Positions 1-64,000 of a DNA stretch of 64,000 bases are shown here, in pieces. Source of the stretch: Flavobacteriia bacterium (lineage in GTDB: Bacteria > Bacteroidota > Bacteroidia > Flavobacteriales_D > Crocinitomicaceae); NCBI GenBank assembly GCA_947450325.1, contig CANFUT010000011.1, positions 1 to 64,000 on the forward strand, in the 5' to 3' direction. Position 1 is the stretch's first letter, and every line of letters begins with the position of its first letter. Both the position numbers and the translations under genes were made by a program. A model generated the notes under the pieces. That model was not told the DNA's origin. It did no database searches and saw nothing but the letters and a program-made list of their open reading frames with translations.

Positions 1-59
1 AAGACTCCTTGTCAAATGCACAACCAAAATAAAATCAAAATAAAAACCTATAAAAACAA

Positions 60-91
60 ATATCCCAGTAAACACGTGTTTACTGGGATAT
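60..91 (-). terminator. Perfect 32-base palindrome, probable terminator
   Basis: Every base from 60 to 91 pairs with its mirror (centre CACGTG). Read on the minus strand the hairpin is followed by a T-rich stretch, so it could end transcription coming from the small minus-strand ORF at 127-369. The sequence beyond the window start is unknown, so it could also serve a neighbour there. Confidence 0.6.
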
Positions 92-126
92 AATTTATTA
101 ATTTAGTCTTTAATAATCTGTATCGC

Positions 127-369
127 TTATTTAGGACTAGTCATATTCAAGAGCAGGAGCGGCACTGCCAATCCTGACCAAAAAAGGGGAATTGCTTTTA
201 CAGCTACGCCCCTTTTCGATTCAAATAAAAATACCTTAGATTTTAAAACGGTTCTACTAAAGCCAATGCCAGGGTAAAAGTAGTTTTTTATAATTATTAA
301 ACTTATAATTTTGATTATCAGTATTTCCCAAAACAAAAGAACCAACAAGGTTTCCTTATGTTGGTTCAA
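127..369 (-). CDS. Small hypothetical membrane protein (doubtful)
   Basis: 80-residue reading frame with a hydrophobic N-terminal segment (about residues 7-28) and a second hydrophobic stretch near the C-terminus. I recognise no family. The only available start is TTG at 367-369, which lowers confidence. In its favour, a strong hairpin terminator lies about 35 bases past its stop on the same strand. It could be a remnant or a chance frame. Confidence 0.3.
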   Translation of the reverse strand: MNQHKETLLVLLFWEILIIKIISLIIIKNYFYPGIGFSRTVLKSKVFLFESKRGVAVKAIPLFWSGLAVPLLLLNMTSPK

Positions 370-633
370 ATGTTATGTATATAGCCATCAGTTTAGTTGC
401 AGGTAGTGGCTTTATTCCTTTATCATTAAATGATTATTTCTAACGCTGAACCAAAATTACAGCAATTGCTGGAATTGAATTTTAATTGAAAAACAAATGA
501 AAATCATAAAATATTATAATACAGTAGCTTCACTTTAAAATCTAAATATTTTAACGTTTTTTTTTGGTATTAATACCATCAAATTATAGTACATATACCA
601 ATTCCATTTAAATGACAAATAAGTTATTTGTAT
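370..633. other. Non-coding region, nothing firm
   Basis: 264 AT-rich bases between the small minus-strand ORF and the response regulator. They contain a 12-base palindrome (GGTATTAATACC, 566-577) and an AT-only inverted repeat at 615-631 directly after the regulator's stop codon. I see no gene. Confidence 0.5.
615..631 (-). terminator. Possible weak terminator hairpin
   Basis: ACAAATAA, one base, TTATTTGT: an 8-base inverted repeat directly downstream of the LuxR-type regulator's stop codon. It has only one G/C pair per arm and no clear T-tract, so termination is a guess from position. Confidence 0.25.
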
Positions 634-1410
634 TCATTCATATTTCGATGGAAATTCGCGATTACGTGAAGATTTGCGCTCGATTTTTTGTTTTTGCTCC
701 AAAAGTTCCTCCTGTTCTATTTGTTCATCGGTTCTAATCTTATACAGACCTAAAAGGATACTTTTTCGAACGAATTCTGCCGGGTTCGTTGCCCCTATCC
801 TCTTAGAAATTTCTGATCTAATTGCGTCAATGGATTTTTTCGATAAATTCAAGCGCTCACTGATTTGATCGCTGGTCTTACCATCACAAATCATCTTTAA
901 AACGATAAGTTCTCGTTGACTTAATTGATATTTGACAAGACTTTCATCTTCTAAATTCTCTCTTTCAAACTTGGAAAAAAACGCTTGTGAAACCAATTCA
1001 TTGGTATGATTTCCCATGAATTTAACGTCAAATAATGCATCTACCATTTCATCAAAAGAACAGTTTTTCTTCAAAAAGCTCTTTGCTCCCAAACTGATTA
1101 ATTCAGAAACCATCCACAAATCATCATGCATACTTAACATAATCGCTTTCACCTCTGGATATTCCGTTCTCAATTTCAACAACGTTTCTTTTCCATCCAT
1201 GACAGGCATATCCAGATCAAGTAAAACGACATCAACCTGATTATTAAACATCTTTTCAAAGAAATCTTTCCCGTTTTCTGCTTGAAAAGCAACAACAATT
1301 TGTGGTTCTTTTTTCAATAACATGACTAGTGCTTGTCTAACAACTGTGTGATCCTCAACAACGGCAACTCGAATAATTTGGTCTGTTTTGTAGAATTTAG
1401 ATCTTTTCAT
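634..1410 (-). CDS. LuxR/NarL-type DNA-binding response regulator
   Basis: Cytoplasmic two-component transcription regulator. A receiver domain occupies roughly residues 12-130, with the acidic VEDH motif and the phospho-acceptor Asp in VVLLDLDMPVMDG. A LuxR-type helix-turn-helix follows (about residues 160-225, LSQRELIVLKMICDGKTSDQ). The C-terminal 30 residues are charged (EQEELLEQKQKIERKSS), an unusual tail for the family. It is the last gene of a minus-strand cluster with a HisKA_3 kinase upstream and is presumably its cognate regulator; target genes cannot be told from the sequence. Confidence 0.9.
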   Translation of the reverse strand: MKRSKFYKTDQIIRVAVVEDHTVVRQALVMLLKKEPQIVVAFQAENGKDFFEKMFNNQVDVVLLDLDMPVMDGKETLLKLRTEYPEVKAIMLSMHDDLWMVSELISLGAKSFLKKNCSFDEMVDALFDVKFMGNHTNELVSQAFFSKFERENLEDESLVKYQLSQRELIVLKMICDGKTSDQISERLNLSKKSIDAIRSEISKRIGATNPAEFVRKSILLGLYKIRTDEQIEQEELLEQKQKIERKSSRNREFPSKYE

Positions 1411-1488
1411 TTTACAATTTTAATAAATCAATTTCAATCTTTTTAATTTGATTTCAATTCAATCACAATACTTCGCTTTGAAAGATAT

Positions 1489-2141
1489 TCACTCCCTTTC
1501 TAATTTCCACAAACCTAACGAGAAAATCGAATAATAAATTATCCCTGAAACCTGAAAAATTGGCCATAAAAAATAAAAAATCGATCCAGCTTCATTTCGA
1601 ATAAAAATTTCAAAAAATGAAAAATAAAACTGAATTGCATTATAAAACAAAACCACCGAAACAATCCAAAATACACCGTCGTGAAACAAATTAGTGCTTA
1701 AGTTTCTTTGATACACTCCAAAAATGTAATAGATAGAAAAAGTAACTAAACAAAAATATTGGTTGAAACTGCTAAATAATTATCTATCACAGTAACCCCT
1801 TGAAAATAAAAAAGAAATAAAAAAATGCCTAGTAAAAACATTGCCAAAACTACTACGAATTTTACCTTCTTAAAATCAGAAAATTTAAGGAAGAATAAAG
1901 TAAAGGCAATCAATTCAAAAAGATAATGAAAACTAAAAATGTACTTTTGAAACGATTCCACCTTAAGGAAATAGATGAATAATGTAGTTACATTGACAAT
2001 AAAATATTCAATAGCAAGTATTTTAAATAAATAAAACCCTTGGATTTTGTTTCGTTTTAAAGTGCTTATCAATAAAATTAGAGCTGGCACACACGCGCTA
2101 CCAATTCCAATAAATCCCAATAAAATTGCCAGTTTTTCCAA
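1489..2141 (-). pseudogene. Frameshifted integral membrane protein, paralogue of the gene at 2977-3627
   Basis: Two adjacent frames form one protein homologous along its length to the intact 216-residue membrane protein at 2977-3627. The first (2141 down to 1746) begins MEKLAILLGFIGIGSA and matches the paralogue's IGIGSSFLP start. The second (to 1489) contains FYNAIQFYFSFF and WPIFQVSGIIYYS, matching LYNGLQVYVSMY and WPIVQISTVFYYT. Read one base back near 1746-1755, the sequence continues as VTFSIYYIFGVYQRN, matching FSIYVVLDAYKN in the paralogue. One missing T in a T-rich run would explain it. Several predicted membrane helices; function unknown. It may be a true pseudogene or a sequencing error. 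Confidence 0.75.
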
Positions 2142-2152
2142 GAATCAATGAT

Positions 2153-2995
2153 TTATTCAGTTTCGACTATTGGAAGCATTTCTTCAACTTCACTTTTTAG
2201 AGGCATTGATAGTTTGATTGAACCACCTTGATCAAATCGCTCAAAAAATAATTCACCAGAAATCAATTTCAACCTTTGTGAAATCGATTCCAATCCTACT
2301 CCACTGCTGTGAAAAAGCAAATATTCATAGTCGGATTGACTTATTGCAATTCCGTCGTGTTCCAGTTTCAAAAACAGATTATTTTCAAAACTTCCCAATG
2401 ATAAGTTTACCGATTCGGGTCGAGCATGTTTTAAGATATTGTTCAACAATTCCAAGGTAATTGAGTAAAATTGAATTTCTTGTTGCTCCTCCAAAATCAA
2501 TTCTTCTTTTGCAAATTCAGAAACAAAAGTACACGGATGTCCCAAAGTTTTTTGTGTTTGCTCCATCAATCGTCGAAGCGTTTTTTGCAAACCAAATTTC
2601 ACCAAGAAATGAGGGAGGATTTCGTGAGAAATTGTTCTGATTTTGCTGACAGATTGGTCCAAAACGTCAATCACAAATTTGATATCCTCATAGGACGAAG
2701 AATTTTCAGGAAGATCTTTGATAGTAGCAGTTAAATTTCGCTGCGCCATGGATAAAATTGCACCAACTTCATCGTGCAGATTTCTGGCAATTTTAGACCT
2801 TTCGTTTTCCTGCGCCAAAACGACAGCATTCATTAATTCAAGTTCTTTGTTTTTAAGTAGCACCTCAATTTCTTTGTTCTGTAAAATGCGCTTTTTGCGG
2901 AAATTAATCACCAATCCCAACAGCGACAAAATCAGACCAAGACTAAAAAGCGTGCCTGACAAGACAGTAATCAAGATCATTTTTTCGATATCCAT
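2153..2995 (-). CDS. HisKA_3-family sensor histidine kinase
   Basis: 280 residues: one N-terminal membrane helix (about residues 6-28), a coiled linker, a HisKA_3 dimerisation/phosphoacceptor domain (ERSKIARNLHDEVGAILSM, His near residue 74) and a HATPase_c domain with an LLNNILKHA N-box and a GVGLESISQRL G-box. It has no periplasmic sensor domain, so the signal may come from elsewhere. The membrane-protein gene upstream overlaps it by 19 bases and its frameshifted paralogue starts 11 bases after it. I infer that these membrane proteins are sensor partners. The partner regulator is probably the LuxR-type protein at 634-1410. Confidence 0.9.
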   Translation of the reverse strand: MDIEKMILITVLSGTLFSLGLILSLLGLVINFRKKRILQNKEIEVLLKNKELELMNAVVLAQENERSKIARNLHDEVGAILSMAQRNLTATIKDLPENSSSYEDIKFVIDVLDQSVSKIRTISHEILPHFLVKFGLQKTLRRLMEQTQKTLGHPCTFVSEFAKEELILEEQQEIQFYSITLELLNNILKHARPESVNLSLGSFENNLFLKLEHDGIAISQSDYEYLLFHSSGVGLESISQRLKLISGELFFERFDQGGSIKLSMPLKSEVEEMLPIVETE

Positions 2996-3627
2996 ACTAC
3001 TCTAGATAATAACGTGTAATAAAAAACTGTGCTGATTTGCACGATGGGCCAAGTCATTAAAAAAAGTTGATAATCGTCTTTTCTTATCAATGAATCATAC
3101 ATCGAAACGTAAACTTGTAGTCCATTGTAAAGTAATAAACCTGACGCAAAAACAAACAATTTGTCTTTTACTAATGAGTCATGAATGCTGTTCTTATAAG
3201 CATCTAAAACAACATAAATGGAGAAAAATGAAAGAAGAATGTTCATTGCCAAAGTATAAAAGCTCAATCGCTCTTCAAATTTGAAATCCAAAATCATGTA
3301 AAACAAGACAAAAATCGCAACATTCACAAAAATTAAAATCGTTGTCAGCTTTTGTAACACTTTCTTTTCTTTCGACCAATAATTGAACGCAAACATGAGT
3401 AATACAGATTCAACAAAAGTATTCCAAAAAAACAAGTTGTTTTGATTGTAATTCGTGAATAAAAAAAGTAACAAAGTCAAAAAATTGATACTTAAAATTT
3501 CGATACATAAAATTTTGAAATAGATATTTTGGGTATTCTTTTTCCCAAAGAAAAATAGTAGTATAGGAAGAAATGAACTTCCAATACCAATCGTTCCGAG
3601 AATCGTACTTAATAAATCTAAATCCAC
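2977..3627 (-). CDS. Polytopic membrane protein linked to a histidine kinase
   Basis: 216 residues with about six hydrophobic segments and few charged residues between them. It begins MDLDLLSTILGTIGIGS and ends in WPIVQISTVFYYTLLSRVVW. I do not recognise a named family. It is the first gene of the cluster and overlaps the start of the kinase gene by 19 bases, suggesting translational coupling. A second homologous copy, now frameshifted, lies on the other side of the kinase. Because the kinase lacks an extracytoplasmic domain, a role as its membrane sensor is a reasonable inference but nothing more. Confidence 0.7.
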   Translation of the reverse strand: MDLDLLSTILGTIGIGSSFLPILLFFFGKKNTQNIYFKILCIEILSINFLTLLLFLFTNYNQNNLFFWNTFVESVLLMFAFNYWSKEKKVLQKLTTILIFVNVAIFVLFYMILDFKFEERLSFYTLAMNILLSFFSIYVVLDAYKNSIHDSLVKDKLFVFASGLLLYNGLQVYVSMYDSLIRKDDYQLFLMTWPIVQISTVFYYTLLSRVVWISKK

Positions 3628-4079
3628 TTTTAATTAATAAATATTTTGAATTGCTAATAAAGCATACGCAGTCCAAAATATATTTGAAACTCTAAAATTA
3701 ACCTAATTTAATTAAGGGGTGAATCGCTATTTTTTACAGAAAAATCGGATTTTGTTCAATCCCAAGAAATTTATATGTAAAGCAGTATTTTATACTGGTG
3801 TTTTTTAGTATTTGTACTAGGGGAATTTGGTATTTGTACTAAATTAACATAGCATACTTAACTAAAGTAGCTAATTTCAAAACTGATTAAATCTTTACTT
3901 AAAATGCAGATTGAGTCACTCGAAGTCTGCGCTCGCCAATTAAAGTCAACATTTGACAATCGAAGCTTAAATAAAATGCACGCTTGCCAATAATAAATTT
4001 GTACAGTCAGAACACTATTGCTTATATTTGCCTTTTTTTAGGTACTAATCATTCAGGTGATTACTTTTTTTATTTTTAG
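3628..4079. other. Non-coding divergent region with promoter for the RRM gene
   Basis: 452 AT-rich bases between the divergent kinase cluster and the RRM protein gene. They hold the plus-strand promoter at 3998-4030 and, in the leader, TAATCA/TGATTA arms (about 4045-4062) followed by a T-rich run. That leader hairpin could attenuate or bind protein. No gene seen. Confidence 0.5.
3998..4030 (+). promoter_or_regulatory. Bacteroidota-type promoter of the RRM protein gene
   Basis: TTTG at 3998-4001, a 21-base spacer, then TATATTTG at 4023-4030: an exact fit to the known Bacteroidota housekeeping consensus (TTTG, 19-21 bases, TAnnTTTG). Transcription would start near 4037 and give a leader of about 40 bases before the ATG at 4080. 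Confidence 0.65.
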
Positions 4080-4499
4080 ATGACGAATATTTTTATTGCA
4101 AACTTAGATTGGGAAATTACTTCCGACGACTTAACAGCAACCTTTTCTTCTTTTGGCGTGGTTACATATGCGCATGTTGTTTTTGACAAAGTGACCAAAA
4201 AATCGAAAGGTTTTGGTTATGTTGAAATGGAAACGACCGATGGCGCAATTGCTGCGATTGAAGCGTTGAATGGAATGGATATCAATGGAAGAAAGTTAGA
4301 CGTTAAAATTGCTTCGCCTAAAGGAAATCGTCCTGAGAAAAAAGTTTTTGAAAAGAAACCTTTTGAGAAAAAACCGTTCGAAAAAAGACCTTTTGAAAAG
4401 AGACCTTATCCTGCTGGTACAAAACCTGCCTACAACAGTGAAAGACCAACAAACACAAGTTCAGAGGAAAGAAAACCATTCAGAAAAAGAGAAGATTAA
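4080..4499 (+). CDS. RRM-domain RNA-binding protein
   Basis: 139 residues. A single RNA recognition motif fills residues 1-80, with RNP2 (IFIANL) and RNP1 (KGFGYVEM). The C-terminal 55 residues are basic and low in complexity: five near-identical five-residue units of the form FEK(K/R)P at about residues 89-113, then a Pro/Arg/Lys tail. Small RRM proteins of this kind are common in Bacteroidota and are thought to act as RNA chaperones or post-transcriptional regulators. It has its own consensus promoter and a leader with a small hairpin, so it may be autoregulated (inference). Confidence 0.85.
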   Translation: MTNIFIANLDWEITSDDLTATFSSFGVVTYAHVVFDKVTKKSKGFGYVEMETTDGAIAAIEALNGMDINGRKLDVKIASPKGNRPEKKVFEKKPFEKKPFEKRPFEKRPYPAGTKPAYNSERPTNTSSEERKPFRKRED

Positions 4500-4575
4500 T
4501 TTTTCGATTTGTTGAAATCCATTTGCAACTCAGAATCGTAAGTAGTTTACTCATTTTCGCTTTAAAAGAAAGATT

Positions 4576-4944
4576 ATGATGTTTAAACGCTTAGGTTCAA
4601 TTTGTTTCGCAATCGCTTTTTTGTTGGCAATTGTCGTTTTCACAAATTATGGAGGAAATTTTATCCCACGCTATTTGGCGAAAACTGGAATGATTATCTT
4701 CGGTGGAACCGCGTTACTCATGAATTTGATTTCTTTTAGATTTGATAAATCTTCCGAAAATAATCCGGTGTACTGGATCGGAAGTGTGGGAATTTTTGTG
4801 GGATTAATTCTGAAAATGAACCGTGTACCATTCAATCAATTTCTCCTCATCGCAGGGATTTTTATTGTCGGACTTTCATTTTTCTATAATCCTTTTGCTA
4901 AAAATAACTCAACGCAAAAAGATGATGACCTTTTGGATCAATAA
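4576..4944 (+). CDS. Small membrane protein with GldL-like helix pair
   Basis: 122 residues with four hydrophobic segments (about 5-25, 35-53, 67-82, 88-106) and an acidic tail. The third and fourth helices read IGSVGIFVGLILKMNRVP then a hydrophobic run, resembling the helix hairpin of GldL in this same window (GALFKIMHWPGAG). I take this as a shared structural motif, not proof of function. The next gene's start lies inside its last 23 bases, so the two are probably translated together and may work together. Confidence 0.7.
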   Translation: MMFKRLGSICFAIAFLLAIVVFTNYGGNFIPRYLAKTGMIIFGGTALLMNLISFRFDKSSENNPVYWIGSVGIFVGLILKMNRVPFNQFLLIAGIFIVGLSFFYNPFAKNNSTQKDDDLLDQ

Positions 4945-7048
4945 AATACAATTTAGGGTTTTTAAAAATTTATCCAATCTACTTGTTCTCGCAATTTGCT
5001 GTCTTTCCGCTTCAACAATTTTTGCCCAAAAAGCGGTAAAACTCGATCTACAAAACCCTAATAAAATTGAACTAACAGACAATAATTTTTGGTTTTGGGA
5101 AACGAAATCATCCAAAGAAAATGACTTAAAGGCCGCGTTAAATGCACATAGTAGTTTTAAAAACCTTCCAAATTTATATCCAAATTTTGGCTTCGTTACT
5201 TACGATGTATGGTTTCGATTTGTGCTCACAAACCAATCCAACGACACGATTCAAACCTTGTTAAGTGTCAGCAATCCAAACATGGATGAAATTGATCTGT
5301 ATCAAAAATCAACCACAGCAAATTGGAAAAACATTGCGCAATTAGGCGACAATCGTCCTTATAAAAACAAAAAAATTGCCAACCGAAATTTTATCATGCC
5401 AATCTATTTGTTGCCGCATGCAACAGATACTTTTTTACTGCGCACAAACAACGGAGGCGAACAATTTCACTTTATGCCGGCGTTGGTCACCAATCAATTT
5501 TTCTTGGAAGACGATGCCGACACGCAACTTTACTTCGGAATTTATTTCGGAATTATTGCTTTCATAATCATTTTCAACCTTTTCTCATATTTCGCTTTGA
5601 AAGACAAAAACGCACTTTGGTACGCGTCTTATGTTTTCTCTTTTGGAATGTTGAATATTTCCCTGCTCGGTATTGGTTCCTATTATTTTTGGAGCGGAAA
5701 CTACCTGGTTGACAGAACAAATCCACTATTTGCTTCTACCAGTTTGCTCTTTTTGCTCTATTTCTGCATGGGCTATTTGAAAACCAAAATCAATCTTCCC
5801 AAGACGCATAAATTATTCAGATTTTTCTTGTTTTTCGCGTATGTTTTTTCAATTTGTTCATTAATTCCTGGCGAAATATTTTATCAAATCTCAGTCGTAG
5901 GAATCAATGGTGTCACTTTGATATTAAATATTTTAATTATTCCAATCGCATACGTTGCCATCCGAGAAAAAATTCAAGAAGCCAAATTGTTTTTGATTGC
6001 TTTCACGATGCTTGCCATCACCGTTTTTGGTTTCATTTTGAAAAATTTTGGCCTAGCGCCTTCCAATTTTATTACCGATTTTGGAATGCAAATTGGCTCG
6101 TCTTTAGAAGCGATTTTATTGAGTATTGGTATCGTTTTAAAATACAAAACGACGCGCGAAACGGCCTTGAAAAGCTTGAAAGATTTAAATGACTTGACAG
6201 AACAAGCGAATGTAGTTTTGGAACAAAAAGTGACAGAGAGAACGCAAGAAGTTGAAAGTCAAAAATCACTTTTAGAATATAAAAATGGAGAAATTCTGAG
6301 TAGCATCAATTATGCAAAACGCATTCAAGATTCATTGTTGCCATCCAAAAGTACTTTTCTCAACGCTTTGCCAAATTCTGCGCTTTGGTATGCACCGAAA
6401 GACATTGTTGCTGGTGATTTTTATTGGGTACAAACTCTGGAAATTAACAATCAAAAATGGACATTTTTTGCAGTCGGAGATTGCACGGGACACGGTGTTC
6501 CTGGAGCAATGATGAGCGTTTTATGCTTCAATGCGTTGGAATCTGGGCTGAAAGAACTCACTCAACCAAATCCAGGAATATTACTCGAAAAAGCAGCGAT
6601 TTATTTGACCAAAAACCTACATAGCGAAAATCAAGATTTGGCCGATGGAATGGATATTTCTGTAGCTTGTATCGATTTTGAAACCAAACAATTGTTTTGG
6701 GCAGGAGCAAATAATCCACTTTGGATATTGAGAAACGAAGAAATTATTCAATACACAGCAACTAAACGTCCAGTTGGAAAAACGGATGTCAAAACGCCTT
6801 TTGAATGTAAAGCAATTGAATTAACACCAAAAGACAAATTATTTCTATTTTCAGATGGCTATGTAGATCAATTTGGTGGTGAGCAAAACAAAAAATTCAA
6901 ACGAAACAACTTTATTCAATTGATTCATACCTATTCAAAGTTGCCCATTCACGATTTAATGAACGAAATCAAAAAAGCACATTTCAATTGGAAAGGCGAG
7001 GAAGAACAAGTCGATGATATTTGTGTGATGATTGTTGAAATTGATTGA
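4922..7048 (+). CDS. 7TM (7TMR-DISM) receptor with SpoIIE/PP2C phosphatase domain
   Basis: About 708 residues. An in-frame start further upstream exists, but ATG 4922 (or 4925) puts a signal peptide at the N-terminus (NLLVLAICCLSASTIFAQ). Then come a periplasmic sensory domain of the 7TMR-DISMED2 type (about 30-200), seven membrane helices (about 210-410), a coiled coil (about 415-475), and a C-terminal SpoIIE-type phosphatase with DFYWVQ, FAVGDCTGHGVPGAMMS and LFLFSDGYVDQFGG. In this family the phosphatase acts on a phosphoserine/threonine partner, often an anti-sigma-factor antagonist; no such gene is adjacent. Its start overlaps the upstream small membrane protein. Confidence 0.85.
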   Translation: MMTFWINKIQFRVFKNLSNLLVLAICCLSASTIFAQKAVKLDLQNPNKIELTDNNFWFWETKSSKENDLKAALNAHSSFKNLPNLYPNFGFVTYDVWFRFVLTNQSNDTIQTLLSVSNPNMDEIDLYQKSTTANWKNIAQLGDNRPYKNKKIANRNFIMPIYLLPHATDTFLLRTNNGGEQFHFMPALVTNQFFLEDDADTQLYFGIYFGIIAFIIIFNLFSYFALKDKNALWYASYVFSFGMLNISLLGIGSYYFWSGNYLVDRTNPLFASTSLLFLLYFCMGYLKTKINLPKTHKLFRFFLFFAYVFSICSLIPGEIFYQISVVGINGVTLILNILIIPIAYVAIREKIQEAKLFLIAFTMLAITVFGFILKNFGLAPSNFITDFGMQIGSSLEAILLSIGIVLKYKTTRETALKSLKDLNDLTEQANVVLEQKVTERTQEVESQKSLLEYKNGEILSSINYAKRIQDSLLPSKSTFLNALPNSALWYAPKDIVAGDFYWVQTLEINNQKWTFFAVGDCTGHGVPGAMMSVLCFNALESGLKELTQPNPGILLEKAAIYLTKNLHSENQDLADGMDISVACIDFETKQLFWAGANNPLWILRNEEIIQYTATKRPVGKTDVKTPFECKAIELTPKDKLFLFSDGYVDQFGGEQNKKFKRNNFIQLIHTYSKLPIHDLMNEIKKAHFNWKGEEEQVDDICVMIVEID

Positions 7049-7063
7049 AAAAGTCGAAAATCA

Positions 7064-8110
7064 TCAACGAGTCATTTCTAAAAAACCGCCTTTTGTGAGC
7101 AATTTGGTCGGCGTATTCTCCACATACAAACCGCCAGTTCCCAATCCTTGAAAAAGCAAATTGTCGTAAGTGGAAGTAAATTGAGCTATGTGATTCAAAC
7201 CAACATTGGACTCCAACGCAGAAGTAATCCACCACGGAATATTCAAATTTTCAGCGATTTCAATCCAAGATTTCGTTCCCGAAATTCCTCCGTGCAAACT
7301 GGGTTTCAAAATGATGTATTGAGGTCGAATTATTTGCAACAAATTTCGTTTCGCATCCAAATCGTGAATGCCAATTAATTCTTCGTCCAACGCAATTGGC
7401 AATGGTGATTTTTGACACAATTCCGCCATCGCTTTCCATTGATTTACTTGAATAGGTTGTTCAATAGAATGAATTTCCAAAGTCGATAATTGAGTCAATC
7501 TTTCCAACGCTTCAACGACAGAAAAAGCACCGTTTGCATCGACACGCAATGTCAATTGATCCGCAGGAAAACGCTGGCGCAAAGATTCCAAAATGGCAAA
7601 TTCTTTGTCAAATTCTATCGCGCCGATTTTCATTTTGATACAGCGATAGCCTTCTTGCAATTTATCCTCAATTTGTGCTTGCATAAAAGCTTCATCGCCC
7701 ATCCAAATCAATCCGTTGATTGGAATTTTGGTTTCACTTCTGGTAAACGACGTATCGTAAAAAAGCGATTTTCCACCATTTCTCAAATCCAACAAAGCGG
7801 TTTCAATTCCAAAAACAATGGATGGAAATTCGACGATTTGTGCACACAAACCTTCGATTGACTCAAAAGTGAAAGCACTTGAATTGATTTGGTCGCAACA
7901 AGATTTTACTTGTTTTTCATATTGTTCAAAATCAACAAAATCAGGCGAAAGTCCGGGAATAATACTGCATTCTCCCAAACCAATAATCGAAGGATTTTCG
8001 GAATCTGAAAGTGAAATAAACCAAGCATGTTTTTCGGTTAATACTCCCCTACTCGTTCCACTTGGTCGTTTGAAGTGAAACGTTTTTTTCTCGAAAGTCG
8101 CGCGAATCAT
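7064..8110 (-). CDS. menC: o-succinylbenzoate synthase
   Basis: Enolase-superfamily enzyme that dehydrates SHCHC to o-succinylbenzoate in menaquinone synthesis. Visible catalytic features are the KMKIG lysine pair, metal ligands in RVDANGAF, IEQP and DEEL, and the second lysine in LKPSLHGG. I chose ATG 8110 (MIRATFEKKTF), which gives 348 residues, the family's usual length; the open frame upstream runs into menA. It starts 5 bases after the menA stop, so the two form an operon. The 3' end nearly meets the convergent phosphatase gene. Confidence 0.9.
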   Translation of the reverse strand: MIRATFEKKTFHFKRPSGTSRGVLTEKHAWFISLSDSENPSIIGLGECSIIPGLSPDFVDFEQYEKQVKSCCDQINSSAFTFESIEGLCAQIVEFPSIVFGIETALLDLRNGGKSLFYDTSFTRSETKIPINGLIWMGDEAFMQAQIEDKLQEGYRCIKMKIGAIEFDKEFAILESLRQRFPADQLTLRVDANGAFSVVEALERLTQLSTLEIHSIEQPIQVNQWKAMAELCQKSPLPIALDEELIGIHDLDAKRNLLQIIRPQYIILKPSLHGGISGTKSWIEIAENLNIPWWITSALESNVGLNHIAQFTSTYDNLLFQGLGTGGLYVENTPTKLLTKGGFLEMTR

Positions 8111-8114
8111 TGAA

Positions 8115-9047
8115 CTAAAATGAAGCGTGTAAAACAATCGCCACCGCAAAGAAAACGCTGATCGCAAAAGCGGACAAAGCAACTTTTTTCAATTCAGGAT
8201 CAAAATTGCGTTCTTGGACAATGCTCATGGCTTTTCTTAGATGTAATATCAACAAAATCAGGGGCAACAATGAAAGCGCCATCCATTTATTTTCCGATTG
8301 AAATTGAAAAACGAAAATCGTGAAACAAGCAATTCCGCCTAAAATCAAAAAAGCGTGGTAAAACTTCGCCCTTTCGCCGCCCAACTGAACAACCAACGTG
8401 CGTTTACCTACTTTCGCATCATTCGTTCTGTCGCGCATGTTATTGAGATTCAAAACCGCCATACTCAATAAACCAATTGTAGCAGCCGGCAATAAATTTT
8501 CAAATCGAAAAGTCGAGAAACTGAATTCTGGCAAATACAAATGATAAACGCCTAAAACACTCACCAAACCGAAGAAAATAAATACAAAAAAATCGCCCAA
8601 TCCGTGGTAGCCATAAGCGCGTTTTCCAACGGTATATGTGATTGCTGCAAGTACGCAAAAAACGGCCAAAACAGCATAGAAAACCCAAAATGAAAGCGTT
8701 TTGTTCAACGAAGCGAAATAGATCAATGTTCCTGCCGAAATAAAAGACAAAACGCTCAATAAAAACACCGCATTGCGCATTTCTTTCATCGAAATCACTC
8801 CCGATTGCACAGCTCTTTCAGGACCAACGCGCCCTTCATTGTCCGCGCCTTTCTGACTGTCGCCCAAATCATTCGCTAAATTGGACAGTACCTGAAATAA
8901 AACAGTTGTCAACAAAGCAAAAATGAAAATTGTTGTGTTCCAAAAACCATTTGATTTGGCAACAAAAGAGCCCAAAATAATTCCTGATAATGAAAGTGGA
9001 AGCGTTCGCAATCTGCATGCGTGAATCCAAGCTTTTGTTTTTGTCAT
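8115..9047 (-). CDS. menA: 1,4-dihydroxy-2-naphthoate polyprenyltransferase
   Basis: Integral membrane UbiA-family enzyme that attaches the polyprenyl chain to DHNA, the step that makes demethylmenaquinone. About nine hydrophobic segments in 310 residues. Both prenyl-diphosphate/Mg binding motifs are visible: NDLGDSQKGADNEG (about residue 60) and NNMRDRTNDAKVGKRT (about residue 200). It stands directly upstream of menC on the same strand; the remaining men genes are not in this window. Confidence 0.9.
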   Translation of the reverse strand: MTKTKAWIHACRLRTLPLSLSGIILGSFVAKSNGFWNTTIFIFALLTTVLFQVLSNLANDLGDSQKGADNEGRVGPERAVQSGVISMKEMRNAVFLLSVLSFISAGTLIYFASLNKTLSFWVFYAVLAVFCVLAAITYTVGKRAYGYHGLGDFFVFIFFGLVSVLGVYHLYLPEFSFSTFRFENLLPAATIGLLSMAVLNLNNMRDRTNDAKVGKRTLVVQLGGERAKFYHAFLILGGIACFTIFVFQFQSENKWMALSLLPLILLILHLRKAMSIVQERNFDPELKKVALSAFAISVFFAVAIVLHASF

Positions 9048-9295
9048 GCTGTAAAATTAATCAATCTGATACTACAACACAATTTTCATCAATAGGTTTT
9101 TTAAATTCTTTTTTCATTGAAATTTCCTAAAAAAATCACAATGAATCCGAATTACAAATTGTAGATTCATTTCTGTTTTGTAATTTCGTAGTTAGAAGAA
9201 AATTTCTGTTTTTCAATTATTTTTTTCAGAGAAAACAGATGAATAACAGCATTCGAACAAATCAGATTTTTGTTCAACAAAAGCACAACTCATTC

Positions 9296-10249
9296 ATGAA
9301 AAATCGCATAACACAACTTTTCAATATTCAATATCCAATCATTCAAGCAGGAATGATTTGGTGTTCTGGTTGGGAATTGGCTTCTGCTGTTTCCAACGCT
9401 GGCGGATTAGGAATCATTGGTTCTGGATCAATGTATCCGCATATTTTAGACGAACAAATTGCCAAATGCAAAGCCGCAACAAACAAACCTTTCGCGGTCA
9501 ATTTGCCCATGCTCTATCCTGATATCGACAAGCACATTGAAACAATCATTAAACACCAAGTTCCCATTGTTTTTACTTCTGCAGGAAATCCAAAAACTTG
9601 GACAAAACATTTGCAATCGCATGGAATTGTGGTTGTTCACGTTGTTTCAAGCGTAAAATTTGCTTTGAAAGCACAAGAAGCTGGTGTTGATGCGGTCGTT
9701 GCTGAAGGTTTTGAAGCTGGAGGTCACAACGGACGTGACGAAACAACGACTTTTTGCTTGATTCCGATGGTTGCAGAAGCGATTTCGATTCCTTTGATCG
9801 CCGCAGGCGGAATTGGAACTGGAAAAGGAATGTTGGCCGCAATGACATTAGGTGCTGATGCGGTTCAAATTGGAAGTCGATTCGTTGTTACTCCAGAAGC
9901 GAGTTGTCACATCAATTTCAAAAACAAAGTCATTTCATCGAAAGAAGGCGATACACTTCTAACTTTGAAAGAATTAACTCCTGTGCGATTATTGAGAAAT
10001 CCATTTTTTGACCAAGTTCAAGAAGCATATAAAAAAGGCACAAACGCCGAAGAACTCGAAAATCTTTTGGGTCGCGGACGCGCAAAACGAGGTATGTTTG
10101 AGGGCGACCTCATCGAAGGCGAATTAGAAATCGGTCAAGTTGCGGGATTAATCCATGAAATTAAACCTGCAGCGGAAATTGTTGCTGAAATCATCGCCGA
10201 ATACAAAGAAAACATTGCATTACAAACTTCAGATAAATTTACATTTTAA
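9296..10249 (+). CDS. Nitronate monooxygenase (NPD-family FMN enzyme)
   Basis: 317 residues from ATG 9296; an in-frame ATG at 9239 would add 19 residues with no family match, so the later start (MKNRITQLFNIQYPIIQAGM) is preferred. It is a TIM barrel of the 2-nitropropane dioxygenase family: GGLGIIG near the N-terminus, EGFEAGGHNG, and the phosphate-binding AAGGIGTG followed by LGADAVQIGSRF. The family oxidises alkyl nitronates, but many members have other or unknown substrates. Its stop overlaps the start of the next M16 peptidase by one base (TAATG), so they are co-translated. Confidence 0.85.
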   Translation: MKNRITQLFNIQYPIIQAGMIWCSGWELASAVSNAGGLGIIGSGSMYPHILDEQIAKCKAATNKPFAVNLPMLYPDIDKHIETIIKHQVPIVFTSAGNPKTWTKHLQSHGIVVVHVVSSVKFALKAQEAGVDAVVAEGFEAGGHNGRDETTTFCLIPMVAEAISIPLIAAGGIGTGKGMLAAMTLGADAVQIGSRFVVTPEASCHINFKNKVISSKEGDTLLTLKELTPVRLLRNPFFDQVQEAYKKGTNAEELENLLGRGRAKRGMFEGDLIEGELEIGQVAGLIHEIKPAAEIVAEIIAEYKENIALQTSDKFTF

Positions 10250-11490
10250 TGATTCAATTCGAAAGATTTTCCCTTGAAAACGGACTCAAAGTAATATTTC
10301 ACAAAGACACCACCACGCCTTTGGCAGTCGTAAATACGCTTTACGATGTTGGCGCGCGCGACGAAGATCCTGAAAAAACAGGTTTCGCGCATTTATTCGA
10401 ACATTTGATGTTTGGCGGTTCAGTCAATATTCCTGATTTCGACGCGCCTTTGCAACATGCTGGCGGAGAAAGCAACGCATTTACTTCCAACGATATCACC
10501 AATTACTACGACGTTTTGCCAGCGCAAAATATCGAAACTGCTTTGTGGTTAGAATCCGACAGAATGTTGTCGCTTGGTTTCACACCAAAAAGTTTGGAAA
10601 CACAAAGAAGTGTCGTAATTGAGGAATTCAAACAACGCTATTTAAATCAACCTTACGGAGATGTTTGGTTGAAATTAAGACCTTTGGCTTACCACACGCA
10701 TCCCTATCAATGGGCTACGATTGGAAAAGAAATCAGTCACATTGAAGATGCCAAAATGGAAGATGTAAAAGCGTTTTTCCATAAATTTTACAATCCAAGC
10801 AACGCGATTTTATGCATCGCTGGAAATTTTGAATTAGACGAAGTAAAACGTTTGGTTGAAAAATGGTATGGCGACATTCCATCGAAAATGAAACCTGCTA
10901 GAATTTTGACTGCGGAGTTGCCACAAACGGAATTCAGAGAGCAAATTATCGAACGCAATGTTCCATCTGACGCATTTTATTATGCTTTCAAAATGTCGGA
11001 ACGAAAATCAGCGGAATATTACATCACCGACATGCTTTCTGACGCTTTGGGACGAGACAAATCTTCTCGTTTGTACACTTCGATTCAAAAAGAGCAAAAA
11101 TTGGTAACAGAAATTGGCGCTTACATTACTGGCTCTTTGGACAATGGATTGCTCGTTATCAGCGGAAAACTGAGTCCTGATGTGACTTTTGAAGAAGTGG
11201 ACACCGCGATTTGGAAAGTGTTGAGCGAAATTCAAACTGAAAAAATCAGCACGAAAGAATTAGATCGATTGAAAAATAAAATCAAAACGGCAAAAGCTTT
11301 TCAAGAACAAGGTTTATTGAATCGTGCGATGAATTTGGCTTATTTCGAATTATTAGGCGATGCTGACGGCGTGAATCAAGAAGCGATTTTATACGAACAA
11401 ATTCAACCAGAACACATTTTAGCAAACGCGCAAGACATTCTACAAAAAACAAATTGTTCTTTATTAAAAGTAAAAGCCATTCAATCATGA
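10249..11490 (+). CDS. M16-family zinc peptidase, catalytic subunit
   Basis: 413 residues, insulinase/processing-peptidase fold. The inverted zinc motif HLFEH is at about residues 48-52, with the downstream glutamate in ETALWLESDR, so it should be active. A second M16 domain follows in the C-terminal half. Its stop overlaps the next gene, a non-catalytic M16 partner, by 4 bases (ATGA), which suggests a heterodimer as known for bacterial M16B pairs. No signal peptide is seen, so it is probably cytoplasmic. Confidence 0.9.
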   Translation: MIQFERFSLENGLKVIFHKDTTTPLAVVNTLYDVGARDEDPEKTGFAHLFEHLMFGGSVNIPDFDAPLQHAGGESNAFTSNDITNYYDVLPAQNIETALWLESDRMLSLGFTPKSLETQRSVVIEEFKQRYLNQPYGDVWLKLRPLAYHTHPYQWATIGKEISHIEDAKMEDVKAFFHKFYNPSNAILCIAGNFELDEVKRLVEKWYGDIPSKMKPARILTAELPQTEFREQIIERNVPSDAFYYAFKMSERKSAEYYITDMLSDALGRDKSSRLYTSIQKEQKLVTEIGAYITGSLDNGLLVISGKLSPDVTFEEVDTAIWKVLSEIQTEKISTKELDRLKNKIKTAKAFQEQGLLNRAMNLAYFELLGDADGVNQEAILYEQIQPEHILANAQDILQKTNCSLLKVKAIQS

Positions 11491-12755
11491 GTTTAAGAAA
11501 TACAGCACCCGCGATACATCCACTACAGAAAATCCAATTTGTAGAACCACATATTTTTGACATCACGCCTACTGTGAAATTGTATTGGATGCAACCTGTT
11601 CCAGACGAAACAACGCGCATTGAATTTCACTTTGACGCAGGAACAATCCGCGGAAATCGCAAAATTGCGGGTTTTGTGAACAGTCTTTTACTTTCAGGAA
11701 CTGCCGACAAAACGAGTACACAGATCAATCAAGAATTGGACGGTTTGGGCGCTTATTTGGATCAAGAAATTGCACAAGAATTGGCAATCGTCAGTTTATA
11801 TTGTTTGAAAGAAAACGTTGAAAAAGCAGTCGCTATTTTGGTAAATGCGATTCAGGAAGTCGCGTTTCACGAACACGAAATCAGCGATATGTTACGCGAA
11901 AAAAAGCAACAATTTCTCGTTTCTTCTGAAAAAGTGAGCGTTTTGGTGCGACGTGCTTTTCAAAAACAATTGTTTAGCAATTCAGAAAACTACAATCGTC
12001 AACTAGAATTGTCGGATTTGGAGGATGTTTCTGTACTGGATTTGAAAAGATTTCACAAAGAATTTTACCTACAAGGTTTGCGCAAAGTAATCGTTGTTGG
12101 TGATGTTGAACCAGCATACATCGATCGTTTAATCGATACAGTTGGCGCTTGGTCTAAACCGGGAATTTGCGAATTTGAAAAAGATTTCATCAACATTCCA
12201 GGACGTTTACACATCGAGAAAAAAGATGCGGTTCAAACGGCAATTCGCATGGGAATTCCATTGTTCAACAAAACGCATGAAGATTTCCTTGATTTTCAAA
12301 TTCTTCAAACCATTTTCGGCGATTATTTTGGAAGTCGATTGATGTCAAATATCCGCGAGGACAAAGGTTATACTTATGGAATCGGTTGTGGCGTTGCAGA
12401 ATCAAACAATGCAGGCTATTTCATTATTGCGACAGAAGTTGGAAAAGATGTGGCAGATGCGACATTGACTGAAATCAAAAATGAAATGGATTTGTTGAAA
12501 GTAGAATTGGTTCCGCAAGAAGAATTAGATTTAGTCAAAAATTATCTCCTAGGTCAGATTCTAAAAAGTGCAGACGGACCAAATGCAATGATGGATTTAT
12601 ACATGGCAGCACATTTACACGGCAAAGATTTTGAGTATTACAACGATGCGATTCAGCACATTCAAAACATTTCGCAAGAGCGCATTTTAGCCTTGGCGAA
12701 TAAATATTTGAATTGGGATAAATTTACGATTGTTACAGCGGGAACGAAAGTGTAG
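11487..12755 (+). CDS. M16-family peptidase-like protein, non-catalytic subunit
   Basis: 422 residues from ATG 11487, which overlaps the catalytic subunit's stop by 4 bases. It has the same two-domain M16 layout, but the zinc motif is absent: the matching place reads GNRKIAGFVNSLLLSG. The C-terminal half keeps family features such as GSRLMSNIREDKGYTYG. It is probably the partner of the gene before it, helping form the closed chamber and bind substrate. A strong terminator follows. Confidence 0.88.
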   Translation: MSLRNTAPAIHPLQKIQFVEPHIFDITPTVKLYWMQPVPDETTRIEFHFDAGTIRGNRKIAGFVNSLLLSGTADKTSTQINQELDGLGAYLDQEIAQELAIVSLYCLKENVEKAVAILVNAIQEVAFHEHEISDMLREKKQQFLVSSEKVSVLVRRAFQKQLFSNSENYNRQLELSDLEDVSVLDLKRFHKEFYLQGLRKVIVVGDVEPAYIDRLIDTVGAWSKPGICEFEKDFINIPGRLHIEKKDAVQTAIRMGIPLFNKTHEDFLDFQILQTIFGDYFGSRLMSNIREDKGYTYGIGCGVAESNNAGYFIIATEVGKDVADATLTEIKNEMDLLKVELVPQEELDLVKNYLLGQILKSADGPNAMMDLYMAAHLHGKDFEYYNDAIQHIQNISQERILALANKYLNWDKFTIVTAGTKV

Positions 12756-12779
12756 TTTATCTTTAATTTTAAAAATTGG

Positions 12780-12804
12780 AACGACGGTATTAAATACTGT
12801 CGTT
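12780..12804 (+). terminator. Rho-independent terminator after the M16 gene pair
   Basis: AACGACGGTA, a 5-base loop, TACTGTCGTT: a 10-base stem with one G-U pair, running into seven T residues. It ends the nitronate monooxygenase / M16 operon; the T-tract overlaps the stop codon of the convergent DUF2490 gene. Confidence 0.8.
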
Positions 12805-12807
12805 TTT

Positions 12808-13488
12808 TTATTTCCATTTTTTAAACTTGTATCCCAATGTCAAACCATAGATAAAGTCCGTTGTATTTACTTTTTTGAAAAATGAATTTTGCAAAAGAAA
12901 GTACAAATCAACTTCAAACTGTTTGGTTATTTTTCGGTTTACTCCAATGTACAACCTGTTTCTCCGAATTAAAAAAGGTGAAACTGAAATGGGAGCCATT
13001 ATTTCATCTGCAAGGTAAAAATTGGTCTTTTTATTTAGATCATATCCAAAAGTCAATTTCTCTCTCAAATCCGCTCGCATATAGAAAATCGTTCCATTGT
13101 CAACGATAAAATTACTAGATGTATATTGACCAATCACCCTATTAGAAATCGACCATTTTTTCGCTATTTGAAAAGTATTTGAAATTGAAGCATAATATTG
13201 AAATAAAGACTTGTAATTGCTATTATCTAATTGATATGGAGCATAAACCGCATCCAAGGAAACTTTGAAATTTTCACTTACTTTATAAAATAAACCCAAA
13301 TCAATATAATAGGATTTCAAATGTGAAATATTGTCCGCAAATCGAAAACGAGACTGCACTTTAAGTGAAAGATTTTGCGGTAATTTTTGTTCTAATACCA
13401 ATGATAGCCAACTTGCTGCATCCTGCCTCTGTTGCCCATAAACATGGCATGAAACTAGAAATAAAGTGCCAAGTACCCAATTCTTCAT
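12808..13488 (-). CDS. DUF2490 outer-membrane beta-barrel protein
   Basis: 226 residues from ATG 13488; an upstream ATG would add 8 residues before the signal peptide (MKNWVLGTLFLVSCHVYGQ). The mature part begins QRQDAASWLSLVLEQKLPQNLSL, with alternating strands throughout and a C-terminal aromatic-rich strand (YGLTLGYKFKKWK). The pattern fits DUF2490, a Bacteroidota family of predicted outer-membrane barrels of unknown function. It stands alone between two convergent or tandem units. Confidence 0.75.
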   Translation of the reverse strand: MKNWVLGTLFLVSCHVYGQQRQDAASWLSLVLEQKLPQNLSLKVQSRFRFADNISHLKSYYIDLGLFYKVSENFKVSLDAVYAPYQLDNSNYKSLFQYYASISNTFQIAKKWSISNRVIGQYTSSNFIVDNGTIFYMRADLREKLTFGYDLNKKTNFYLADEIMAPISVSPFLIRRNRLYIGVNRKITKQFEVDLYFLLQNSFFKKVNTTDFIYGLTLGYKFKKWK

Positions 13489-13623
13489 TTTACAAATTAA
13501 ATCAAAATGCATTGGTTGAAAATTGATTAAGTTAAATTTTATGTATTCAGCAAAATTTTAAGTTTATTTTAAGGAATATGAAGGTCTTTTGAAATCTAAA
13601 AATAATGAAAATGATTCACAAAA

Positions 13624-13654
13624 AAAGTCCATCATTTCAAAAACGATGGACTTT
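13624..13654 (-). terminator. Rho-independent terminator of clpX
   Basis: Perfect 10-base stem AAAGTCCATC / GATGGACTTT with an 11-base loop, followed on the minus strand by a run of T, just after the clpX stop. Confidence 0.85.
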
Positions 13655-13675
13655 CAATATCTGTTAATTCTAAAC

Positions 13676-14905
13676 TTAAGCTACTTTCAATCGAGCAACT
13701 TTAGATTTCGAAAATTGTTCTTTGGCATAGTCTGCAGAGACTCTGAATTCTTTGATTTTCTTAGATGGTAAATCAAACATAGCATCATTTAAAATACCTT
13801 CGCAAATCGAACGCAAACCTCTGGCGCCTAATTTAAACTCGATCGCTTTTTCAACGATAAAATCCAACACATCACCTTCAAAAGCCAATTTGATTCCATC
13901 GATTTCAAACAAACGAACATATTGTTTGATCAATGCATTTTTTGGTTCTGTCAAAATTCGTTTCAAACTTTTTCCATCCAACGGTTCCAAGTAAGTCAAT
14001 GAAGGAAAACGACCAATCAACTCAGGAATTAAACCATAAGATTTGATATCTGTTGGATTGATGTATTTCAAGAAATTATCTCCATCAATGCGCACATCAT
14101 CGTTGCTACTGAAACCAATTGTTTGCGTATTTACGCGTCTTGCAATGATTTTTTCAATTCCATCAAACGCACCACCACAAACAAACAAGATGTTTTTAGT
14201 ATCGATTTGAATCATCTTTTGCTCCGGATGCTTTCTTCCTCCTTGAGGCGGAACATTGACAACCGAGCCTTCCAATAATTTCAATAAAGCCTGTTGAACT
14301 CCTTCTCCTGAAACGTCACGTGTAATGGAAGGATTATCACTTTTTCGTGCAATTTTATCAATTTCATCAATGAAAACAATTCCTCTTTGCGCAGCTTCCA
14401 CATTGTAATCCGCAGCTTGAAGCAAACGAGAAAGAATGCTTTCAACGTCTTCACCTACGTAACCTGCTTCAGTTAAAACAGTGGCATCAGCTATACAAAA
14501 TGGAACATTTAACAAACGAGCGATGGTTTTAGCCAACAATGTTTTTCCCGTTCCTGTGCGTCCAACCAAAATAACATTCGCTTTCTCGATTTCCACATCG
14601 TCTTTTGTAACTGGCTGATTCAATCTTTTGTAATGATTGTAAACGGCAACAGACAATACTTTTTTTGCATCTTCTTGTCCGATTACATACTCATCTAATT
14701 TAGATTTGATTTCAATCGGTTTCAAGATATTCAAAGGTGCTTCTTTGAAAGCATCTGTTTTGTTTGCTTTAAATTCCTCTTCAACAATTGAATAACCTTG
14801 CGTAATACAACTTTCACAAATATGACCTGATAATCCTGCGATTAACATTCCTACTTGCGAGCGCGGTCTTCCGCAAAACGAACAAGATGTTTCTTTTTTT
14901 GACAT
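13676..14905 (-). CDS. clpX: ClpXP protease ATPase subunit ClpX
   Basis: AAA+ unfoldase that feeds tagged proteins to ClpP. 409 residues, normal length: an N-terminal four-cysteine zinc finger (CSFCGRP, CESC), Walker A GRTGTGKT at about residue 115, Walker [11 protein letters not shown], pore loop region GYVGEDVE, and sensor-2 GARGLRSI. clpP is 69 bases upstream on the same strand but a hairpin terminator separates them, so clpX may be expressed partly independently. Confidence 0.97.
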
Positions 14906-14921
14906 ATTCTAGTTTGACAAA

Positions 14922-14953
14922 AAAAGCCATCCGCCAAGTGACGAATGACCTTT
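14922..14953 (-). terminator. Terminator/attenuator between clpP and clpX
   Basis: On the minus strand AAAGGTCATTCGTC, loop ACTT, GGCGGATGGCTTT: a stem of about 14 pairs including several G-U pairs, followed by a run of T. It lies between the clpP stop and the clpX start and should limit read-through. Confidence 0.7.
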
Positions 14954-14974
14954 AAATAATTAATTATAAGTGAT

Positions 14975-15652
14975 TTATTTTGGATTTCTCACCAAAACTT
15001 CATCTACCATTCCGTAAGCTTTTGCTTCTTCTGATGTCATCCAATAATCACGGTCTGAATCAGCATGTACTTTGTCGTAATCTTGTTTTGTATGGTATGC
15101 GATGATGTCATACAACTCCTTTTTCAATTTACCGATTTCACGTGCAGTAATTTCGATATCAGAAGCTTGTCCTTGCGCGCCACCCAATGGTTGGTGAATC
15201 ATTACACGTGAATGTTTCAACGCTGAACGTTTTCCTTCAGCACCAGCACACAACAAAACTGCGCCCATAGAAGCTGCCATTCCTGTACAAATTGTTGCCA
15301 CATCTGGTTTGATGTATTGCATTGTATCGTAAATTCCCAAACCTGCATAAACAGATCCACCTGGTGAATTCATGTAAATTTGAATGTCTTTTTTAGGATC
15401 TACAGATTCCAAAAACAACAATTGCGCATTGATAATATTCGCAACTTGGTCATTAATTCCTGTTCCTAGGAAGATAATTCTATCCATCATCAAACGAGAA
15501 AAAACATCCATTTGAGTCATATTCATATGTCTTTCCTCGATGATATATGGAGTCAAAGAAGATTCAATATAACTGTTCAGAGACATACTGCTGATTCCCT
15601 GATGTTTTGTCGCGTATTTTTTAAATTCGTCGTTTCCAAACATATTGTTCAT
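14975..15652 (-). CDS. clpP: ATP-dependent Clp protease proteolytic subunit
   Basis: Serine protease of the ClpXP complex. 225 residues: catalytic Ser in GMAASMGAVLLC (about residue 125), His in MIHQPLGG (about residue 150), and the Asp-containing region before DRDYWMTSEEAKAYG. An N-terminal propeptide-like stretch of about 30 residues precedes the mature domain, a feature of many ClpP proteins. The gene pairs with clpX downstream. Confidence 0.96.
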   Translation of the reverse strand: MNNMFGNDEFKKYATKHQGISSMSLNSYIESSLTPYIIEERHMNMTQMDVFSRLMMDRIIFLGTGINDQVANIINAQLLFLESVDPKKDIQIYMNSPGGSVYAGLGIYDTMQYIKPDVATICTGMAASMGAVLLCAGAEGKRSALKHSRVMIHQPLGGAQGQASDIEITAREIGKLKKELYDIIAYHTKQDYDKVHADSDRDYWMTSEEAKAYGMVDEVLVRNPK

Positions 15653-15875
15653 TTTTTAAATTGTCATTGAGACGTAAATATACATTCTATTTATAGGATT
15701 GAATTCCTTTTAAAGAATAAAATCTTAAATATTTATCAACTTTCGAAAGTCAAGAATGATGCCACTGGAAAATTTCAATTATTACAAACAATATTTCCAT
15801 TTTTGACTGTCAGTTTTACAGTATTATAGACAGTTCGACAGTTTAAGCCTCAATTTCGACATTTTTGTGATAAAA

Positions 15876-16421
15876 TCACTTCCATTTCCAATTTGAGAGA
15901 ACGTAAAAAGGAATGCCTTCGTTGGTTTCGAAAGACTCAAAAAAGGGTTTCAATGTTTCCCCATTTTCGATTTTATCTTTCGGTAAAATAAATGATTGAT
16001 TGGTTTTTAATTTCAACAAAAACATTTCAGGAATCTCAGTAATCGATTCAATTTCAGAATAATTGATTTTCGTCTCAGAAACTTCATCTTTCGCTTTCAC
16101 CAAAGGAGCTTCAAAACTCAAAGTCGCTGGACGACCAAATTTGTTGTTCATATTCTCTTTGATAAACTTCTGATATTGCCGTTTGTAAACATTTTTGTCG
16201 TGAAAGGGATACAAAAAATACCAAACGAATGCCAACACGCAAAAAGCGATTATCATGGTGATATTTCCCTGATAGAAAAACGTAACTGCCAATAACAAAT
16301 AGGCAATCGCAGGCACCAAACGTGAAATAAACCGACGCTTTTTTACCAACGCTGAATTCGACGCGGTGTATAATTGAAACGTCAAATAATCATTTTCATC
16401 AATGGAATAGGTGATTTTCAT
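15876..16421 (-). CDS. YcxB-like membrane protein
   Basis: 181 residues: a short N-terminal cytosolic part (MKITYSIDENDYLTFQLY), two closely spaced membrane helices (about residues 32-70), and a soluble C-terminal domain ending in a Trp-rich tail (VLSNWKWK). The layout and the ITEIPEMFLLKL / FILPKDKI strands fit the YcxB-like family, which is uncharacterised. It appears to be a single-gene unit. Family assignment is by pattern only. Confidence 0.65.
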   Translation of the reverse strand: MKITYSIDENDYLTFQLYTASNSALVKKRRFISRLVPAIAYLLLAVTFFYQGNITMIIAFCVLAFVWYFLYPFHDKNVYKRQYQKFIKENMNNKFGRPATLSFEAPLVKAKDEVSETKINYSEIESITEIPEMFLLKLKTNQSFILPKDKIENGETLKPFFESFETNEGIPFYVLSNWKWK

Positions 16422-16836
16422 GTAATCAAATTAATATTTTTTCAAAGGTAGGGGCAATTTTTGGAAATGGGAAATTATATGATTTTTATTGGGGGATTTG
16501 GGTGGGATTGATATAACGCTCCTACGGAGCTATTTATATGGCGCTCCGATGAACCTTGTTATATTTCGCTCCGATGGAGCTTGTTGATGGATGAACGAAC
16601 AACGTTTTGGACTAAATGCCCTAGAGGGGTATTGTCTCATTAAAAAATGACACTCGATTCCTTCGAGCTCCAGGGGAGCGACATAATTGTCATTTTTTAG
16701 ACAAAAAGAATTTTGAGATTTAGGAAATAATGCTTACCTTTAGTTAAACAACAATTTGATTTGCGCTTTAACGTAAATTTTACCGACCTTAAATTAAAAC
16801 GAAAATTAACCGACTAACAACTTAAAACCAAAAAAA
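16422..16836. repeat. Non-coding region with clustered REP-like palindromes
   Basis: 415 bases upstream of the IS200-like transposase. Three GCTCC-centred palindromes or near-palindromes stand at 16518-16530 (GCTCCTACGGAGC), 16568-16580 (GCTCCGATGGAGC) and 16667-16679 (GCTCCAGGGGAGC), plus a degenerate copy at 16543-16555. The last one sits inside a larger inverted repeat, AAAAAATGACA (16642-16652) with TGTCATTTTTT (16688-16698). This is the arrangement expected of repeats mobilised or bound by a REP-associated tyrosine transposase. Confidence 0.7.
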
Positions 16837-17298
16837 ATGGCTAATACATTTTCACAAATTTACATTCAAATTGTTTTCTCTGTGAAGGGGCGACAGAACC
16901 TGATTGAAAAAGCATGGAGAGATGAATTGCACAAATACATTTGCGGGACAATTTCAGCAAAAGAACAGAAAGTTTATGCCATTGGTGGTGTTGCTGATCA
17001 TATCCATATTCTTGTCAGCATCAAACCAAATATCTCCATCTCAGACCTTGTGCGAGACATTAAGGCTAATTCATCGAGGTGGATCAACGAAAAAAATCTC
17101 GTTCGCGGAAAATTTCAATGGCAAGAAGGATTTGGTGCGTTTTCATATTCTTTTTCTGCTTTAGAGAATGTCATCAACTACATTTTAAATCAGGAGAAAC
17201 ACCATGAAATACAAACGTTTAAAAAAGAATATTTGGATCTTTTAGACAAATTCAATATTGAGCATGACGAAAAATACTTATTCAATTGGGTATTGTAA
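16837..17298 (+). mobile_element. IS200/REP-associated (Y1) transposase
   Basis: 153 residues, the full length of the Y1 HUH transposase family. It begins MANTFSQIYIQIVFSVKGR, has the HUH motif as DHIHIL at about residues 52-57 and the catalytic tyrosine in INYILNQEKHH at about residue 119. No TnpB partner is present. With palindromic repeats directly upstream and no second gene, it resembles the REP-associated (RAYT) group more than a mobile IS605. Both catalytic motifs are intact. Confidence 0.88.
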
Positions 17299-17374
17299 AT
17301 TCGCTTCGCACGAGGATTTTTGTACTTTTTATTTCCAAAAGAAACCAATATCTTTACACCCAAATTCAAAAAAA

Positions 17375-17701
17375 ATGGCAGCAGATATTACCGTAACAAT
17401 CATTGACAGAGAAGGCGTTTCACATGAATTGATTGCTCCAACAGACATGAGCATGAATATCATGGAATTGTGTAAATCTTACGATTTGCCAGTGAAAGGT
17501 GAATGCGGTGGTATGGCTATGTGTGCTACTTGTCAATGCTATTTGGAATCTGACACTGAACTTGATCCTCAAAGAGATGCAGAGTTAGACATGCTCGACC
17601 AAGCGTTTTTTGTTAAACCAAATTCTCGTTTGGGTTGTCAAATTCACATCACAGAAGAAATCGATGGAATCGTTTTAAGATTGGCGCCAGAAGCTGAATA
17701 A
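17375..17701 (+). CDS. 2Fe-2S ferredoxin, adrenodoxin type
   Basis: 108 residues from ATG 17375; the open frame continues upstream into the transposase, but MAADITVTIIDREGV is the natural start. Cluster ligands are visible as CGGMAMCATC with a further Cys in RLGCQIHI near the C-terminus, the Cys-x5-Cys-x2-Cys spacing of adrenodoxin/Isc-type ferredoxins. It is probably an electron carrier for iron-sulfur assembly or an oxygenase; no partner gene is adjacent. It converges on nadE with an 8-base gap. Confidence 0.88.
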   Translation: MAADITVTIIDREGVSHELIAPTDMSMNIMELCKSYDLPVKGECGGMAMCATCQCYLESDTELDPQRDAELDMLDQAFFVKPNSRLGCQIHITEEIDGIVLRLAPEAE

Positions 17702-17709
17702 GCTCTGTT

Positions 17710-18486
17710 TTACTTTTTAAGATTTGCTGGAATTTCACATACTGGAATCGCTTCCATTTTATGTCTATTGACGGTATTGAATCTTCTGTAAATCACCAAA
17801 ACCTCTTTCTCTCTCTCAGTCAATGCGTTTTCATCACCTTTGAAATCCATCGCCCACTCCAATTCTGGATAGGTAGCACCAATTTGATCTTCATCGCTTC
17901 GACCATCTTCCCACAAACCATCTGTAGGCTTGGCAACTTGGATTGAATTTACAATCTCCAAATATTTCGCCAATCCGAACACTTCTGTCTTCGTCAAATC
18001 GGCTATTGGACTAATATCCACTCCGCCGTCGCCATATTTGGTGAAAAATCCAACACCAAAATCTTCAATTTTGTTTCCTGTTCCTGCAACCAATAAGCCG
18101 TTGCTTTGCCCTAAGGCATACAAAGTCATCATGCGTAAACGCGAGCGACTGTTGGCCATTGATAGAAAATTTTGAGTTGTTTCTTTTGGTAAAATTGCTT
18201 CAAATGCGCCAAAAGTTTCTGTCAAATTCAAATCAATTGATTCAACGTTAGAAAAACGAGATTTCAAGTTTTCGATGTGTTCTGTCGCACGTTGAAATTC
18301 CGCAACAGTTTGGCGAATCGGCATACTCAATGCAAGTACTTTTTTGCCCGTTTGTGCACAAAGCATGGAAGTTACAGCGGAATCAACTCCGCCAGAAATA
18401 CCAATGATAAAACCATTCATTTTTGCATTTTCAGCATACTTTGAAAGCCAATTTACAATGTGTTCGTTTATTCCTTTAAAATCCAA
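17710..18486 (-). CDS. nadE: NH3-dependent NAD+ synthetase
   Basis: Amidates deamido-NAD+ to NAD+. 258 residues, with no glutaminase domain, so the ammonia-dependent form. The P-loop SGGVDSAVTS is at about residues 30-39, with GTGNKIEDFGVGFFTKYGDGG and DLTKTEVF in the active-site region. The only start that keeps the conserved N-terminus (DFKGINEHIVNWL) is TTG at 18486; the next Met is too close to the P-loop. It follows a beta-barrel gene by 10 bases; nadE next to gldB is a familiar arrangement in flavobacteria. Confidence 0.92.
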   Translation of the reverse strand: MDFKGINEHIVNWLSKYAENAKMNGFIIGISGGVDSAVTSMLCAQTGKKVLALSMPIRQTVAEFQRATEHIENLKSRFSNVESIDLNLTETFGAFEAILPKETTQNFLSMANSRSRLRMMTLYALGQSNGLLVAGTGNKIEDFGVGFFTKYGDGGVDISPIADLTKTEVFGLAKYLEIVNSIQVAKPTDGLWEDGRSDEDQIGATYPELEWAMDFKGDENALTEREKEVLVIYRRFNTVNRHKMEAIPVCEIPANLKK

Positions 18487-18496
18487 AATCTGTTGC

Positions 18497-19288
18497 TTAA
18501 AATAAAACCGAAACTTTCAACATCAATTGAGACTGCGTAGCTGCATTGGAGAAAAATTTATTTCCATCAGCAATTGAAGAAGTGTATAAACTTCTTTTGT
18601 CTTCTTTCGATGAATAGTATAAAGGCGTGAAACCATAATAATAGCCCAATTCAGCCATCAAACAAGTTGAACCTGTGAAATTCCATTCAGCGCCACCGCA
18701 TAAACCAATGGCACCTTTGTAAAATACCATCTCACTTTTACGTTTCATGTTTTCGTTCGTTCCCTCAACAGCGACACCATTTGCAATTTTATAACCATGA
18801 TCGTTTGACTTTGAATCTGCCAAAATGCTATGTCTTAATCCAAATTTTCCAAAATATCTGAAATAGCCTATAAAATTGGTTCTGAACAAAAACATCGTTG
18901 GGATAGAGACATATTTGGCGTTTTGCGTTCTTTCAGTCAATTGAAAAACAGAATTATTGGCACCCCATTCTCCTTTTCTGATAATGTCTTTGTCACTGAA
19001 ATGATAGAAAACTGGATTTGTCGAACTCGCTGAATACCTCATGCTAGATAAGTCAAACTCTATTCCTGTATTAAAAGCAATGTTTTCATTGATGTTGAAA
19101 TTCAAATTTGCTCCTATATTAAAATCTCCACCAATTCCATTGGTATTTAGATTCCCAGTTCCCATTTTTTGAAAATTCATAGCCGTTCCAACTATTATTC
19201 CAGCTTGTAATTTTTTATTCGCTGCATCCTGCGCGTTTGATACCAAAGCGATACTCAAACCAACGACTGTAAATAGAATTTTCTTCAT
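18497..19288 (-). CDS. Outer-membrane beta-barrel protein
   Basis: 263 residues from ATG 19288, the start that gives a signal peptide (MKKILFTVVGLSIALVSNAQ). The mature part alternates strands of the small outer-membrane barrel type (GIVVGTAMNFQ-like start, FNINENIAFNTGIEF, LMLKVSVLF at the C-terminus). No specific family recognised; resembles the PorT/OMP_b-brl group. It is upstream of nadE by 10 bases and divergent from gldB by 94 bases, so its promoter region is shared with gldB. Confidence 0.7.
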   Translation of the reverse strand: MKKILFTVVGLSIALVSNAQDAANKKLQAGIIVGTAMNFQKMGTGNLNTNGIGGDFNIGANLNFNINENIAFNTGIEFDLSSMRYSASSTNPVFYHFSDKDIIRKGEWGANNSVFQLTERTQNAKYVSIPTMFLFRTNFIGYFRYFGKFGLRHSILADSKSNDHGYKIANGVAVEGTNENMKRKSEMVFYKGAIGLCGGAEWNFTGSTCLMAELGYYYGFTPLYYSSKEDKRSLYTSSIADGNKFFSNAATQSQLMLKVSVLF

Positions 19289-19329
19289 CTTATTTGAATT
19301 TGAAAGGTTATCAAAAATTTGTTTATCCA

Positions 19330-19360
19330 TTCGCAAATTGCGCGAATATGATTACTTTTG
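19330..19360 (+). promoter_or_regulatory. gldB -7 element with overlapping inverted repeat
   Basis: TACTTTTG at 19353-19360 matches the TAnnTTTG element and lies 22 bases before the gldB start. A good TTTG box is missing at the usual distance; instead CGCAA, A, TTGCG (about 19332-19342) forms an inverted repeat there, which might bind a regulator of this divergent promoter region. Confidence 0.35.
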
Positions 19361-19382
19361 ACTACAATATTAAAGAATTTTA

Positions 19383-20393
19383 ATGACGCGTAAAAGCATT
19401 TTATCTATTGGTTTCGGAATCTTGTTGCTTAGTGCGTGTACAAGTGACCCTTTGGATGTGGATTCAAGTGGAATCAATGTGAAACTGAATTTTATTAATT
19501 TGGATTCCATTTTCTATCATTTGCCTTCCTCTGAAATACAAAATTCAATTCAATCTACTTCATTGAAAGAGAATGAGATATTGGCGTATGAATTGGGACA
19601 ATGTATTGGCGTTGGACCATTGAGCGATTCAGGAACAACAGCGAGAATCAAGCTTTTTACCAACGATCAATTTATCAGTCAAATTGAAAAAGAAATTCAA
19701 TTAAAATTCAATAATTTATCGCCACAGAAAACGAAAATAACCAATGGATTCAAGGCTTTGAAATACCATTTTCCTGACGGAAAAATACCGCAAAACATTG
19801 TTTTCATGAATTCACTTTTCGCAAGCAATGCTTTTGCCACGGAAAATGAAATAGGCGTCGGATTAGAAAGATATTTGGGAGCAAAATCGCCAGTCATCAA
19901 AAAAGTTCCTGACCCCATTTTTCAATGGATCAAAGATGGAATGGAAGCAAGATTTTTAGAGCGCGACGTTTTGACTGCTTGGATCATGACACATTATGTA
20001 GCCGAAGTGAAAGGCAATACTGCGGAGCAAATGATTCGTTGGGGGAAAATTTTGTACCTCACTGAAGCTGCTTTGCCAAACGAAGATGAAGCTATCATCA
20101 TGCGCTATACCAAACCGGATTTTGAATACGCGCAAAAAAACGAATATGCTTTTTGGCAATTTTTAGTGAAAGAAAAAATGTTGTTTTCTGAAAAAGAACG
20201 CGACCACTCTAATTTCTTAAATGAAGGCCCTTTCACAATAGGTTTGCCGCAAGAAAGTCCGGATCGAATGGGTCAATTTATAGGTTGGAAAATGATTCAT
20301 TCATACATGACTGAAAATCCAGAGACGACTTTGAAAGACTTAATTGAATTACCTTACACAGAAATTTTACAAGCCTACGAAATTGCAGAATAA
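19383..20393 (+). CDS. gldB: Gliding motility lipoprotein GldB
   Basis: 336 residues beginning with a lipoprotein signal (MTRKSILSIGFGILLLSACTS; lipidated Cys about residue 19). The C-terminal half carries the GldB pattern: IGVGLERYLGAKSP, GKILYLTEAALPNEDEA, NEYAFWQFLVKEKMLFS and DRMGQFIGWKMIHSYM. GldB is required for gliding in Flavobacterium; its exact role is unknown. gldC follows 77 bases downstream and nadE is nearby on the other strand, the arrangement known from flavobacteria. Confidence 0.9.
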   Translation: MTRKSILSIGFGILLLSACTSDPLDVDSSGINVKLNFINLDSIFYHLPSSEIQNSIQSTSLKENEILAYELGQCIGVGPLSDSGTTARIKLFTNDQFISQIEKEIQLKFNNLSPQKTKITNGFKALKYHFPDGKIPQNIVFMNSLFASNAFATENEIGVGLERYLGAKSPVIKKVPDPIFQWIKDGMEARFLERDVLTAWIMTHYVAEVKGNTAEQMIRWGKILYLTEAALPNEDEAIIMRYTKPDFEYAQKNEYAFWQFLVKEKMLFSEKERDHSNFLNEGPFTIGLPQESPDRMGQFIGWKMIHSYMTENPETTLKDLIELPYTEILQAYEIAE

Positions 20394-20470
20394 TATATAT
20401 CAATTGACAGATTCAACAAACAAAAACAAAGTTAAGATACTGATTATCTGTCAAAATAAATCAAATCATC

Positions 20471-20821
20471 ATGGAAGAAGAAAAAAAAATAGTTAAAACC
20501 TCAGAAATTAAAATCAATGTTGGTGTGAACGAAAATCACGTGCCGATGCGCATGATGTGGAATGCAACTGACGGAAATATTGAAAATGCAGAAGCACGTG
20601 CTTTGTTGCTTTCTGTTTGGGATCCAAAAGCGAAAAACACCTTGAAAATTGATTTGTGGACAGATGAAATGTCTATCGAAGAAATGAAACAATTTTTCCA
20701 CCAAACGCTTTTGACCATGGCTGATACATTTGAAAAAGCAACTGGAGAAACCAAAATTTGCGAGGATTTGAGAGATTATTGCTTCCATTTTGCTGATAAG
20801 ATGGAAATTATGCCTGAGTGA
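20471..20821 (+). CDS. gldC: Gliding motility protein GldC
   Basis: 116 residues, no signal peptide, so cytoplasmic. It begins with an acidic-basic stretch and then TSEIKINVGVNENHVPMRM, continues with SVWDPKAKNTLKIDLWTDEM and ends YCFHFADKMEIMPE, the usual GldC pattern and length. It stands directly behind gldB. GldC is conserved in gliding bacteroidetes and supports gliding, but its mechanism is not known. Confidence 0.9.
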   Translation: MEEEKKIVKTSEIKINVGVNENHVPMRMMWNATDGNIENAEARALLLSVWDPKAKNTLKIDLWTDEMSIEEMKQFFHQTLLTMADTFEKATGETKICEDLRDYCFHFADKMEIMPE

Positions 20822-21131
20822 TTTTTGGTGAAACCCAAGGATGCAATTTTAGTTGAAGCCACGGATGCACGGATCTGGAAGTAGAAATTTGATGATAAAC
20901 TTTTCAAAAAATAATCCGTGCATCTGTGGCAGAAAAATCTTTATCCCCATTTCTGAAAATTCTGAGGTACAATGGATCTTCAAAAGTAAATAGTATTCAA
21001 AAAAATACCTCTTTAAATAATCCGTGCATCCGTGGCAAAAAAAACATCTTCCTTCCAATCCAAAAGTTAAATTTTAACAAATAAGTTAATTACTGAAATT
21101 TTGAATCATTTTTTGATGTAACTTTGAATCA
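20822..21131. repeat. Non-coding region with three 17-base repeats
   Basis: 310 bases without a gene. The 17-mer ATCCGTGCATCCGTGGC occurs exactly at 21020-21036, with one change at 20914-20930, and inverted at 20858-20874. The first two copies could pair as a hairpin with a 39-base loop. They look like a dispersed intergenic repeat of this genome. Confidence 0.6.
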
Positions 21132-21515
21132 GTGAAAAAGACAATTACCATATTATTCATTAGTCTTTACGTGTTTTCTGCCACGGAGTTGAATCAATTT
21201 TTCAAACTTCCGATTCTTTTTGAGCATTTTTCAGAGCACAAAACGGAAAACAAAAACATCACTTTTCTTCAATTTTTAAAAATCCACTACCAAGGCAATC
21301 ATGCCCCTGACAGTGATGATTTAAAAGATAAAAGATTGCCTTTCAAATCTCATGGAAATTCCTTTTCTACGCAGATTTTTGCGGTTTTACCTGCATTTTC
21401 TGAAATTGAAATCCCTGTGTTTTCTGACAATAATAAAAGTGTAACCATTCACAAAAACCAATTCATTCCAACACTTCAGCTAGAATCAATCTGGCAACCG
21501 CCCAAATTCTGTTAA
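21132..21515 (+). CDS. Small exported protein of a metal efflux operon
   Basis: 127 residues from a GTG start at 21132. An N-terminal signal-like helix (ITILFISLYVFSATEL) is followed by FFKLPILFEHFSEHK, an acidic/His stretch (HAPDSDDLKDKRLPFKSH) and a C-terminal WQPPKFC. I know this pattern as a small protein often found just before CzcA-type pumps in flavobacteria; no function is established. It lies 90 bases before the RND gene and is probably co-transcribed. The His/Asp stretch might bind metal (inference). Confidence 0.7.
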   Translation: MKKTITILFISLYVFSATELNQFFKLPILFEHFSEHKTENKNITFLQFLKIHYQGNHAPDSDDLKDKRLPFKSHGNSFSTQIFAVLPAFSEIEIPVFSDNNKSVTIHKNQFIPTLQLESIWQPPKFC

Positions 21516-21605
21516 TTATTTCGTGTCGACACTTGTAATTCATTACATCTAAAATGTTTTGAATGATTGCAATGTGTTTTTATTCACCAATAATTAATAG
21601 AATTT

Positions 21606-24600
21606 ATGCTTAATAAAATCATTGAGTTTTCTATTAAAAACAAACTAATCGTTGGGATTTTTACGATAGCATTGTTTTTATATGGAATTTTCGAAGTCAC
21701 GAAGTTGCCAATTGACGCAGTTCCTGACATCACCAATAACCAAGTTCAAGTAATCACTGTTGCTCCTTCTTTTGGCGCAGTTGATATTGAACGCCTTGTT
21801 ACTTTTCCCATCGAACAAGCGAGCAACAATATTCCTGGATTGAAAGAAATCAGAAGTTTTTCTCGATTCGGATTATCCGTTGTGACCATCGTTTTTGACG
21901 ACGAAACTGACATCTATTTTGCCCGTCAACAAGTAGCTGAAAGATTGCAACAAGTCCAAAATGAAATCCCCAAAGGAATTGGTACGCCTAAATTAGGTCC
22001 TGTGTCGACAGGCTTAGGTGAAGTGTATCAATATGCTGTCCGAACAGAAAAGGGATATGAAGATAAATACAGCATCACCGATTTAAGAACCATTCAAGAT
22101 TGGATTATACGCCGTCAATTACTAGGCGTGAAAGGTGTTGCAGAAGTCAGCAGTTTTGGCGGAAAACTCAAACAATATGAAATCGCCATCGACCCAAATA
22201 AATTACAAGCATTTGGAATTACAATCGACGATGTTTTCAGTGCCTTGGAAAAAAACAACCAGAATACTGGAGGCGCTTACATTGAAAAAGGTGCGAGCGT
22301 ATTGTACATCCGAAGTGAAGGCTTGGTCAAAAACATCGAAGACATTCAAAATATTGCGGTCAAAAGTTTGGAAAATGGAACACCGCTCTTTATTAGAAAT
22401 GTTGCAGAAGTTAAATTTGGTTTCGCAACCCGTTATGGTGCCATGACTTTTAACGGTGAAAAAGAAGTATCTGGTGCCGTGGTAATGATGTTGAAAGGTG
22501 CGAATAGCAATGAAGTCATTCAAAACATCAAAACACGCGTGGAAGAAATTCAGAAAATTCTACCTGAAGGCGTTGTGATTGATCCATTTTTAGATCGCAC
22601 CAAAATGGTAAACAATGCGATTGGAACAGTTGAATCAAACTTACTCGAAGGTGCACTAATCGTGATTTTTGTGCTGGTACTTTTCCTTGGAAATTTCCGC
22701 GCAGGATTATTGGTTGCATCGGTTATTCCATTGGCGATGTTGTTTGCAATCATTTTGATGAACATTTTCCATGTCAGCGGAAATTTGATGAGTTTAGGTG
22801 CCTTAGATTTTGGTTTGATTGTCGATGGCGCAGTAATTATAGTTGAAGCCGTGATGCATCAATTACACAAGAAAAACCAATTGGGATCAAATGATTTCAA
22901 TCAATTGGAAATGGACAACCAAGTAAAAGGAGCTGCTGGAAAAATGATGAACAGTGCCGTTTTTGGTCAAATTATTATTTTGATTGTTTATTTACCGATT
23001 TTCACCTTGCAAGGAATTGAAGGAAAAATGTTTAAACCGATGGCTCAAACGGTTGGTTTTGCATTGCTCGGTGCGTTTATTCTCTCTTTGACCTACATTC
23101 CGATGATGAGTACCTTGGTTTTGAGTAAGAAAAAAGGACACAAGACCAATATTTCTGATAAATTGATGAATCGTTTAGGAGAAAGTTACCGCTCACGATT
23201 AGCAAAAATCATCCAGTATCCAAAAACAGTAATCGCGACAGTTTTAGTGCTTTTTGTTTCTTCAATTTATATCATGAGTACTTTGGGTGGAGAATTTATT
23301 CCATCAATTGAAGAGGGTGATTTTGCAATTGAAGCGAGGGTTTTACCTGGAAGTAATTTGAATACTTCGATTGAAACCCTTCAAAAAGTGGAGAAAATCT
23401 TAAAAACTCGTTTCCCAGAAGTAAATAAAATTGTCACTAAAATCGGAAGCGGCGAAGTACCAACAGATCCAATGCCCATCGATTGTGGTGACATGATTGT
23501 TTCTTTGAAAGACAAGCATGAATGGACATCCGCAACATCTTTCGATGAATTGGCTGAAAAAATGACTTTAGCTGCTCAGGAAGTTCCTGGTGTAACAACA
23601 AGTTTTCAGTATCCAGTGCAAATGCGATTCAATGAATTGATGACAGGTGCAAGACAAGATGTAGTTTGCAAAATCTATGGCGAAAACCTAGATACTTTGG
23701 TGCGATATGCCAAGAAATTAAGCGAATTGGTGAAAACGGTAAATGGAACCGATGAAGTTTATTTGGAAGCTTTGATGGGGTTACCACAAATCATTATAGA
23801 ATACAACCGTGATGCAATGGCGCAATACAACATCAATATTTCAGATGTCAATCGGGTAATCAATACTGCTTTCGCAGGTCAAAGCAGCGGATTAATTTTC
23901 GAAGATGAAAAACGCTTTGACTTAGTTGTAAGATTAGACAGTAAAAAGCGAGAAAGTTTGGAAGATGTTCAAAATCTACTAATTCCAACGTCAAGCGGAT
24001 CACAAGTTCCATTGTATCAATTGGCGAAAGTCGAAATGAAAAATGGTCCAAATCAAATTCAACGAGAGGATGCCAAAAGACGCGTTATCGTTGGTTTCAA
24101 TGTAAAAGACCGTGATGTGGAAAGTATAGTAACTGAATTGCAGCAAAAAACGAGTGAAAAATTGGATTTACCTGATGGTTATTCAGTTCAATTTGGTGGC
24201 GCATTTGAAAACTTAAATGCTGCGAAAGCACGATTAACTATTGCAGTACCTGTTTCTTTGTTTTTGATTTTCTTATTGTTGTATTTCGCTTTCAAGTCAA
24301 TCAAACAAGGATTATTGATTTACTCGGCGATTCCACTTTCTGCCATTGGAGGAATTTTATTGTTGGCGGGTCGAGGAATGCCGTTCAGCATTAGTGCTGG
24401 TGTTGGTTTCATCGCATTGTTTGGAATTGCGGTTTTAAATGGAATTGTACTCATCGCAGAATTCAATCGCATCAAAGAAGCAGGAGAAACTTCTGTTATT
24501 CAAATTGTTTTAAACGGAACTCAAAATCGTTTGCGACCAGTATTGATGACCGCATTTGTGGCCTCGCTTGGATTCTTGCCGATGGCATTGAGTAACGGTT

Positions 24601-25943
24601 CTGGCGCAGAAGTTCAACGTCCACTTGCTACTGTCGTTATTGGTGGATTAATGATTGCTACTTTCTTGACATTGTTTGTTTTGCCAATCCTTTATATTCT
24701 TACAGAAAAAGGATTCAAGAAGCCAAAACACATCGAAAAAATAGTTGCAAGTTTGATTTTCATCAGCGCAATAAATTTTTCCCAAGCGCAAAACATCAGC
24801 TTAAATGCTGCAATCGATACAGCTGTAAAAAACAATTTGAATCTGAAAAGTGAAAAATTGAAAGTTGCCTATCAAGAAGCATTGCTAAAATCTGGAGTCA
24901 ACATTCAACAAACAAATGTAGTTGCTGAATACGGACAAATCAACAGTTTTTTCCATGACTCACGAATCAATATTGGACAAAGCATTCGCTTTCCATCGGT
25001 TTATTCCAACCAAAAAGCCATTTTAAGTGAGGCTTGGAAAGAAAGTCAATGGGGACAAGCGATTCAAACTGCTGAATTGGTAAAACAAGTCGCATTGACT
25101 TATTATGACTTGCAAGTGATTTATTCTAAAGAAAAATTACTCACCAAAAACGACAGTATTTACGCAGAATTTTTGCGCGTGTCGGACTTAAGATTTAAAA
25201 CTGGTGAAAGCAATTTATTAGAAAAAACGAGTGCTGAAACGCAACGGTCACAAATCGCGATGCAATTGAAATCTTTGCAACAAGAAAAGGAAATTTTGCA
25301 ACTGAAATTTGATTGGTTATTGAACGCGAAAACAAGCTATCAACCAGAACAAAATCAGTTGAAATCCAATTTATACGGAGGCGAAAATCTTCAAGATGGT
25401 GCGCATCCGAAAATGAAATTATTGGAACAACAAAACAGCATGGCTTTGAAAATGACAAAACTTGAAAAATCGTTGTTTTTACCAGACCTCTCCCTTTCAT
25501 ACAACAACATGAGTATGATTGGAACAGGAGCCGACAATATCAGCTACAACCGTTCAAAAAGATTTCAATCAGTGCAAATTGGTATTGGAATCCCTTTGTT
25601 TTACGGGGCACAAAAATCGAAAGTGCAAGCGGCAAAAATGAATGAATTGTTGTCAGAAAACAATTTTCAAGCAGGACTCAATCAATTTGAAAATGAATGG
25701 AAAACCAATCAGATTCAATATTTGAATGCAGCAGAAAATGTTCAAAATTTTGAGCAAAATTTATTGCCAAATGCAGAGCAAATTTCCAAACTCGCCAGCG
25801 AACAATTTGTGAAAGGCGAAATCAATTATTTAGAATGGTCGATGTTGATCAATCAAGTGGTAGAAATTCAAAGTCAATATTTGAATGCTGTTCAATCCTT
25901 GAATACCAGAAGCATCGAACTCAATTACCTATTAACGAAATAA
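21606..25943 (+). CDS. czcA: Heavy-metal efflux RND pump fused to a TolC-like domain
   Basis: 1445 residues. Residues 1 to about 1040 are a complete HME-type RND pump: 12 membrane helices, with DFGLIVDGAVIIVE in the fourth helix. That motif is of the CzcA-type (Zn/Co/Cd/Ni), not CusA (Cu/Ag). After the last helix come a linker, a signal-like hydrophobic segment (IVASLIFISAINFSQAQ, about 1056-1072), and about 370 residues of outer-membrane-factor (TolC/CzcC) type with two long alpha-hairpins. The fusion is known in Bacteroidota. The membrane-fusion protein gene follows 9 bases later. Confidence 0.92.
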   Translation: MLNKIIEFSIKNKLIVGIFTIALFLYGIFEVTKLPIDAVPDITNNQVQVITVAPSFGAVDIERLVTFPIEQASNNIPGLKEIRSFSRFGLSVVTIVFDDETDIYFARQQVAERLQQVQNEIPKGIGTPKLGPVSTGLGEVYQYAVRTEKGYEDKYSITDLRTIQDWIIRRQLLGVKGVAEVSSFGGKLKQYEIAIDPNKLQAFGITIDDVFSALEKNNQNTGGAYIEKGASVLYIRSEGLVKNIEDIQNIAVKSLENGTPLFIRNVAEVKFGFATRYGAMTFNGEKEVSGAVVMMLKGANSNEVIQNIKTRVEEIQKILPEGVVIDPFLDRTKMVNNAIGTVESNLLEGALIVIFVLVLFLGNFRAGLLVASVIPLAMLFAIILMNIFHVSGNLMSLGALDFGLIVDGAVIIVEAVMHQLHKKNQLGSNDFNQLEMDNQVKGAAGKMMNSAVFGQIIILIVYLPIFTLQGIEGKMFKPMAQTVGFALLGAFILSLTYIPMMSTLVLSKKKGHKTNISDKLMNRLGESYRSRLAKIIQYPKTVIATVLVLFVSSIYIMSTLGGEFIPSIEEGDFAIEARVLPGSNLNTSIETLQKVEKILKTRFPEVNKIVTKIGSGEVPTDPMPIDCGDMIVSLKDKHEWTSATSFDELAEKMTLAAQEVPGVTTSFQYPVQMRFNELMTGARQDVVCKIYGENLDTLVRYAKKLSELVKTVNGTDEVYLEALMGLPQIIIEYNRDAMAQYNINISDVNRVINTAFAGQSSGLIFEDEKRFDLVVRLDSKKRESLEDVQNLLIPTSSGSQVPLYQLAKVEMKNGPNQIQREDAKRRVIVGFNVKDRDVESIVTELQQKTSEKLDLPDGYSVQFGGAFENLNAAKARLTIAVPVSLFLIFLLLYFAFKSIKQGLLIYSAIPLSAIGGILLLAGRGMPFSISAGVGFIALFGIAVLNGIVLIAEFNRIKEAGETSVIQIVLNGTQNRLRPVLMTAFVASLGFLPMALSNGSGAEVQRPLATVVIGGLMIATFLTLFVLPILYILTEKGFKKPKHIEKIVASLIFISAINFSQAQNISLNAAIDTAVKNNLNLKSEKLKVAYQEALLKSGVNIQQTNVVAEYGQINSFFHDSRINIGQSIRFPSVYSNQKAILSEAWKESQWGQAIQTAELVKQVALTYYDLQVIYSKEKLLTKNDSIYAEFLRVSDLRFKTGESNLLEKTSAETQRSQIAMQLKSLQQEKEILQLKFDWLLNAKTSYQPEQNQLKSNLYGGENLQDGAHPKMKLLEQQNSMALKMTKLEKSLFLPDLSLSYNNMSMIGTGADNISYNRSKRFQSVQIGIGIPLFYGAQKSKVQAAKMNELLSENNFQAGLNQFENEWKTNQIQYLNAAENVQNFEQNLLPNAEQISKLASEQFVKGEINYLEWSMLINQVVEIQSQYLNAVQSLNTRSIELNYLLTK

Positions 25944-25952
25944 GATACAAAC

Positions 25953-27071
25953 ATGAAAAAAATAATCATCGCTTTGATACTTCCTTTATTGGTTTTTGCC
26001 TGCGGAAGTAAAACAGAAAAAGTGGAAAATACGGAGCCAACTTTGCAAAATAATTTGGTTCAATTAACTGATGCACAAGCAAAATCAGCTGGAATTACTT
26101 TCGGAAAAACTTCCATGAAATCAATTTCAGAAGTCTTAAAATTAAACGGAAAGATTGACGTTCCACCACAAAATTTGGTTTCAGTAAGCGTTCCTTTGGG
26201 CGGATATTTGAAATCCACGGAGATGTTACCTGGGATGAAAGTAACGAAAGGTCAATTAATCGCAACCATTGAAGACCAGCAGTTTATTCAAATTCAAGAA
26301 GATTATTTGACCACGAAAGAACAACTTTCACTGGCTGAAAATGAATACAACCGTCAGAAAGAATTGAATCAAAACAAAGCGACAAGTGACAAAGTTTTTC
26401 AACAAAGTCAAGCTGATTTTAGAAGTAAAAAGATTGCTGTCAACGCCTTGGCTGAAAAGTTGCGATTGATTGGTATAAATCCACAAAATTTGCGCGAGAA
26501 CAACATTTCAAGGAATATCAAAATTACCTCACCAATCACAGGTTACGTAAGTAAAGTAAATGTAAACATTGGCAAATATTTGAATCCAGCGGATGTTTTG
26601 TTTGAATTGATTGATCCTCGCGATATTCATTTGAATCTCAATGTGTATGAAAAAGACTTGGAAAAACTTTCTATTGGTCAAAAGTTGACAGCATTCACGA
26701 ATAATCAAACGGATCAAAAATATCCTTGTCAAATCTTATTGATAAGCCGAAATTTAAGTGCTGAAAGAAGCGGAGAAGTTCACTGTCATTTTGATCGTTA
26801 CGATGAAAAGTTATTGCCTGGAATGTACATGAATGCAGAAATTGATGTGCAAAATAATTTGACGCAAGCACTACCAGAAAGTGCGATTGTAACCTTTGGA
26901 GAGAAAAGTTATGTTTTCATCGGAAAAGAAAAGAACCTCTTTGAAATGAGAGAAGTGGAAGTCGGTGAAACAGAAAATGGTTTCACCCACATCATTACAC
27001 CTTTAGAAAATCAAAAAATTGTCATGACGGGAGCTTATTCGCTGTTGATGCAATTAAAAAACAAAGAATAA
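25953..27071 (+). CDS. czcB: Efflux RND periplasmic adaptor lipoprotein
   Basis: 372 residues, with a lipoprotein signal (MKKIIIALILPLLVFACGS, Cys about residue 17). It has the usual adaptor layout: N-terminal membrane-proximal strands, split biotinyl-lipoyl domain (LPGMKVTKGQLIATIEDQ and ITSPITGYVSKVNVNIG), an alpha-hairpin between them (about residues 115-165), and a beta-barrel (LLPGMYMNAEIDV). It bridges the RND pump and outer-membrane channel of the gene before it, from which it is 9 bases away. Confidence 0.93.
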   Translation: MKKIIIALILPLLVFACGSKTEKVENTEPTLQNNLVQLTDAQAKSAGITFGKTSMKSISEVLKLNGKIDVPPQNLVSVSVPLGGYLKSTEMLPGMKVTKGQLIATIEDQQFIQIQEDYLTTKEQLSLAENEYNRQKELNQNKATSDKVFQQSQADFRSKKIAVNALAEKLRLIGINPQNLRENNISRNIKITSPITGYVSKVNVNIGKYLNPADVLFELIDPRDIHLNLNVYEKDLEKLSIGQKLTAFTNNQTDQKYPCQILLISRNLSAERSGEVHCHFDRYDEKLLPGMYMNAEIDVQNNLTQALPESAIVTFGEKSYVFIGKEKNLFEMREVEVGETENGFTHIITPLENQKIVMTGAYSLLMQLKNKE

Positions 27072-27216
27072 AAGAAATTTCAAGAACTGCGGTTTTTGGA
27101 AATCAGAAATCCTGTGGCGAGTAGTTTATCATGTTCATAGTTATCAATGAAAATAAATCGCTGCAGGTTTTTGAAAATTAAGTATATTGCATAGAATTAA
27201 TTAATAAATAGAAAGT

Positions 27217-27678
27217 ATGAACGACGCTCATTTACACATGATTTTTAATCATTTGCCAATCATTATTCCAATAATTGGTATCGCTATATTAATTGGCGGT
27301 TTTATCACCCGCTCAGAAGTTGTCAAAAGAACAGCTTTGTTGGTTTTCATTTTAGGAGCTATTTTCACAATTCCAGCTTTTAGCACAGGCGAAGGTGCTG
27401 AAGAAGTAATCGAAGAAATCGGAAGCAAAATAGACCATCATTTTATCCATGAACACGAGGAAATGGCGGAAACTTTCGCTTTGTTGTCTTATGCTTTGGG
27501 ATTCATTTCGATTGTCGCACTTTGGGCAAATTACACTAAAAAATCTTTCTCAAATTTAATCGCGATTATCGTGTTGGCTGGAAGTTTTGTAGTTGTATTT
27601 TTTGCACAAAAAACAGGAACTTCTGGTGGTGAAATCAGACATACTGAAATCAGAAATGAAAATGTGGCGACAGATTGA
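27217..27678 (+). CDS. DUF2231-like four-helix membrane protein
   Basis: 153 residues with four predicted membrane helices (about 10-27, 37-53, 85-105, 110-127). Early HLPIIIPIIG and later FSTGEGAEEV and FAQKTGTSGGEIRH fit the DUF2231 family, whose function is unknown. Histidines cluster at DHHFIHEHEE between helices two and three and could bind metal or haem (inference). It follows the metal efflux operon by 145 bases. Confidence 0.75.
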   Translation: MNDAHLHMIFNHLPIIIPIIGIAILIGGFITRSEVVKRTALLVFILGAIFTIPAFSTGEGAEEVIEEIGSKIDHHFIHEHEEMAETFALLSYALGFISIVALWANYTKKSFSNLIAIIVLAGSFVVVFFAQKTGTSGGEIRHTEIRNENVATD

Positions 27679-27742
27679 CTTTCTGTAAAATAATCCAAAT
27701 GCGTAATTGCGCGCTACACTTTTTTAGTCGAAATTTGTGATT

Positions 27743-28393
27743 ATGGAAGAAATCAAACTCGTGTTGGTCGATGACAAGGCTTACAACATTCAAGTATTAG
27801 AAGAAAAATTAGCGTCAAAACCTGAAGTAAGAATCTTATTTACTGCATGTAATGGCGCTGATTTTTTAAATAAATTGAGCGATGCAACCAACTTACCAAA
27901 CGTCGTTTTCATGGACATTGATATGCCAGAAATGAACGGTATTGAAGCTGTTCAAATCGCCAAAGCGAAATTTCCAAGTATACAATTTGTGATGATTACC
28001 ATTTTTGATGACGATGAAAAAGTTTTCAAAGCCATTCAAAGTGGTGCAAGTGGATATTTACTGAAAGACGAATCTGCAAGTAATATTCACCGGGCAATAG
28101 ACGATATAATGCTTTACGGCGGTGCTCCAATGTCTCCGCAAATTGCCAAAAAGGCGTTTCAATTTATCCAAAATCAAGTACCTCAAAAACAAGACGAATT
28201 ACCTTTAAGTTCGCGCGAAATGGATATCCTTCGAGAATTAGCAGAAGGAAAAAACTATATCGCCGTGGCAGAAAAATTGTTTATCAGTCCGCATACTGTT
28301 AGAAAACACATGACAAACATCTACGATAAGTTGTATGTGCATTCAAAAGTCGAAGCTGTCACAATGGCGATGAATAAAGGTTGGATAAGATAA
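27743..28393 (+). CDS. LuxR/NarL-type response regulator, orphan
   Basis: 216 residues from ATG 27743 (a GTG six bases upstream is possible). The receiver domain spans residues 1-120, with LVDD and the phospho-acceptor Asp in VVFMDIDMPEMNG; a LuxR helix-turn-helix follows at 150-210 (LSSREMDILRELAEGK). It is a normal NarL/FixJ-type regulator, but there is no histidine kinase gene next to it, unlike the regulator at 634-1410. It may serve the propionyl-CoA synthetase downstream, but that is only position. Confidence 0.9.
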   Translation: MEEIKLVLVDDKAYNIQVLEEKLASKPEVRILFTACNGADFLNKLSDATNLPNVVFMDIDMPEMNGIEAVQIAKAKFPSIQFVMITIFDDDEKVFKAIQSGASGYLLKDESASNIHRAIDDIMLYGGAPMSPQIAKKAFQFIQNQVPQKQDELPLSSREMDILRELAEGKNYIAVAEKLFISPHTVRKHMTNIYDKLYVHSKVEAVTMAMNKGWIR

Positions 28394-28590
28394 ATCAACT
28401 CTTTTTATCATCTGTTTTTTACATTTACATTTGCCTCAAAAAAATCAATTTTGTAACTATACTATTTTAGCAAATTCCTTGATTCTTTTTCCCTTTTTGC
28501 GTATTTTCTGTGAAAATTATTCCTCAATTTTACATATCGAAAATCAGTTGCTAAAATTGAAATAATTTACTCAATTTAACTACTTAAGTT

Positions 28591-30525
28591 ATGGAATCAG
28601 AAATCAAAGAAGTTCAAGCAAAGTCAGCTTATCGCCTTCAACATATTCAAAGTATCCAAGAAAAAGAAGCTTTTTGGAAAAAACAAAGTGATTTGCTTGC
28701 ATGGTTTAAAAAACCAACTGAAATTTTGACCAAAACGGGCGATTTCACTTATGACTGGTTCAAAGATGGCGAATTAAATACTTGCTATTTGGCTTTGGAT
28801 TTTCACATCGAACAAGGACGTGGCGACCAATTGGCTTTGATTTATGATTCACCTGTAACCAATACAATCAAAAAATACACTTACAAGGAACTAAAACGAC
28901 AAGTTGCCAAATTTGCTGGTGGATTGATATCAAAAGGAATTTCCAAAGGCGATACAGTAATTATTTACATGCCAATGATTCCAGAAGCTGCAATTGCCAT
29001 GTTGGCTTGTGCGCGAATTGGTGCCATTCATTCCGTCGTTTTTGGCGGTTTTGCTCCTCACGAATTAGCCATCAGAATCGACGATGCACTTCCGCGTGCA
29101 ATCATCACTGCTTCGTACGGAATTGAAGTAGACAAAAAAATCGCCTACAAACCGTTGGTTGATGAAGCCATTGAAGAAGCTACTTTCAAACCAAAATTTA
29201 CCATACTTTTTGATAGATTCAATGATCATCAAGAAATCTACGATGACCAAACGCTAGATTTTCAAACCTTGTTAGAACAATCTGCGGAAGTCGGCTGCGA
29301 AACAATGAAATCAACTGATCCACTGTATGTTTTATACACTTCAGGAACCACAGGAAAGCCGAAAGGAATTGTTCGCGACCACGGCGGTCATGCAACTGCT
29401 TTGCGATTTTCGATGGAATATGTTTACGGTCTGAAAGCAGGAGAAGTTTTTTGGGCAGCGAGCGATGTTGGCTGGGTTGTTGGACATTCATATATCGTTT
29501 ATGGTCCACTCATCAACGGAAGCACAACCATTTTATTTGAAGGAAAACCTGTAAAAACGCCCGACGCAAGTGTGTTTTGGAGAATCATTGAAGAACACAA
29601 AGTGAATGTAATGTTCACCGCACCAACAGCAATTAGAGCAATCAAAAAAGAAGACAATTTGGGCGAAATGATTACCAATTTTGATATTTCGAGCTTGAAA
29701 AAATTATTTTTAGCTGGCGAAAGATGCGATACTTCTACTTTTGAATGGATTTCAGATTTGATCGAAAAACCTGTCGTTGACCATTGGTGGCAAACAGAAA
29801 GCGGTTGGCCGATGTTGGGAACAATGTCTGGGGAAATTGAATTGACTTCCAAACCTGGTTCAGCTGGATTGCCGATTTTAGGTTTTGATGTTCAAATTTT
29901 ATCCGAAGATGGAAAACATTTACCTGCGAATCATGAAGGATTAGTCGCATTAAAATTACCGTTACCTCCAGGTTGTTTATCAACATTATGGAAAAATGAC
30001 CAAGGCTATATCGACAGTTATTTATCCCAACATGAAGGTTATTACATCGCTGGCGATAGTGGCTATTTTGACCAAGATGGTTATTTCTACATCATGGGAC
30101 GTGTGGATGACGTCATCAATGTCAGTGGACACAGATTAAGTACTGGAGAAATGGAGGAAATTGTGGCGAGTCATCCAGCGATTGCTGAATGTGCAGTTGT
30201 CGGAATTCACGATGAATTAAGAGGGCAAATCCCCGTTGGATTGGTCGTTTTGAAAGATCGATTTGAACTCGAAGAAGACAATTTAGAAAAAGACTTGATT
30301 GCCTTAATTAGACATCAAATTGGTGCTGTTGCGGTTTTCAAACATGTTGTTTTGGTTAAAAGGTTGCCGAAAACAAGATCTGGAAAAATCTTAAGAAAAA
30401 CGATTAGAAACATTGCTGACGGGGCAAATTTCCAAATTCCATCAACGATTGACGACCCAATGATTATTGATGAAATCAAAGATGCTTTTCAACACAGAAA
30501 AATCGGAGATGCTTATATGCATTGA
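28591..30525 (+). CDS. prpE: Propionyl-/acetyl-CoA synthetase (AMP-forming)
   Basis: 644 residues, ANL superfamily. ACAS N-terminal region, AMP-binding core YTSGTTGKPKG at about residue 250, WWQTESGWPM (PrpE-like where acetyl-CoA synthetase usually has TETGG), GDSGYFDQDGYFYIMGRVDD, and the C-terminal catalytic lysine in KTRSGKILRK. It activates a short-chain acid to its CoA ester. The regulatory acetylation site lysine is conserved. Single gene; TACATTTG at 28426-28433 may be its promoter element. Confidence 0.85.
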   Translation: MESEIKEVQAKSAYRLQHIQSIQEKEAFWKKQSDLLAWFKKPTEILTKTGDFTYDWFKDGELNTCYLALDFHIEQGRGDQLALIYDSPVTNTIKKYTYKELKRQVAKFAGGLISKGISKGDTVIIYMPMIPEAAIAMLACARIGAIHSVVFGGFAPHELAIRIDDALPRAIITASYGIEVDKKIAYKPLVDEAIEEATFKPKFTILFDRFNDHQEIYDDQTLDFQTLLEQSAEVGCETMKSTDPLYVLYTSGTTGKPKGIVRDHGGHATALRFSMEYVYGLKAGEVFWAASDVGWVVGHSYIVYGPLINGSTTILFEGKPVKTPDASVFWRIIEEHKVNVMFTAPTAIRAIKKEDNLGEMITNFDISSLKKLFLAGERCDTSTFEWISDLIEKPVVDHWWQTESGWPMLGTMSGEIELTSKPGSAGLPILGFDVQILSEDGKHLPANHEGLVALKLPLPPGCLSTLWKNDQGYIDSYLSQHEGYYIAGDSGYFDQDGYFYIMGRVDDVINVSGHRLSTGEMEEIVASHPAIAECAVVGIHDELRGQIPVGLVVLKDRFELEEDNLEKDLIALIRHQIGAVAVFKHVVLVKRLPKTRSGKILRKTIRNIADGANFQIPSTIDDPMIIDEIKDAFQHRKIGDAYMH

Positions 30526-30571
30526 TTTGAAATGAAAATCTTCGCTGAAATCAGGGTTTAAAACCTCAATT

Positions 30572-31654
30572 TTATCTTATTTTCACTCCCCTACTGGTTA
30601 CCAATTGTTCTTTGGACGTTTTGGCAGTGTCCAAACTGAAAGCAAATGTACTTCCCAATCCAACAGTACTTCGAACGGTAATATTTTGTTTGTGAGATTC
30701 GATGATGTATTTCACAATTGCCAACCCAAGTCCTGAACCACCTTCATTGCGCGTTCTACTTTTTTCGACACGGTAAAATCTTTCAAATAATCTTGGTAAA
30801 TGATGTTCTTCAATACCAGGTCCATTGTCAGAAATTTCAATCAAAATCAAATCATTCATTTCATAAAAACGAACATTTGTTCTTCCACCTTCATTTCCGT
30901 AATTGATTGAATTATTAATAAGATTTACCAAAACTTGACTAATTTTAGCTCTATCAGCATGAACTACAAAGTTGGTATCTTTAGGAAAAGTCAAGCTGAT
31001 GTTTTTTTCATTTGCCTTTAATTCCAATGATTCTACTACTTCTTTTACCAAATCACGGATATTGAAATTTTGTAAGTCTAACTTGAATCTATTGGCTTCC
31101 ATTTTGGTGATTTCGTCCAAATCCTCCAATAAATTCACCATTCTGTCTACAGATAAAGAAGCGCGTTCCAAAAACATTCTATTGACATTTGGATCTTCTA
31201 AACCACCATCCAATAATGTCAAAACATAACCTTGGATAGAGAAAACGGGAGTTTTTAATTCATGAGCTAGATTTCCTAGAAACTCGCGTCGATATTCTTC
31301 TTGTTCTTGGAGTTTTGAAATTTCTACATGTCTCTCTTCGGCCCAAATTTTAGTGGCTTTTTCAGCTTCAGCAAAAACCTCATCTGACATTTTAAATGAG
31401 TTGATATTGTCCTTGGTGATTTTTCCTTTTCGGATTGAGCGATAGAGCACTTTAAGTCGATCATTAATAAATCTTTCGACGAAAAAGTAGAAAATCCCAA
31501 ACGAAGCTAAACTCAAAGATAAAGGAAGTGCTATCTTCACCCAAAGCGGAAAGTTAACAACTTGAAAATCTAAAACTAAAGTGATTAGGAGTGTAATTGC
31601 AAAGATAATTGCACTTCCACCGAAAATCATATTTACTGGCTTGCTATTTTTCAC
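30572..31654 (-). CDS. PhoR-like sensor histidine kinase
   Basis: 360 residues. Two N-terminal membrane helices (about 10-32 and 38-60), with almost no periplasmic loop, then a HisKA domain (EFLGNLAHELKTPVFSIQGY, phospho-His about residue 132) and a HATPase domain with NLINNSINYG, DNGPGIEEHHLPRLFERF and GSGLGLAIVK. The reading frame opens with GTG at 31654, overlapping the regulator's stop by 11 bases; ATG 31630 is the alternative. It pairs with the PhoB-type regulator upstream. A role in phosphate sensing is inferred. Confidence 0.9.
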   Translation of the reverse strand: MKNSKPVNMIFGGSAIIFAITLLITLVLDFQVVNFPLWVKIALPLSLSLASFGIFYFFVERFINDRLKVLYRSIRKGKITKDNINSFKMSDEVFAEAEKATKIWAEERHVEISKLQEQEEYRREFLGNLAHELKTPVFSIQGYVLTLLDGGLEDPNVNRMFLERASLSVDRMVNLLEDLDEITKMEANRFKLDLQNFNIRDLVKEVVESLELKANEKNISLTFPKDTNFVVHADRAKISQVLVNLINNSINYGNEGGRTNVRFYEMNDLILIEISDNGPGIEEHHLPRLFERFYRVEKSRTRNEGGSGLGLAIVKYIIESHKQNITVRSTVGLGSTFAFSLDTAKTSKEQLVTSRGVKIR

Positions 31655-32354
31655 TGTCTACAAATGTATATCCAACACCTTTTATCGTGCGAATATAATC
31701 ATCTCCCAGCTTTTCGCGTAATTTTCTTACATGAACATCAATTGTACGTTCACCGACTATCGCTTCGTTTCCCCAAACAAGGTTTAAAATTTCATCTCTG
31801 GTAAAAACTTTTCCTGGGCGGCTAAGCAACAATTCTAATAATTCAAATTCCTTTTTTGGTAATTGTATTTGCAAATCTTGCTTTTCAACAATGAATTTTT
31901 CTCTATTGACAGAAATGCCGGAAACAACTACGTTTTTTTCAGTTTGTACGTCACCTCTCAATCTTCTTAATAGAGACTCAACTTTGCTCACCAATAATCT
32001 TGGTCGAATTGGTTTTGCAATATAATCATCAGCTCCCGCTTCAAATCCAGCAACTTGAGAATAATCTTCCGCTCGTGATGTCAAAAATGCGATAATCGGT
32101 TGCTGAATACTTGAATCGTTTCTAATAGTGTAACAAGCTTCAATTCCATCCATAACGGGCATCATTACATCAATCAATACCAAAGACGGACGGATTTTTT
32201 GAACCATTTCTACACCCTCTAAACCATTTTTAGCAGTATATACCTTATATCCTTCTTTTTCCAAATTGTATTGGAGAAAATCAAGAATATCTGGTTCGTC
32301 ATCAATCAATAAAATCGTCTGAGCACTTTTCACTTTCGCTTGCATAGGCTGCAT
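31644..32354 (-). CDS. PhoB/OmpR-type response regulator
   Basis: About 236 residues from ATG 32354. The frame is open to 32414, but a TAnnTTTG element on the minus strand (32391-32398) implies transcription starts near 32385, so the later ATG is preferred. Receiver domain with LLIDDEP and acceptor Asp in LVLIDVMMPVMDG; winged helix with PKKEFELLELLLSRPGKVFTR and the RTIDVHVRKLREKLG recognition helix. It overlaps the PhoR-like kinase gene. Direct repeats upstream (32419-32477) suggest autoregulation. Confidence 0.9.
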   Translation of the reverse strand: MQPMQAKVKSAQTILLIDDEPDILDFLQYNLEKEGYKVYTAKNGLEGVEMVQKIRPSLVLIDVMMPVMDGIEACYTIRNDSSIQQPIIAFLTSRAEDYSQVAGFEAGADDYIAKPIRPRLLVSKVESLLRRLRGDVQTEKNVVVSGISVNREKFIVEKQDLQIQLPKKEFELLELLLSRPGKVFTRDEILNLVWGNEAIVGERTIDVHVRKLREKLGDDYIRTIKGVGYTFVDSEK

Positions 32355-32390
32355 TGTTTCTGATATAATATTTGTTGCTATCATACGAGA

Positions 32391-32477
32391 CAAAAGTAAA
32401 GTTTCGATTTTCATTGGATTTTAAGGTAAGTTTACCCTTGTGTTAAGGATTTCTAATGGTGTTATTAACATGTTAAG
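32391..32477 (-). promoter_or_regulatory. Promoter with PHO-box-like direct repeats
   Basis: On the minus strand: TACTTTTG (32398-32391) as -7 element, and upstream two groups of seven-base units spaced by four: CTTAACA (32477-32471) + AATAACA (32466-32460), and CTTAACA (32447-32441) + GGTAAAC (32436-32430) + CTTAAAA (32425-32419). The 11-base period is that of known PhoB boxes; the sequence is not the E. coli one. It precedes the PhoB-type regulator. Confidence 0.45.
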
Positions 32478-32542
32478 GATCTCCTGAAAATTGAAAAAAA
32501 AGAATAAAATCGGAATATGGCGATTTTCCGATTTTGATTTTC

Positions 32543-32550
32543 TAACTTTG
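32543..32550 (+). promoter_or_regulatory. Candidate -7 element of the beta-lactamase gene
   Basis: TAACTTTG matches TAnnTTTG and places transcription start near 32557, just before the ATG at 32571. No convincing TTTG box is seen 19-21 bases upstream. Confidence 0.35.
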
Positions 32551-32570
32551 GTAAATAAATGTCTTATTAC

Positions 32571-33374
32571 ATGAAAATGAAGTGGTTTATCAGCATCATT
32601 GTTTGTCTTCTTATTGGAGAAACAAAATCCCAAAACCTTGCAATTCCAATTCGAGAAGACTTTCAAAAATATTATACGCAATTTGATGTAACAGGAACTT
32701 TTGCTGTTCTTGACGAAAAAAACAATAAGCTTACCTTATACAATCCTTCAAAATATTCAGAACGAGTAACTCCCGCGTCAACCTTCAAAATTTGCAATGC
32801 TTTGATTGGTTTAGAAACTGGAACAATGAAAGATAAATATGAAATTTTCGAATGGGATAGTGTCGTTCGTAATAATGAAAACTGGAATAAAAATCAGGAT
32901 TTGCAAACGGCTTTTAAAAATTCAACTGTATGGTATTTTCAAAAAATGGCGCGTAAAATTGGCGGTCAGGAAATGAAATGTTGGCTCGATAAATTAAACT
33001 ATGGAAATGCTGACACCACTGGTGGAATCGATTTATTTTGGCTCCAAGGTGGAATGCGAATCAGTCCCAAAGAAGAAATTGAATTTTTGCAAAAACTAAA
33101 TAACTTTGAGTTGCCTTGCACTGAAAAAAATATGCAGCAAGTCAAAGATATGATGCTGATTGAGCGAACTGAAAAATATGCAATCTATGGCAAAACTGGT
33201 TGGGGAATGAATGGAAATAATGACCTTGGTTGGTTTGTTGGTTTTGTAGAAACAAATAACAATGTTTTCTATTTTGCAAATTGTATAGAATCGAACGACG
33301 AATTATTCCCCAATTTTGCAATCGCAAGAAAAGAAATTACCTATAAAATATTGAGAGAATTAAATATTCTTTAA
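32571..33374 (+). CDS. Class D (OXA-type) beta-lactamase
   Basis: 267 residues from ATG 32571, with a signal peptide (MKWFISIIVCLLIGETKSQ). All class D hallmarks are present: STFK (catalytic Ser and carboxylated Lys, about residue 75), STVWYF (S-x-V), YGNADTTGGIDLFWLQ, KTGWG, and GWFVGFVE. It hydrolyses beta-lactams in the periplasm; the spectrum cannot be told. It stands divergent from the PhoB-type regulator gene and convergent with a methyltransferase, with no mobile element next to it, so it looks like a resident chromosomal gene. Confidence 0.92.
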   Translation: MKMKWFISIIVCLLIGETKSQNLAIPIREDFQKYYTQFDVTGTFAVLDEKNNKLTLYNPSKYSERVTPASTFKICNALIGLETGTMKDKYEIFEWDSVVRNNENWNKNQDLQTAFKNSTVWYFQKMARKIGGQEMKCWLDKLNYGNADTTGGIDLFWLQGGMRISPKEEIEFLQKLNNFELPCTEKNMQQVKDMMLIERTEKYAIYGKTGWGMNGNNDLGWFVGFVETNNNVFYFANCIESNDELFPNFAIARKEITYKILRELNIL

Positions 33375-33378
33375 AAAA

Positions 33379-34173
33379 TTACTTTTTAGAAGCCGTCAAT
33401 GCATAAACCATAGGAATTCTATTTCCTAAATGTTTAATGATATATCTATCATCCTCAATTTTCTCTGTTCCTCTAAAACAATTGTAAGGCGAATAATCAA
33501 ACTCCTGAAATTGCTTCAACTCCATATCTTGGGAAATCAATGCTGTCAATACTTCACCCAAATCATGGTTCCACATCATATACGTTTGTTGAATGTCAGC
33601 AGATCGATCTGCATACGTTCCTGATTCATTTTCGACAATCGCTTCCACGTTAAAATAATTGTAAGCGACTTTTTCAAAAGCATCATCAAACATCCAGACA
33701 ACAGGATGAAATTCCACGAAAACAAATTTACCTGCCGGTTTTATAAAATGAGAAACAATTTCTGCCCATCGATTCATGTCAGGCAGCCAACCGATTGTTC
33801 CGTAACTCGTAAAAACAATATCAAACTTTTCATCCAAGTGATTTTTCAAATCATAAATGTCAGATTGAATAAATCGAGCGTTTACATTTAGTTTTTTCGC
33901 AAGTTCTGTTGCTTTATCAATTGCTTTGTCGGATAAATCAACACCAACAACTTCAGCCCCCATTCGCGCCATAGAAATTGAATCTTGTCCAAAGTGACAT
34001 TGTAAGTGCAGCACGTTCTTTCCGGCTAAATTTCCTAACAATTCTAATTCGATTGATTTCAAAGACGATTTTCCATTCAAAAAATTATCCATATCGTAGA
34101 ATTCGGAAGAAACATGCGTGTCTACCCTACTATTCCATGATTTTTTGTTAATTTCAATATAGTTGTCCATCAT
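33379..34173 (-). CDS. Class I SAM-dependent methyltransferase
   Basis: 264 residues from ATG 34173 (34170 also possible; the frame is open further but adds a non-conserved end). Motif I is NVLHLQCHFGQDSISMA, followed by AEVVGVDLSDKAI and a motif II/III region FDIVFTSYGTIGWLPDM. The C-terminal half (YNYFNVEAIV, QQTYMMWNHDLGEV, EFDYSPYNCF) determines substrate and is not one I recognise. It is probably a small-molecule methyltransferase. It converges on the beta-lactamase gene with a 4-base gap. Confidence 0.82.
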   Translation of the reverse strand: MMDNYIEINKKSWNSRVDTHVSSEFYDMDNFLNGKSSLKSIELELLGNLAGKNVLHLQCHFGQDSISMARMGAEVVGVDLSDKAIDKATELAKKLNVNARFIQSDIYDLKNHLDEKFDIVFTSYGTIGWLPDMNRWAEIVSHFIKPAGKFVFVEFHPVVWMFDDAFEKVAYNYFNVEAIVENESGTYADRSADIQQTYMMWNHDLGEVLTALISQDMELKQFQEFDYSPYNCFRGTEKIEDDRYIIKHLGNRIPMVYALTASKK

Positions 34174-34241
34174 ACTTATATTTGTGAGCCTGAATAAAGA
34201 TATCAATTCAGTTTAAATTCATTATCAATAATTCAAAAAAA

Positions 34242-34952
34242 ATGAAAATTAAATTCTTTCTTCTGCTGATTCTAATCGCATTACTCGACAACCAAATATT
34301 TTCTCAACTTCAAGTAGTTGGGGCAATGAAAAACGTGATGTGGAAAGGTCAACTACAAGGAGTTATTAACTTAGACACCATTAAACCTAATAATCACCTA
34401 TACGGAATGGGACCTGTGGAAGAATTAAGTGGTGAAATTTTAATTCTTGATGGTCATTTTTACCAATCTAAAGTCCTGTCGGATTCGAGCATGAAAGTAA
34501 TCGAATCTTCTAAAGTAAAAGCGCCGTTTTTTGCATACCAAAACATTGAAAATTGGAGAGAAATTGTTCTTCCAGATTCAGTTGTTGATTTAAAAACATT
34601 GGAAAACTATTTGATTGCCGCAAAAGATTCTTTTTTAGACGCTGGTTTAGCACAACCCTTTTTCTTTAAAATTTCTGCAAAAATTGATGAAGCCAATATT
34701 CACATTGTTAATCATCCGAAAGGTCAAAAAGTGAAATCTCCTGCAGATGCCCATCAAGGTCAAAAAAACTACAATCTAAATTCGGAAAAAGTTGAAATTT
34801 TGGGTTTCTTCTCTACCAATCATCAAACCATTTTTACGCACCATGACACTTTTTTTCACCTGCATTTGATTACTGAAGACAAAACCAAAATGGGACACTT
34901 AGAATCAGTTCAATTTCAAAAAGGAACAATCATGTTTTTCATTCCAAACTAA
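34242..34952 (+). CDS. Secreted acetolactate decarboxylase homologue
   Basis: 236 residues with a signal peptide (IKFFLLLILIALLDNQIFSQ). The mature part follows AlsD/BudA: LYGMGPVEELSGEILILDG with the catalytic Glu, then zinc-ligand histidines in HLHLITEDKTKMGH. Known AlsD enzymes turn acetolactate into acetoin in the cytoplasm; this one is exported. It is also shorter at the C-terminus, and the active-site Arg of the AlsD IRIDG segment appears as Lys (FFKISAKID). Function may therefore differ. No als/bud partners nearby. Confidence 0.75.
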   Translation: MKIKFFLLLILIALLDNQIFSQLQVVGAMKNVMWKGQLQGVINLDTIKPNNHLYGMGPVEELSGEILILDGHFYQSKVLSDSSMKVIESSKVKAPFFAYQNIENWREIVLPDSVVDLKTLENYLIAAKDSFLDAGLAQPFFFKISAKIDEANIHIVNHPKGQKVKSPADAHQGQKNYNLNSEKVEILGFFSTNHQTIFTHHDTFFHLHLITEDKTKMGHLESVQFQKGTIMFFIPN

Positions 34953-34958
34953 AACAAA

Positions 34959-34986
34959 AAAGTCCTGAAATAAATTCCAGGACTTT
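34959..34986 (+). terminator. Bidirectional terminator
   Basis: AAAGTCCTG / CAGGACTTT, a 9-base stem between the convergent decarboxylase homologue and pit genes, with A-runs and T-rich flanks on both sides; it probably serves both strands. Confidence 0.75.
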
Positions 34987-35004
34987 CAAAAAATATAGAT
35001 GATC

Positions 35005-36471
35005 TTATTTAAAAAGTAAGATGAAATAGTAAATTCCAGCAGCTAATAACGCGCTTACAGGAATTGTTAGAATCCATGCCCATAATAAATTGATGGTAAC
35101 ACCCCAACGAACCGCACTCAGTCTTCTTATTGCACCAACCCCAATAATTGAACCTGTGATTGTGTGTGTTGTTGAAACAGGAATTCCTAATTGAGAAACC
35201 GTAAACAATGTCAAGGCTCCCGCAGTTTCAGCACAAACACCTTCCAATGGAGTCACTTTGGTAATTTTGGTTCCCATCGTTTTCACAATCTTCCAACCTC
35301 CCATCAACGTACCTAAACCAATCATCAAATAACATCCAAAAGCAATCCAAAATGGCATGGTCTCTGATTTTACTTTGGTTTTTATATGATGGTCAGAAAG
35401 CAATGTAAATTGTTCTTTTTTAATATGTTCGTCAAACAATGAAGCATACTTGTAATTTTTGTTTAACTTCTCTTTTACGAAAATCACTTCTCTCGAAGTT
35501 GCATCAAAAATAGAATCACCTTTAGTGTAAATATGCAGATGATCACCTTTTTCATGCAAACTATCGGTTGCTAAATATTCTGGTTTGAATTTTTGTTTGT
35601 GTCCATCTTCACTATGATATTCAATTTGCATCATTTCTGAAATTTGCAAATATTTTGGGATTTCAGCTTCGACTTTTCCATCTCTGGCCATATTTCCATA
35701 GACCATTAAAGCTGCACAAATAATTCCCATTACCTTTTGAGAATCAGCACCACCATGTCCTAATGAAAATGCAGCTGAAGAAAGTAATTGCAACTTTTTA
35801 TACATGTTCGACTCTTTCATCGCAGATTGTTTGTTGCCATGGAACAATTGATACCAAGTATAAGTTAACACAAATAGAATAAGCATTCCAATGACAATAT
35901 ACATCATTATCGGTTTCATATCCATGTAATCAATCATGTACATCATCAAATAAATCGTAATTGCTGAGAGCAACAAAATCCAAAATATTTTTTTAGCATA
36001 GGATCTGCTGATTGTAACAAGAGCAATAACAAAAGCGATAATTCCTCCAATAAAAGGAGCAAGAAAAATAAATAAAATGACTTTCAGAATCTCACCGGTT
36101 GCAATTACATCAAATCCACCATGAGCAACTGCTGCACCTGCAAAACCACCAATTAATGTATGAGAAGAACTGGATGGTAAACCAAGTCTCCATGTCAATA
36201 AATTCCAAAAGGTTGCTGCAATTAATCCAGCCAAAATAACCCAAAGGTCAATGGCGCTGTTATCTACAGTCTTAGCAACTGTATTTCCTACACTCATATC
36301 AAATACCCAAAAGGCAATGATATTAAACCCAGCGGCCCAAATAACTGCTTGAAAAGGTGAAAGCACTTTTGTAGAAACAACCGTTGCAATTGAGTTTGCT
36401 GCATCATGAAAACCATTGACCAAATCAAACAATAAGGCAATGACAATCACAATGATTAATAATGTAAACAT
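35005..36471 (-). CDS. pit: Inorganic phosphate transporter, PiT family
   Basis: 488 residues, about ten membrane helices. Both PiT signatures are present: LVNGFHDAANSIATVVSTKVLSP at the N-terminus and its repeat, VSTTHTITGSIIGVGAIRRL, near the C-terminus. A hydrophilic insert of about 120 residues (roughly 235-360) lies in the central cytoplasmic loop, as in other Bacteroidota members. It is a low-affinity, ion-coupled phosphate (metal-phosphate) importer. The DUF47 gene lies 29 bases upstream, and the pair should be one operon. Confidence 0.92.
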   Translation of the reverse strand: MFTLLIIVIVIALLFDLVNGFHDAANSIATVVSTKVLSPFQAVIWAAGFNIIAFWVFDMSVGNTVAKTVDNSAIDLWVILAGLIAATFWNLLTWRLGLPSSSSHTLIGGFAGAAVAHGGFDVIATGEILKVILFIFLAPFIGGIIAFVIALVTISRSYAKKIFWILLLSAITIYLMMYMIDYMDMKPIMMYIVIGMLILFVLTYTWYQLFHGNKQSAMKESNMYKKLQLLSSAAFSLGHGGADSQKVMGIICAALMVYGNMARDGKVEAEIPKYLQISEMMQIEYHSEDGHKQKFKPEYLATDSLHEKGDHLHIYTKGDSIFDATSREVIFVKEKLNKNYKYASLFDEHIKKEQFTLLSDHHIKTKVKSETMPFWIAFGCYLMIGLGTLMGGWKIVKTMGTKITKVTPLEGVCAETAGALTLFTVSQLGIPVSTTHTITGSIIGVGAIRRLSAVRWGVTINLLWAWILTIPVSALLAAGIYYFILLFK

Positions 36472-36500
36472 AGTTTCTCGTTTGAATGTTAACGTAAATA

Positions 36501-37142
36501 CTAAGCGTATTTAACAACAATAGATTCAATCACGTTACCAGCATCTTCACATTTGTCAGTTGCAACCTCCATGATTTGATAAATTTCTCTTTTCTTAATT
36601 AACTGTTTTGCATCTGGTTCTGAATCGAACAAACGCTCAATGCTCATATCAAAAATATCGTCCGCTTGATTTTCTGCTGAATTAATTCTGATTACACATT
36701 CAACAATTTTTTGCGTATTTTTCAAGTTTCTCAATTCACTAACTGCACTATTTACAGCCAAAACAGCATCATAAATTACATCTGCCATTTTCTGAATTCC
36801 CTGATCAAAAGGATCAACCTTATAAAAGTTAATTTTTTTCGCTGATGAATAAATGTAATCACAGATATCATCTAATGCTGTTGCTAAACTGTGAATGTCT
36901 TCTCTATCAAAGGGGGTAATGAAATTTTTACCCAACTCAACAAATATTTGATGTGTCAATTCATCGTTTTGATGTTCCAAATCTTCCATCTCGATAATAA
37001 TTGCAGCTCTTTTGTTAAAATCAGCTTCATTTACTACTTGAACAAGTTTACCAGCGATTGCCTCTAGATTTGAACTTGCTGTTTCAAAAAGCGTATAAAA
37101 CACTCTGTCTTTAGGAAGGAAAAAATTTAAAATATTTGCCAT
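36501..37142 (-). CDS. DUF47 (PhoU-like) Pit accessory protein
   Basis: 213 residues, all-helical, no membrane segments: NFFLPKDRVFYTLFE at the start, then EMEDLEHQNDELTHQIF and TPFDREDIHSLATALDDICDYIY with the conserved acidic residues that bind metal in PhoU-like proteins, and a second acidic repeat at INSAENQADDIFD. The DUF47 family is encoded next to pit in many bacteria and is thought to control the transporter. It starts the pit operon here. Confidence 0.9.
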   Translation of the reverse strand: MANILNFFLPKDRVFYTLFETASSNLEAIAGKLVQVVNEADFNKRAAIIIEMEDLEHQNDELTHQIFVELGKNFITPFDREDIHSLATALDDICDYIYSSAKKINFYKVDPFDQGIQKMADVIYDAVLAVNSAVSELRNLKNTQKIVECVIRINSAENQADDIFDMSIERLFDSEPDAKQLIKKREIYQIMEVATDKCEDAGNVIESIVVKYA

Positions 37143-37161
37143 TTTAATGTTTATTATTTCG

Positions 37162-37216
37162 CAAAAGTATAAGGATTTTCTAGAGATTATTTACGTAAAC
37201 ACAAATGTTAACGTAA
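37162..37216 (-). promoter_or_regulatory. pit operon promoter with PHO-box-like operator
   Basis: On the minus strand, TACTTTTG (37169-37162) is the -7 element 20 bases before the DUF47 start. Instead of a TTTG box there is GTTAACA (37212-37206), 4 bases, TGTTTAC (37201-37195), inside an outer inverted repeat TTACG/CGTAA (37216-37191). The 7-4-7 layout matches that before the PhoB-type regulator at 32.4 kb. The 13-mer AATGTTAACGTAA is repeated at 36485-36497, between DUF47 and pit. Confidence 0.45.
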
Positions 37217-37381
37217 TAATAATTTTATTGAATTAAAAAGATGAATTAGTTTAGTATCTAACTAAAAAACAAAATCTTATGAAAAGAAATAAAAACCTAT
37301 ATTATCTCTATATTAACAAATAAGGTTAAAAAATGAAAAATACAAAATATTGAATTCAAAAAATCAGAACCTCCGAAATCT

Positions 37382-38059
37382 CTATTTTGATGAGGATTCA
37401 AACTTATAACCAATGCCTTTTACAGTTTTAATATAATTACCTCCTATTTTTTCTCTCAACTTTCTAACGTGAACATCAATGGTTCGATCGCCTACAACGA
37501 TATCAGAACCCCAAACTTTTTCTAAAATTTGATCTCTTTCAAAAACAATATCTGGACGAGAAGCTAACAAAGCCAATAATTCAAATTCTTTTTTAGGTAA
37601 ATGAAGCGGCTCACCATTTTTGTATACCAAATATTTTTCTCGATTAATAACCAAGTCTTCAATAACTTCATTCTCTGGTTGAACAGGGGCAGATTTACGT
37701 CGTAAAATTGCATTAATCCTACTTATCAAAACACGAGGTTTTACAGGTTTGGAAATATAATCATCAGCTCCTGCATCCAATCCAGCAATTTGACTATAAT
37801 CTTCTCCTCTAGCCGTCAAAAAACAGATTAATGTAGATTCAAATCCAGGAATCTTTCTTATCGCTTCGCAGACTTCAATTCCATCCATTTGAGGCATCAT
37901 TACATCTAAAATGATCAAATCAGGCTTAAATGATTTAGCGATTGCAATTCCTTCTAATCCATTGGAAGCAACTTCGACCTCAAATCCTTCCTTCAATAAA
38001 TTGTATTTTAATATCTCTAAAATATCAATTTCGTCATCTATGATTAATATTGAACTCAT
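37382..38059 (-). CDS. PhoB/OmpR-type response regulator, orphan
   Basis: 225 residues. Receiver domain with LIIDDEI and acceptor Asp in LIILDVMMPQMDG, then a winged-helix domain with PKKEFELLALLASRP and RTIDVHVRKLREKIG. It is closely similar to the regulator at 31644-32354, so the two are paralogues. No kinase is adjacent; the pit operon starts 239 bases further on the same strand. It may respond to the PhoR-like kinase at 30572-31654 or to an unlinked one. Confidence 0.9.
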   Translation of the reverse strand: MSSILIIDDEIDILEILKYNLLKEGFEVEVASNGLEGIAIAKSFKPDLIILDVMMPQMDGIEVCEAIRKIPGFESTLICFLTARGEDYSQIAGLDAGADDYISKPVKPRVLISRINAILRRKSAPVQPENEVIEDLVINREKYLVYKNGEPLHLPKKEFELLALLASRPDIVFERDQILEKVWGSDIVVGDRTIDVHVRKLREKIGGNYIKTVKGIGYKFESSSK

Positions 38060-38270
38060 GGAATTAATTTAAAAATAATGAAACCTTAATTAGATTACGA
38101 ATTTAACGTTTTTTATTGGATTCTTAAAATCAAATATTGAGAGAAAATAAACCACGAAAAATCGACTAAGCGTAATAATGACGCTTAAATATATTTTAAA
38201 TAAAATCTCTAAAAAACTGCATACTAGTAATCTCAAAAAAAAATAATTAAAATTAACACAAAAAGTATGT

Positions 38271-38298
38271 TTGTGTTATAAAAAATTAGTTACATTTG
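38271..38298 (+). promoter_or_regulatory. Promoter-like pair before the putative small RNA
   Basis: TTTG at 38271-38274, a 16-base spacer, and TACATTTG at 38291-38298. The -7 box is perfect; the spacer is shorter than usual. No protein gene lies downstream on this strand. Confidence 0.45.
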
Positions 38299-38304
38299 TA
38301 CCAG

Positions 38305-38372
38305 TAGTAGTAGGTTAGGTTGATTAGTGTAGCAAGAGCTTTAGACGCCCGTTTAAAGCTCTTGTTCGTTTT
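38305..38372 (+). ncRNA. Putative small RNA with terminator hairpin
   Basis: About 65 bases between a TAnnTTTG promoter element and a strong hairpin. The 5' part is GTAGTAGTAGGTTAGGTTGA-like, free of start codons. The hairpin has 14 pairs (CAAGAGCTTTAGAC, loop GCCC, GTTTAAAGCTCTTG; 38333-38364), then TTCGTTTTATAT. Promoter, short G-rich leader and terminator together suggest an independent small RNA. No protein gene can be reached from this promoter. I do not recognise an RNA family. Confidence 0.45.
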
Positions 38373-38565
38373 ATATAGTTCAACATTAACACATTATGGC
38401 CTGAAATACTAGATCAATTATTGAATAATGAACAAAAATTGATTTCAAATTAAACTCTACAATAACATTTCTCATAATTAAAATAAAATTGACTTTTTAC
38501 AGTCAATATTCTTTATATGTTAATTGATAAGCATATTGAAATTTATAATTTAAACAGCATAAAAA

Positions 38566-38593
38566 AAGCCCTCACAAAATTGTGAGGGCTTTC
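38566..38593 (-). terminator. Rho-independent terminator of the gld operon
   Basis: AAAGCCCTCACAA / TTGTGAGGGCTTT, a 13-base perfect inverted repeat with a run of T on the minus strand, 20 bases past the gldN stop. Confidence 0.88.
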
Positions 38594-38613
38594 AAAATAT
38601 TTAATTAATGCTA

Positions 38614-39630
38614 TTAGAAGTGCCAAACATCATGCTCTAGCGTTCTAATCTCTTCTGTAATCTTCTCAGACTCCATCAAAGCATCAACCCCAGCTCTGTA
38701 TGTTTCAATCTTACGATCGAATACATTACTTTGCTTGTAAATTGTACTAGCAAATTGTCTTTTCCAAAACAAATCATCGAAACTCATCCATTGTGCATCA
38801 TTTTTTGGATTATACACAAAATAATTGTTGAATGCGAAACGACATTGTGGGAAATACAACCAAAACAACTCTCTCATTCCTTCAATCTGACCAGATGAGT
38901 TCTTCTTATAAACTACCGGAGCAATTCCTAAGATTCTAACATCTAAAACTGAACGTTCTTTGTCAAAAAACCAATCTTCTTTCAAACGATATTGAACAAT
39001 ATCCTTAGAAGTAACCCATATAACTTTTCTTGGCTCATATTGAACTAACAAATCACCATTTGCCATTTGAATAACTGAATCCTCGTATGGAGGAATTCTA
39101 CTTGGAATTGGAATCAATGCTCCTTCTTCTTCAGCTCCTAATACTTGAAATTCAACTAAACTTTTTGCATACAAAGAATCTGTATAAAAGTTTTTTCCCG
39201 GTTGAACAGCAACTGGATACTTAAATTGATCTCCATCTACTGAAGCTTGTTGAATAGGATTAAATGGATAGTAAACTTGAACATTCGCATTGATAATGTT
39301 TGTTCTGATTACCGTCCAAAGACTCCAACGAGATGAGTTTCTTGTCCATGTTGTTCCGTCTGGAGAAAATTCATCAAATGGAAAATAAAGTGTGTGATTC
39401 ATTTTCTCACGCATGTCGATTGATCTCCAAACACGTTTACTCCAAATCATATCCGCTTCACGAACATGTTCGTAAGGAATCATTTTTTTGGTTGGAATGT
39501 GTTCTTGAATAACAATCCCGTCAATTACACCTTCAACAGGTACATTGATTGGACCACCATTCACGTCTGGTTGTGCGTAGCTTGCAAAGCTCGTTGCCAA
39601 AATACCCACACTTGCGATTAAACTTCTCAT
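38614..39630 (-). CDS. gldN: T9SS ring/gliding protein GldN (PorN)
   Basis: 338 residues from ATG 39630; the frame is open 12 codons upstream, but this start gives a signal peptide (MRSLIASVGILATSFASYAQ). The mature protein begins with a Pro/Gly-rich stretch, then the GldN core: READMIWSKRVWRSIDMREKMNH, YFPFDEF, KEDWFFDKERSVLDVRILGIAP, FWLYFPQCRFAFNNYFVYN. GldN with GldK forms the periplasmic ring of the type IX secretion system. Last gene of the gldKLMN operon, followed by a strong terminator. Confidence 0.95.
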   Translation of the reverse strand: MRSLIASVGILATSFASYAQPDVNGGPINVPVEGVIDGIVIQEHIPTKKMIPYEHVREADMIWSKRVWRSIDMREKMNHTLYFPFDEFSPDGTTWTRNSSRWSLWTVIRTNIINANVQVYYPFNPIQQASVDGDQFKYPVAVQPGKNFYTDSLYAKSLVEFQVLGAEEEGALIPIPSRIPPYEDSVIQMANGDLLVQYEPRKVIWVTSKDIVQYRLKEDWFFDKERSVLDVRILGIAPVVYKKNSSGQIEGMRELFWLYFPQCRFAFNNYFVYNPKNDAQWMSFDDLFWKRQFASTIYKQSNVFDRKIETYRAGVDALMESEKITEEIRTLEHDVWHF

Positions 39631-39714
39631 AATTTTTAACTCTAATTTCACTAACAAATTTTTCAAAACGGATCTCCAAATCTGACAATAAATTAATTTT
39701 TGATGTAAACGAAA

Positions 39715-41454
39715 TTACAATTTAAATGTCTCGTAAATTCTATTCACCTTTCCATCAGGACCTCTTACACCTGCTTCAATGATTACCATTGAACCTGGTT
39801 TAGCTTGGCCTAACAATGATCCGATTCCTTGTAAAGAAGAACCTTGACCTTTTTTCTTACCCATGATTCCTGTTACAGAAGCTTCCCAATCTAGTACAGA
39901 GAACTGTGCTTTCAAAGGAATTTCTGGTGGATAACCTGCATTCAAACCTCCAGGGTTGGTACTGATTTTTCCTCCACTAGCTACTGAACCAACAAAAATA
40001 GATGGTTTTGGTAATGCTTTCACACGGAATTCAAATTTTCCAAGAGCAACTGTTTTGTTTGCGATAGAACTTTTACCAGAGACTGTGATAACAGCAGTTG
40101 CTCCAGCACCAGGTGAACCAATCCACGTAGCACCAGATTTAGACAAACTAACATTTGTCGTACCAGTTAAAACTGTTTGGTCATACCCTGAAGCCACACC
40201 TGTTACAACGTTCTTGTAACCTCTATAAAGAACGTTCATTTCTGGTAAAGTTACAGTTCCTTCTGGTTTCATAATTTTGATTACTTTCTCCCAAGGCAAC
40301 GTTTTGTCCATTCCAGACTTGTTCTTTATAGAAACCGTACCTGACAACTTCATCTCGTTTGAACCTGAAACTTTCACTTTAACAAAGCCTTGACCATTAC
40401 CAGGGTAGGTTATTGAACCACTAGAGCTAGTTACTTTAGGTTGCTTATCAGAATCAAAGGCAGCCATCATCACTTGCAATTGGACTTCATCACCTGAATT
40501 AGCCAAATCTGGACCATAAGCCAAAGGCATAATCTTGTTGAAAGAATACTCTCCTGTACTTACTCTACTTTTGATGTGCATTATTGCTGTGGCTCTTGCA
40601 GAAAGAATTTCTTGCTGCATGGCTGTCAAAGAAGCAATAGCAGCAACTAAAGGCGAGTGATCAAAAGTTTTACCTAACCAATGAACAGGACCTTCTTCCA
40701 TTTCAACAGTTTCTGGTTTGGTCAACTCCATGTACAGCTGCTTCAAGACTTCGGCATCATCACCATCATTTACATTATTTTTAGCAATCATAGCATCAAC
40801 AGCTTTGCCAAGAACAAGGTTGTCATCTTTGTATTCATTGATTGCAGTTGGCTTGAATGACCAAGATTTTCCTCCAACACTGTAAGTTCCAACAAGGCTT
40901 GTGATTTTTAATCGAAAGTCATTGTAACTATTCCATAGCTTTAAACCTTCTCCTTTTGGTTTCTTCAATTCCTCACCAATCATCACCTCCATAGGAACGT
41001 CATATTGATCTTTAGCTTGAACAGCTTGCAAATTCAGTTTAGCTGGAGTTAGTGGAGTCTTTTTATCATAAGCTTTCCAAACAATCGTTTCTTTGTTTTT
41101 ATCAGCTACTTTTTTAACATCCTCACCACTCTTTTCTAATAGAAGAAACTTGAGCTTATCGATTTCCTCAATTCTCTTCCCTGTCTCTTTGTCTATAGAC
41201 GCAATAATGTCTAAATAATACCTAACTTTTACGACTTTCTCTGGATTAGTTTTATCAGCTAGTTCACCATCTAATTCGGCCTTAGCTTGATTTCCTCTGT
41301 CCAAATGAGTAATACATGATTTTTGAGTATTTAATTCAATTGCCACGAAAGCATCCAAAATTGCTTTTGATACGTTAAGTGCTAGAAGTGCGGTAAGTAC
41401 TAAGTACATCATACCGATCATCTTCTGTCTGGGGGTTTCTTTTCCTCCTGCCAT
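39715..41454 (-). CDS. gldM: T9SS motor protein GldM (PorM)
   Basis: 579 residues. A short cytoplasmic N-terminus (MAGGKETPRQKMIGMMYL) leads into one membrane helix (about 12-35), then a large periplasmic part: an alpha-helical domain (to about residue 225) and three successive beta-rich domains with many Gly/Ser. In the type IX secretion and gliding machine GldM and GldL form the proton-driven motor, with the GldM periplasmic shaft reaching the GldK/N ring. It is 84 bases from gldN and 78 from gldL on the same strand. Confidence 0.95.
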   Translation of the reverse strand: MAGGKETPRQKMIGMMYLVLTALLALNVSKAILDAFVAIELNTQKSCITHLDRGNQAKAELDGELADKTNPEKVVKVRYYLDIIASIDKETGKRIEEIDKLKFLLLEKSGEDVKKVADKNKETIVWKAYDKKTPLTPAKLNLQAVQAKDQYDVPMEVMIGEELKKPKGEGLKLWNSYNDFRLKITSLVGTYSVGGKSWSFKPTAINEYKDDNLVLGKAVDAMIAKNNVNDGDDAEVLKQLYMELTKPETVEMEEGPVHWLGKTFDHSPLVAAIASLTAMQQEILSARATAIMHIKSRVSTGEYSFNKIMPLAYGPDLANSGDEVQLQVMMAAFDSDKQPKVTSSSGSITYPGNGQGFVKVKVSGSNEMKLSGTVSIKNKSGMDKTLPWEKVIKIMKPEGTVTLPEMNVLYRGYKNVVTGVASGYDQTVLTGTTNVSLSKSGATWIGSPGAGATAVITVSGKSSIANKTVALGKFEFRVKALPKPSIFVGSVASGGKISTNPGGLNAGYPPEIPLKAQFSVLDWEASVTGIMGKKKGQGSSLQGIGSLLGQAKPGSMVIIEAGVRGPDGKVNRIYETFKL

Positions 41455-41532
41455 GATTAATTATTTTTCTTTTAAATATTAATAATTAATTAATGTTCAA
41501 TAACATTAATAACTTCTGAATAATTGAAAAAA

Positions 41533-42360
41533 TTATCCTTTAGTTATTGTCATAGCTTTCAACATGTTTCCGTAAACGCTATTCAAATCAGTTAAGTTTT
41601 TAGATAGCATTGCCATGTTTTCTTTATACAGTTTAGTATCCTGCGTTGAATCAGCAAGATTTTGCATCATTTCAGTAACTTGAGCTTGGAATTTTTCAGT
41701 AGCTTCTAAATGAGAAGAAGAACCTTTCAATTGTAACTCATAAACGTTATTCAAAGCTGCCAAGTTTTTAGAAACTTTTTGCATTTGCTCACCGAAAGAT
41801 TCACCTTCTTGCGTAGATGAAGTCATTCCTGAAATTGAAACTGATGCTCTTTCGTACGCTTCAGATAAGTTAGAAACTTTATCTGATGCAGCTTGCAAAC
41901 TAGATACGTAAGAATCTGTTGCAGCAGCAGCAGAAGTTACACCTTTCAATTGTGAAGCATTTTCACCTAGAGCACGCATTCCATCTCCAAGTCTTTCTAA
42001 TAAAGCGCTGTCGATTTTAGCTTCTTCAAGCATTTTGTCTAAATGTTCAGTAACACCAGAACCGCTTCCGCCACCTCTACCTCCTCTTGCTGGAGCGTTG
42101 TGGTCAAGTTCAGCTTGGTGACCCAAACCTAATTCTGGATAAACTAATTCCCAGTTTGGATCTTGATGTAAAGGTTCAAACGCCGAGAAAATAAAGATAA
42201 CTGCCTCTGTACCTAGACCGATTACAAGCATCGGACCCGCACCTGGCCAGTGCATGATTTTAAATAAGGCTCCAACAATTACAACTGCTGCTCCGAATCC
42301 GTACAATTTAGCCATGAATTTCTTAAATCCTTGACTTTCAAATAGACTACCACTACTCAT
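41533..42360 (-). CDS. gldL: T9SS motor protein GldL (PorL)
   Basis: 275 residues. Two membrane helices close to the N-terminus (about 17-60) include the conserved KIMHWPGAGP turn and the intramembrane glutamate in GLGTEAVIFIFSAFEP thought to couple proton flow. A Gly/Arg-rich linker (ARGGRGGGSGSG) leads to a long helical cytoplasmic domain with coiled-coil character. It is the inner-membrane stator of the type IX secretion/gliding motor with GldM. Confidence 0.95.
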   Translation of the reverse strand: MSSGSLFESQGFKKFMAKLYGFGAAVVIVGALFKIMHWPGAGPMLVIGLGTEAVIFIFSAFEPLHQDPNWELVYPELGLGHQAELDHNAPARGGRGGGSGSGVTEHLDKMLEEAKIDSALLERLGDGMRALGENASQLKGVTSAAAATDSYVSSLQAASDKVSNLSEAYERASVSISGMTSSTQEGESFGEQMQKVSKNLAALNNVYELQLKGSSSHLEATEKFQAQVTEMMQNLADSTQDTKLYKENMAMLSKNLTDLNSVYGNMLKAMTITKG

Positions 42361-42408
42361 AGTTTTTTGGTTTTTTAAAAATTATAGTTTTGATTTGTTT
42401 GTTTATTC

Positions 42409-43974
42409 TTAGCGAAGTTGAATATCGCTTTGAATTTCTTCACCACCTTCCTTAGTGAAATCTCTTCCACCACGTCCTAGGTGTGTCATTACGTTTCTAT
42501 ATCCGATATATGACTTTGCAGTATCTTGGTATTCAAACGTTCTTGTCGAAGTTTGCAAATAGTAGCCAATGTCTTTCCAAGAACCACCTCTTAAAACTTT
42601 ACGTTTCATACTTGGTGGATCCCAATCCATTGCATCATATCTATGATCTGTATTCAAATCATGAGAGAATTCGTACATTGACTCGTCGTAAGCAGTTTCA
42701 CACCACTCTGCAACGTTTCCTGACATACAATATAATCCCCATCCATTTGGATTGTAAGAATATGCTTTTACAGTGTGGAAACCTCCATCTTCAAAATATC
42801 TACCTCTCATCGGTTTAAAGTTTCCTAAGAAACATCCTGATTCATTTCTAATGTAAGGACCACCCCATGGATATGGAGACAAAGCTAAATCTCCACGTGC
42901 AGCTCTTTCCCATTCAGCCTCAGTTGGCAAACGGAAATCATTTACATATAAATCACCCATTGCAGTCAACCAATTATTCAATAATTGAGTTCTCCAAATA
43001 CTGAATGCTTTTGCTTGCTGCCAATCAACTCCTACTACAGGATAATTGTCAAAAGCTGGATGCCAGAAGTACATGTTAGTCATTGGATCATGAAATGAGT
43101 AGGTAAAGTCTCTTACCCAGCACAATGTATCAGGGAAAACATTAATCATCTCATCAATAATAAAACGTCCTCTGTCAGCATGTCCTCTAATTGAAGTATT
43201 TTGACCTTTTTTATTGAAAACACCCATATCTAAATCTTGACCTTGAGGATCGTCAGTAAATGGATGTGGAGGCGTATTCAATTCACGGTGCGCAGGAACA
43301 ACTTTGTTTCCTTGATTATCGTAACCATTAGGAACGATTTCAACTCTACCTCTTCTTGCAGCTTCACGCAAGTCGATCCAGTAATAACGGTAATTTAATT
43401 TACGCGTATCAATTTCTCTTCTTTTGTAGAAACGTTCTTGTTGAGGATAATACATATCAACCAAAAGTGGAATAATGTCTGGATCTTGGTAATCAAAATC
43501 TCTATCCCAGTTCAAGGAAAATAATGATGCATTAGGATCACTAGTGCTTCTATTCACATCTCTATCACTTGGTTCAAAAGGAACGATTTCAGAACCAGCT
43601 TCATCAAAATACTCGTCGGTATAATTGATATACTTACTTGCTTCGTCATCGTCTTCTAAACCAGCATAGATTTTCTCTCTAGCAATGGAATCACGCACCC
43701 AATTTACAAACTGACGATATTCGTTGTTTGTGATTTCGGTTTGATCCATATAAAAAGCTTGAACCGATACAGTTTTTGAATGCGTCTGATGCAAAAACGG
43801 CACATCTTGGTCATTCTCCCCCATATTGTAAGAGCCAGCTGGTATGTAAACCATACCCAACGGTATTTCCGGCTGATACACCGTCCTACCCATTACACCG
43901 GTCACGTGTCCAGTTCTTGTGCTGCAAGATGCAAGCACAATACCAATAAGACCTACTAACAAAAGTTTTTTCAT
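42409..43974 (-). CDS. gldK: T9SS lipoprotein GldK (PorK)
   Basis: 521 residues, with a lipoprotein signal (MKKLLLVGLIGIVLASCST; Cys about residue 17). It has a formylglycine-generating-enzyme (sulfatase-modifying) fold: IPAGSYNMGENDQD at the start, DQTEITNNEYRQFVNWVRDS, RLPTEAEWERAARGD, WCETAYDESMYEF and VLRGGSWKD near the end. In GldK the fold is structural: it forms the outer-membrane-attached ring with GldN. 48 bases upstream of gldL, so first of gldK-L-M-N. Confidence 0.95.
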   Translation of the reverse strand: MKKLLLVGLIGIVLASCSTRTGHVTGVMGRTVYQPEIPLGMVYIPAGSYNMGENDQDVPFLHQTHSKTVSVQAFYMDQTEITNNEYRQFVNWVRDSIAREKIYAGLEDDDEASKYINYTDEYFDEAGSEIVPFEPSDRDVNRSTSDPNASLFSLNWDRDFDYQDPDIIPLLVDMYYPQQERFYKRREIDTRKLNYRYYWIDLREAARRGRVEIVPNGYDNQGNKVVPAHRELNTPPHPFTDDPQGQDLDMGVFNKKGQNTSIRGHADRGRFIIDEMINVFPDTLCWVRDFTYSFHDPMTNMYFWHPAFDNYPVVGVDWQQAKAFSIWRTQLLNNWLTAMGDLYVNDFRLPTEAEWERAARGDLALSPYPWGGPYIRNESGCFLGNFKPMRGRYFEDGGFHTVKAYSYNPNGWGLYCMSGNVAEWCETAYDESMYEFSHDLNTDHRYDAMDWDPPSMKRKVLRGGSWKDIGYYLQTSTRTFEYQDTAKSYIGYRNVMTHLGRGGRDFTKEGGEEIQSDIQLR

Positions 43975-44089
43975 TCTACCTCTATTTTATTTACCGGAAT
44001 ATCATTAACAATCTACAGGATCAATGTAATTTCTGATATAACGGTACCCTCTCTAAAATGGTTACAAAGATTTATATTTTTTTTGAATT

Positions 44090-45013
44090 TTACAACCAAC
44101 GAGGATGTTTTGACTTGTGCACTGGCGGAGGTGGCAAGAAATAACAGTACTTAACTACTACTTCATGCGTACCTCTTGAGATACTAGATAATTGATTTAT
44201 TGTTAAATCGTAAGAATAACCTACAGTAAAGTTTCTCACTGGAGTAAAACCTGCCATTAAAGCAACAGCATCACTTGTACGGTAAGTTAAACCAGCATAA
44301 AATCTACCTTGACTAACATAACGAATGTTCACATCGGCTGAAAATTTTACTAAATCTGTTCTTGACATTACTTGAATATCTAAATCTTTAGAAGTTCCAA
44401 ATAAATTCATGAATTTATATCCTCCCATAATCACGTAGTGACGTGCATTGGTATAATACAACGATTTAATTTGAGAACCTGATAAATGTGTTGATGACAA
44501 TCCAAAATAATAGTTATTATTTTTCTTTTTGAAAAATAAACCTGCGTTTAAATCAAAAGTAGTCCCTGAAGTTTTACCTGGTAACGATGGATCAACCATT
44601 GTTACTGGCGGAATCCATGTTGGATCTACACCTAAGTTCATAATTCCAAGTCCTATTCCAATACCTAAAACATGATCGTTTAAATCAATCGGATGTGAAT
44701 AATTTAATAAAGCGCTATTTTGACGATTAAAACCAATTGCATCATGATAAATAGACAAACCTGCTCCTCCTAAACCGAAACGGTTCAAATTAGACTCAAC
44801 GTTAAAAACAGCTGAATTTGGTGCACCATTTACTTTATCCCATTGGTTTCTGTAAATCATAGTACCACAAATCCCATCATCCAAACCAGTTGAACCCGGA
44901 TTTAAGCTCATTTTATCATAAATAAAATGAGTCAATAATTTCTCCTGCTGACCAAAGGAAACACCCATGGTTAGTACAACAAAAGCAAATAATGCAAGTA
45001 GTCTTTTTTTCAT
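44090..45013 (-). CDS. porP: PorP/SprF-family T9SS outer-membrane protein
   Basis: 307 residues from ATG 45013, the start that gives the signal peptide (MKKRLLALFAFVVLTMGVSFGQ); the frame is open 19 codons upstream. It starts EKLLTHFIYDKMSLNPGSTG, the typical PorP/SprF opening, and follows with barrel strands such as VGYSYDLTINQLS. It precedes gldK by 115 bases, as porP precedes porKLMN in Porphyromonas. PorP/SprF proteins are thought to anchor or help secrete cargo at the outer membrane. Confidence 0.92.
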   Translation of the reverse strand: MKKRLLALFAFVVLTMGVSFGQQEKLLTHFIYDKMSLNPGSTGLDDGICGTMIYRNQWDKVNGAPNSAVFNVESNLNRFGLGGAGLSIYHDAIGFNRQNSALLNYSHPIDLNDHVLGIGIGLGIMNLGVDPTWIPPVTMVDPSLPGKTSGTTFDLNAGLFFKKKNNNYYFGLSSTHLSGSQIKSLYYTNARHYVIMGGYKFMNLFGTSKDLDIQVMSRTDLVKFSADVNIRYVSQGRFYAGLTYRTSDAVALMAGFTPVRNFTVGYSYDLTINQLSSISRGTHEVVVKYCYFLPPPPVHKSKHPRWL

Positions 45014-45254
45014 AAACAGCGTTAGTTTGCATGTAAATAATACCTCAAAAACCTTCGTATAGGCTCCCAATTGGGCACTAAAATAATTAATTTTCTTTAC
45101 ATTTTAAATTTTTTGTGAAAAACTTATTGGTTTTCCACAAGATGATGTTGATTAAGTGCGAAAATAAACAATATAATCGAGCTGTGCAACTTCTAAGTTA
45201 TTCTAGTCGTCTTCCAACGTTTATATCAAAGAATTGTTACGTCTAACTTAAAAA

Positions 45255-46409
45255 TTAACTCAACTTCTGAAATGTTTTCCACCATAAATCAGGCATTTCA
45301 TTTTGCATAGCCAATTGATAATCTTCATGATTACAAGGAACCATGTGGTGTCTTTCAAATCTCACCCCAGATTTCAAGGGATAAGGCACTTCCATCCACC
45401 AACGATCTGATTTATTGCTTTTATAAAACACTAAATCGTTTTCATACGATTCCATGTGCACAATAAATTTTAAATAATCTTTTTTGCTTCCAATTGGAAA
45501 ATCACCCTTTCTTTGCGAGATTCCATCTAGAAAATACCAAATTATCTGTGCAACCAATTGGTTTGAACTTTCAGTTATATTTCCAGGTAACAAATTAAAT
45601 ATTCCAAAACTTGTCAATTTATCGCTGATACCGGCATAACGAACAATTTGGCAGATTTGATCAGCATAAAAACCATTTGGTGAGTTATAAAAATCTCCTT
45701 TAAAATCAGCGTTTCTTATTGATTGTAAATCCAAACTCATGATGTCGGCATTTCTAATCAAGGGCTCTGCGACCTTATAATTGGCATTATACTCGCCTAA
45801 TCTACACGCATCGAAATATAATTTTTCAAATAAATCAACTTCTGTTTGCTTCACAAAGGGAAGTTGTATTCCAATTGAACTATGATTAAATAAGAAACAT
45901 GGTCTGTGCATCAAAATTTGACTTAAATAACCATCCTTCTTAATTTGTTCTTCCGGTGATCCTAAATCAAATTTGGAATCAACTGCAACCAAATTAACAG
46001 TTTGTTCTAATTGCTGGTATGCTTGATATAATGGAAATGTTAAATCTTGCGTTCCGCCAATCATAACTGGAATAACATGTGCTTTCACTAATTCAGATAC
46101 AACTGCTGAAATTGCGAAATATGTATCATTGATATTCTCACCTGGAAGAATCGTTCCTAAATCATAAATTTCGAATGCCCATGAGAGTCCTGGAAATAAA
46201 TTCCACAGTTCATTTCTAAATCGATCGTCTCGCTTTTGGTGAAGTTGTTCTTCCCCGTTTCGAAATTCAGGACAATAAAAAATAGCGATTCCATTTTTTT
46301 TTAAGTCAGGAAAATTTCCTTCAGTATGAATTTGAATAACACTACCCAAAGATTCGCTTTTTGCTTCAAAAGCTTCGACAGGCTGAAAATAAATTGAAAT
46401 ATCTTTCAT
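45255..46409 (-). CDS. Arginase/formimidoylglutamase-fold protein, probably non-catalytic
   Basis: 384 residues; the central part aligns with the ureohydrolase fold. The metal-binding motifs are altered: GGxH reads GGTQD, DAHxD reads DSKFD, and SxDxD reads SLDLQ. Two His and one Asp ligand are therefore missing, so arginase-like catalysis is unlikely. Extra N- and C-terminal parts (ending in RWWMEVPYPL and LWWKTFQKLS) are not in the classical enzyme. It stands between topA and the gld cluster; related genes lie next to gldKLMN in other flavobacteria. Possibly a ligand-binding or structural partner (inference). Confidence 0.8.
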   Translation of the reverse strand: MKDISIYFQPVEAFEAKSESLGSVIQIHTEGNFPDLKKNGIAIFYCPEFRNGEEQLHQKRDDRFRNELWNLFPGLSWAFEIYDLGTILPGENINDTYFAISAVVSELVKAHVIPVMIGGTQDLTFPLYQAYQQLEQTVNLVAVDSKFDLGSPEEQIKKDGYLSQILMHRPCFLFNHSSIGIQLPFVKQTEVDLFEKLYFDACRLGEYNANYKVAEPLIRNADIMSLDLQSIRNADFKGDFYNSPNGFYADQICQIVRYAGISDKLTSFGIFNLLPGNITESSNQLVAQIIWYFLDGISQRKGDFPIGSKKDYLKFIVHMESYENDLVFYKSNKSDRWWMEVPYPLKSGVRFERHHMVPCNHEDYQLAMQNEMPDLWWKTFQKLS

Positions 46410-46452
46410 CTTTTAAAATGGGCTAATTAATATCAATTAAATATCCAACTAC

Positions 46453-48876
46453 TTACTTTTTAGCAGCGGGCTTTTTCTTTGATACAGGTTTCTTTTTAGC
46501 AACGACCTTCGTTTTAGCAGCTGGCTTTGCTTTCGCAACTGTTGTTGCTTTTGCTGGTGCTTTGCTTCCTGGCTTGCGTTTTGGTGCAGGCTGATTTTCT
46601 GCAATTTCCAAGCATTGCTCCAAAGTTAAATCTTCTACAACGATGTCTTTCGGCAACTTGTAATTGTCTTTGCCAATTTTCAAATAGGCACCCCAACGAC
46701 CATTTAACAATTGTAAATCTTCTCTTTCTGGAAAGATTTTAATGATTTTATTAGCGTCGTCTTCTCTCTTGATTAAGATTAACTCCTCCGCTCTTGCTAA
46801 ATCAATTGTCATTGGATCATCTTCTTTCTTCAGAGAAATAAATGCTTTTCCATGTTGCAAGTAAGGTCCAAATCTTCCAATATTTGCTTTCACAGTTAAA
46901 TCTTCAAACTCACCTAATGTTCTTGGCAATTTGAATAATTCTAAAGCATCTTCCAGCGTAATCGAATTAATAGATTGTTCTCCTCTCAAAGAAGCAAATT
47001 GTGGCTTCTCGCCATCTTCTTTTTCATCACCCACTTGAACCATCGGTCCAAATCTCCCGATACGAACAATGATTTTCTTTCCTGAAACTGGATGAACACC
47101 CAATTCTCTTTCTCCTGTTGCTCTTTCAGAGTTTTCTAAAGTATCTTCAACATTCAAGTGAAAAGGACTGTAAAAATCGTGAATCATTTTGGTCCACTCT
47201 ATCATTCCTTTTGCAATCTCATCGAATTGCGCTTCCACTTTTGCTGTGAAATGGTAATCCATAATTCTGTCGAAATGTTCAACCAAAAAATCAGTTACAA
47301 CAATTCCTATATCGGTTGGAGAAAGTTTGTTTTTCTCTTTTCCTGTAATTTCTGTTTTCTTAGATTCAGTAATAGATTGATCTTTCAACTCAAAATAAGC
47401 AAAAGCTCTTTCTTCACCTTCACGTTCTTTTTTCTCAACATAGCCTCTTTTTTGGATTGTTGAAATCGTTGGTGCATAAGTTGACGGACGACCAATTCCC
47501 AGCTCTTCCAATTTTTTAACCAAAGATGCTTCTACATATCTAGGTGCAGCTCTTGTAAATCGTTCTGTTGCTTTGATGACTTCTCTATTCAAATTCTCTC
47601 CGACAACAACTGCTGGAAGTAATCCTTCAGTATCCTCTTTTTCTTCATCTTCTTCTTCATCAGCAGAAGATTCTAAGTACACTTTTAAAAACCCATCAAA
47701 TTTGATTACCTCTCCTCTTGCGGTGAAAACCTCTGGTAACTTTGACGATCCTATTTTAATAGTGGTTCTTTCAAGTTGGGCGTGACTCATTTGAGAAGCG
47801 ATGGAGCGTTTCCAAATAAGATCATATAATCGTACTTCATCCGACTCACCAGAAATTGAATGCGCACTAAAATCTGTCGGTCGAATAGCTTCGTGGGCTT
47901 CTTGCGCGTTTGCGTTTTTAGTCTGATATTTTGTCGGCTTGGAATAATTTACTCCATAAGCTCTTTTGATTTCTGCTTCAGCACCATCAATCGCAGTTTG
48001 AGATAAATTCACGGAATCCGTTCTCATATATGTGATTTTTCCAGCTTCATACAAACGCTGTGCTACTGACATTGTTCTTGAAACTGAAAAGCCTAATTTC
48101 AAACTGGCTTCTTGTTGAAGCGTTGAAGTTGTAAAAGGAACAGCTGGTGTTTTGGTTGCTGGTTTCATCTGAACGTCCAACACCTCAAAATTAGTATCCT
48201 TACACAATGCTAAGAATTCTTTCACTTCTGAATCCGTTCCCATGTTGCGGCTAACTTCAGCTTTTATTTTTTCTTTTCCTTTTAAGAATACACCTTGAAT
48301 TTTGTAAAAAGATTCTGAATGGAAACCCATGATTTCTTTTTCTCTTTCTACAATTAATCTAACAGCTACAGATTGAACTCGTCCGGCTGACAAACTTGGT
48401 CTCACTTTTTTCCACAAAACTGGAGAAAGTTCAAATCCAACCAATCTATCCAAAACACGTCTAGCTTGTTGCGCATTGACCAATTCTTGATTGATATTTC
48501 TGGGTTTATCAATTGCTTTTAAAATGGCTGATTTAGTGATTTCGTTGAAAGTAATTCTTTTGGTTTCTTTCTTTTTCAGGTCTAAAGTCTCATATAAGTG
48601 CCAAGAAATCGCTTCTCCTTCGCGGTCCTCATCCGTTGCTAACCAAACCACTTCGGCTTCCTTCGTTAACTTTTTTAATTCTGAGACAATTGCTTTTTTA
48701 TCTGGAGAAACTTCATAATTGGGTTTGAAATTATTGTCAATTTCAATCGCTATTCCTTTCTTTGCCAAATCTCTAACATGACCATAACTAGATTTAACAA
48801 CAAAATCTTTCCCGAGATATCCTTCAATGGTTTTTGCCTTTGCAGGGGACTCGACTATAACTAAATTTTTGGCCAT
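46453..48876 (-). CDS. topA: DNA topoisomerase I
   Basis: Type IA topoisomerase that relaxes negative supercoils. 807 residues: TOPRIM domain (LVIVESPAKAKTIEGYLG at the start; ATDEDREGEAISWH), active-site Tyr in ITYMRTDSVNLS, and C-terminal repeats. Instead of ending in zinc fingers it has tandem repeated GRFGPxxQ/GxYLK-type units and a last 45 residues rich in Lys, Ala and Pro (KKKPVSKKKPAAKK). It precedes the arginase-fold gene. Confidence 0.95.
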   Translation of the reverse strand: MAKNLVIVESPAKAKTIEGYLGKDFVVKSSYGHVRDLAKKGIAIEIDNNFKPNYEVSPDKKAIVSELKKLTKEAEVVWLATDEDREGEAISWHLYETLDLKKKETKRITFNEITKSAILKAIDKPRNINQELVNAQQARRVLDRLVGFELSPVLWKKVRPSLSAGRVQSVAVRLIVEREKEIMGFHSESFYKIQGVFLKGKEKIKAEVSRNMGTDSEVKEFLALCKDTNFEVLDVQMKPATKTPAVPFTTSTLQQEASLKLGFSVSRTMSVAQRLYEAGKITYMRTDSVNLSQTAIDGAEAEIKRAYGVNYSKPTKYQTKNANAQEAHEAIRPTDFSAHSISGESDEVRLYDLIWKRSIASQMSHAQLERTTIKIGSSKLPEVFTARGEVIKFDGFLKVYLESSADEEEDEEKEDTEGLLPAVVVGENLNREVIKATERFTRAAPRYVEASLVKKLEELGIGRPSTYAPTISTIQKRGYVEKKEREGEERAFAYFELKDQSITESKKTEITGKEKNKLSPTDIGIVVTDFLVEHFDRIMDYHFTAKVEAQFDEIAKGMIEWTKMIHDFYSPFHLNVEDTLENSERATGERELGVHPVSGKKIIVRIGRFGPMVQVGDEKEDGEKPQFASLRGEQSINSITLEDALELFKLPRTLGEFEDLTVKANIGRFGPYLQHGKAFISLKKEDDPMTIDLARAEELILIKREDDANKIIKIFPEREDLQLLNGRWGAYLKIGKDNYKLPKDIVVEDLTLEQCLEIAENQPAPKRKPGSKAPAKATTVAKAKPAAKTKVVAKKKPVSKKKPAAKK

Positions 48877-48915
48877 GAGCTGATTTATTTTAAATGATTT
48901 GCTTTAAAAGCTGTG

Positions 48916-48947
48916 CAAAATAAGCGTAATTCTATTCAAAAAACAAA
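48916..48947 (-). promoter_or_regulatory. Probable topA promoter
   Basis: On the minus strand TTTG (48947-48944), 20 bases, TTATTTTG (48923-48916): one mismatch to TAnnTTTG with a normal spacer, about 40 bases before the topA start. Confidence 0.45.
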
Positions 48948-49057
48948 TTCAGTTTTTTTAATTATCAATTGTTCAATGTTAATAGATGGATAATTTCACA
49001 AAAAACAATCTTTCGAATTTGTTAAATATATTCTCCAAAAAAAACTTAGAACAAAAA

Positions 49058-49083
49058 AAAGCCGTCCAAAATTGAACGACTTT
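49058..49083 (-). terminator. Rho-independent terminator after the T9SS cargo gene
   Basis: On the minus strand AAAGTCGTTC, 6-base loop, GGACGGCTTT with G-U pairs, followed by eight T residues; 22 bases past the stop. Confidence 0.75.
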
Positions 49084-49104
49084 TTTCATGTTTAAAAACT
49101 GATA

Positions 49105-50835
49105 TTATTTAATAATAACTCTTTCTATAAACTGCGCATTTGAAAAATTCACTTCTAACAAGTAAAGTCCTTTTCCAAACTCAGAAAGATTAATTCCTCC
49201 GACAAGTTCATCTTTCGAATTGATTGATTTTACAATTCTTCCAGACATATCACGAACATTGATATTGAATTGATCATCTTGAGAAGTAACTTTCATGTAA
49301 ACAATTCCTTCAGAAGGATTCGGGAAAATTGCAAATGGTTTTTTCTCGACAGTAGAAATTCCTAAAGTTGAATTATAAACTGCAGATTCATACATACATC
49401 CTAAAGAAGTTGTTAAAACCACCGTATAGTTCCCGCCATTTGTTATTGGCAATGTATTTGAAACAGCATTTGGTATTGCATTTCCATTTAAATACCATTG
49501 TACCAAATCTCCATTTACATTATTAACAGATAATTCGCTCGCTGTTTGCGTAATTACTGGAGCTGCTTGATTACAATAAACTGCGTCTAAAGTATCAGAA
49601 AAAGCTACACATCCTCCTCCGCTAATAGCTACTAAAGAATATGCACCTGAATTATCGATTACCAATGATGAAGTTGTAGCACCTGCAATAGGGCTTCCTT
49701 CAAAATACCATTGCAAATCATTGCTGATTGAATCAGTGTGCAAAGTGTGATTAATTGAATCGAAATAAATGTTTGGTACACCAGGAAATCCGTAAACATG
49801 AATTGTATCAACTGAAACAACCAAAGGAACAGGCAAAATAGTTTGTAACGTAATTGAGTAGTTGATATTTGCAGAACCTGCAGCACAACCGTTGCATCCT
49901 CCGATATTCATTGTGTGAATTCCCATATAATCATCAGCACCAAAACCAAATTCACCTGCATCAGATTCCCAAATTTCGATTGTGTAGGTTTTGGTTGGAT
50001 CAAGTAAATTACTTGCTGTCCAAGAAACTGGTGGATCAGTATCTGCAATAATGGAAGAGGTACCAAACAACACACCATCTTCATAAATTTTATAATAGGC
50101 ATCAGCACTTTCATACGAAGGAAATCCTTCACCGTAGCCACTCATAGAATTTATAGTTACTCCAGTCAATGTATATACATTGACGGTAGTTAAATTGTCC
50201 CAAGCCTGGTAATTTACAACATAATCGCCGGGAGTTGTATAAACCTGAGGAGCAGGGTTCTCAGAAGAAGATTGATTTCCATTTCCAAAATTCCAAGAAT
50301 ATTGCAATAAGCCTGGGTTATTGTTTGTAAAATCAACTGTCACTGGTGAACAACCTGAAAAACCTGACATTGAAAATCCGTCATTGGTTGTATTTGTTTG
50401 TGCGGGATTCACCCTCATAAAAACCTCAAAAGTGGTTGGAAAATCTCCAACTACTTCTAAACTTGCTAACACAGAAACAGTAACTGTATAATCGCCAGCT
50501 AGCAAAGGCGTCCCTGAAACATGTACACAACCATATATACTGGTTTGAGGATTGTAATTACAACCATTAGCATCATTATTACAAACCCAGCTTAAACCTA
50601 CCGGAAGTGAAATCGAAATGATTTTGAAATTTGTAAAATTAAACCCACTTGTATCTGTTGGCATCACAAACGTAATATCTTCAGCATAAGGCTGAGAAAC
50701 ATTACCTTCTGGCATAGTATCAGGATAAATTCCTGTTGACGTATAAATTGTATTTGGTGTACAAATTTGCGCAAAGGATTGACCTCCGACGAGCACCATA
50801 CAAACAACTGTAATTAAGGTAAATAAATGCTTCAT
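49105..50835 (-). CDS. Secreted T9SS cargo protein with PKD domain
   Basis: 576 residues. Signal peptide (HLFTLITVVCMVLVGGQSFA), a cadherin-like N-terminal part, a PKD-type domain (YSWNFGNGNQSSSENPAP, DYVVNYQAWD, about residues 185-235), a segment resembling a calcium-binding calx/jelly-roll fold, immunoglobulin-like units, and a C-terminal sorting domain (FAIFPNPSEGIVYMKV to LYLLEVNFSNAQFIERVIIK) of the type A used by the type IX secretion system. It has no catalytic motif, so it is probably an adhesin or structural surface protein. Confidence 0.85.
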   Translation of the reverse strand: MKHLFTLITVVCMVLVGGQSFAQICTPNTIYTSTGIYPDTMPEGNVSQPYAEDITFVMPTDTSGFNFTNFKIISISLPVGLSWVCNNDANGCNYNPQTSIYGCVHVSGTPLLAGDYTVTVSVLASLEVVGDFPTTFEVFMRVNPAQTNTTNDGFSMSGFSGCSPVTVDFTNNNPGLLQYSWNFGNGNQSSSENPAPQVYTTPGDYVVNYQAWDNLTTVNVYTLTGVTINSMSGYGEGFPSYESADAYYKIYEDGVLFGTSSIIADTDPPVSWTASNLLDPTKTYTIEIWESDAGEFGFGADDYMGIHTMNIGGCNGCAAGSANINYSITLQTILPVPLVVSVDTIHVYGFPGVPNIYFDSINHTLHTDSISNDLQWYFEGSPIAGATTSSLVIDNSGAYSLVAISGGGCVAFSDTLDAVYCNQAAPVITQTASELSVNNVNGDLVQWYLNGNAIPNAVSNTLPITNGGNYTVVLTTSLGCMYESAVYNSTLGISTVEKKPFAIFPNPSEGIVYMKVTSQDDQFNINVRDMSGRIVKSINSKDELVGGINLSEFGKGLYLLEVNFSNAQFIERVIIK

Positions 50836-50973
50836 AAAAGAAATAATTAATTAAATTTTGACATGAATTTACAATTAAAAAAGATAAATGCAACAATAAA
50901 ACATATTTTTGAACCAATCTTAATAATTTGAATAGGCCAATAGTAGCTCAAATTTGTTTAAACCAAATAATAA

Positions 50974-50999
50974 AAGCTGCTTCAAAAATGAAGCAGCTT
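50974..50999 (-). terminator. Terminator-like hairpin after the unknown secreted-protein gene
   Basis: AAGCTGCTTCA / TGAAGCAGCTT: an 11-base perfect stem 25 bases past the stop at 51024, with a moderately T-rich end. Confidence 0.75.
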
Positions 51000-51023
51000 A
51001 TTAACTATCAAATAATTAGAATG

Positions 51024-52058
51024 CTATTTTTTCTTCATTTCTAAAACTGAATTGACAGTCATTTTCACACCCATCATATCAACTTCAGTATTTAGATTTC
51101 CTTTTACATTTTGAAACATACCATTTGTGTAATCAAATGAAGTTGTAATTTTTCCTGACATCTTTGGTGACATAGCTTTTGCAGATCCTAGCGCCATTTG
51201 GTCTTCGTTGGTTAATTCAACATCTTCCATACTTTCCAAACCACCCATTCCCATGTTGAAATTCCCTTCACTGGTTTGTCCTTCAGCGCCACCACCAAAC
51301 ATGTCTTTGCTTTTGTCTGTGCTGATTGTATTGTCAATCGAAGCAATTCCTCCAGCCATTGATTTTACCAAAATATCAATTTGATACATTCCAGCAGTTG
51401 CTTTCACCTTGTCACCAGCAGCAACTTGACCCTCAGGAACAGCTAAAAATTCTAGAAAATCATAAGGGAACACATCTATTTCATCTGTTTCTTCCGTTAC
51501 TTTCACATCCACTTTCTTCGTTGTTTTAATTGTTTGAACTGTGTAACCAGACTTCAAGGCACCAGTTTTTGGATCAAATTCCGCGTAAACATCTACTTTA
51601 GTATTTCCAACTTGTGCGCCTGCTTGAACATTATTTTGGTTAGCGTTTCCATATACCAAGACATTGCCTGTTGCAGTTGTCATTAAATAAACTCGCTTTA
51701 GAAAGGTGAATTTTCCTTTTTTGTCAACTGTAACATCACTTTTGATGCAATTTTTAGAAACATTCATGATACTGGCCAACATTTTGCCTTTTGAATCGAC
51801 TACTTTGAAATTGGTTAAATACAATGTTCCAGTTGCGGTTCCTTTGGCATTGACAGCACTGATCAATAAGACAAAATCAGTCGTTGTCGTAAATTTTTCT
51901 TGCATGTTCATACCCATCGCTGAAGTAGTCACATTGTCGACAACAGATGCATTGAAAGCGTAAGATGCACCAACTTTCCAGTTGTAATTCAATTCAGTAG
52001 CAGATAAGCAAAATATACTTAACTGAACGATTAATAAAGATTGTAATATTTTTTTCAT
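51024..52058 (-). CDS. Unknown secreted protein
   Basis: 344 residues from ATG 52058, which gives a signal peptide (LQSLLIVQLSIFCLSATEL). The mature part is beta-rich (YNWKVGASYAFNASVVDN, ATGTLYLTNFKVVDSKG, DKKGKFTFLKRVYL), with a Met/Gly-rich stretch (MFGGGAEGQTSEGNFNMGMG, about residues 265-285) and a final GVKMTVNSVLEMKKK. I do not recognise a family. No lipobox or sorting domain is visible. It stands alone with a terminator downstream. Confidence 0.7.
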   Translation of the reverse strand: MKKILQSLLIVQLSIFCLSATELNYNWKVGASYAFNASVVDNVTTSAMGMNMQEKFTTTTDFVLLISAVNAKGTATGTLYLTNFKVVDSKGKMLASIMNVSKNCIKSDVTVDKKGKFTFLKRVYLMTTATGNVLVYGNANQNNVQAGAQVGNTKVDVYAEFDPKTGALKSGYTVQTIKTTKKVDVKVTEETDEIDVFPYDFLEFLAVPEGQVAAGDKVKATAGMYQIDILVKSMAGGIASIDNTISTDKSKDMFGGGAEGQTSEGNFNMGMGGLESMEDVELTNEDQMALGSAKAMSPKMSGKITTSFDYTNGMFQNVKGNLNTEVDMMGVKMTVNSVLEMKKK

Positions 52059-52193
52059 AACATTTCTATTAATAATTTTCTGGGGCAATTCAAATACTGT
52101 TCCAAAAGTAAAAATAAAGGAATATGTTTCAATTTCTATCTAAAAAATAATTCAATTCAAAAAAAATATTTACCTTGGTATTTATTTAATCAA

Positions 52194-53078
52194 ATGCAGC
52201 GAAAAACATTTATACAAACCATCATGGGAGGATCAGCAATATTGGGATTAAGTTCACTGAAATGGATAATTGACGAACAAGTAAACACACCAAAAATGCC
52301 AGTTCTCTTTGTCGGGCATGGTTCACCTATGAATGCAATTGAAGACAATGTTTACACTAAAAATTGGCAAGAAATAACCAACAAAGTGGAAAAACCAAAA
52401 GCGATTATTTGTATTTCAGCGCACTGGTTAACTAATGGAAGTTATGTCACTCATGTTGAAAAACCAGCAACAATTCATGATTTTGGCGGATTTCCACAAG
52501 CACTTTTCGATGTGCAATACCCTGCACTCGGTGCACCAGATTTGGCCATAGAAACTACTTTGTTATTTCCAGAGAATGTTTTGAAACTAGATGAAGAGTG
52601 GGGATTAGATCATGGAACGTGGTCAATTTTAAAAAAAATGTACCCTTTGGCGGATGTTCCCGTAATTCAATTGAGCATAGATTATGGAAAACCGGCAGCA
52701 TATCATTTTGAGCTCGCAAAATATTTGGAAAAACTGCGTACAAAAGGAGTTTTAATCGTTGGAAGTGGTAATATGATTCACAATTTAGGAATGGTCGCTT
52801 GGGATAAAATGAACGAAACCAATTACGGATATGATTGGGCGATTGAAACGAATGAAATCATGAAAAAGAAAATTTTAGACCGTGATTTTAAAGCGATGAT
52901 GGATTATCAAAACTTAAGTACTGGCGCTAAATTAGCCGTCCCAACACCAGATCACTACTATCCTTTGATGTATATCTTAGGTCTAGCAAAAAATGATGAA
53001 GAAATTTCGATTTTCAACGACTACACAATGGCTGGTTCGTTGTCAATGACTTCTGTTGGAATCGGGCTAAAAAAATAA
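52194..53078 (+). CDS. LigB-type extradiol dioxygenase (YgiD/DODA-like)
   Basis: 294 residues. Class III extradiol dioxygenase fold with metal and catalytic histidines visible in VLFVGHGSPMNA, CISAHWLTNG, GLDHGTWSIL and PTPDHYYPLMY. Bacterial YgiD and plant DODA members cleave 4,5-DOPA or related catechols. Unusually, an N-terminal export-like sequence (MQRKTFIQTIMGGSAILGLSSL) is present, resembling a Tat signal with RK in place of RR. The native substrate is unknown. Confidence 0.82.
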   Translation: MQRKTFIQTIMGGSAILGLSSLKWIIDEQVNTPKMPVLFVGHGSPMNAIEDNVYTKNWQEITNKVEKPKAIICISAHWLTNGSYVTHVEKPATIHDFGGFPQALFDVQYPALGAPDLAIETTLLFPENVLKLDEEWGLDHGTWSILKKMYPLADVPVIQLSIDYGKPAAYHFELAKYLEKLRTKGVLIVGSGNMIHNLGMVAWDKMNETNYGYDWAIETNEIMKKKILDRDFKAMMDYQNLSTGAKLAVPTPDHYYPLMYILGLAKNDEEISIFNDYTMAGSLSMTSVGIGLKK

Positions 53079-53208
53079 ATCTACTATACTTTTCATTCAA
53101 CTAAATACCCCTGATATTATTTGAACACATTGCCACTATTTGGTGAGCAATGTCATCTTTTCGCATTGAAAGTTTTTGTTAAATTTGCAGACTTATTAAT
53201 CGAATTGA

Positions 53209-54279
53209 ATGAAACCAACATTTCACACGCTTAAAATTTCTGACATCAGAAGAGAAACGGAAGATACTGTTTCCATTGCTTTTGAAATTCCAACGGATTT
53301 AATTGATGCATATCAATACAAGCCTGGACAATATTTGACACTTCGCGCTGACGTCAATGGAGAAGACTTGAGAAGATCTTATTCTTTGTGCTCGTCTCCA
53401 GATGAAAATGAATGGAGAGTTGCAATTAAACAAGTTGAAAAAGGAAAATTCTCAACTTATGCAAATCAAAATTTAAAAGTTGGTGATTCATTACAAGTAA
53501 TGACTCCAATGGGGAATTTTACAACAGAAATTGATTCAAAAAACAACAAAAACTATGTGTTGTTTGCCGCCGGAAGTGGAGTTACTCCTATTTTTTCGTT
53601 AGCTAAATCAATTTTGAAAAATGAGCCAAACAGTAGCGTTACGTTATTTTATGGTAACAAAGGTTTTGCCAGTATCATTTTCAGGGAAGAAATTGAAGCA
53701 TTGAAAAACAGCTATTTAAACACGTTTAGAGTTGTTCATGTTCTTTCGAGAGAAAGTTTAGGAAATCAAATTCAAAAAGGAAGAATCGACAAAGACAAGT
53801 GTGAAAAACTGAATCATGCATTTTTGAATGGAACAAACGTAGACAGTGTTTTTGTTTGTGGACCAGAAGCAATGATTCACGCGGTAAAAGATACATTTTC
53901 TGAAGCTGGAGTGGATGATTCGAATATCCATTTCGAACTTTTTGGAACCAATGAAGCAAAAACTTCAGATGATTTGAGTTTACCGAAAGAACAATCTGTT
54001 GAATCAAACGTTACTATTATCCTTGATGGAGATTTGTTTGAACTTAATTTAACTTCAGGCGGTGAAACCATTTTAGATGCTGCGTATAAAGCTGGTGCAG
54101 ATTTACCTTTTGCTTGTAAAGGTGGAGTTTGTTGTACTTGTAAAGCAAAAATCATTGAAGGATCTGCAAGAATGGACATCAATTATGCTCTCGAAAAAGA
54201 TGAAGTTGAAGCAGGATATATTTTAACATGTCAATCACATCCAACCAGTGAAAAATTGGTGATTTCGTTTGACGATTAA
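53209..54279 (+). CDS. PaaE-like ferredoxin reductase (FAD, NAD(P), 2Fe-2S), copy 1
   Basis: 356 residues: FAD domain with RRSYSLCSSP (about 60) and a Gly-rich NAD(P) domain (FAAGSGVTPIFS, CGPEAMIH), then a plant-type 2Fe-2S domain at the C-terminus with CKGGVCCTCKAK and LTCQ. This is the layout of PaaE/HCP-reductase-type electron transfer proteins. No phenylacetate oxygenase subunits are next to it, so the partner is unknown. A close paralogue follows 8 bases later. Confidence 0.88.
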   Translation: MKPTFHTLKISDIRRETEDTVSIAFEIPTDLIDAYQYKPGQYLTLRADVNGEDLRRSYSLCSSPDENEWRVAIKQVEKGKFSTYANQNLKVGDSLQVMTPMGNFTTEIDSKNNKNYVLFAAGSGVTPIFSLAKSILKNEPNSSVTLFYGNKGFASIIFREEIEALKNSYLNTFRVVHVLSRESLGNQIQKGRIDKDKCEKLNHAFLNGTNVDSVFVCGPEAMIHAVKDTFSEAGVDDSNIHFELFGTNEAKTSDDLSLPKEQSVESNVTIILDGDLFELNLTSGGETILDAAYKAGADLPFACKGGVCCTCKAKIIEGSARMDINYALEKDEVEAGYILTCQSHPTSEKLVISFDD

Positions 54280-54287
54280 TAGTAATT

Positions 54288-55376
54288 ATGGGATTTTTTA
54301 GTAGAAATAAGAAAGAAGAGAAAAATACTCCAACACCATCAAGTCCAAAAGGATTTTTTGAATTGGAAGTCAAAGAAATAAATAAACTTACTCCTGACAG
54401 CGTACAAATAAGTTTCAAAATTTCAGAGGAATTAAAATCAACTTTCAATTTCATTCCTGGACAATATTTGAATTTAAGTGCGATAGTTCAAGGAGTTGAA
54501 GAACGTCGTTCCTACTCCATTTGCAGTGGACCAGACGAAGATTTAGCTGTAGCTATTAAACGCATCAATAACGGGAAATTTTCCAATTGGGCGAATGATA
54601 CTTTGAAAGTTGGAGATTATGTGAAAGTTGCTGCACCACTTGGAAATTTCAAACTGGACGACAATTCTAAAAACATCGTTGCTTTTGCTGCGGGAAGTGG
54701 AATTACTCCGATTATTTCAATAGCAAAAAAACTGGCGCAAACAGGCGGAAATTTAAACTTATTTTACGGAAACCGTTCGTTGAATTCTGTCATGTTTAAA
54801 TCAGCGTTCGATGCATTAAAAAATGTTTCAGTACGACATTTTCTTTCAGGAGAAAAAATAGAAAATTTCAGTGAAGGACGATTGGACAAAGATGCAATAA
54901 GTGCTATCATTAAGGAAGATTTATCGATTCTAAAAGCAGATGGATTTTATTTGTGTGGACCAGAAACCATGATCAAATCTGCCATTGATACATTGACTTT
55001 GTTTGGTGTTCCAAAATCAAAAATTCACTACGAATTATATACAACTCCGGTATTGTTGATTGAAGAATCAGCAGTTGAAACTACTAATTTTGAAGGAGAA
55101 AGCAAGGTAAAAGTTTTGTTAGACGATGAAGAATTTGAAATAAAATTGAACTCATCAGGCAAAACAATTTTAGATGCGATTAACAAGGAAGGTTACGATG
55201 CACCTTATTCTTGCCGTGGCGGAGTTTGCTGTACCTGCAAAGCGAAAGTTTTGAAAGGAAAAGTAACTATGAATTTGAATTATTCACTGACTGATGAAGA
55301 AGTTGCAGAAGGATACATATTGACTTGTCAAGCGCATCCTGCGAGTGAAGAAGTAACCATTAGTTATGATGCGTAA
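54288..55376 (+). CDS. PaaE-like ferredoxin reductase, copy 2
   Basis: 362 residues with the same order of domains: a charged N-terminal leader of about 20 residues, FAD-binding RRSYSICSGP, NAD(P)-binding FAAGSGITPIIS and CGPETMIK, and the ferredoxin domain with CRGGVCCTCKAK and LTCQ. It is clearly homologous to copy 1 over its full length but diverged, so the duplication is old. Its stop overlaps the downstream SDR by 8-11 bases. Confidence 0.88.
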   Translation: MGFFSRNKKEEKNTPTPSSPKGFFELEVKEINKLTPDSVQISFKISEELKSTFNFIPGQYLNLSAIVQGVEERRSYSICSGPDEDLAVAIKRINNGKFSNWANDTLKVGDYVKVAAPLGNFKLDDNSKNIVAFAAGSGITPIISIAKKLAQTGGNLNLFYGNRSLNSVMFKSAFDALKNVSVRHFLSGEKIENFSEGRLDKDAISAIIKEDLSILKADGFYLCGPETMIKSAIDTLTLFGVPKSKIHYELYTTPVLLIEESAVETTNFEGESKVKVLLDDEEFEIKLNSSGKTILDAINKEGYDAPYSCRGGVCCTCKAKVLKGKVTMNLNYSLTDEEVAEGYILTCQAHPASEEVTISYDA

Positions 55377-56058
55377 AACGATCGTTATTGTTGGTGCAAG
55401 CCGCGGAATTGGAAAAGAATTGGTTAAAATTTTGTCTCAAGATGAGCACAATTTGATTATTGCACTGGCAAGAAATATTAAGAATTTAGATGAATTCAAT
55501 CAACTGGAAAATGTTCAAATACATGCATTTGATTTGAATACTGACGCAGTTCGATCATCAGCAGAGAAAATTTTCCAAAACATTTCAAATATTGATATTT
55601 TGATTAACAATGCTGGAAAATTGGTGAATAAACCTTTTCTAGAATTGACTAAAGAAGATTTAGAAGAAAGTTACCAAGTAAACGTCATTGGCGTAATGGA
55701 AACAGTGCAAGCTGCAGTTCCAAAAATGATCAAAACTGGCGGACATATTGTGAATATTAGTTCCATGGGAGGTTTCCAAGGAACAGTCAAATTTGCCGGA
55801 TTAGCAGCATATTCAACATCTAAGGCAGCAGTTGCCAGTTTTACGGAATTGTTAGCAGAAGAATACAAAGACACTAAAATCAAAGTCAATTGTTTGTGTT
55901 TAGGATCAGCGCAAACGGAAATGTTGGAAGAGGCTTTCCCTGGATTTCAAGCTCCTGTTTCTGCACATGAGATGGCAAGCTACATTGCAGATTTTTCATT
56001 AAATGCTCACCAATGGATGCATGGAAGAATTATTCCTGTTTCGTTGACAACACCGTGA
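55366..56058 (+). CDS. Short-chain dehydrogenase/reductase
   Basis: 230 residues (ATG 55366 or 55369), classical SDR: GASRGIGK dinucleotide motif, INNAG at about residue 80, catalytic Ser in ISSMG and the YSTSK tetrad motif. NAD(P)-dependent oxidoreductase of unknown substrate. It overlaps the end of the second PaaE-like reductase gene, so the three genes form one operon and may serve the same pathway. Confidence 0.9.
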   Translation: MMRKTIVIVGASRGIGKELVKILSQDEHNLIIALARNIKNLDEFNQLENVQIHAFDLNTDAVRSSAEKIFQNISNIDILINNAGKLVNKPFLELTKEDLEESYQVNVIGVMETVQAAVPKMIKTGGHIVNISSMGGFQGTVKFAGLAAYSTSKAAVASFTELLAEEYKDTKIKVNCLCLGSAQTEMLEEAFPGFQAPVSAHEMASYIADFSLNAHQWMHGRIIPVSLTTP

Positions 56059-56305
56059 TTTCTTTCGATTATTGGATTAATAGATTCACTTCGTGCCTGA
56101 CTTCGTCGGTGTTGGATTAATGGATTTTTAGATAGTCAGCCTTTCGGTCATTCCTTTTTTTAAAAAAATTGCATTTAATCCAAAATTTCTAAAAAATTGT
56201 TAAATTAGCGGAGAAATTTGAATGTGAGTTACTGCTAATCAACTGACTAATTCGCTTTACTTTTTTCGGCATTGTTTTTGCAATTTTTCACAAAAATTCA
56301 ACGAA

Positions 56306-56689
56306 ATGGCATTTATTTACTCTTTTTTAATTTCATTTTTAATCAGTGTTGGTCATCCTGCTGATGTTCCTTACAGTGATTTAGAAAATGCCTTTGCTTC
56401 TGGGAATGCTTCTTCGATTGTTGCAATGGGTAAAGAAAAAATGCTTATTTCAATCTTCGACAAAGAAGCAGCTTACAGTCAATCACAGGCAACATTAGTT
56501 TTAAAAGACTTTTTCTCTAAGAAACCTGCTACTTCGTTCAAATTTAATTTCAAAGGAAAAGAATCTGCGGATGGAACCTTTGCCATTGGCGTTTATACTT
56601 CGAAAACTGAAAATTACCGCGTTACCATTCATTTTAAAAAGATTGGCACTGAATTTAAAATTGAAAGACTGACGATTGAGAAGAGTTAA
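56306..56689 (+). CDS. DUF4783 family secreted protein
   Basis: 127 residues with an N-terminal signal helix (MAFIYSFLISFLISVGHPA). The rest, about 105 residues, is one compact domain (SDLENAFASGNASSIVAMG, TLVLKDFFSKKPATSFKF, YRVTIHFKKIGTEFKIERL) of the DUF4783 type, an NTF2-like fold of unknown function found in Bacteroidota. Single gene in a stretch with little else. Confidence 0.75.
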   Translation: MAFIYSFLISFLISVGHPADVPYSDLENAFASGNASSIVAMGKEKMLISIFDKEAAYSQSQATLVLKDFFSKKPATSFKFNFKGKESADGTFAIGVYTSKTENYRVTIHFKKIGTEFKIERLTIEKS

Positions 56690-56855
56690 TAAATTTTCTT
56701 CTAATCAATTAATTCAACACATTTCACAAAAACCAAATATCGCCATATTTCGAATTCGTACCCAAGCGCCTTCATTTCAAATTGCGTAACTTGTAGCATT
56801 GCCCTCATCAATCAAATTCACCTCTTTAATCATCCTTCAAATTTACACCTGACAT

Positions 56856-56888
56856 TTTGACACACTTCAGTTTATTTACTTATTTTTG
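56856..56888 (+). promoter_or_regulatory. Bacteroidota-type promoter of the miaB operon
   Basis: TTTG at 56856-56859, 21-base spacer, TATTTTTG at 56881-56888: an exact consensus fit, 23 bases before the miaB start. Confidence 0.6.
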
Positions 56889-56911
56889 TATTTCAATATC
56901 TTGTAAGACAA

Positions 56912-58357
56912 ATGAACAATACTGATTTAGAAAAAAGCAAAGTCATTGATGAATCAAGACAAGGAGAAGCTTTGATCTTGGGAGAAAACTCAAACAATTC
57001 TGGAAAAAAATTATACATTGAAAGTTATGGTTGCGCCATGAATTTCTCTGACAGCGAAGTAGTTGCGTCTATTTTAGCAAAAGATGGTTTTCAAACTACA
57101 ACTAATTTTGAAGATGCTGATGTTATTTTATTGAATACTTGTTCCATTAGAGAAAACGCTGAAGTACGAGTTCGAAAAAGATTACATGATTTTAAGAAGC
57201 AGAAAAAATCACAACCTGAACTAGTTGTAGGAATATTAGGTTGCATGGCCGAAAGACTGAAACAAAATCTACTTGACGAAGAAAAATTAGTTGACATCGT
57301 TGCTGGACCTGATTCATACAGAGATTTGCCCAATCTAATTGAAGAAGTTGGTACTGGACAAAAAGCAGTAAATGTTTTACTTTCTCGCGAAGAAACTTAC
57401 GCTGATATTTCTCCTGTAAGATTGGATAAAGGTGGCGTTTCTGCTTTCGTGAGCATCACAAGAGGTTGCGATAACATGTGTTCGTTTTGTGTTGTTCCTT
57501 TTACTAGAGGACGAGAAAGATCACGTGATCCACAGACAATTATTGAAGAATGTAAAAATCTATTCGAAGCTGGTTACAGAGAAGTTACTTTATTGGGACA
57601 AAATGTAGACAGCTACCGTTTCAATATGACGAGCAAAGGTGAAATCAAAGAGGAAAATCTTCCAACCACTAATTTTGCACAACTAATGGCGATGGTTGCT
57701 GAAGTGAATCCACTATTGAGAGTTCGTTTTTCGACTTCTCATCCAAAAGATTTGACGGATGATTTCTTAGAAGTGATGGCAAAATACCAAAATATTTGTC
57801 CATATATACACCTTCCAGTTCAGTCTGGAAGTACAGAAGTTTTGCACAAGATGAATCGCGGATATACCAGAGAATGGTATTTGGAAAGAATTGCAGCAAT
57901 CAAGAAATTTATTCCTGACGCAACAATTTCAACTGATATCATAGCGGGATTTTGCGGTGAAACGGAAGAACAACACAATGAAACCAAAAGTTTGATGGAG
58001 GAAGTCAAATTCGATTTTGCTTACATGTACACTTATTCAGAAAGACCGAAAACGTTGGCAGAACGCAAGTATGAAGATGATATTCCTGAAGCAACAAAAA
58101 GCAGACGTTTAACTGAAATAATTGATATTCAACGCCAAAATTCATTGCTTTCAAACCAAAAACAATTGGGTCAAATTCAAGAAGTTTTGGTGGAAGGAAT
58201 TTCAAAAAAATCTGAACTTGAAATGGCAGGTAGAAATCCTTACAACTCCAAAGTAGTTTTCCCAAAAGGAAACGCAAAACCAGGAGATTATGTGATGGTT
58301 AAAATTCTCACATGTACTTCAGCCACATTGATAGGAGAAATCATTTCACAAGTTTGA
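56912..58357 (+). CDS. miaB: tRNA-2-methylthio-N6-dimethylallyladenosine synthase
   Basis: Radical SAM methylthiotransferase that modifies A37 of tRNAs. 481 residues: UPF0004 domain with cysteines in [19 protein letters not shown] and ILGCMAER; radical SAM core [12 protein letters not shown] (CxxxCxxC); TRAM domain at the C-terminus (from about residue 410). The sigma-54-type regulator follows 25 bases later, and the gene heads the operon reaching secG. Confidence 0.96.
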
Positions 58358-58382
58358 TTTTTCAAAACGAACAGACAATAAA

Positions 58383-59627
58383 ATGGATATTCAACAAATA
58401 AAACAACGATTTTCAATCATAGGAAATGCTCCATTGCTGAACCGTGCTTTGGAAGTTGCCGCGCAAGTTGCACCTACAGATATTTCAGTTTTGGTGACTG
58501 GTGAAAGTGGAACTGGAAAAGAAATCATACCACAAGTAATTCATCAACTTAGTTCTAGAAAACATGGAGAATACATTGCTGTAAACTGCGGTGCCATTCC
58601 AGAAGGAACGATTGATTCAGAATTATTTGGACACGAAAAAGGTTCGTTTACCGGCGCAAGCGGAAGTCGCGAAGGTTATTTTCAAGTGGCAGACGGCGGG
58701 ACAATATTCTTAGATGAAGTGGCAGAATTGCCCATGCAAACTCAAGTTCGATTATTGCGTGTACTAGAAACGGGTGAATTTATTCGTGTGGGTTCGTCTA
58801 AAGTAATCAAAACAAACGTGCGTGTGGTTGCTGCAACGAATGAAAATATGAGTCGCGCAATTCAAAGCGGAAAATTCAGAGAAGATTTATTGTATCGTTT
58901 GAGTACTGTGCCAATCAGTTTGCCGCCTTTGCGTCAACGAAAAGAAGATATAAATTTGATTTTCAGGAAATTCGCCAGCGATTTTGCGGATAAATATAGA
59001 ATGCCTCCAATTAAATTGACTGAAGACGCGGTGCATGTCTTGGAAAATTACAATTGGCCAGGAAATATTCGTCAATTAAAGAATTTAGTTGAACAAATAT
59101 CTGTCATTGAAAACAAAAGAGAAATTGACGGAATCACTTTGCAAAGTTATTTGCCAAAAGCAGAAGATCAATTTCCAAGTGTGATTAACAAAAATGAACA
59201 AGAGAATTTTTCTGAGCGTGAATTAATGTATAAATTTTTGTTTGACATGAAAAGCGATTTGAATGATTTGAAAAAACTGGTCACTGAATTAATCAACCAA
59301 GGGCCTGAATTTCAATTGAATTCAGATCAATCTGCGATGATTAATCGCATGTACAATGATATCATTCCAGTGAATGACCACGCAACGCTATTGCCTTCAA
59401 TTGTGACCAATAATTCAGATTTCAGAGCCAAAGAAGAGCCATTTGTAAATGATTTTCAAGAACATGTAGAAGTGGAAGAATCCTTATCTTTGGAAGATCG
59501 TGAAAAAGAATTGATTCAAAAAGCATTGGATAAACACCGCGGAAAACGCAAATATGCGGCAGATGAATTGGGAATTTCGGAGCGAACTTTGTACAGAAAA
59601 ATTAAAGAATATAATTTACCAGGATAA
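58383..59627 (+). CDS. Sigma-54-dependent transcription activator, no receiver domain
   Basis: 414 residues. The AAA+ domain starts at about residue 10, with Walker A GESGTGKE, GSFTGASGS (the sigma-54-contact loop, normally GAFTGA, has Ser at the second place), Walker B GGTIFLDEVAELP and the sensor region RLSTVPISLPPLRQR. A Fis-type helix-turn-helix is at the C-terminus (KYAADELGISERTLYRKIKEY). No receiver or other sensory domain, so activity may be constitutive or partner-controlled. Its own operon is conserved in Bacteroidota; the target promoters are unknown. Confidence 0.92.
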   Translation: MDIQQIKQRFSIIGNAPLLNRALEVAAQVAPTDISVLVTGESGTGKEIIPQVIHQLSSRKHGEYIAVNCGAIPEGTIDSELFGHEKGSFTGASGSREGYFQVADGGTIFLDEVAELPMQTQVRLLRVLETGEFIRVGSSKVIKTNVRVVAATNENMSRAIQSGKFREDLLYRLSTVPISLPPLRQRKEDINLIFRKFASDFADKYRMPPIKLTEDAVHVLENYNWPGNIRQLKNLVEQISVIENKREIDGITLQSYLPKAEDQFPSVINKNEQENFSERELMYKFLFDMKSDLNDLKKLVTELINQGPEFQLNSDQSAMINRMYNDIIPVNDHATLLPSIVTNNSDFRAKEEPFVNDFQEHVEVEESLSLEDREKELIQKALDKHRGKRKYAADELGISERTLYRKIKEYNLPG

Positions 59628-60158
59628 ATGAAAGTATTGCTTTCCATATTGATATTAGCTTCACTAGCATCTTGCTGGCCGACAAGCGTTTCTTTCAAAG
59701 ATTCGGGGTCTATGGATCCACGTTGGAAGAAATTTACCGTCAAAACATTGGAAAACAATGCGCCTAATGCCAATTTAAGTTATCCCGCGCAATTGACAGA
59801 AGCCATCAAAGACGGAATTCAAAACAATACGAGGTTGAAATTGAGCAACAATATTGATTCTTCGCAAGTGAATATTGAAGGAACTATTACCAGTTATTCG
59901 ATTACGCCAATTGCATTGCAAGCGGGCGATGTTGCAGCAAGAAACCGATTGACCATTTCCACCAATTACACAATTTTCATCAATGTTCCACCTTTGGAAA
60001 ATGAACCATTGACCGAAAACAAAATGACACTAACAAGCACACGTTTTGCAGATTACGATTCCAATTTAGATTTGTCAACCGTTGAAAGTCAATTGTTGGA
60101 AGAAATCAATAAACAAATCGTTCAAGACGTTATCAATAAAATACTTTCAAACTGGTAG
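59628..60158 (+). CDS. lptE: LptE-family lipoprotein
   Basis: 176 residues with a lipoprotein signal (MKVLLSILILASLASCWP). It has the LptE pattern: VSFKDSGSMDPRWKKFTVK, the central EGTITSYSITPIAL and a long amphipathic C-terminal helix (SQLLEEINKQIVQDVINKIL). LptE plugs the LptD channel that inserts lipopolysaccharide in the outer membrane. Starts directly on the stop of the regulator gene. Confidence 0.8.
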   Translation: MKVLLSILILASLASCWPTSVSFKDSGSMDPRWKKFTVKTLENNAPNANLSYPAQLTEAIKDGIQNNTRLKLSNNIDSSQVNIEGTITSYSITPIALQAGDVAARNRLTISTNYTIFINVPPLENEPLTENKMTLTSTRFADYDSNLDLSTVESQLLEEINKQIVQDVINKILSNW

Positions 60159-60160
60159 GC

Positions 60161-61261
60161 ATGAATTTAGATCAAATATCCACTAGAATTGCTGATCCGG
60201 CTTCATGTTTAGGACAAGAAATTCCAGCGCTGAAAGAATTGACGGAAAAATATCCTTATTCGCAGATTTTTTCGATTTTATATCTGAAGGCACTTTCAAA
60301 TCACAATGACATCGGATTTGAGGAAGCATTGCAAAAACACGCTTATCGCATTTCAGACAGAATGAAATTGTATGATTTGATTCATGGAGAAGCGGTTAGC
60401 AAAATTGAAAGTATTCAAGAACCAGTTGAATCCGTTGTTGAAAATGTTCAAGAAACAGCAATCGCAACTGAAGTAATAGTACCTGAAATTGTCGAAGAAA
60501 TTATTGAAGCAATTCCAGAAATTGAAGTTGAAGAAGTTGTATCGTTGGAAATTGAACCTGAAACAATTTCTGAACCGGTTGAAATCATCGAAGAAGAGCC
60601 GAAGGTTTTACCAATCGAACTTGTAAGAAGTATCGCAGAGCCAGAAATTGAAGCATCAAATGAAGTTTCTGAACAAGAAATTCCAGCTGACGAAATAAAT
60701 GTCAAAGCAGATCAAAACGCGCAAGAAGACGAGCTCAATTTGGAAATTATTTCACAAGTTGTGGCGACTGTTTATAACGAAAATTTAGAAAATTCAGTTC
60801 CTGAGCAGAAAAAAATCGAAATTGAAGAAAAAATTTCTGAACAAATTGAACCAGAGATTTCAACAATTGAAAAACCAGATTTTACATCCAAAAGAAGTTT
60901 CACTTCATGGTTAAAAATGGGTGAACAGACAACACAAACTTCAGTTCCAAAAGAGAAAGAAATTATTGAAGAAGAAATTGAAGTCATTGAAAAACAAATA
61001 GATAAAATCATAAATAAATTCATCGAGAAAGAGCCAAGTATTTCTCGACCGCAAAAAGAATTTTATTCTCCTTCCAAAAAAGCAAAAGAAAGTATCAATC
61101 CAGATAGTCTGATTTACACAGAAACTTTGGCAAATATTTTCGCAATTCAGGGGAATTTTCCGAAAGCAATTGTCGCTTATGAACAATTAATGTTGACAAA
61201 TCCAGAAAAAAAGATTTTCTTTGCAAATCGAATTGAAGAATTAAAAGAAAAATTAAAATAA
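60161..61261 (+). CDS. Acidic, low-complexity protein between lptE and secG
   Basis: 366 residues, 2 bases after lptE. The N-terminal 90 residues are helical (LGQEIPALKELTEKYPYSQ, ILYLKALSNHNDIGFEEAL). The middle (about 90-300) is a Glu-, Val-, Ile- and Pro-rich low-complexity region without folded appearance. The C-terminal 55 residues (TLANIFAIQGNFPKAIVAYEQLM) resemble one TPR-type helical pair. The gene position between lptE and secG is known in other Bacteroidota. Function unknown; it is probably cytoplasmic and acts as a scaffold (inference). Confidence 0.7.
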   Translation: MNLDQISTRIADPASCLGQEIPALKELTEKYPYSQIFSILYLKALSNHNDIGFEEALQKHAYRISDRMKLYDLIHGEAVSKIESIQEPVESVVENVQETAIATEVIVPEIVEEIIEAIPEIEVEEVVSLEIEPETISEPVEIIEEEPKVLPIELVRSIAEPEIEASNEVSEQEIPADEINVKADQNAQEDELNLEIISQVVATVYNENLENSVPEQKKIEIEEKISEQIEPEISTIEKPDFTSKRSFTSWLKMGEQTTQTSVPKEKEIIEEEIEVIEKQIDKIINKFIEKEPSISRPQKEFYSPSKKAKESINPDSLIYTETLANIFAIQGNFPKAIVAYEQLMLTNPEKKIFFANRIEELKEKLK

Positions 61262-61266
61262 TACAA

Positions 61267-61551
61267 ATGGGAGCTTTATTATCAATCATCATCATTTTAG
61301 CAAGTATTTTACTGATTGTTGTTGTATTTATTCAAAATCCAAAAGGTGGAGGTTTATCATCAGATTTTGGTGCAGCTTCTCAATTGGGTGGTGTTCAAAA
61401 AACGAATGATTTCATTGACAAATCAACTTGGACTTTAGCAGGTGTGATTATGGTATTGAGTATTGTATTGACAATTCAATCAACTCCTAAAAAACAAGCA
61501 GTGAAAGAAACTCCAACTACAGAGCAAGGACAAAACAAGCCTGCTCAATAA
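61267..61551 (+). CDS. secG: Preprotein translocase subunit SecG
   Basis: 94 residues, two membrane helices (about 3-24 and 55-75), with the conserved VVVFIQNPKGGGLSSDFG segment between. SecG assists SecYE in protein export. The hydrophilic tail is Thr/Gln-rich. A strong terminator follows. Confidence 0.93.
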   Translation: MGALLSIIIILASILLIVVVFIQNPKGGGLSSDFGAASQLGGVQKTNDFIDKSTWTLAGVIMVLSIVLTIQSTPKKQAVKETPTTEQGQNKPAQ

Positions 61552-61572
61552 AAGGGTTTTCTAAAAATATTC

Positions 61573-61602
61573 AAAATGTCAGTATGTCAGTACTGGCATT
61601 TT
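61573..61602 (+). terminator. Rho-independent terminator after secG
   Basis: AAAATGTCAGTA, loop TGTCAG, TACTGGCATTTT: a 12-base stem with one G-U pair, followed by T residues. It ends the miaB-to-secG operon and insulates groESL. Confidence 0.85.
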
Positions 61603-61652
61603 TTTTGTGCAAAAATTTCCTCTTAAATGTAAAAATGTCGCATTTATCAGCG

Positions 61653-61693
61653 TGGCACAAAATTGGTCAAAACACAGCGAACATATAAATTTT
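61653..61693 (+). promoter_or_regulatory. groESL promoter region, type unclear
   Basis: TGGCACAAAATTGG at 61653-61666 resembles a sigma-54 promoter (-24 GG, -12 GC) but the spacing is one base short and the -12 reads GG. The same region holds a weak housekeeping pair, ATTG at 61662-61665 and TAAATTTT at 61686-61693. No CIRCE element is seen. Confidence 0.3.
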
Positions 61694-61701
61694 ATATATA
61701 C

Positions 61702-61977
61702 ATGTCAACATCATTTAAACCATTGGCGGATCGCGTTCTAATCGAAGCAGCGCCAGCAGAACAAAAAACAGCAAGTGGGATCATCATTCCTGATACAGCG
61801 AAAGAGAAACCATTAAGAGGGGTTGTCATCGCTGTTGGAAATGGTAAAAAAGATGAACCAATGACTGTAAAAGTTGGGGATAATGTCATTTACGGACAAT
61901 ATTCTGGTACAGAAATCAAGTTAGATGGAAAAACTTTCTTGATCATGAAAGAAGCAGACATCTACGGAATAATCTAA
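61702..61977 (+). CDS. groS: Co-chaperonin GroES
   Basis: 91 residues from ATG 61702 ([20 protein letters not shown]); the frame is open 13 codons upstream, but this is the family start. Mobile loop region [14 protein letters not shown] and the final [16 protein letters not shown] fit GroES. It caps GroEL. groL begins 26 bases downstream. Confidence 0.96.
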
Positions 61978-62000
61978 GGACAACACATTTAAAAATTTAA

Positions 62001-63635
<1,635 letters not shown>

Positions 63636-63743
63636 TTTTTTGAGAAGTTAGACTTGAGACATTAGACAAAAGACTCTAAGATTTTAAGATATTAGGATTT
63701 TAAGACGAAATACTTTGAGTAAAAAAGTCTAGTAGAGAGATTT

Positions 63744-63775
63744 TTGTTGGGACGCAATGCATTGCGTCCCAACAA
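63744..63775. repeat. 32-base perfect palindrome
   Basis: TTGTTGGGACGCAATG mirrored exactly to 63775, with core GGGACGCAATGCATTGCGTCCC. GC-rich in an AT-rich setting and without a clear T-tract, so it looks like a dispersed genomic palindrome rather than the groEL terminator. It could still be a hairpin in the groESL transcript. Confidence 0.7.
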
Positions 63776-63842
63776 TCTTTTAGCGAAGCGAGTCTTTTTT
63801 TAGTCGAGTTTCAGATAGAATTATTATTTTTACATCACTTAT

Positions 63843-63867
63843 AAAGAGTCGCTTTTAGCGGCTCTTT
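63843..63867 (+). terminator. Rho-independent terminator
   Basis: AAAGAGTCGC, loop TTTTA, GCGGCTCTTT: 10-base stem with one G-U pair, followed by TTT. It is 207 bases past the groL stop, the likely end of groESL transcription. Confidence 0.8.
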
Positions 63868-63949
63868 TTTCGTTCCCTCTTCCTGATTTATTCAGATAGA
63901 ACGGAACGTCGATATATATAATGCCTTCTCTGTTTTAGGATGGGGAAGG

Positions 63950-64000
63950 TTTTTTTTAGCCCTGACAGCAGTGGAAATCTCCCGACCCGATAGCTATCGG
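63950..64000 (+). ncRNA. Possible start of a structured RNA, truncated
   Basis: TTTTTTTAGCCCTGACAGCAGTGGAAAT-like sequence, then CCCGACCCGATAGCTATCGG ending the window; the last 14 bases are a perfect palindrome (63987-64000). Similar AGCCC...GTGGAAAT...CCGATAGCTATCGG blocks recur between genes in flavobacterial genomes, as I recall; whether this is the Rfam Flavo-1 motif I cannot confirm. Could equally be a repeat element. Confidence 0.3.

Follow-up and report, generated by a model that had tools for sequence, protein, structure and literature searches.

The window, the whole 64,000-nucleotide stretch analysed here, contains a group of genes that all lie on the minus strand, in the transcription order M1, K, M2 (in two frames) and R. 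M1 (2977..3627, −; 216 aa, GTG start) is a seven-helix membrane protein assigned by its family profile and is the proposed input subunit of the kinase. K (2153..2995, −), whose gene overlaps that of M1 by 19 bases, is a protein of 280 aa with one N-terminal membrane helix and without a sensor domain. After a gap of 11 bases follows M2, a frame-broken second M gene, which consists of an N-terminal piece (1746..2141, −; 131 aa, TTG start) and a C-terminal piece (1489..1779, −), an open frame in a different reading frame; a single frame change lies somewhere between about 1749 and 1779. R (634..1410, −) is a response regulator of 258 aa with receiver and LuxR (GerE) domains. By the Pfam domain test, K is a HisKA_3 histidine kinase (4.7e-7, 30.7 bits, above the cut-off of 24) with an HATPase_c part just below its cut-off (5.3e-5, 24.1 bits against 26.4), and R is a NarL/LuxR-type response regulator, with Response_reg (4.5e-25, 88.4 bits) and GerE (2.9e-12, 46.4 bits) both above their cut-offs.

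In the preliminary description, the kinase was flanked by two related membrane proteins, the downstream one broken, and BLASTP and profile searches agreed with this. The motifs it reported as shared, IGIGS, FSIY, Y-N-x-x-Q and WPI-Q-S-x-x-YY, are present as stated: IGIGSS, FSIYVV, YNGLQVY and WPIVQISTVFYY in M1, and IGIGSA, FSIYYI, YNAIQFY and WPIFQVSGIIYY in M2. BLASTP aligned M1 with the two M2 pieces at 35% identity (93 aa, 3e-7) and at 33% identity (69 aa, 5e-14), where the E-values are those of single comparisons, and a 50-row family profile matched the C-terminal piece at 9e-22 and the N-terminal piece at 3.2e-4. A 109-row profile matched 155 of 4801 real stop-to-stop frames at E<=1e-4, a count in which redundant loci and the sequences used to train it are included. 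At the same threshold none of 4801 reversed and none of 4801 shuffled frames were matched, one reversed frame reaching 0.0071, indicating that the family resemblance is not an artefact of membrane composition. The neighbourhoods were covered by 22 regions with 341 ORFs (20 neighbourhoods of 10.6–18 kb, L004 and positions 1–14000 of the window), in which the 109-row profile matched 27 ORFs, every one at the cassette position; these were M genes including tandem members, M1 and the M2 N-terminal piece. By sequence similarity, M1 is a homologue of both M2 pieces.

Averaged over 109 proteins, the hydrophobicity of M displayed seven peaks. Lys and Arg were enriched at the helix 1-2 and 3-4 connections and at the C-terminus, and less clearly at the 5-6 connection; since this distribution favours N-out/C-in, it is probably the topology of M. 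An alignment-free AF2 model of M1 placed helices at residues 3-27, 33-57, 60-84, 89-112, 117-146, 151-181 and 186-215, with a pLDDT of 55 that makes the fold unreliable. In 53 full cassettes, M had the lowest mean identity (0.18 vs 0.28 for K, 0.34 for R and 0.37 for C), and 50 aligned rows contained zero invariant residues. Neither M1 nor the M2 pieces matched a Pfam or NCBIfam model above cut-off. Against transporter and membrane enzyme families in Pfam, NCBIfam, PHROGs and the sequences of solved structures, M gave sub-cut-off matches only, each from a single member or with an E of 0.008 or worse. The family libraries used contain a LiaF model, and no LiaF family was among the Pfam and NCBIfam matches of M. 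Among PDB sequences no rhodopsin chain was matched, the best hit being Na/K-ATPase at E=0.11.

A second cassette was found in the same genome on contig C27 (L004), in the order C (115 aa), M (215 aa), kinase and regulator. Its M is 31% identical to M1 and its kinase 59% to K; no M was detected 3' of this kinase, and the M is single. Three HisKA_3 kinases occur in the genome (Pfam, E<=1e-3), two of which are the cassette kinases, while the third lies within a 659-aa frame. Several ORFs adjoin the C27 cassette (L004:350-5084, −), which by motif we take to carry Rhs-like core sequences. C proteins, about 105 aa in length, form a second family without annotation; the preliminary description recognized M, K and R as the cassette and missed this small protein, which is absent from the window copy. 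In 30 rows of C the residues R, Y, C, C and L are invariant, and the protein ends in a conserved Cys-rich C-terminus whose Cys pair is mostly CPxxC. No credible match to C was obtained in Pfam (30 members), in NCBIfam (5 members; best 2.3e-4, 20.4 bits vs a cut-off of 180), or in PHROGs (3 members) and PDB sequences. An N-terminal helix was lacking in 74 of 77 C proteins; one is present in L073 and L128 and, by eye, also in L085, L093 and L095, and the C domain would therefore be outside in those.

A two-kinase profile searched against 200 genomes of the family gave matches in 44 of them at E<=1e-30, and a two-M profile in 33 at E<=1e-3. The M profile was then grown iteratively on the loci fetched, and with 50 rows it matched at least 72 of 395 genomes and at least 39 of 171 genera in a phylum sample (E<=1e-6); C was matched in at least 43 of 295 genomes of a class sample (E<=1e-6). 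These genome counts are lower bounds because scoring in each genome was confined to its few best candidates. M matches reached at least seven in one genome of the phylum sample; scoring there stopped at seven candidates for each genome, so that seven is a floor.

The locus counts that follow hold among the matches listed, and the sets fetched with K, M and C overlap. K-fetched loci (L013-L041) had M upstream in 27 of the 27 in which the contig continues, and 2 of the 29 end at K. K was present in 26 of 28 M-fetched loci of the family (L042-L069; the 29th, L070, is the chance match described below), with L064 stopping at the contig edge and L057 being a C-M pair without a kinase. M-fetched loci of the phylum (L071-L100) had a K-profile kinase within 1.5 kb downstream in 27 of 30; in L092 a second C-M pair (L186) comes between M and the HisKA_3 kinase, and in L093 and L095 M is followed by a PAS-containing kinase of a different type. 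C-fetched loci (L105-L134) contained M in 26 of 30 and K in 27 of 30, no M being found in four. In a pool of 113 distinct M proteins, which left out the M2 pieces of the window as too short, K lay downstream in 77 of the 87 having at least 900 bases there, and C upstream in 94 of the 112 having at least 600 bases there; the ten K misses were seven M-then-M arrangements, two other kinase types and L057. The M- and C-fetched counts are fairer than the pool, since the pool includes K-fetched loci. The linkage to HisKA_3 kinases across Bacteroidota that the preliminary description proposed as a test was thus near complete in the loci examined (27 of 30 in the M-fetched phylum set). Because of this linkage and because no transporter or enzyme family was found for M, neither of the two findings that would speak against its proposal was obtained.

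The usual order of the cassette is C-M-K-R, overlap of the M and K genes by 1-19 bases (judged by profile edges) is common, and the majority of examined cassettes have one M. Among the loci examined, M directly after K was found in the window only; L112 is the other K-then-M case, but there a C gene lies between. Tandem M genes ahead of one kinase were found in L092, L094, L129, L149, L152 and L153, some as C-M-C-M, so that some cassettes may form complexes with several M. The earlier proposal that the two flanking proteins form a membrane sensor for the kinase, perhaps as a heteromer, can be kept in part: the linkage supports a membrane partner as the likely sensor, but a two-protein heteromer flanking the kinase is not the rule, as the C27 paralogue and most cassettes have one M and the M after K in the window is frame-broken. 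In L189 (5629-7092, −), a receiver-LuxR regulator gene follows M immediately, without an intervening kinase, and L188 has M without a nearby K; both loci are outside the pool of 113.

When genome contigs were queried with M1 alone, no relatives were found, and the kinase pair found 4 loci. L101, from a Flavobacteriales MAG (62%), has K-R on a contig that starts at K; L102-L104 contain remote kinases (24-27%), with neither M nor C detected. No C was found in viral contigs, and neither C (two queries) nor M (one query) in plasmids. As for candidate target genes, BLASTP clustering of the 22 regions revealed no family beyond C, M, K and R common to more than 3 of them. Fusion of M to a kinase was considered for three M matches in frames of 484-527 aa; L070, the one inspected, looks like a Wzx/MATE-like flippase by eye; it is a chance match, reaching only 3.7e-3 with a better profile.

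The kinase frame was 260-360 aa long in 91 cassettes with M and K. The His was recognised in 87 of these, the other 4 being unscored; one hydrophobic helix precedes it in 85 of the 87 and two in 2. The cassette kinases, like K as originally noticed, are without an extracytoplasmic sensor domain. The C-M pair also lies upstream of other kinases. In L187 and L190 it precedes PAS-HisKA_3 kinases, in L183 (the L093 kinase) a protein with PAS, HisKA, HATPase_c and receiver domains, and in L184 (the L095 kinase) one with PAS and HATPase_c and with HisKA below cut-off; by eye, the kinases of L183, L184 and L190 start with one helix. Distance correlations over the 53 full cassettes were highest for K-R (0.89), followed by M-K (0.64), C-K (0.63), M-R (0.61), C-R (0.57) and C-M (0.40, the lowest), and did not point specifically to contact of M with K or of C with M. 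The G1 box in K and related kinases is often HDG or HNG, not DxG; by a simple pattern, HDG occurred in 33 and HNG in 16 of 103 kinase cores, 6 being unmatched. The cassette kinases of L050 and L060 are each divided between two reading frames.

Taken together, M1 is probably the input subunit in a signalling system of several components, in which M would sense, K relay to R, and C aid M. The seven-helix M, oriented N-out/C-in, would detect a signal by means of its helix bundle or its outer loops, passing a conformational change on to the single helix of K within the membrane; K would then alter the phosphorylation of the LuxR-type R, leading to gene switching. C, encoded just before M in the standard form, could be a co-sensor or a signal-binding partner of M. 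Since K is sensor-less and is nearly always preceded, and often overlapped, by a diverging M, it most likely gets its signal from M through the membrane. We infer M-K contact, the direction of the signal, C-M contact and any function of the window copy. The occurrence of the same C-M pair before several kinase types is the best evidence for C-M as an input module and suggests that the module is portable. The pairing of M with a kinase, usually together with C, was found again in many related bacteria and therefore has the look of an as yet undescribed sensor of the plug-in type. L057 (C-M without a kinase), L189 (M-R without K) and L188 (M without K) are counter-cases to this explanation. A bolder possibility, which we put forward tentatively, is that C-M represents a previously unknown kind of portable bacterial receptor, a fast-diverging and stand-alone seven-helix protein with a small partner of its own, that plugs via one helix into sensor-less kinases of several architectures throughout Bacteroidota and is comparable to the seven-helix receptors elsewhere that act through separate effectors. 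A single genome would then carry at least seven of these receptors. For kinases in which no sensor is visible, the recurring, unannotated C-M is a concrete candidate sensor. M and C, unnamed in Pfam, NCBIfam and PHROGs, become testable as sensors, with gene order naming the kinase partner.

Passages of PMC8534201 describe kinases without outer sensors as relying on membrane accessory proteins. We rate the general kind of the cassette as an intramembrane-sensing kinase with an accessory membrane protein, the accessory control being putative. LiaF-LiaS-LiaR of Bacillota resembles the cassette in that a single operon encodes a HisKA_3-type kinase without an outer sensor, an accessory protein of the membrane and a LuxR-type regulator, and K matched the LiaS model at 6.5e-12, far below its cut-off. 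The cassette differs in that M has seven helices and no LiaF match, in its C gene and in its occurrence in Bacteroidota. In UhpC-UhpB-UhpA, a polytopic membrane protein serves as the sensor for a HisKA_3 kinase and a LuxR-type regulator, and K matched the kinase part of UhpB at 2.5e-23, below cut-off. UhpC, however, has twelve helices and is homologous to transporters, and UhpB is polytopic as well; M, with about 215 aa, has seven helices and no transporter match. Seven-helix input regions feed histidine kinases also in HisKA_7TM (PF16927) proteins, and 7TMR-DISM (PF07695) is a seven-helix receptor-like region of Bacteroidota signalling proteins. These regions are fused to the kinase or to output domains, respectively, whereas M is separate, and M had no similarity to either in the family-model scans or in hhalign (probability 0.4% for HisKA_7TM, 9 domains compared; 0.9% for 7TMR-DISM_7TM, 12 domains compared); PF16927 had no match within the genome itself. 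In sensory rhodopsin, a separate seven-helix receptor acts on the membrane helices of its transducer; this is an analogy only, and M has no sequence match to rhodopsin chains. The cassette with its LuxR-type regulator, previously called undescribed, is indeed unnamed in the family libraries used, and no title or abstract describing it was found in the literature, a search that covered few subscription papers and is weak evidence of absence.

Two other roles for M were weighed against that of input subunit. Rather than the primary sensor, M might be a brake in the membrane that keeps K inactive, or a scaffold that stabilises it, much as LiaF does with LiaS, the stimulus acting on K, the bilayer or C. 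The gene order also fits this, LiaF is reported as an inhibitor of LiaRS (PMC7191749, PMC3543457), and accessory proteins are said in passages of PMC8534201 to repress their kinases frequently. On the other hand, M is the most divergent member of the cassette and occurs in multiple tandem copies, neither of which is expected of a pure brake; these points are indecisive, and we regard the brake as rather unlikely. Peptide signalling of the Agr type provides the analogy for a different role, in which M would process or export C, or a peptide derived from it, and the kinase would sense the product. Such a role is consistent with the position of C upstream of M (94/112) and with the conserved Cys-rich tail that ends C. 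It is nonetheless very improbable, as M lacks the invariant residue expected of an enzyme in its 50 rows, 74 of 77 C proteins lack an N-terminal helix, the kinase has no outer domain for binding a product, and the tail of C is conserved rather than diversifying.

The window copy itself differs from the usual cassette: C is missing, and K is followed by an additional M gene whose frame is broken. No remnant of C was found in any of the six frames of positions 1-15000, the best score being -1.1 bits. The M closest to the M2 C-terminal piece is that of L109 (46% identity over 93 aa, vs 35% to M1), and the M closest to M1 is that of L013 (38%); therefore M2 is not a simple recent duplicate of M1. 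The L109 gene (L109:242-895, −) belongs to another family of the class, and horizontal transfer is a possible cause of its likeness to M2. The frame break in M2 may be genuine or a sequencing error. It is conceivable, although the less probable case, that the window copy is decaying or a hybrid, such as the remains of two adjoining cassettes, and no longer signals, the C27 copy being the functional one. The broken M2, its closer likeness to an M of another family than to M1, the lack of any C-like sequence in positions 1-15000 and the location of the only C of the genome on C27 all fit such decay, but the open frames of M1, K and R are intact with their domains present, and K is still 59% identical to the C27 kinase. 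This explanation is limited to the window copy and is compatible with M as the input subunit in the family at large. Beyond M1, the window encodes an RRM RNA-binding protein (4080-4499, +) with one RRM (3.4e-21), divergently oriented to M1, and a 741-aa protein (4823-7048, +) in which positions 5525-6133 encode a seven-helix region of the 7TMR-DISM kind (PF07695, 3.3e-36) and whose C-terminal part presumably resembles a SpoIIE-type phosphatase.
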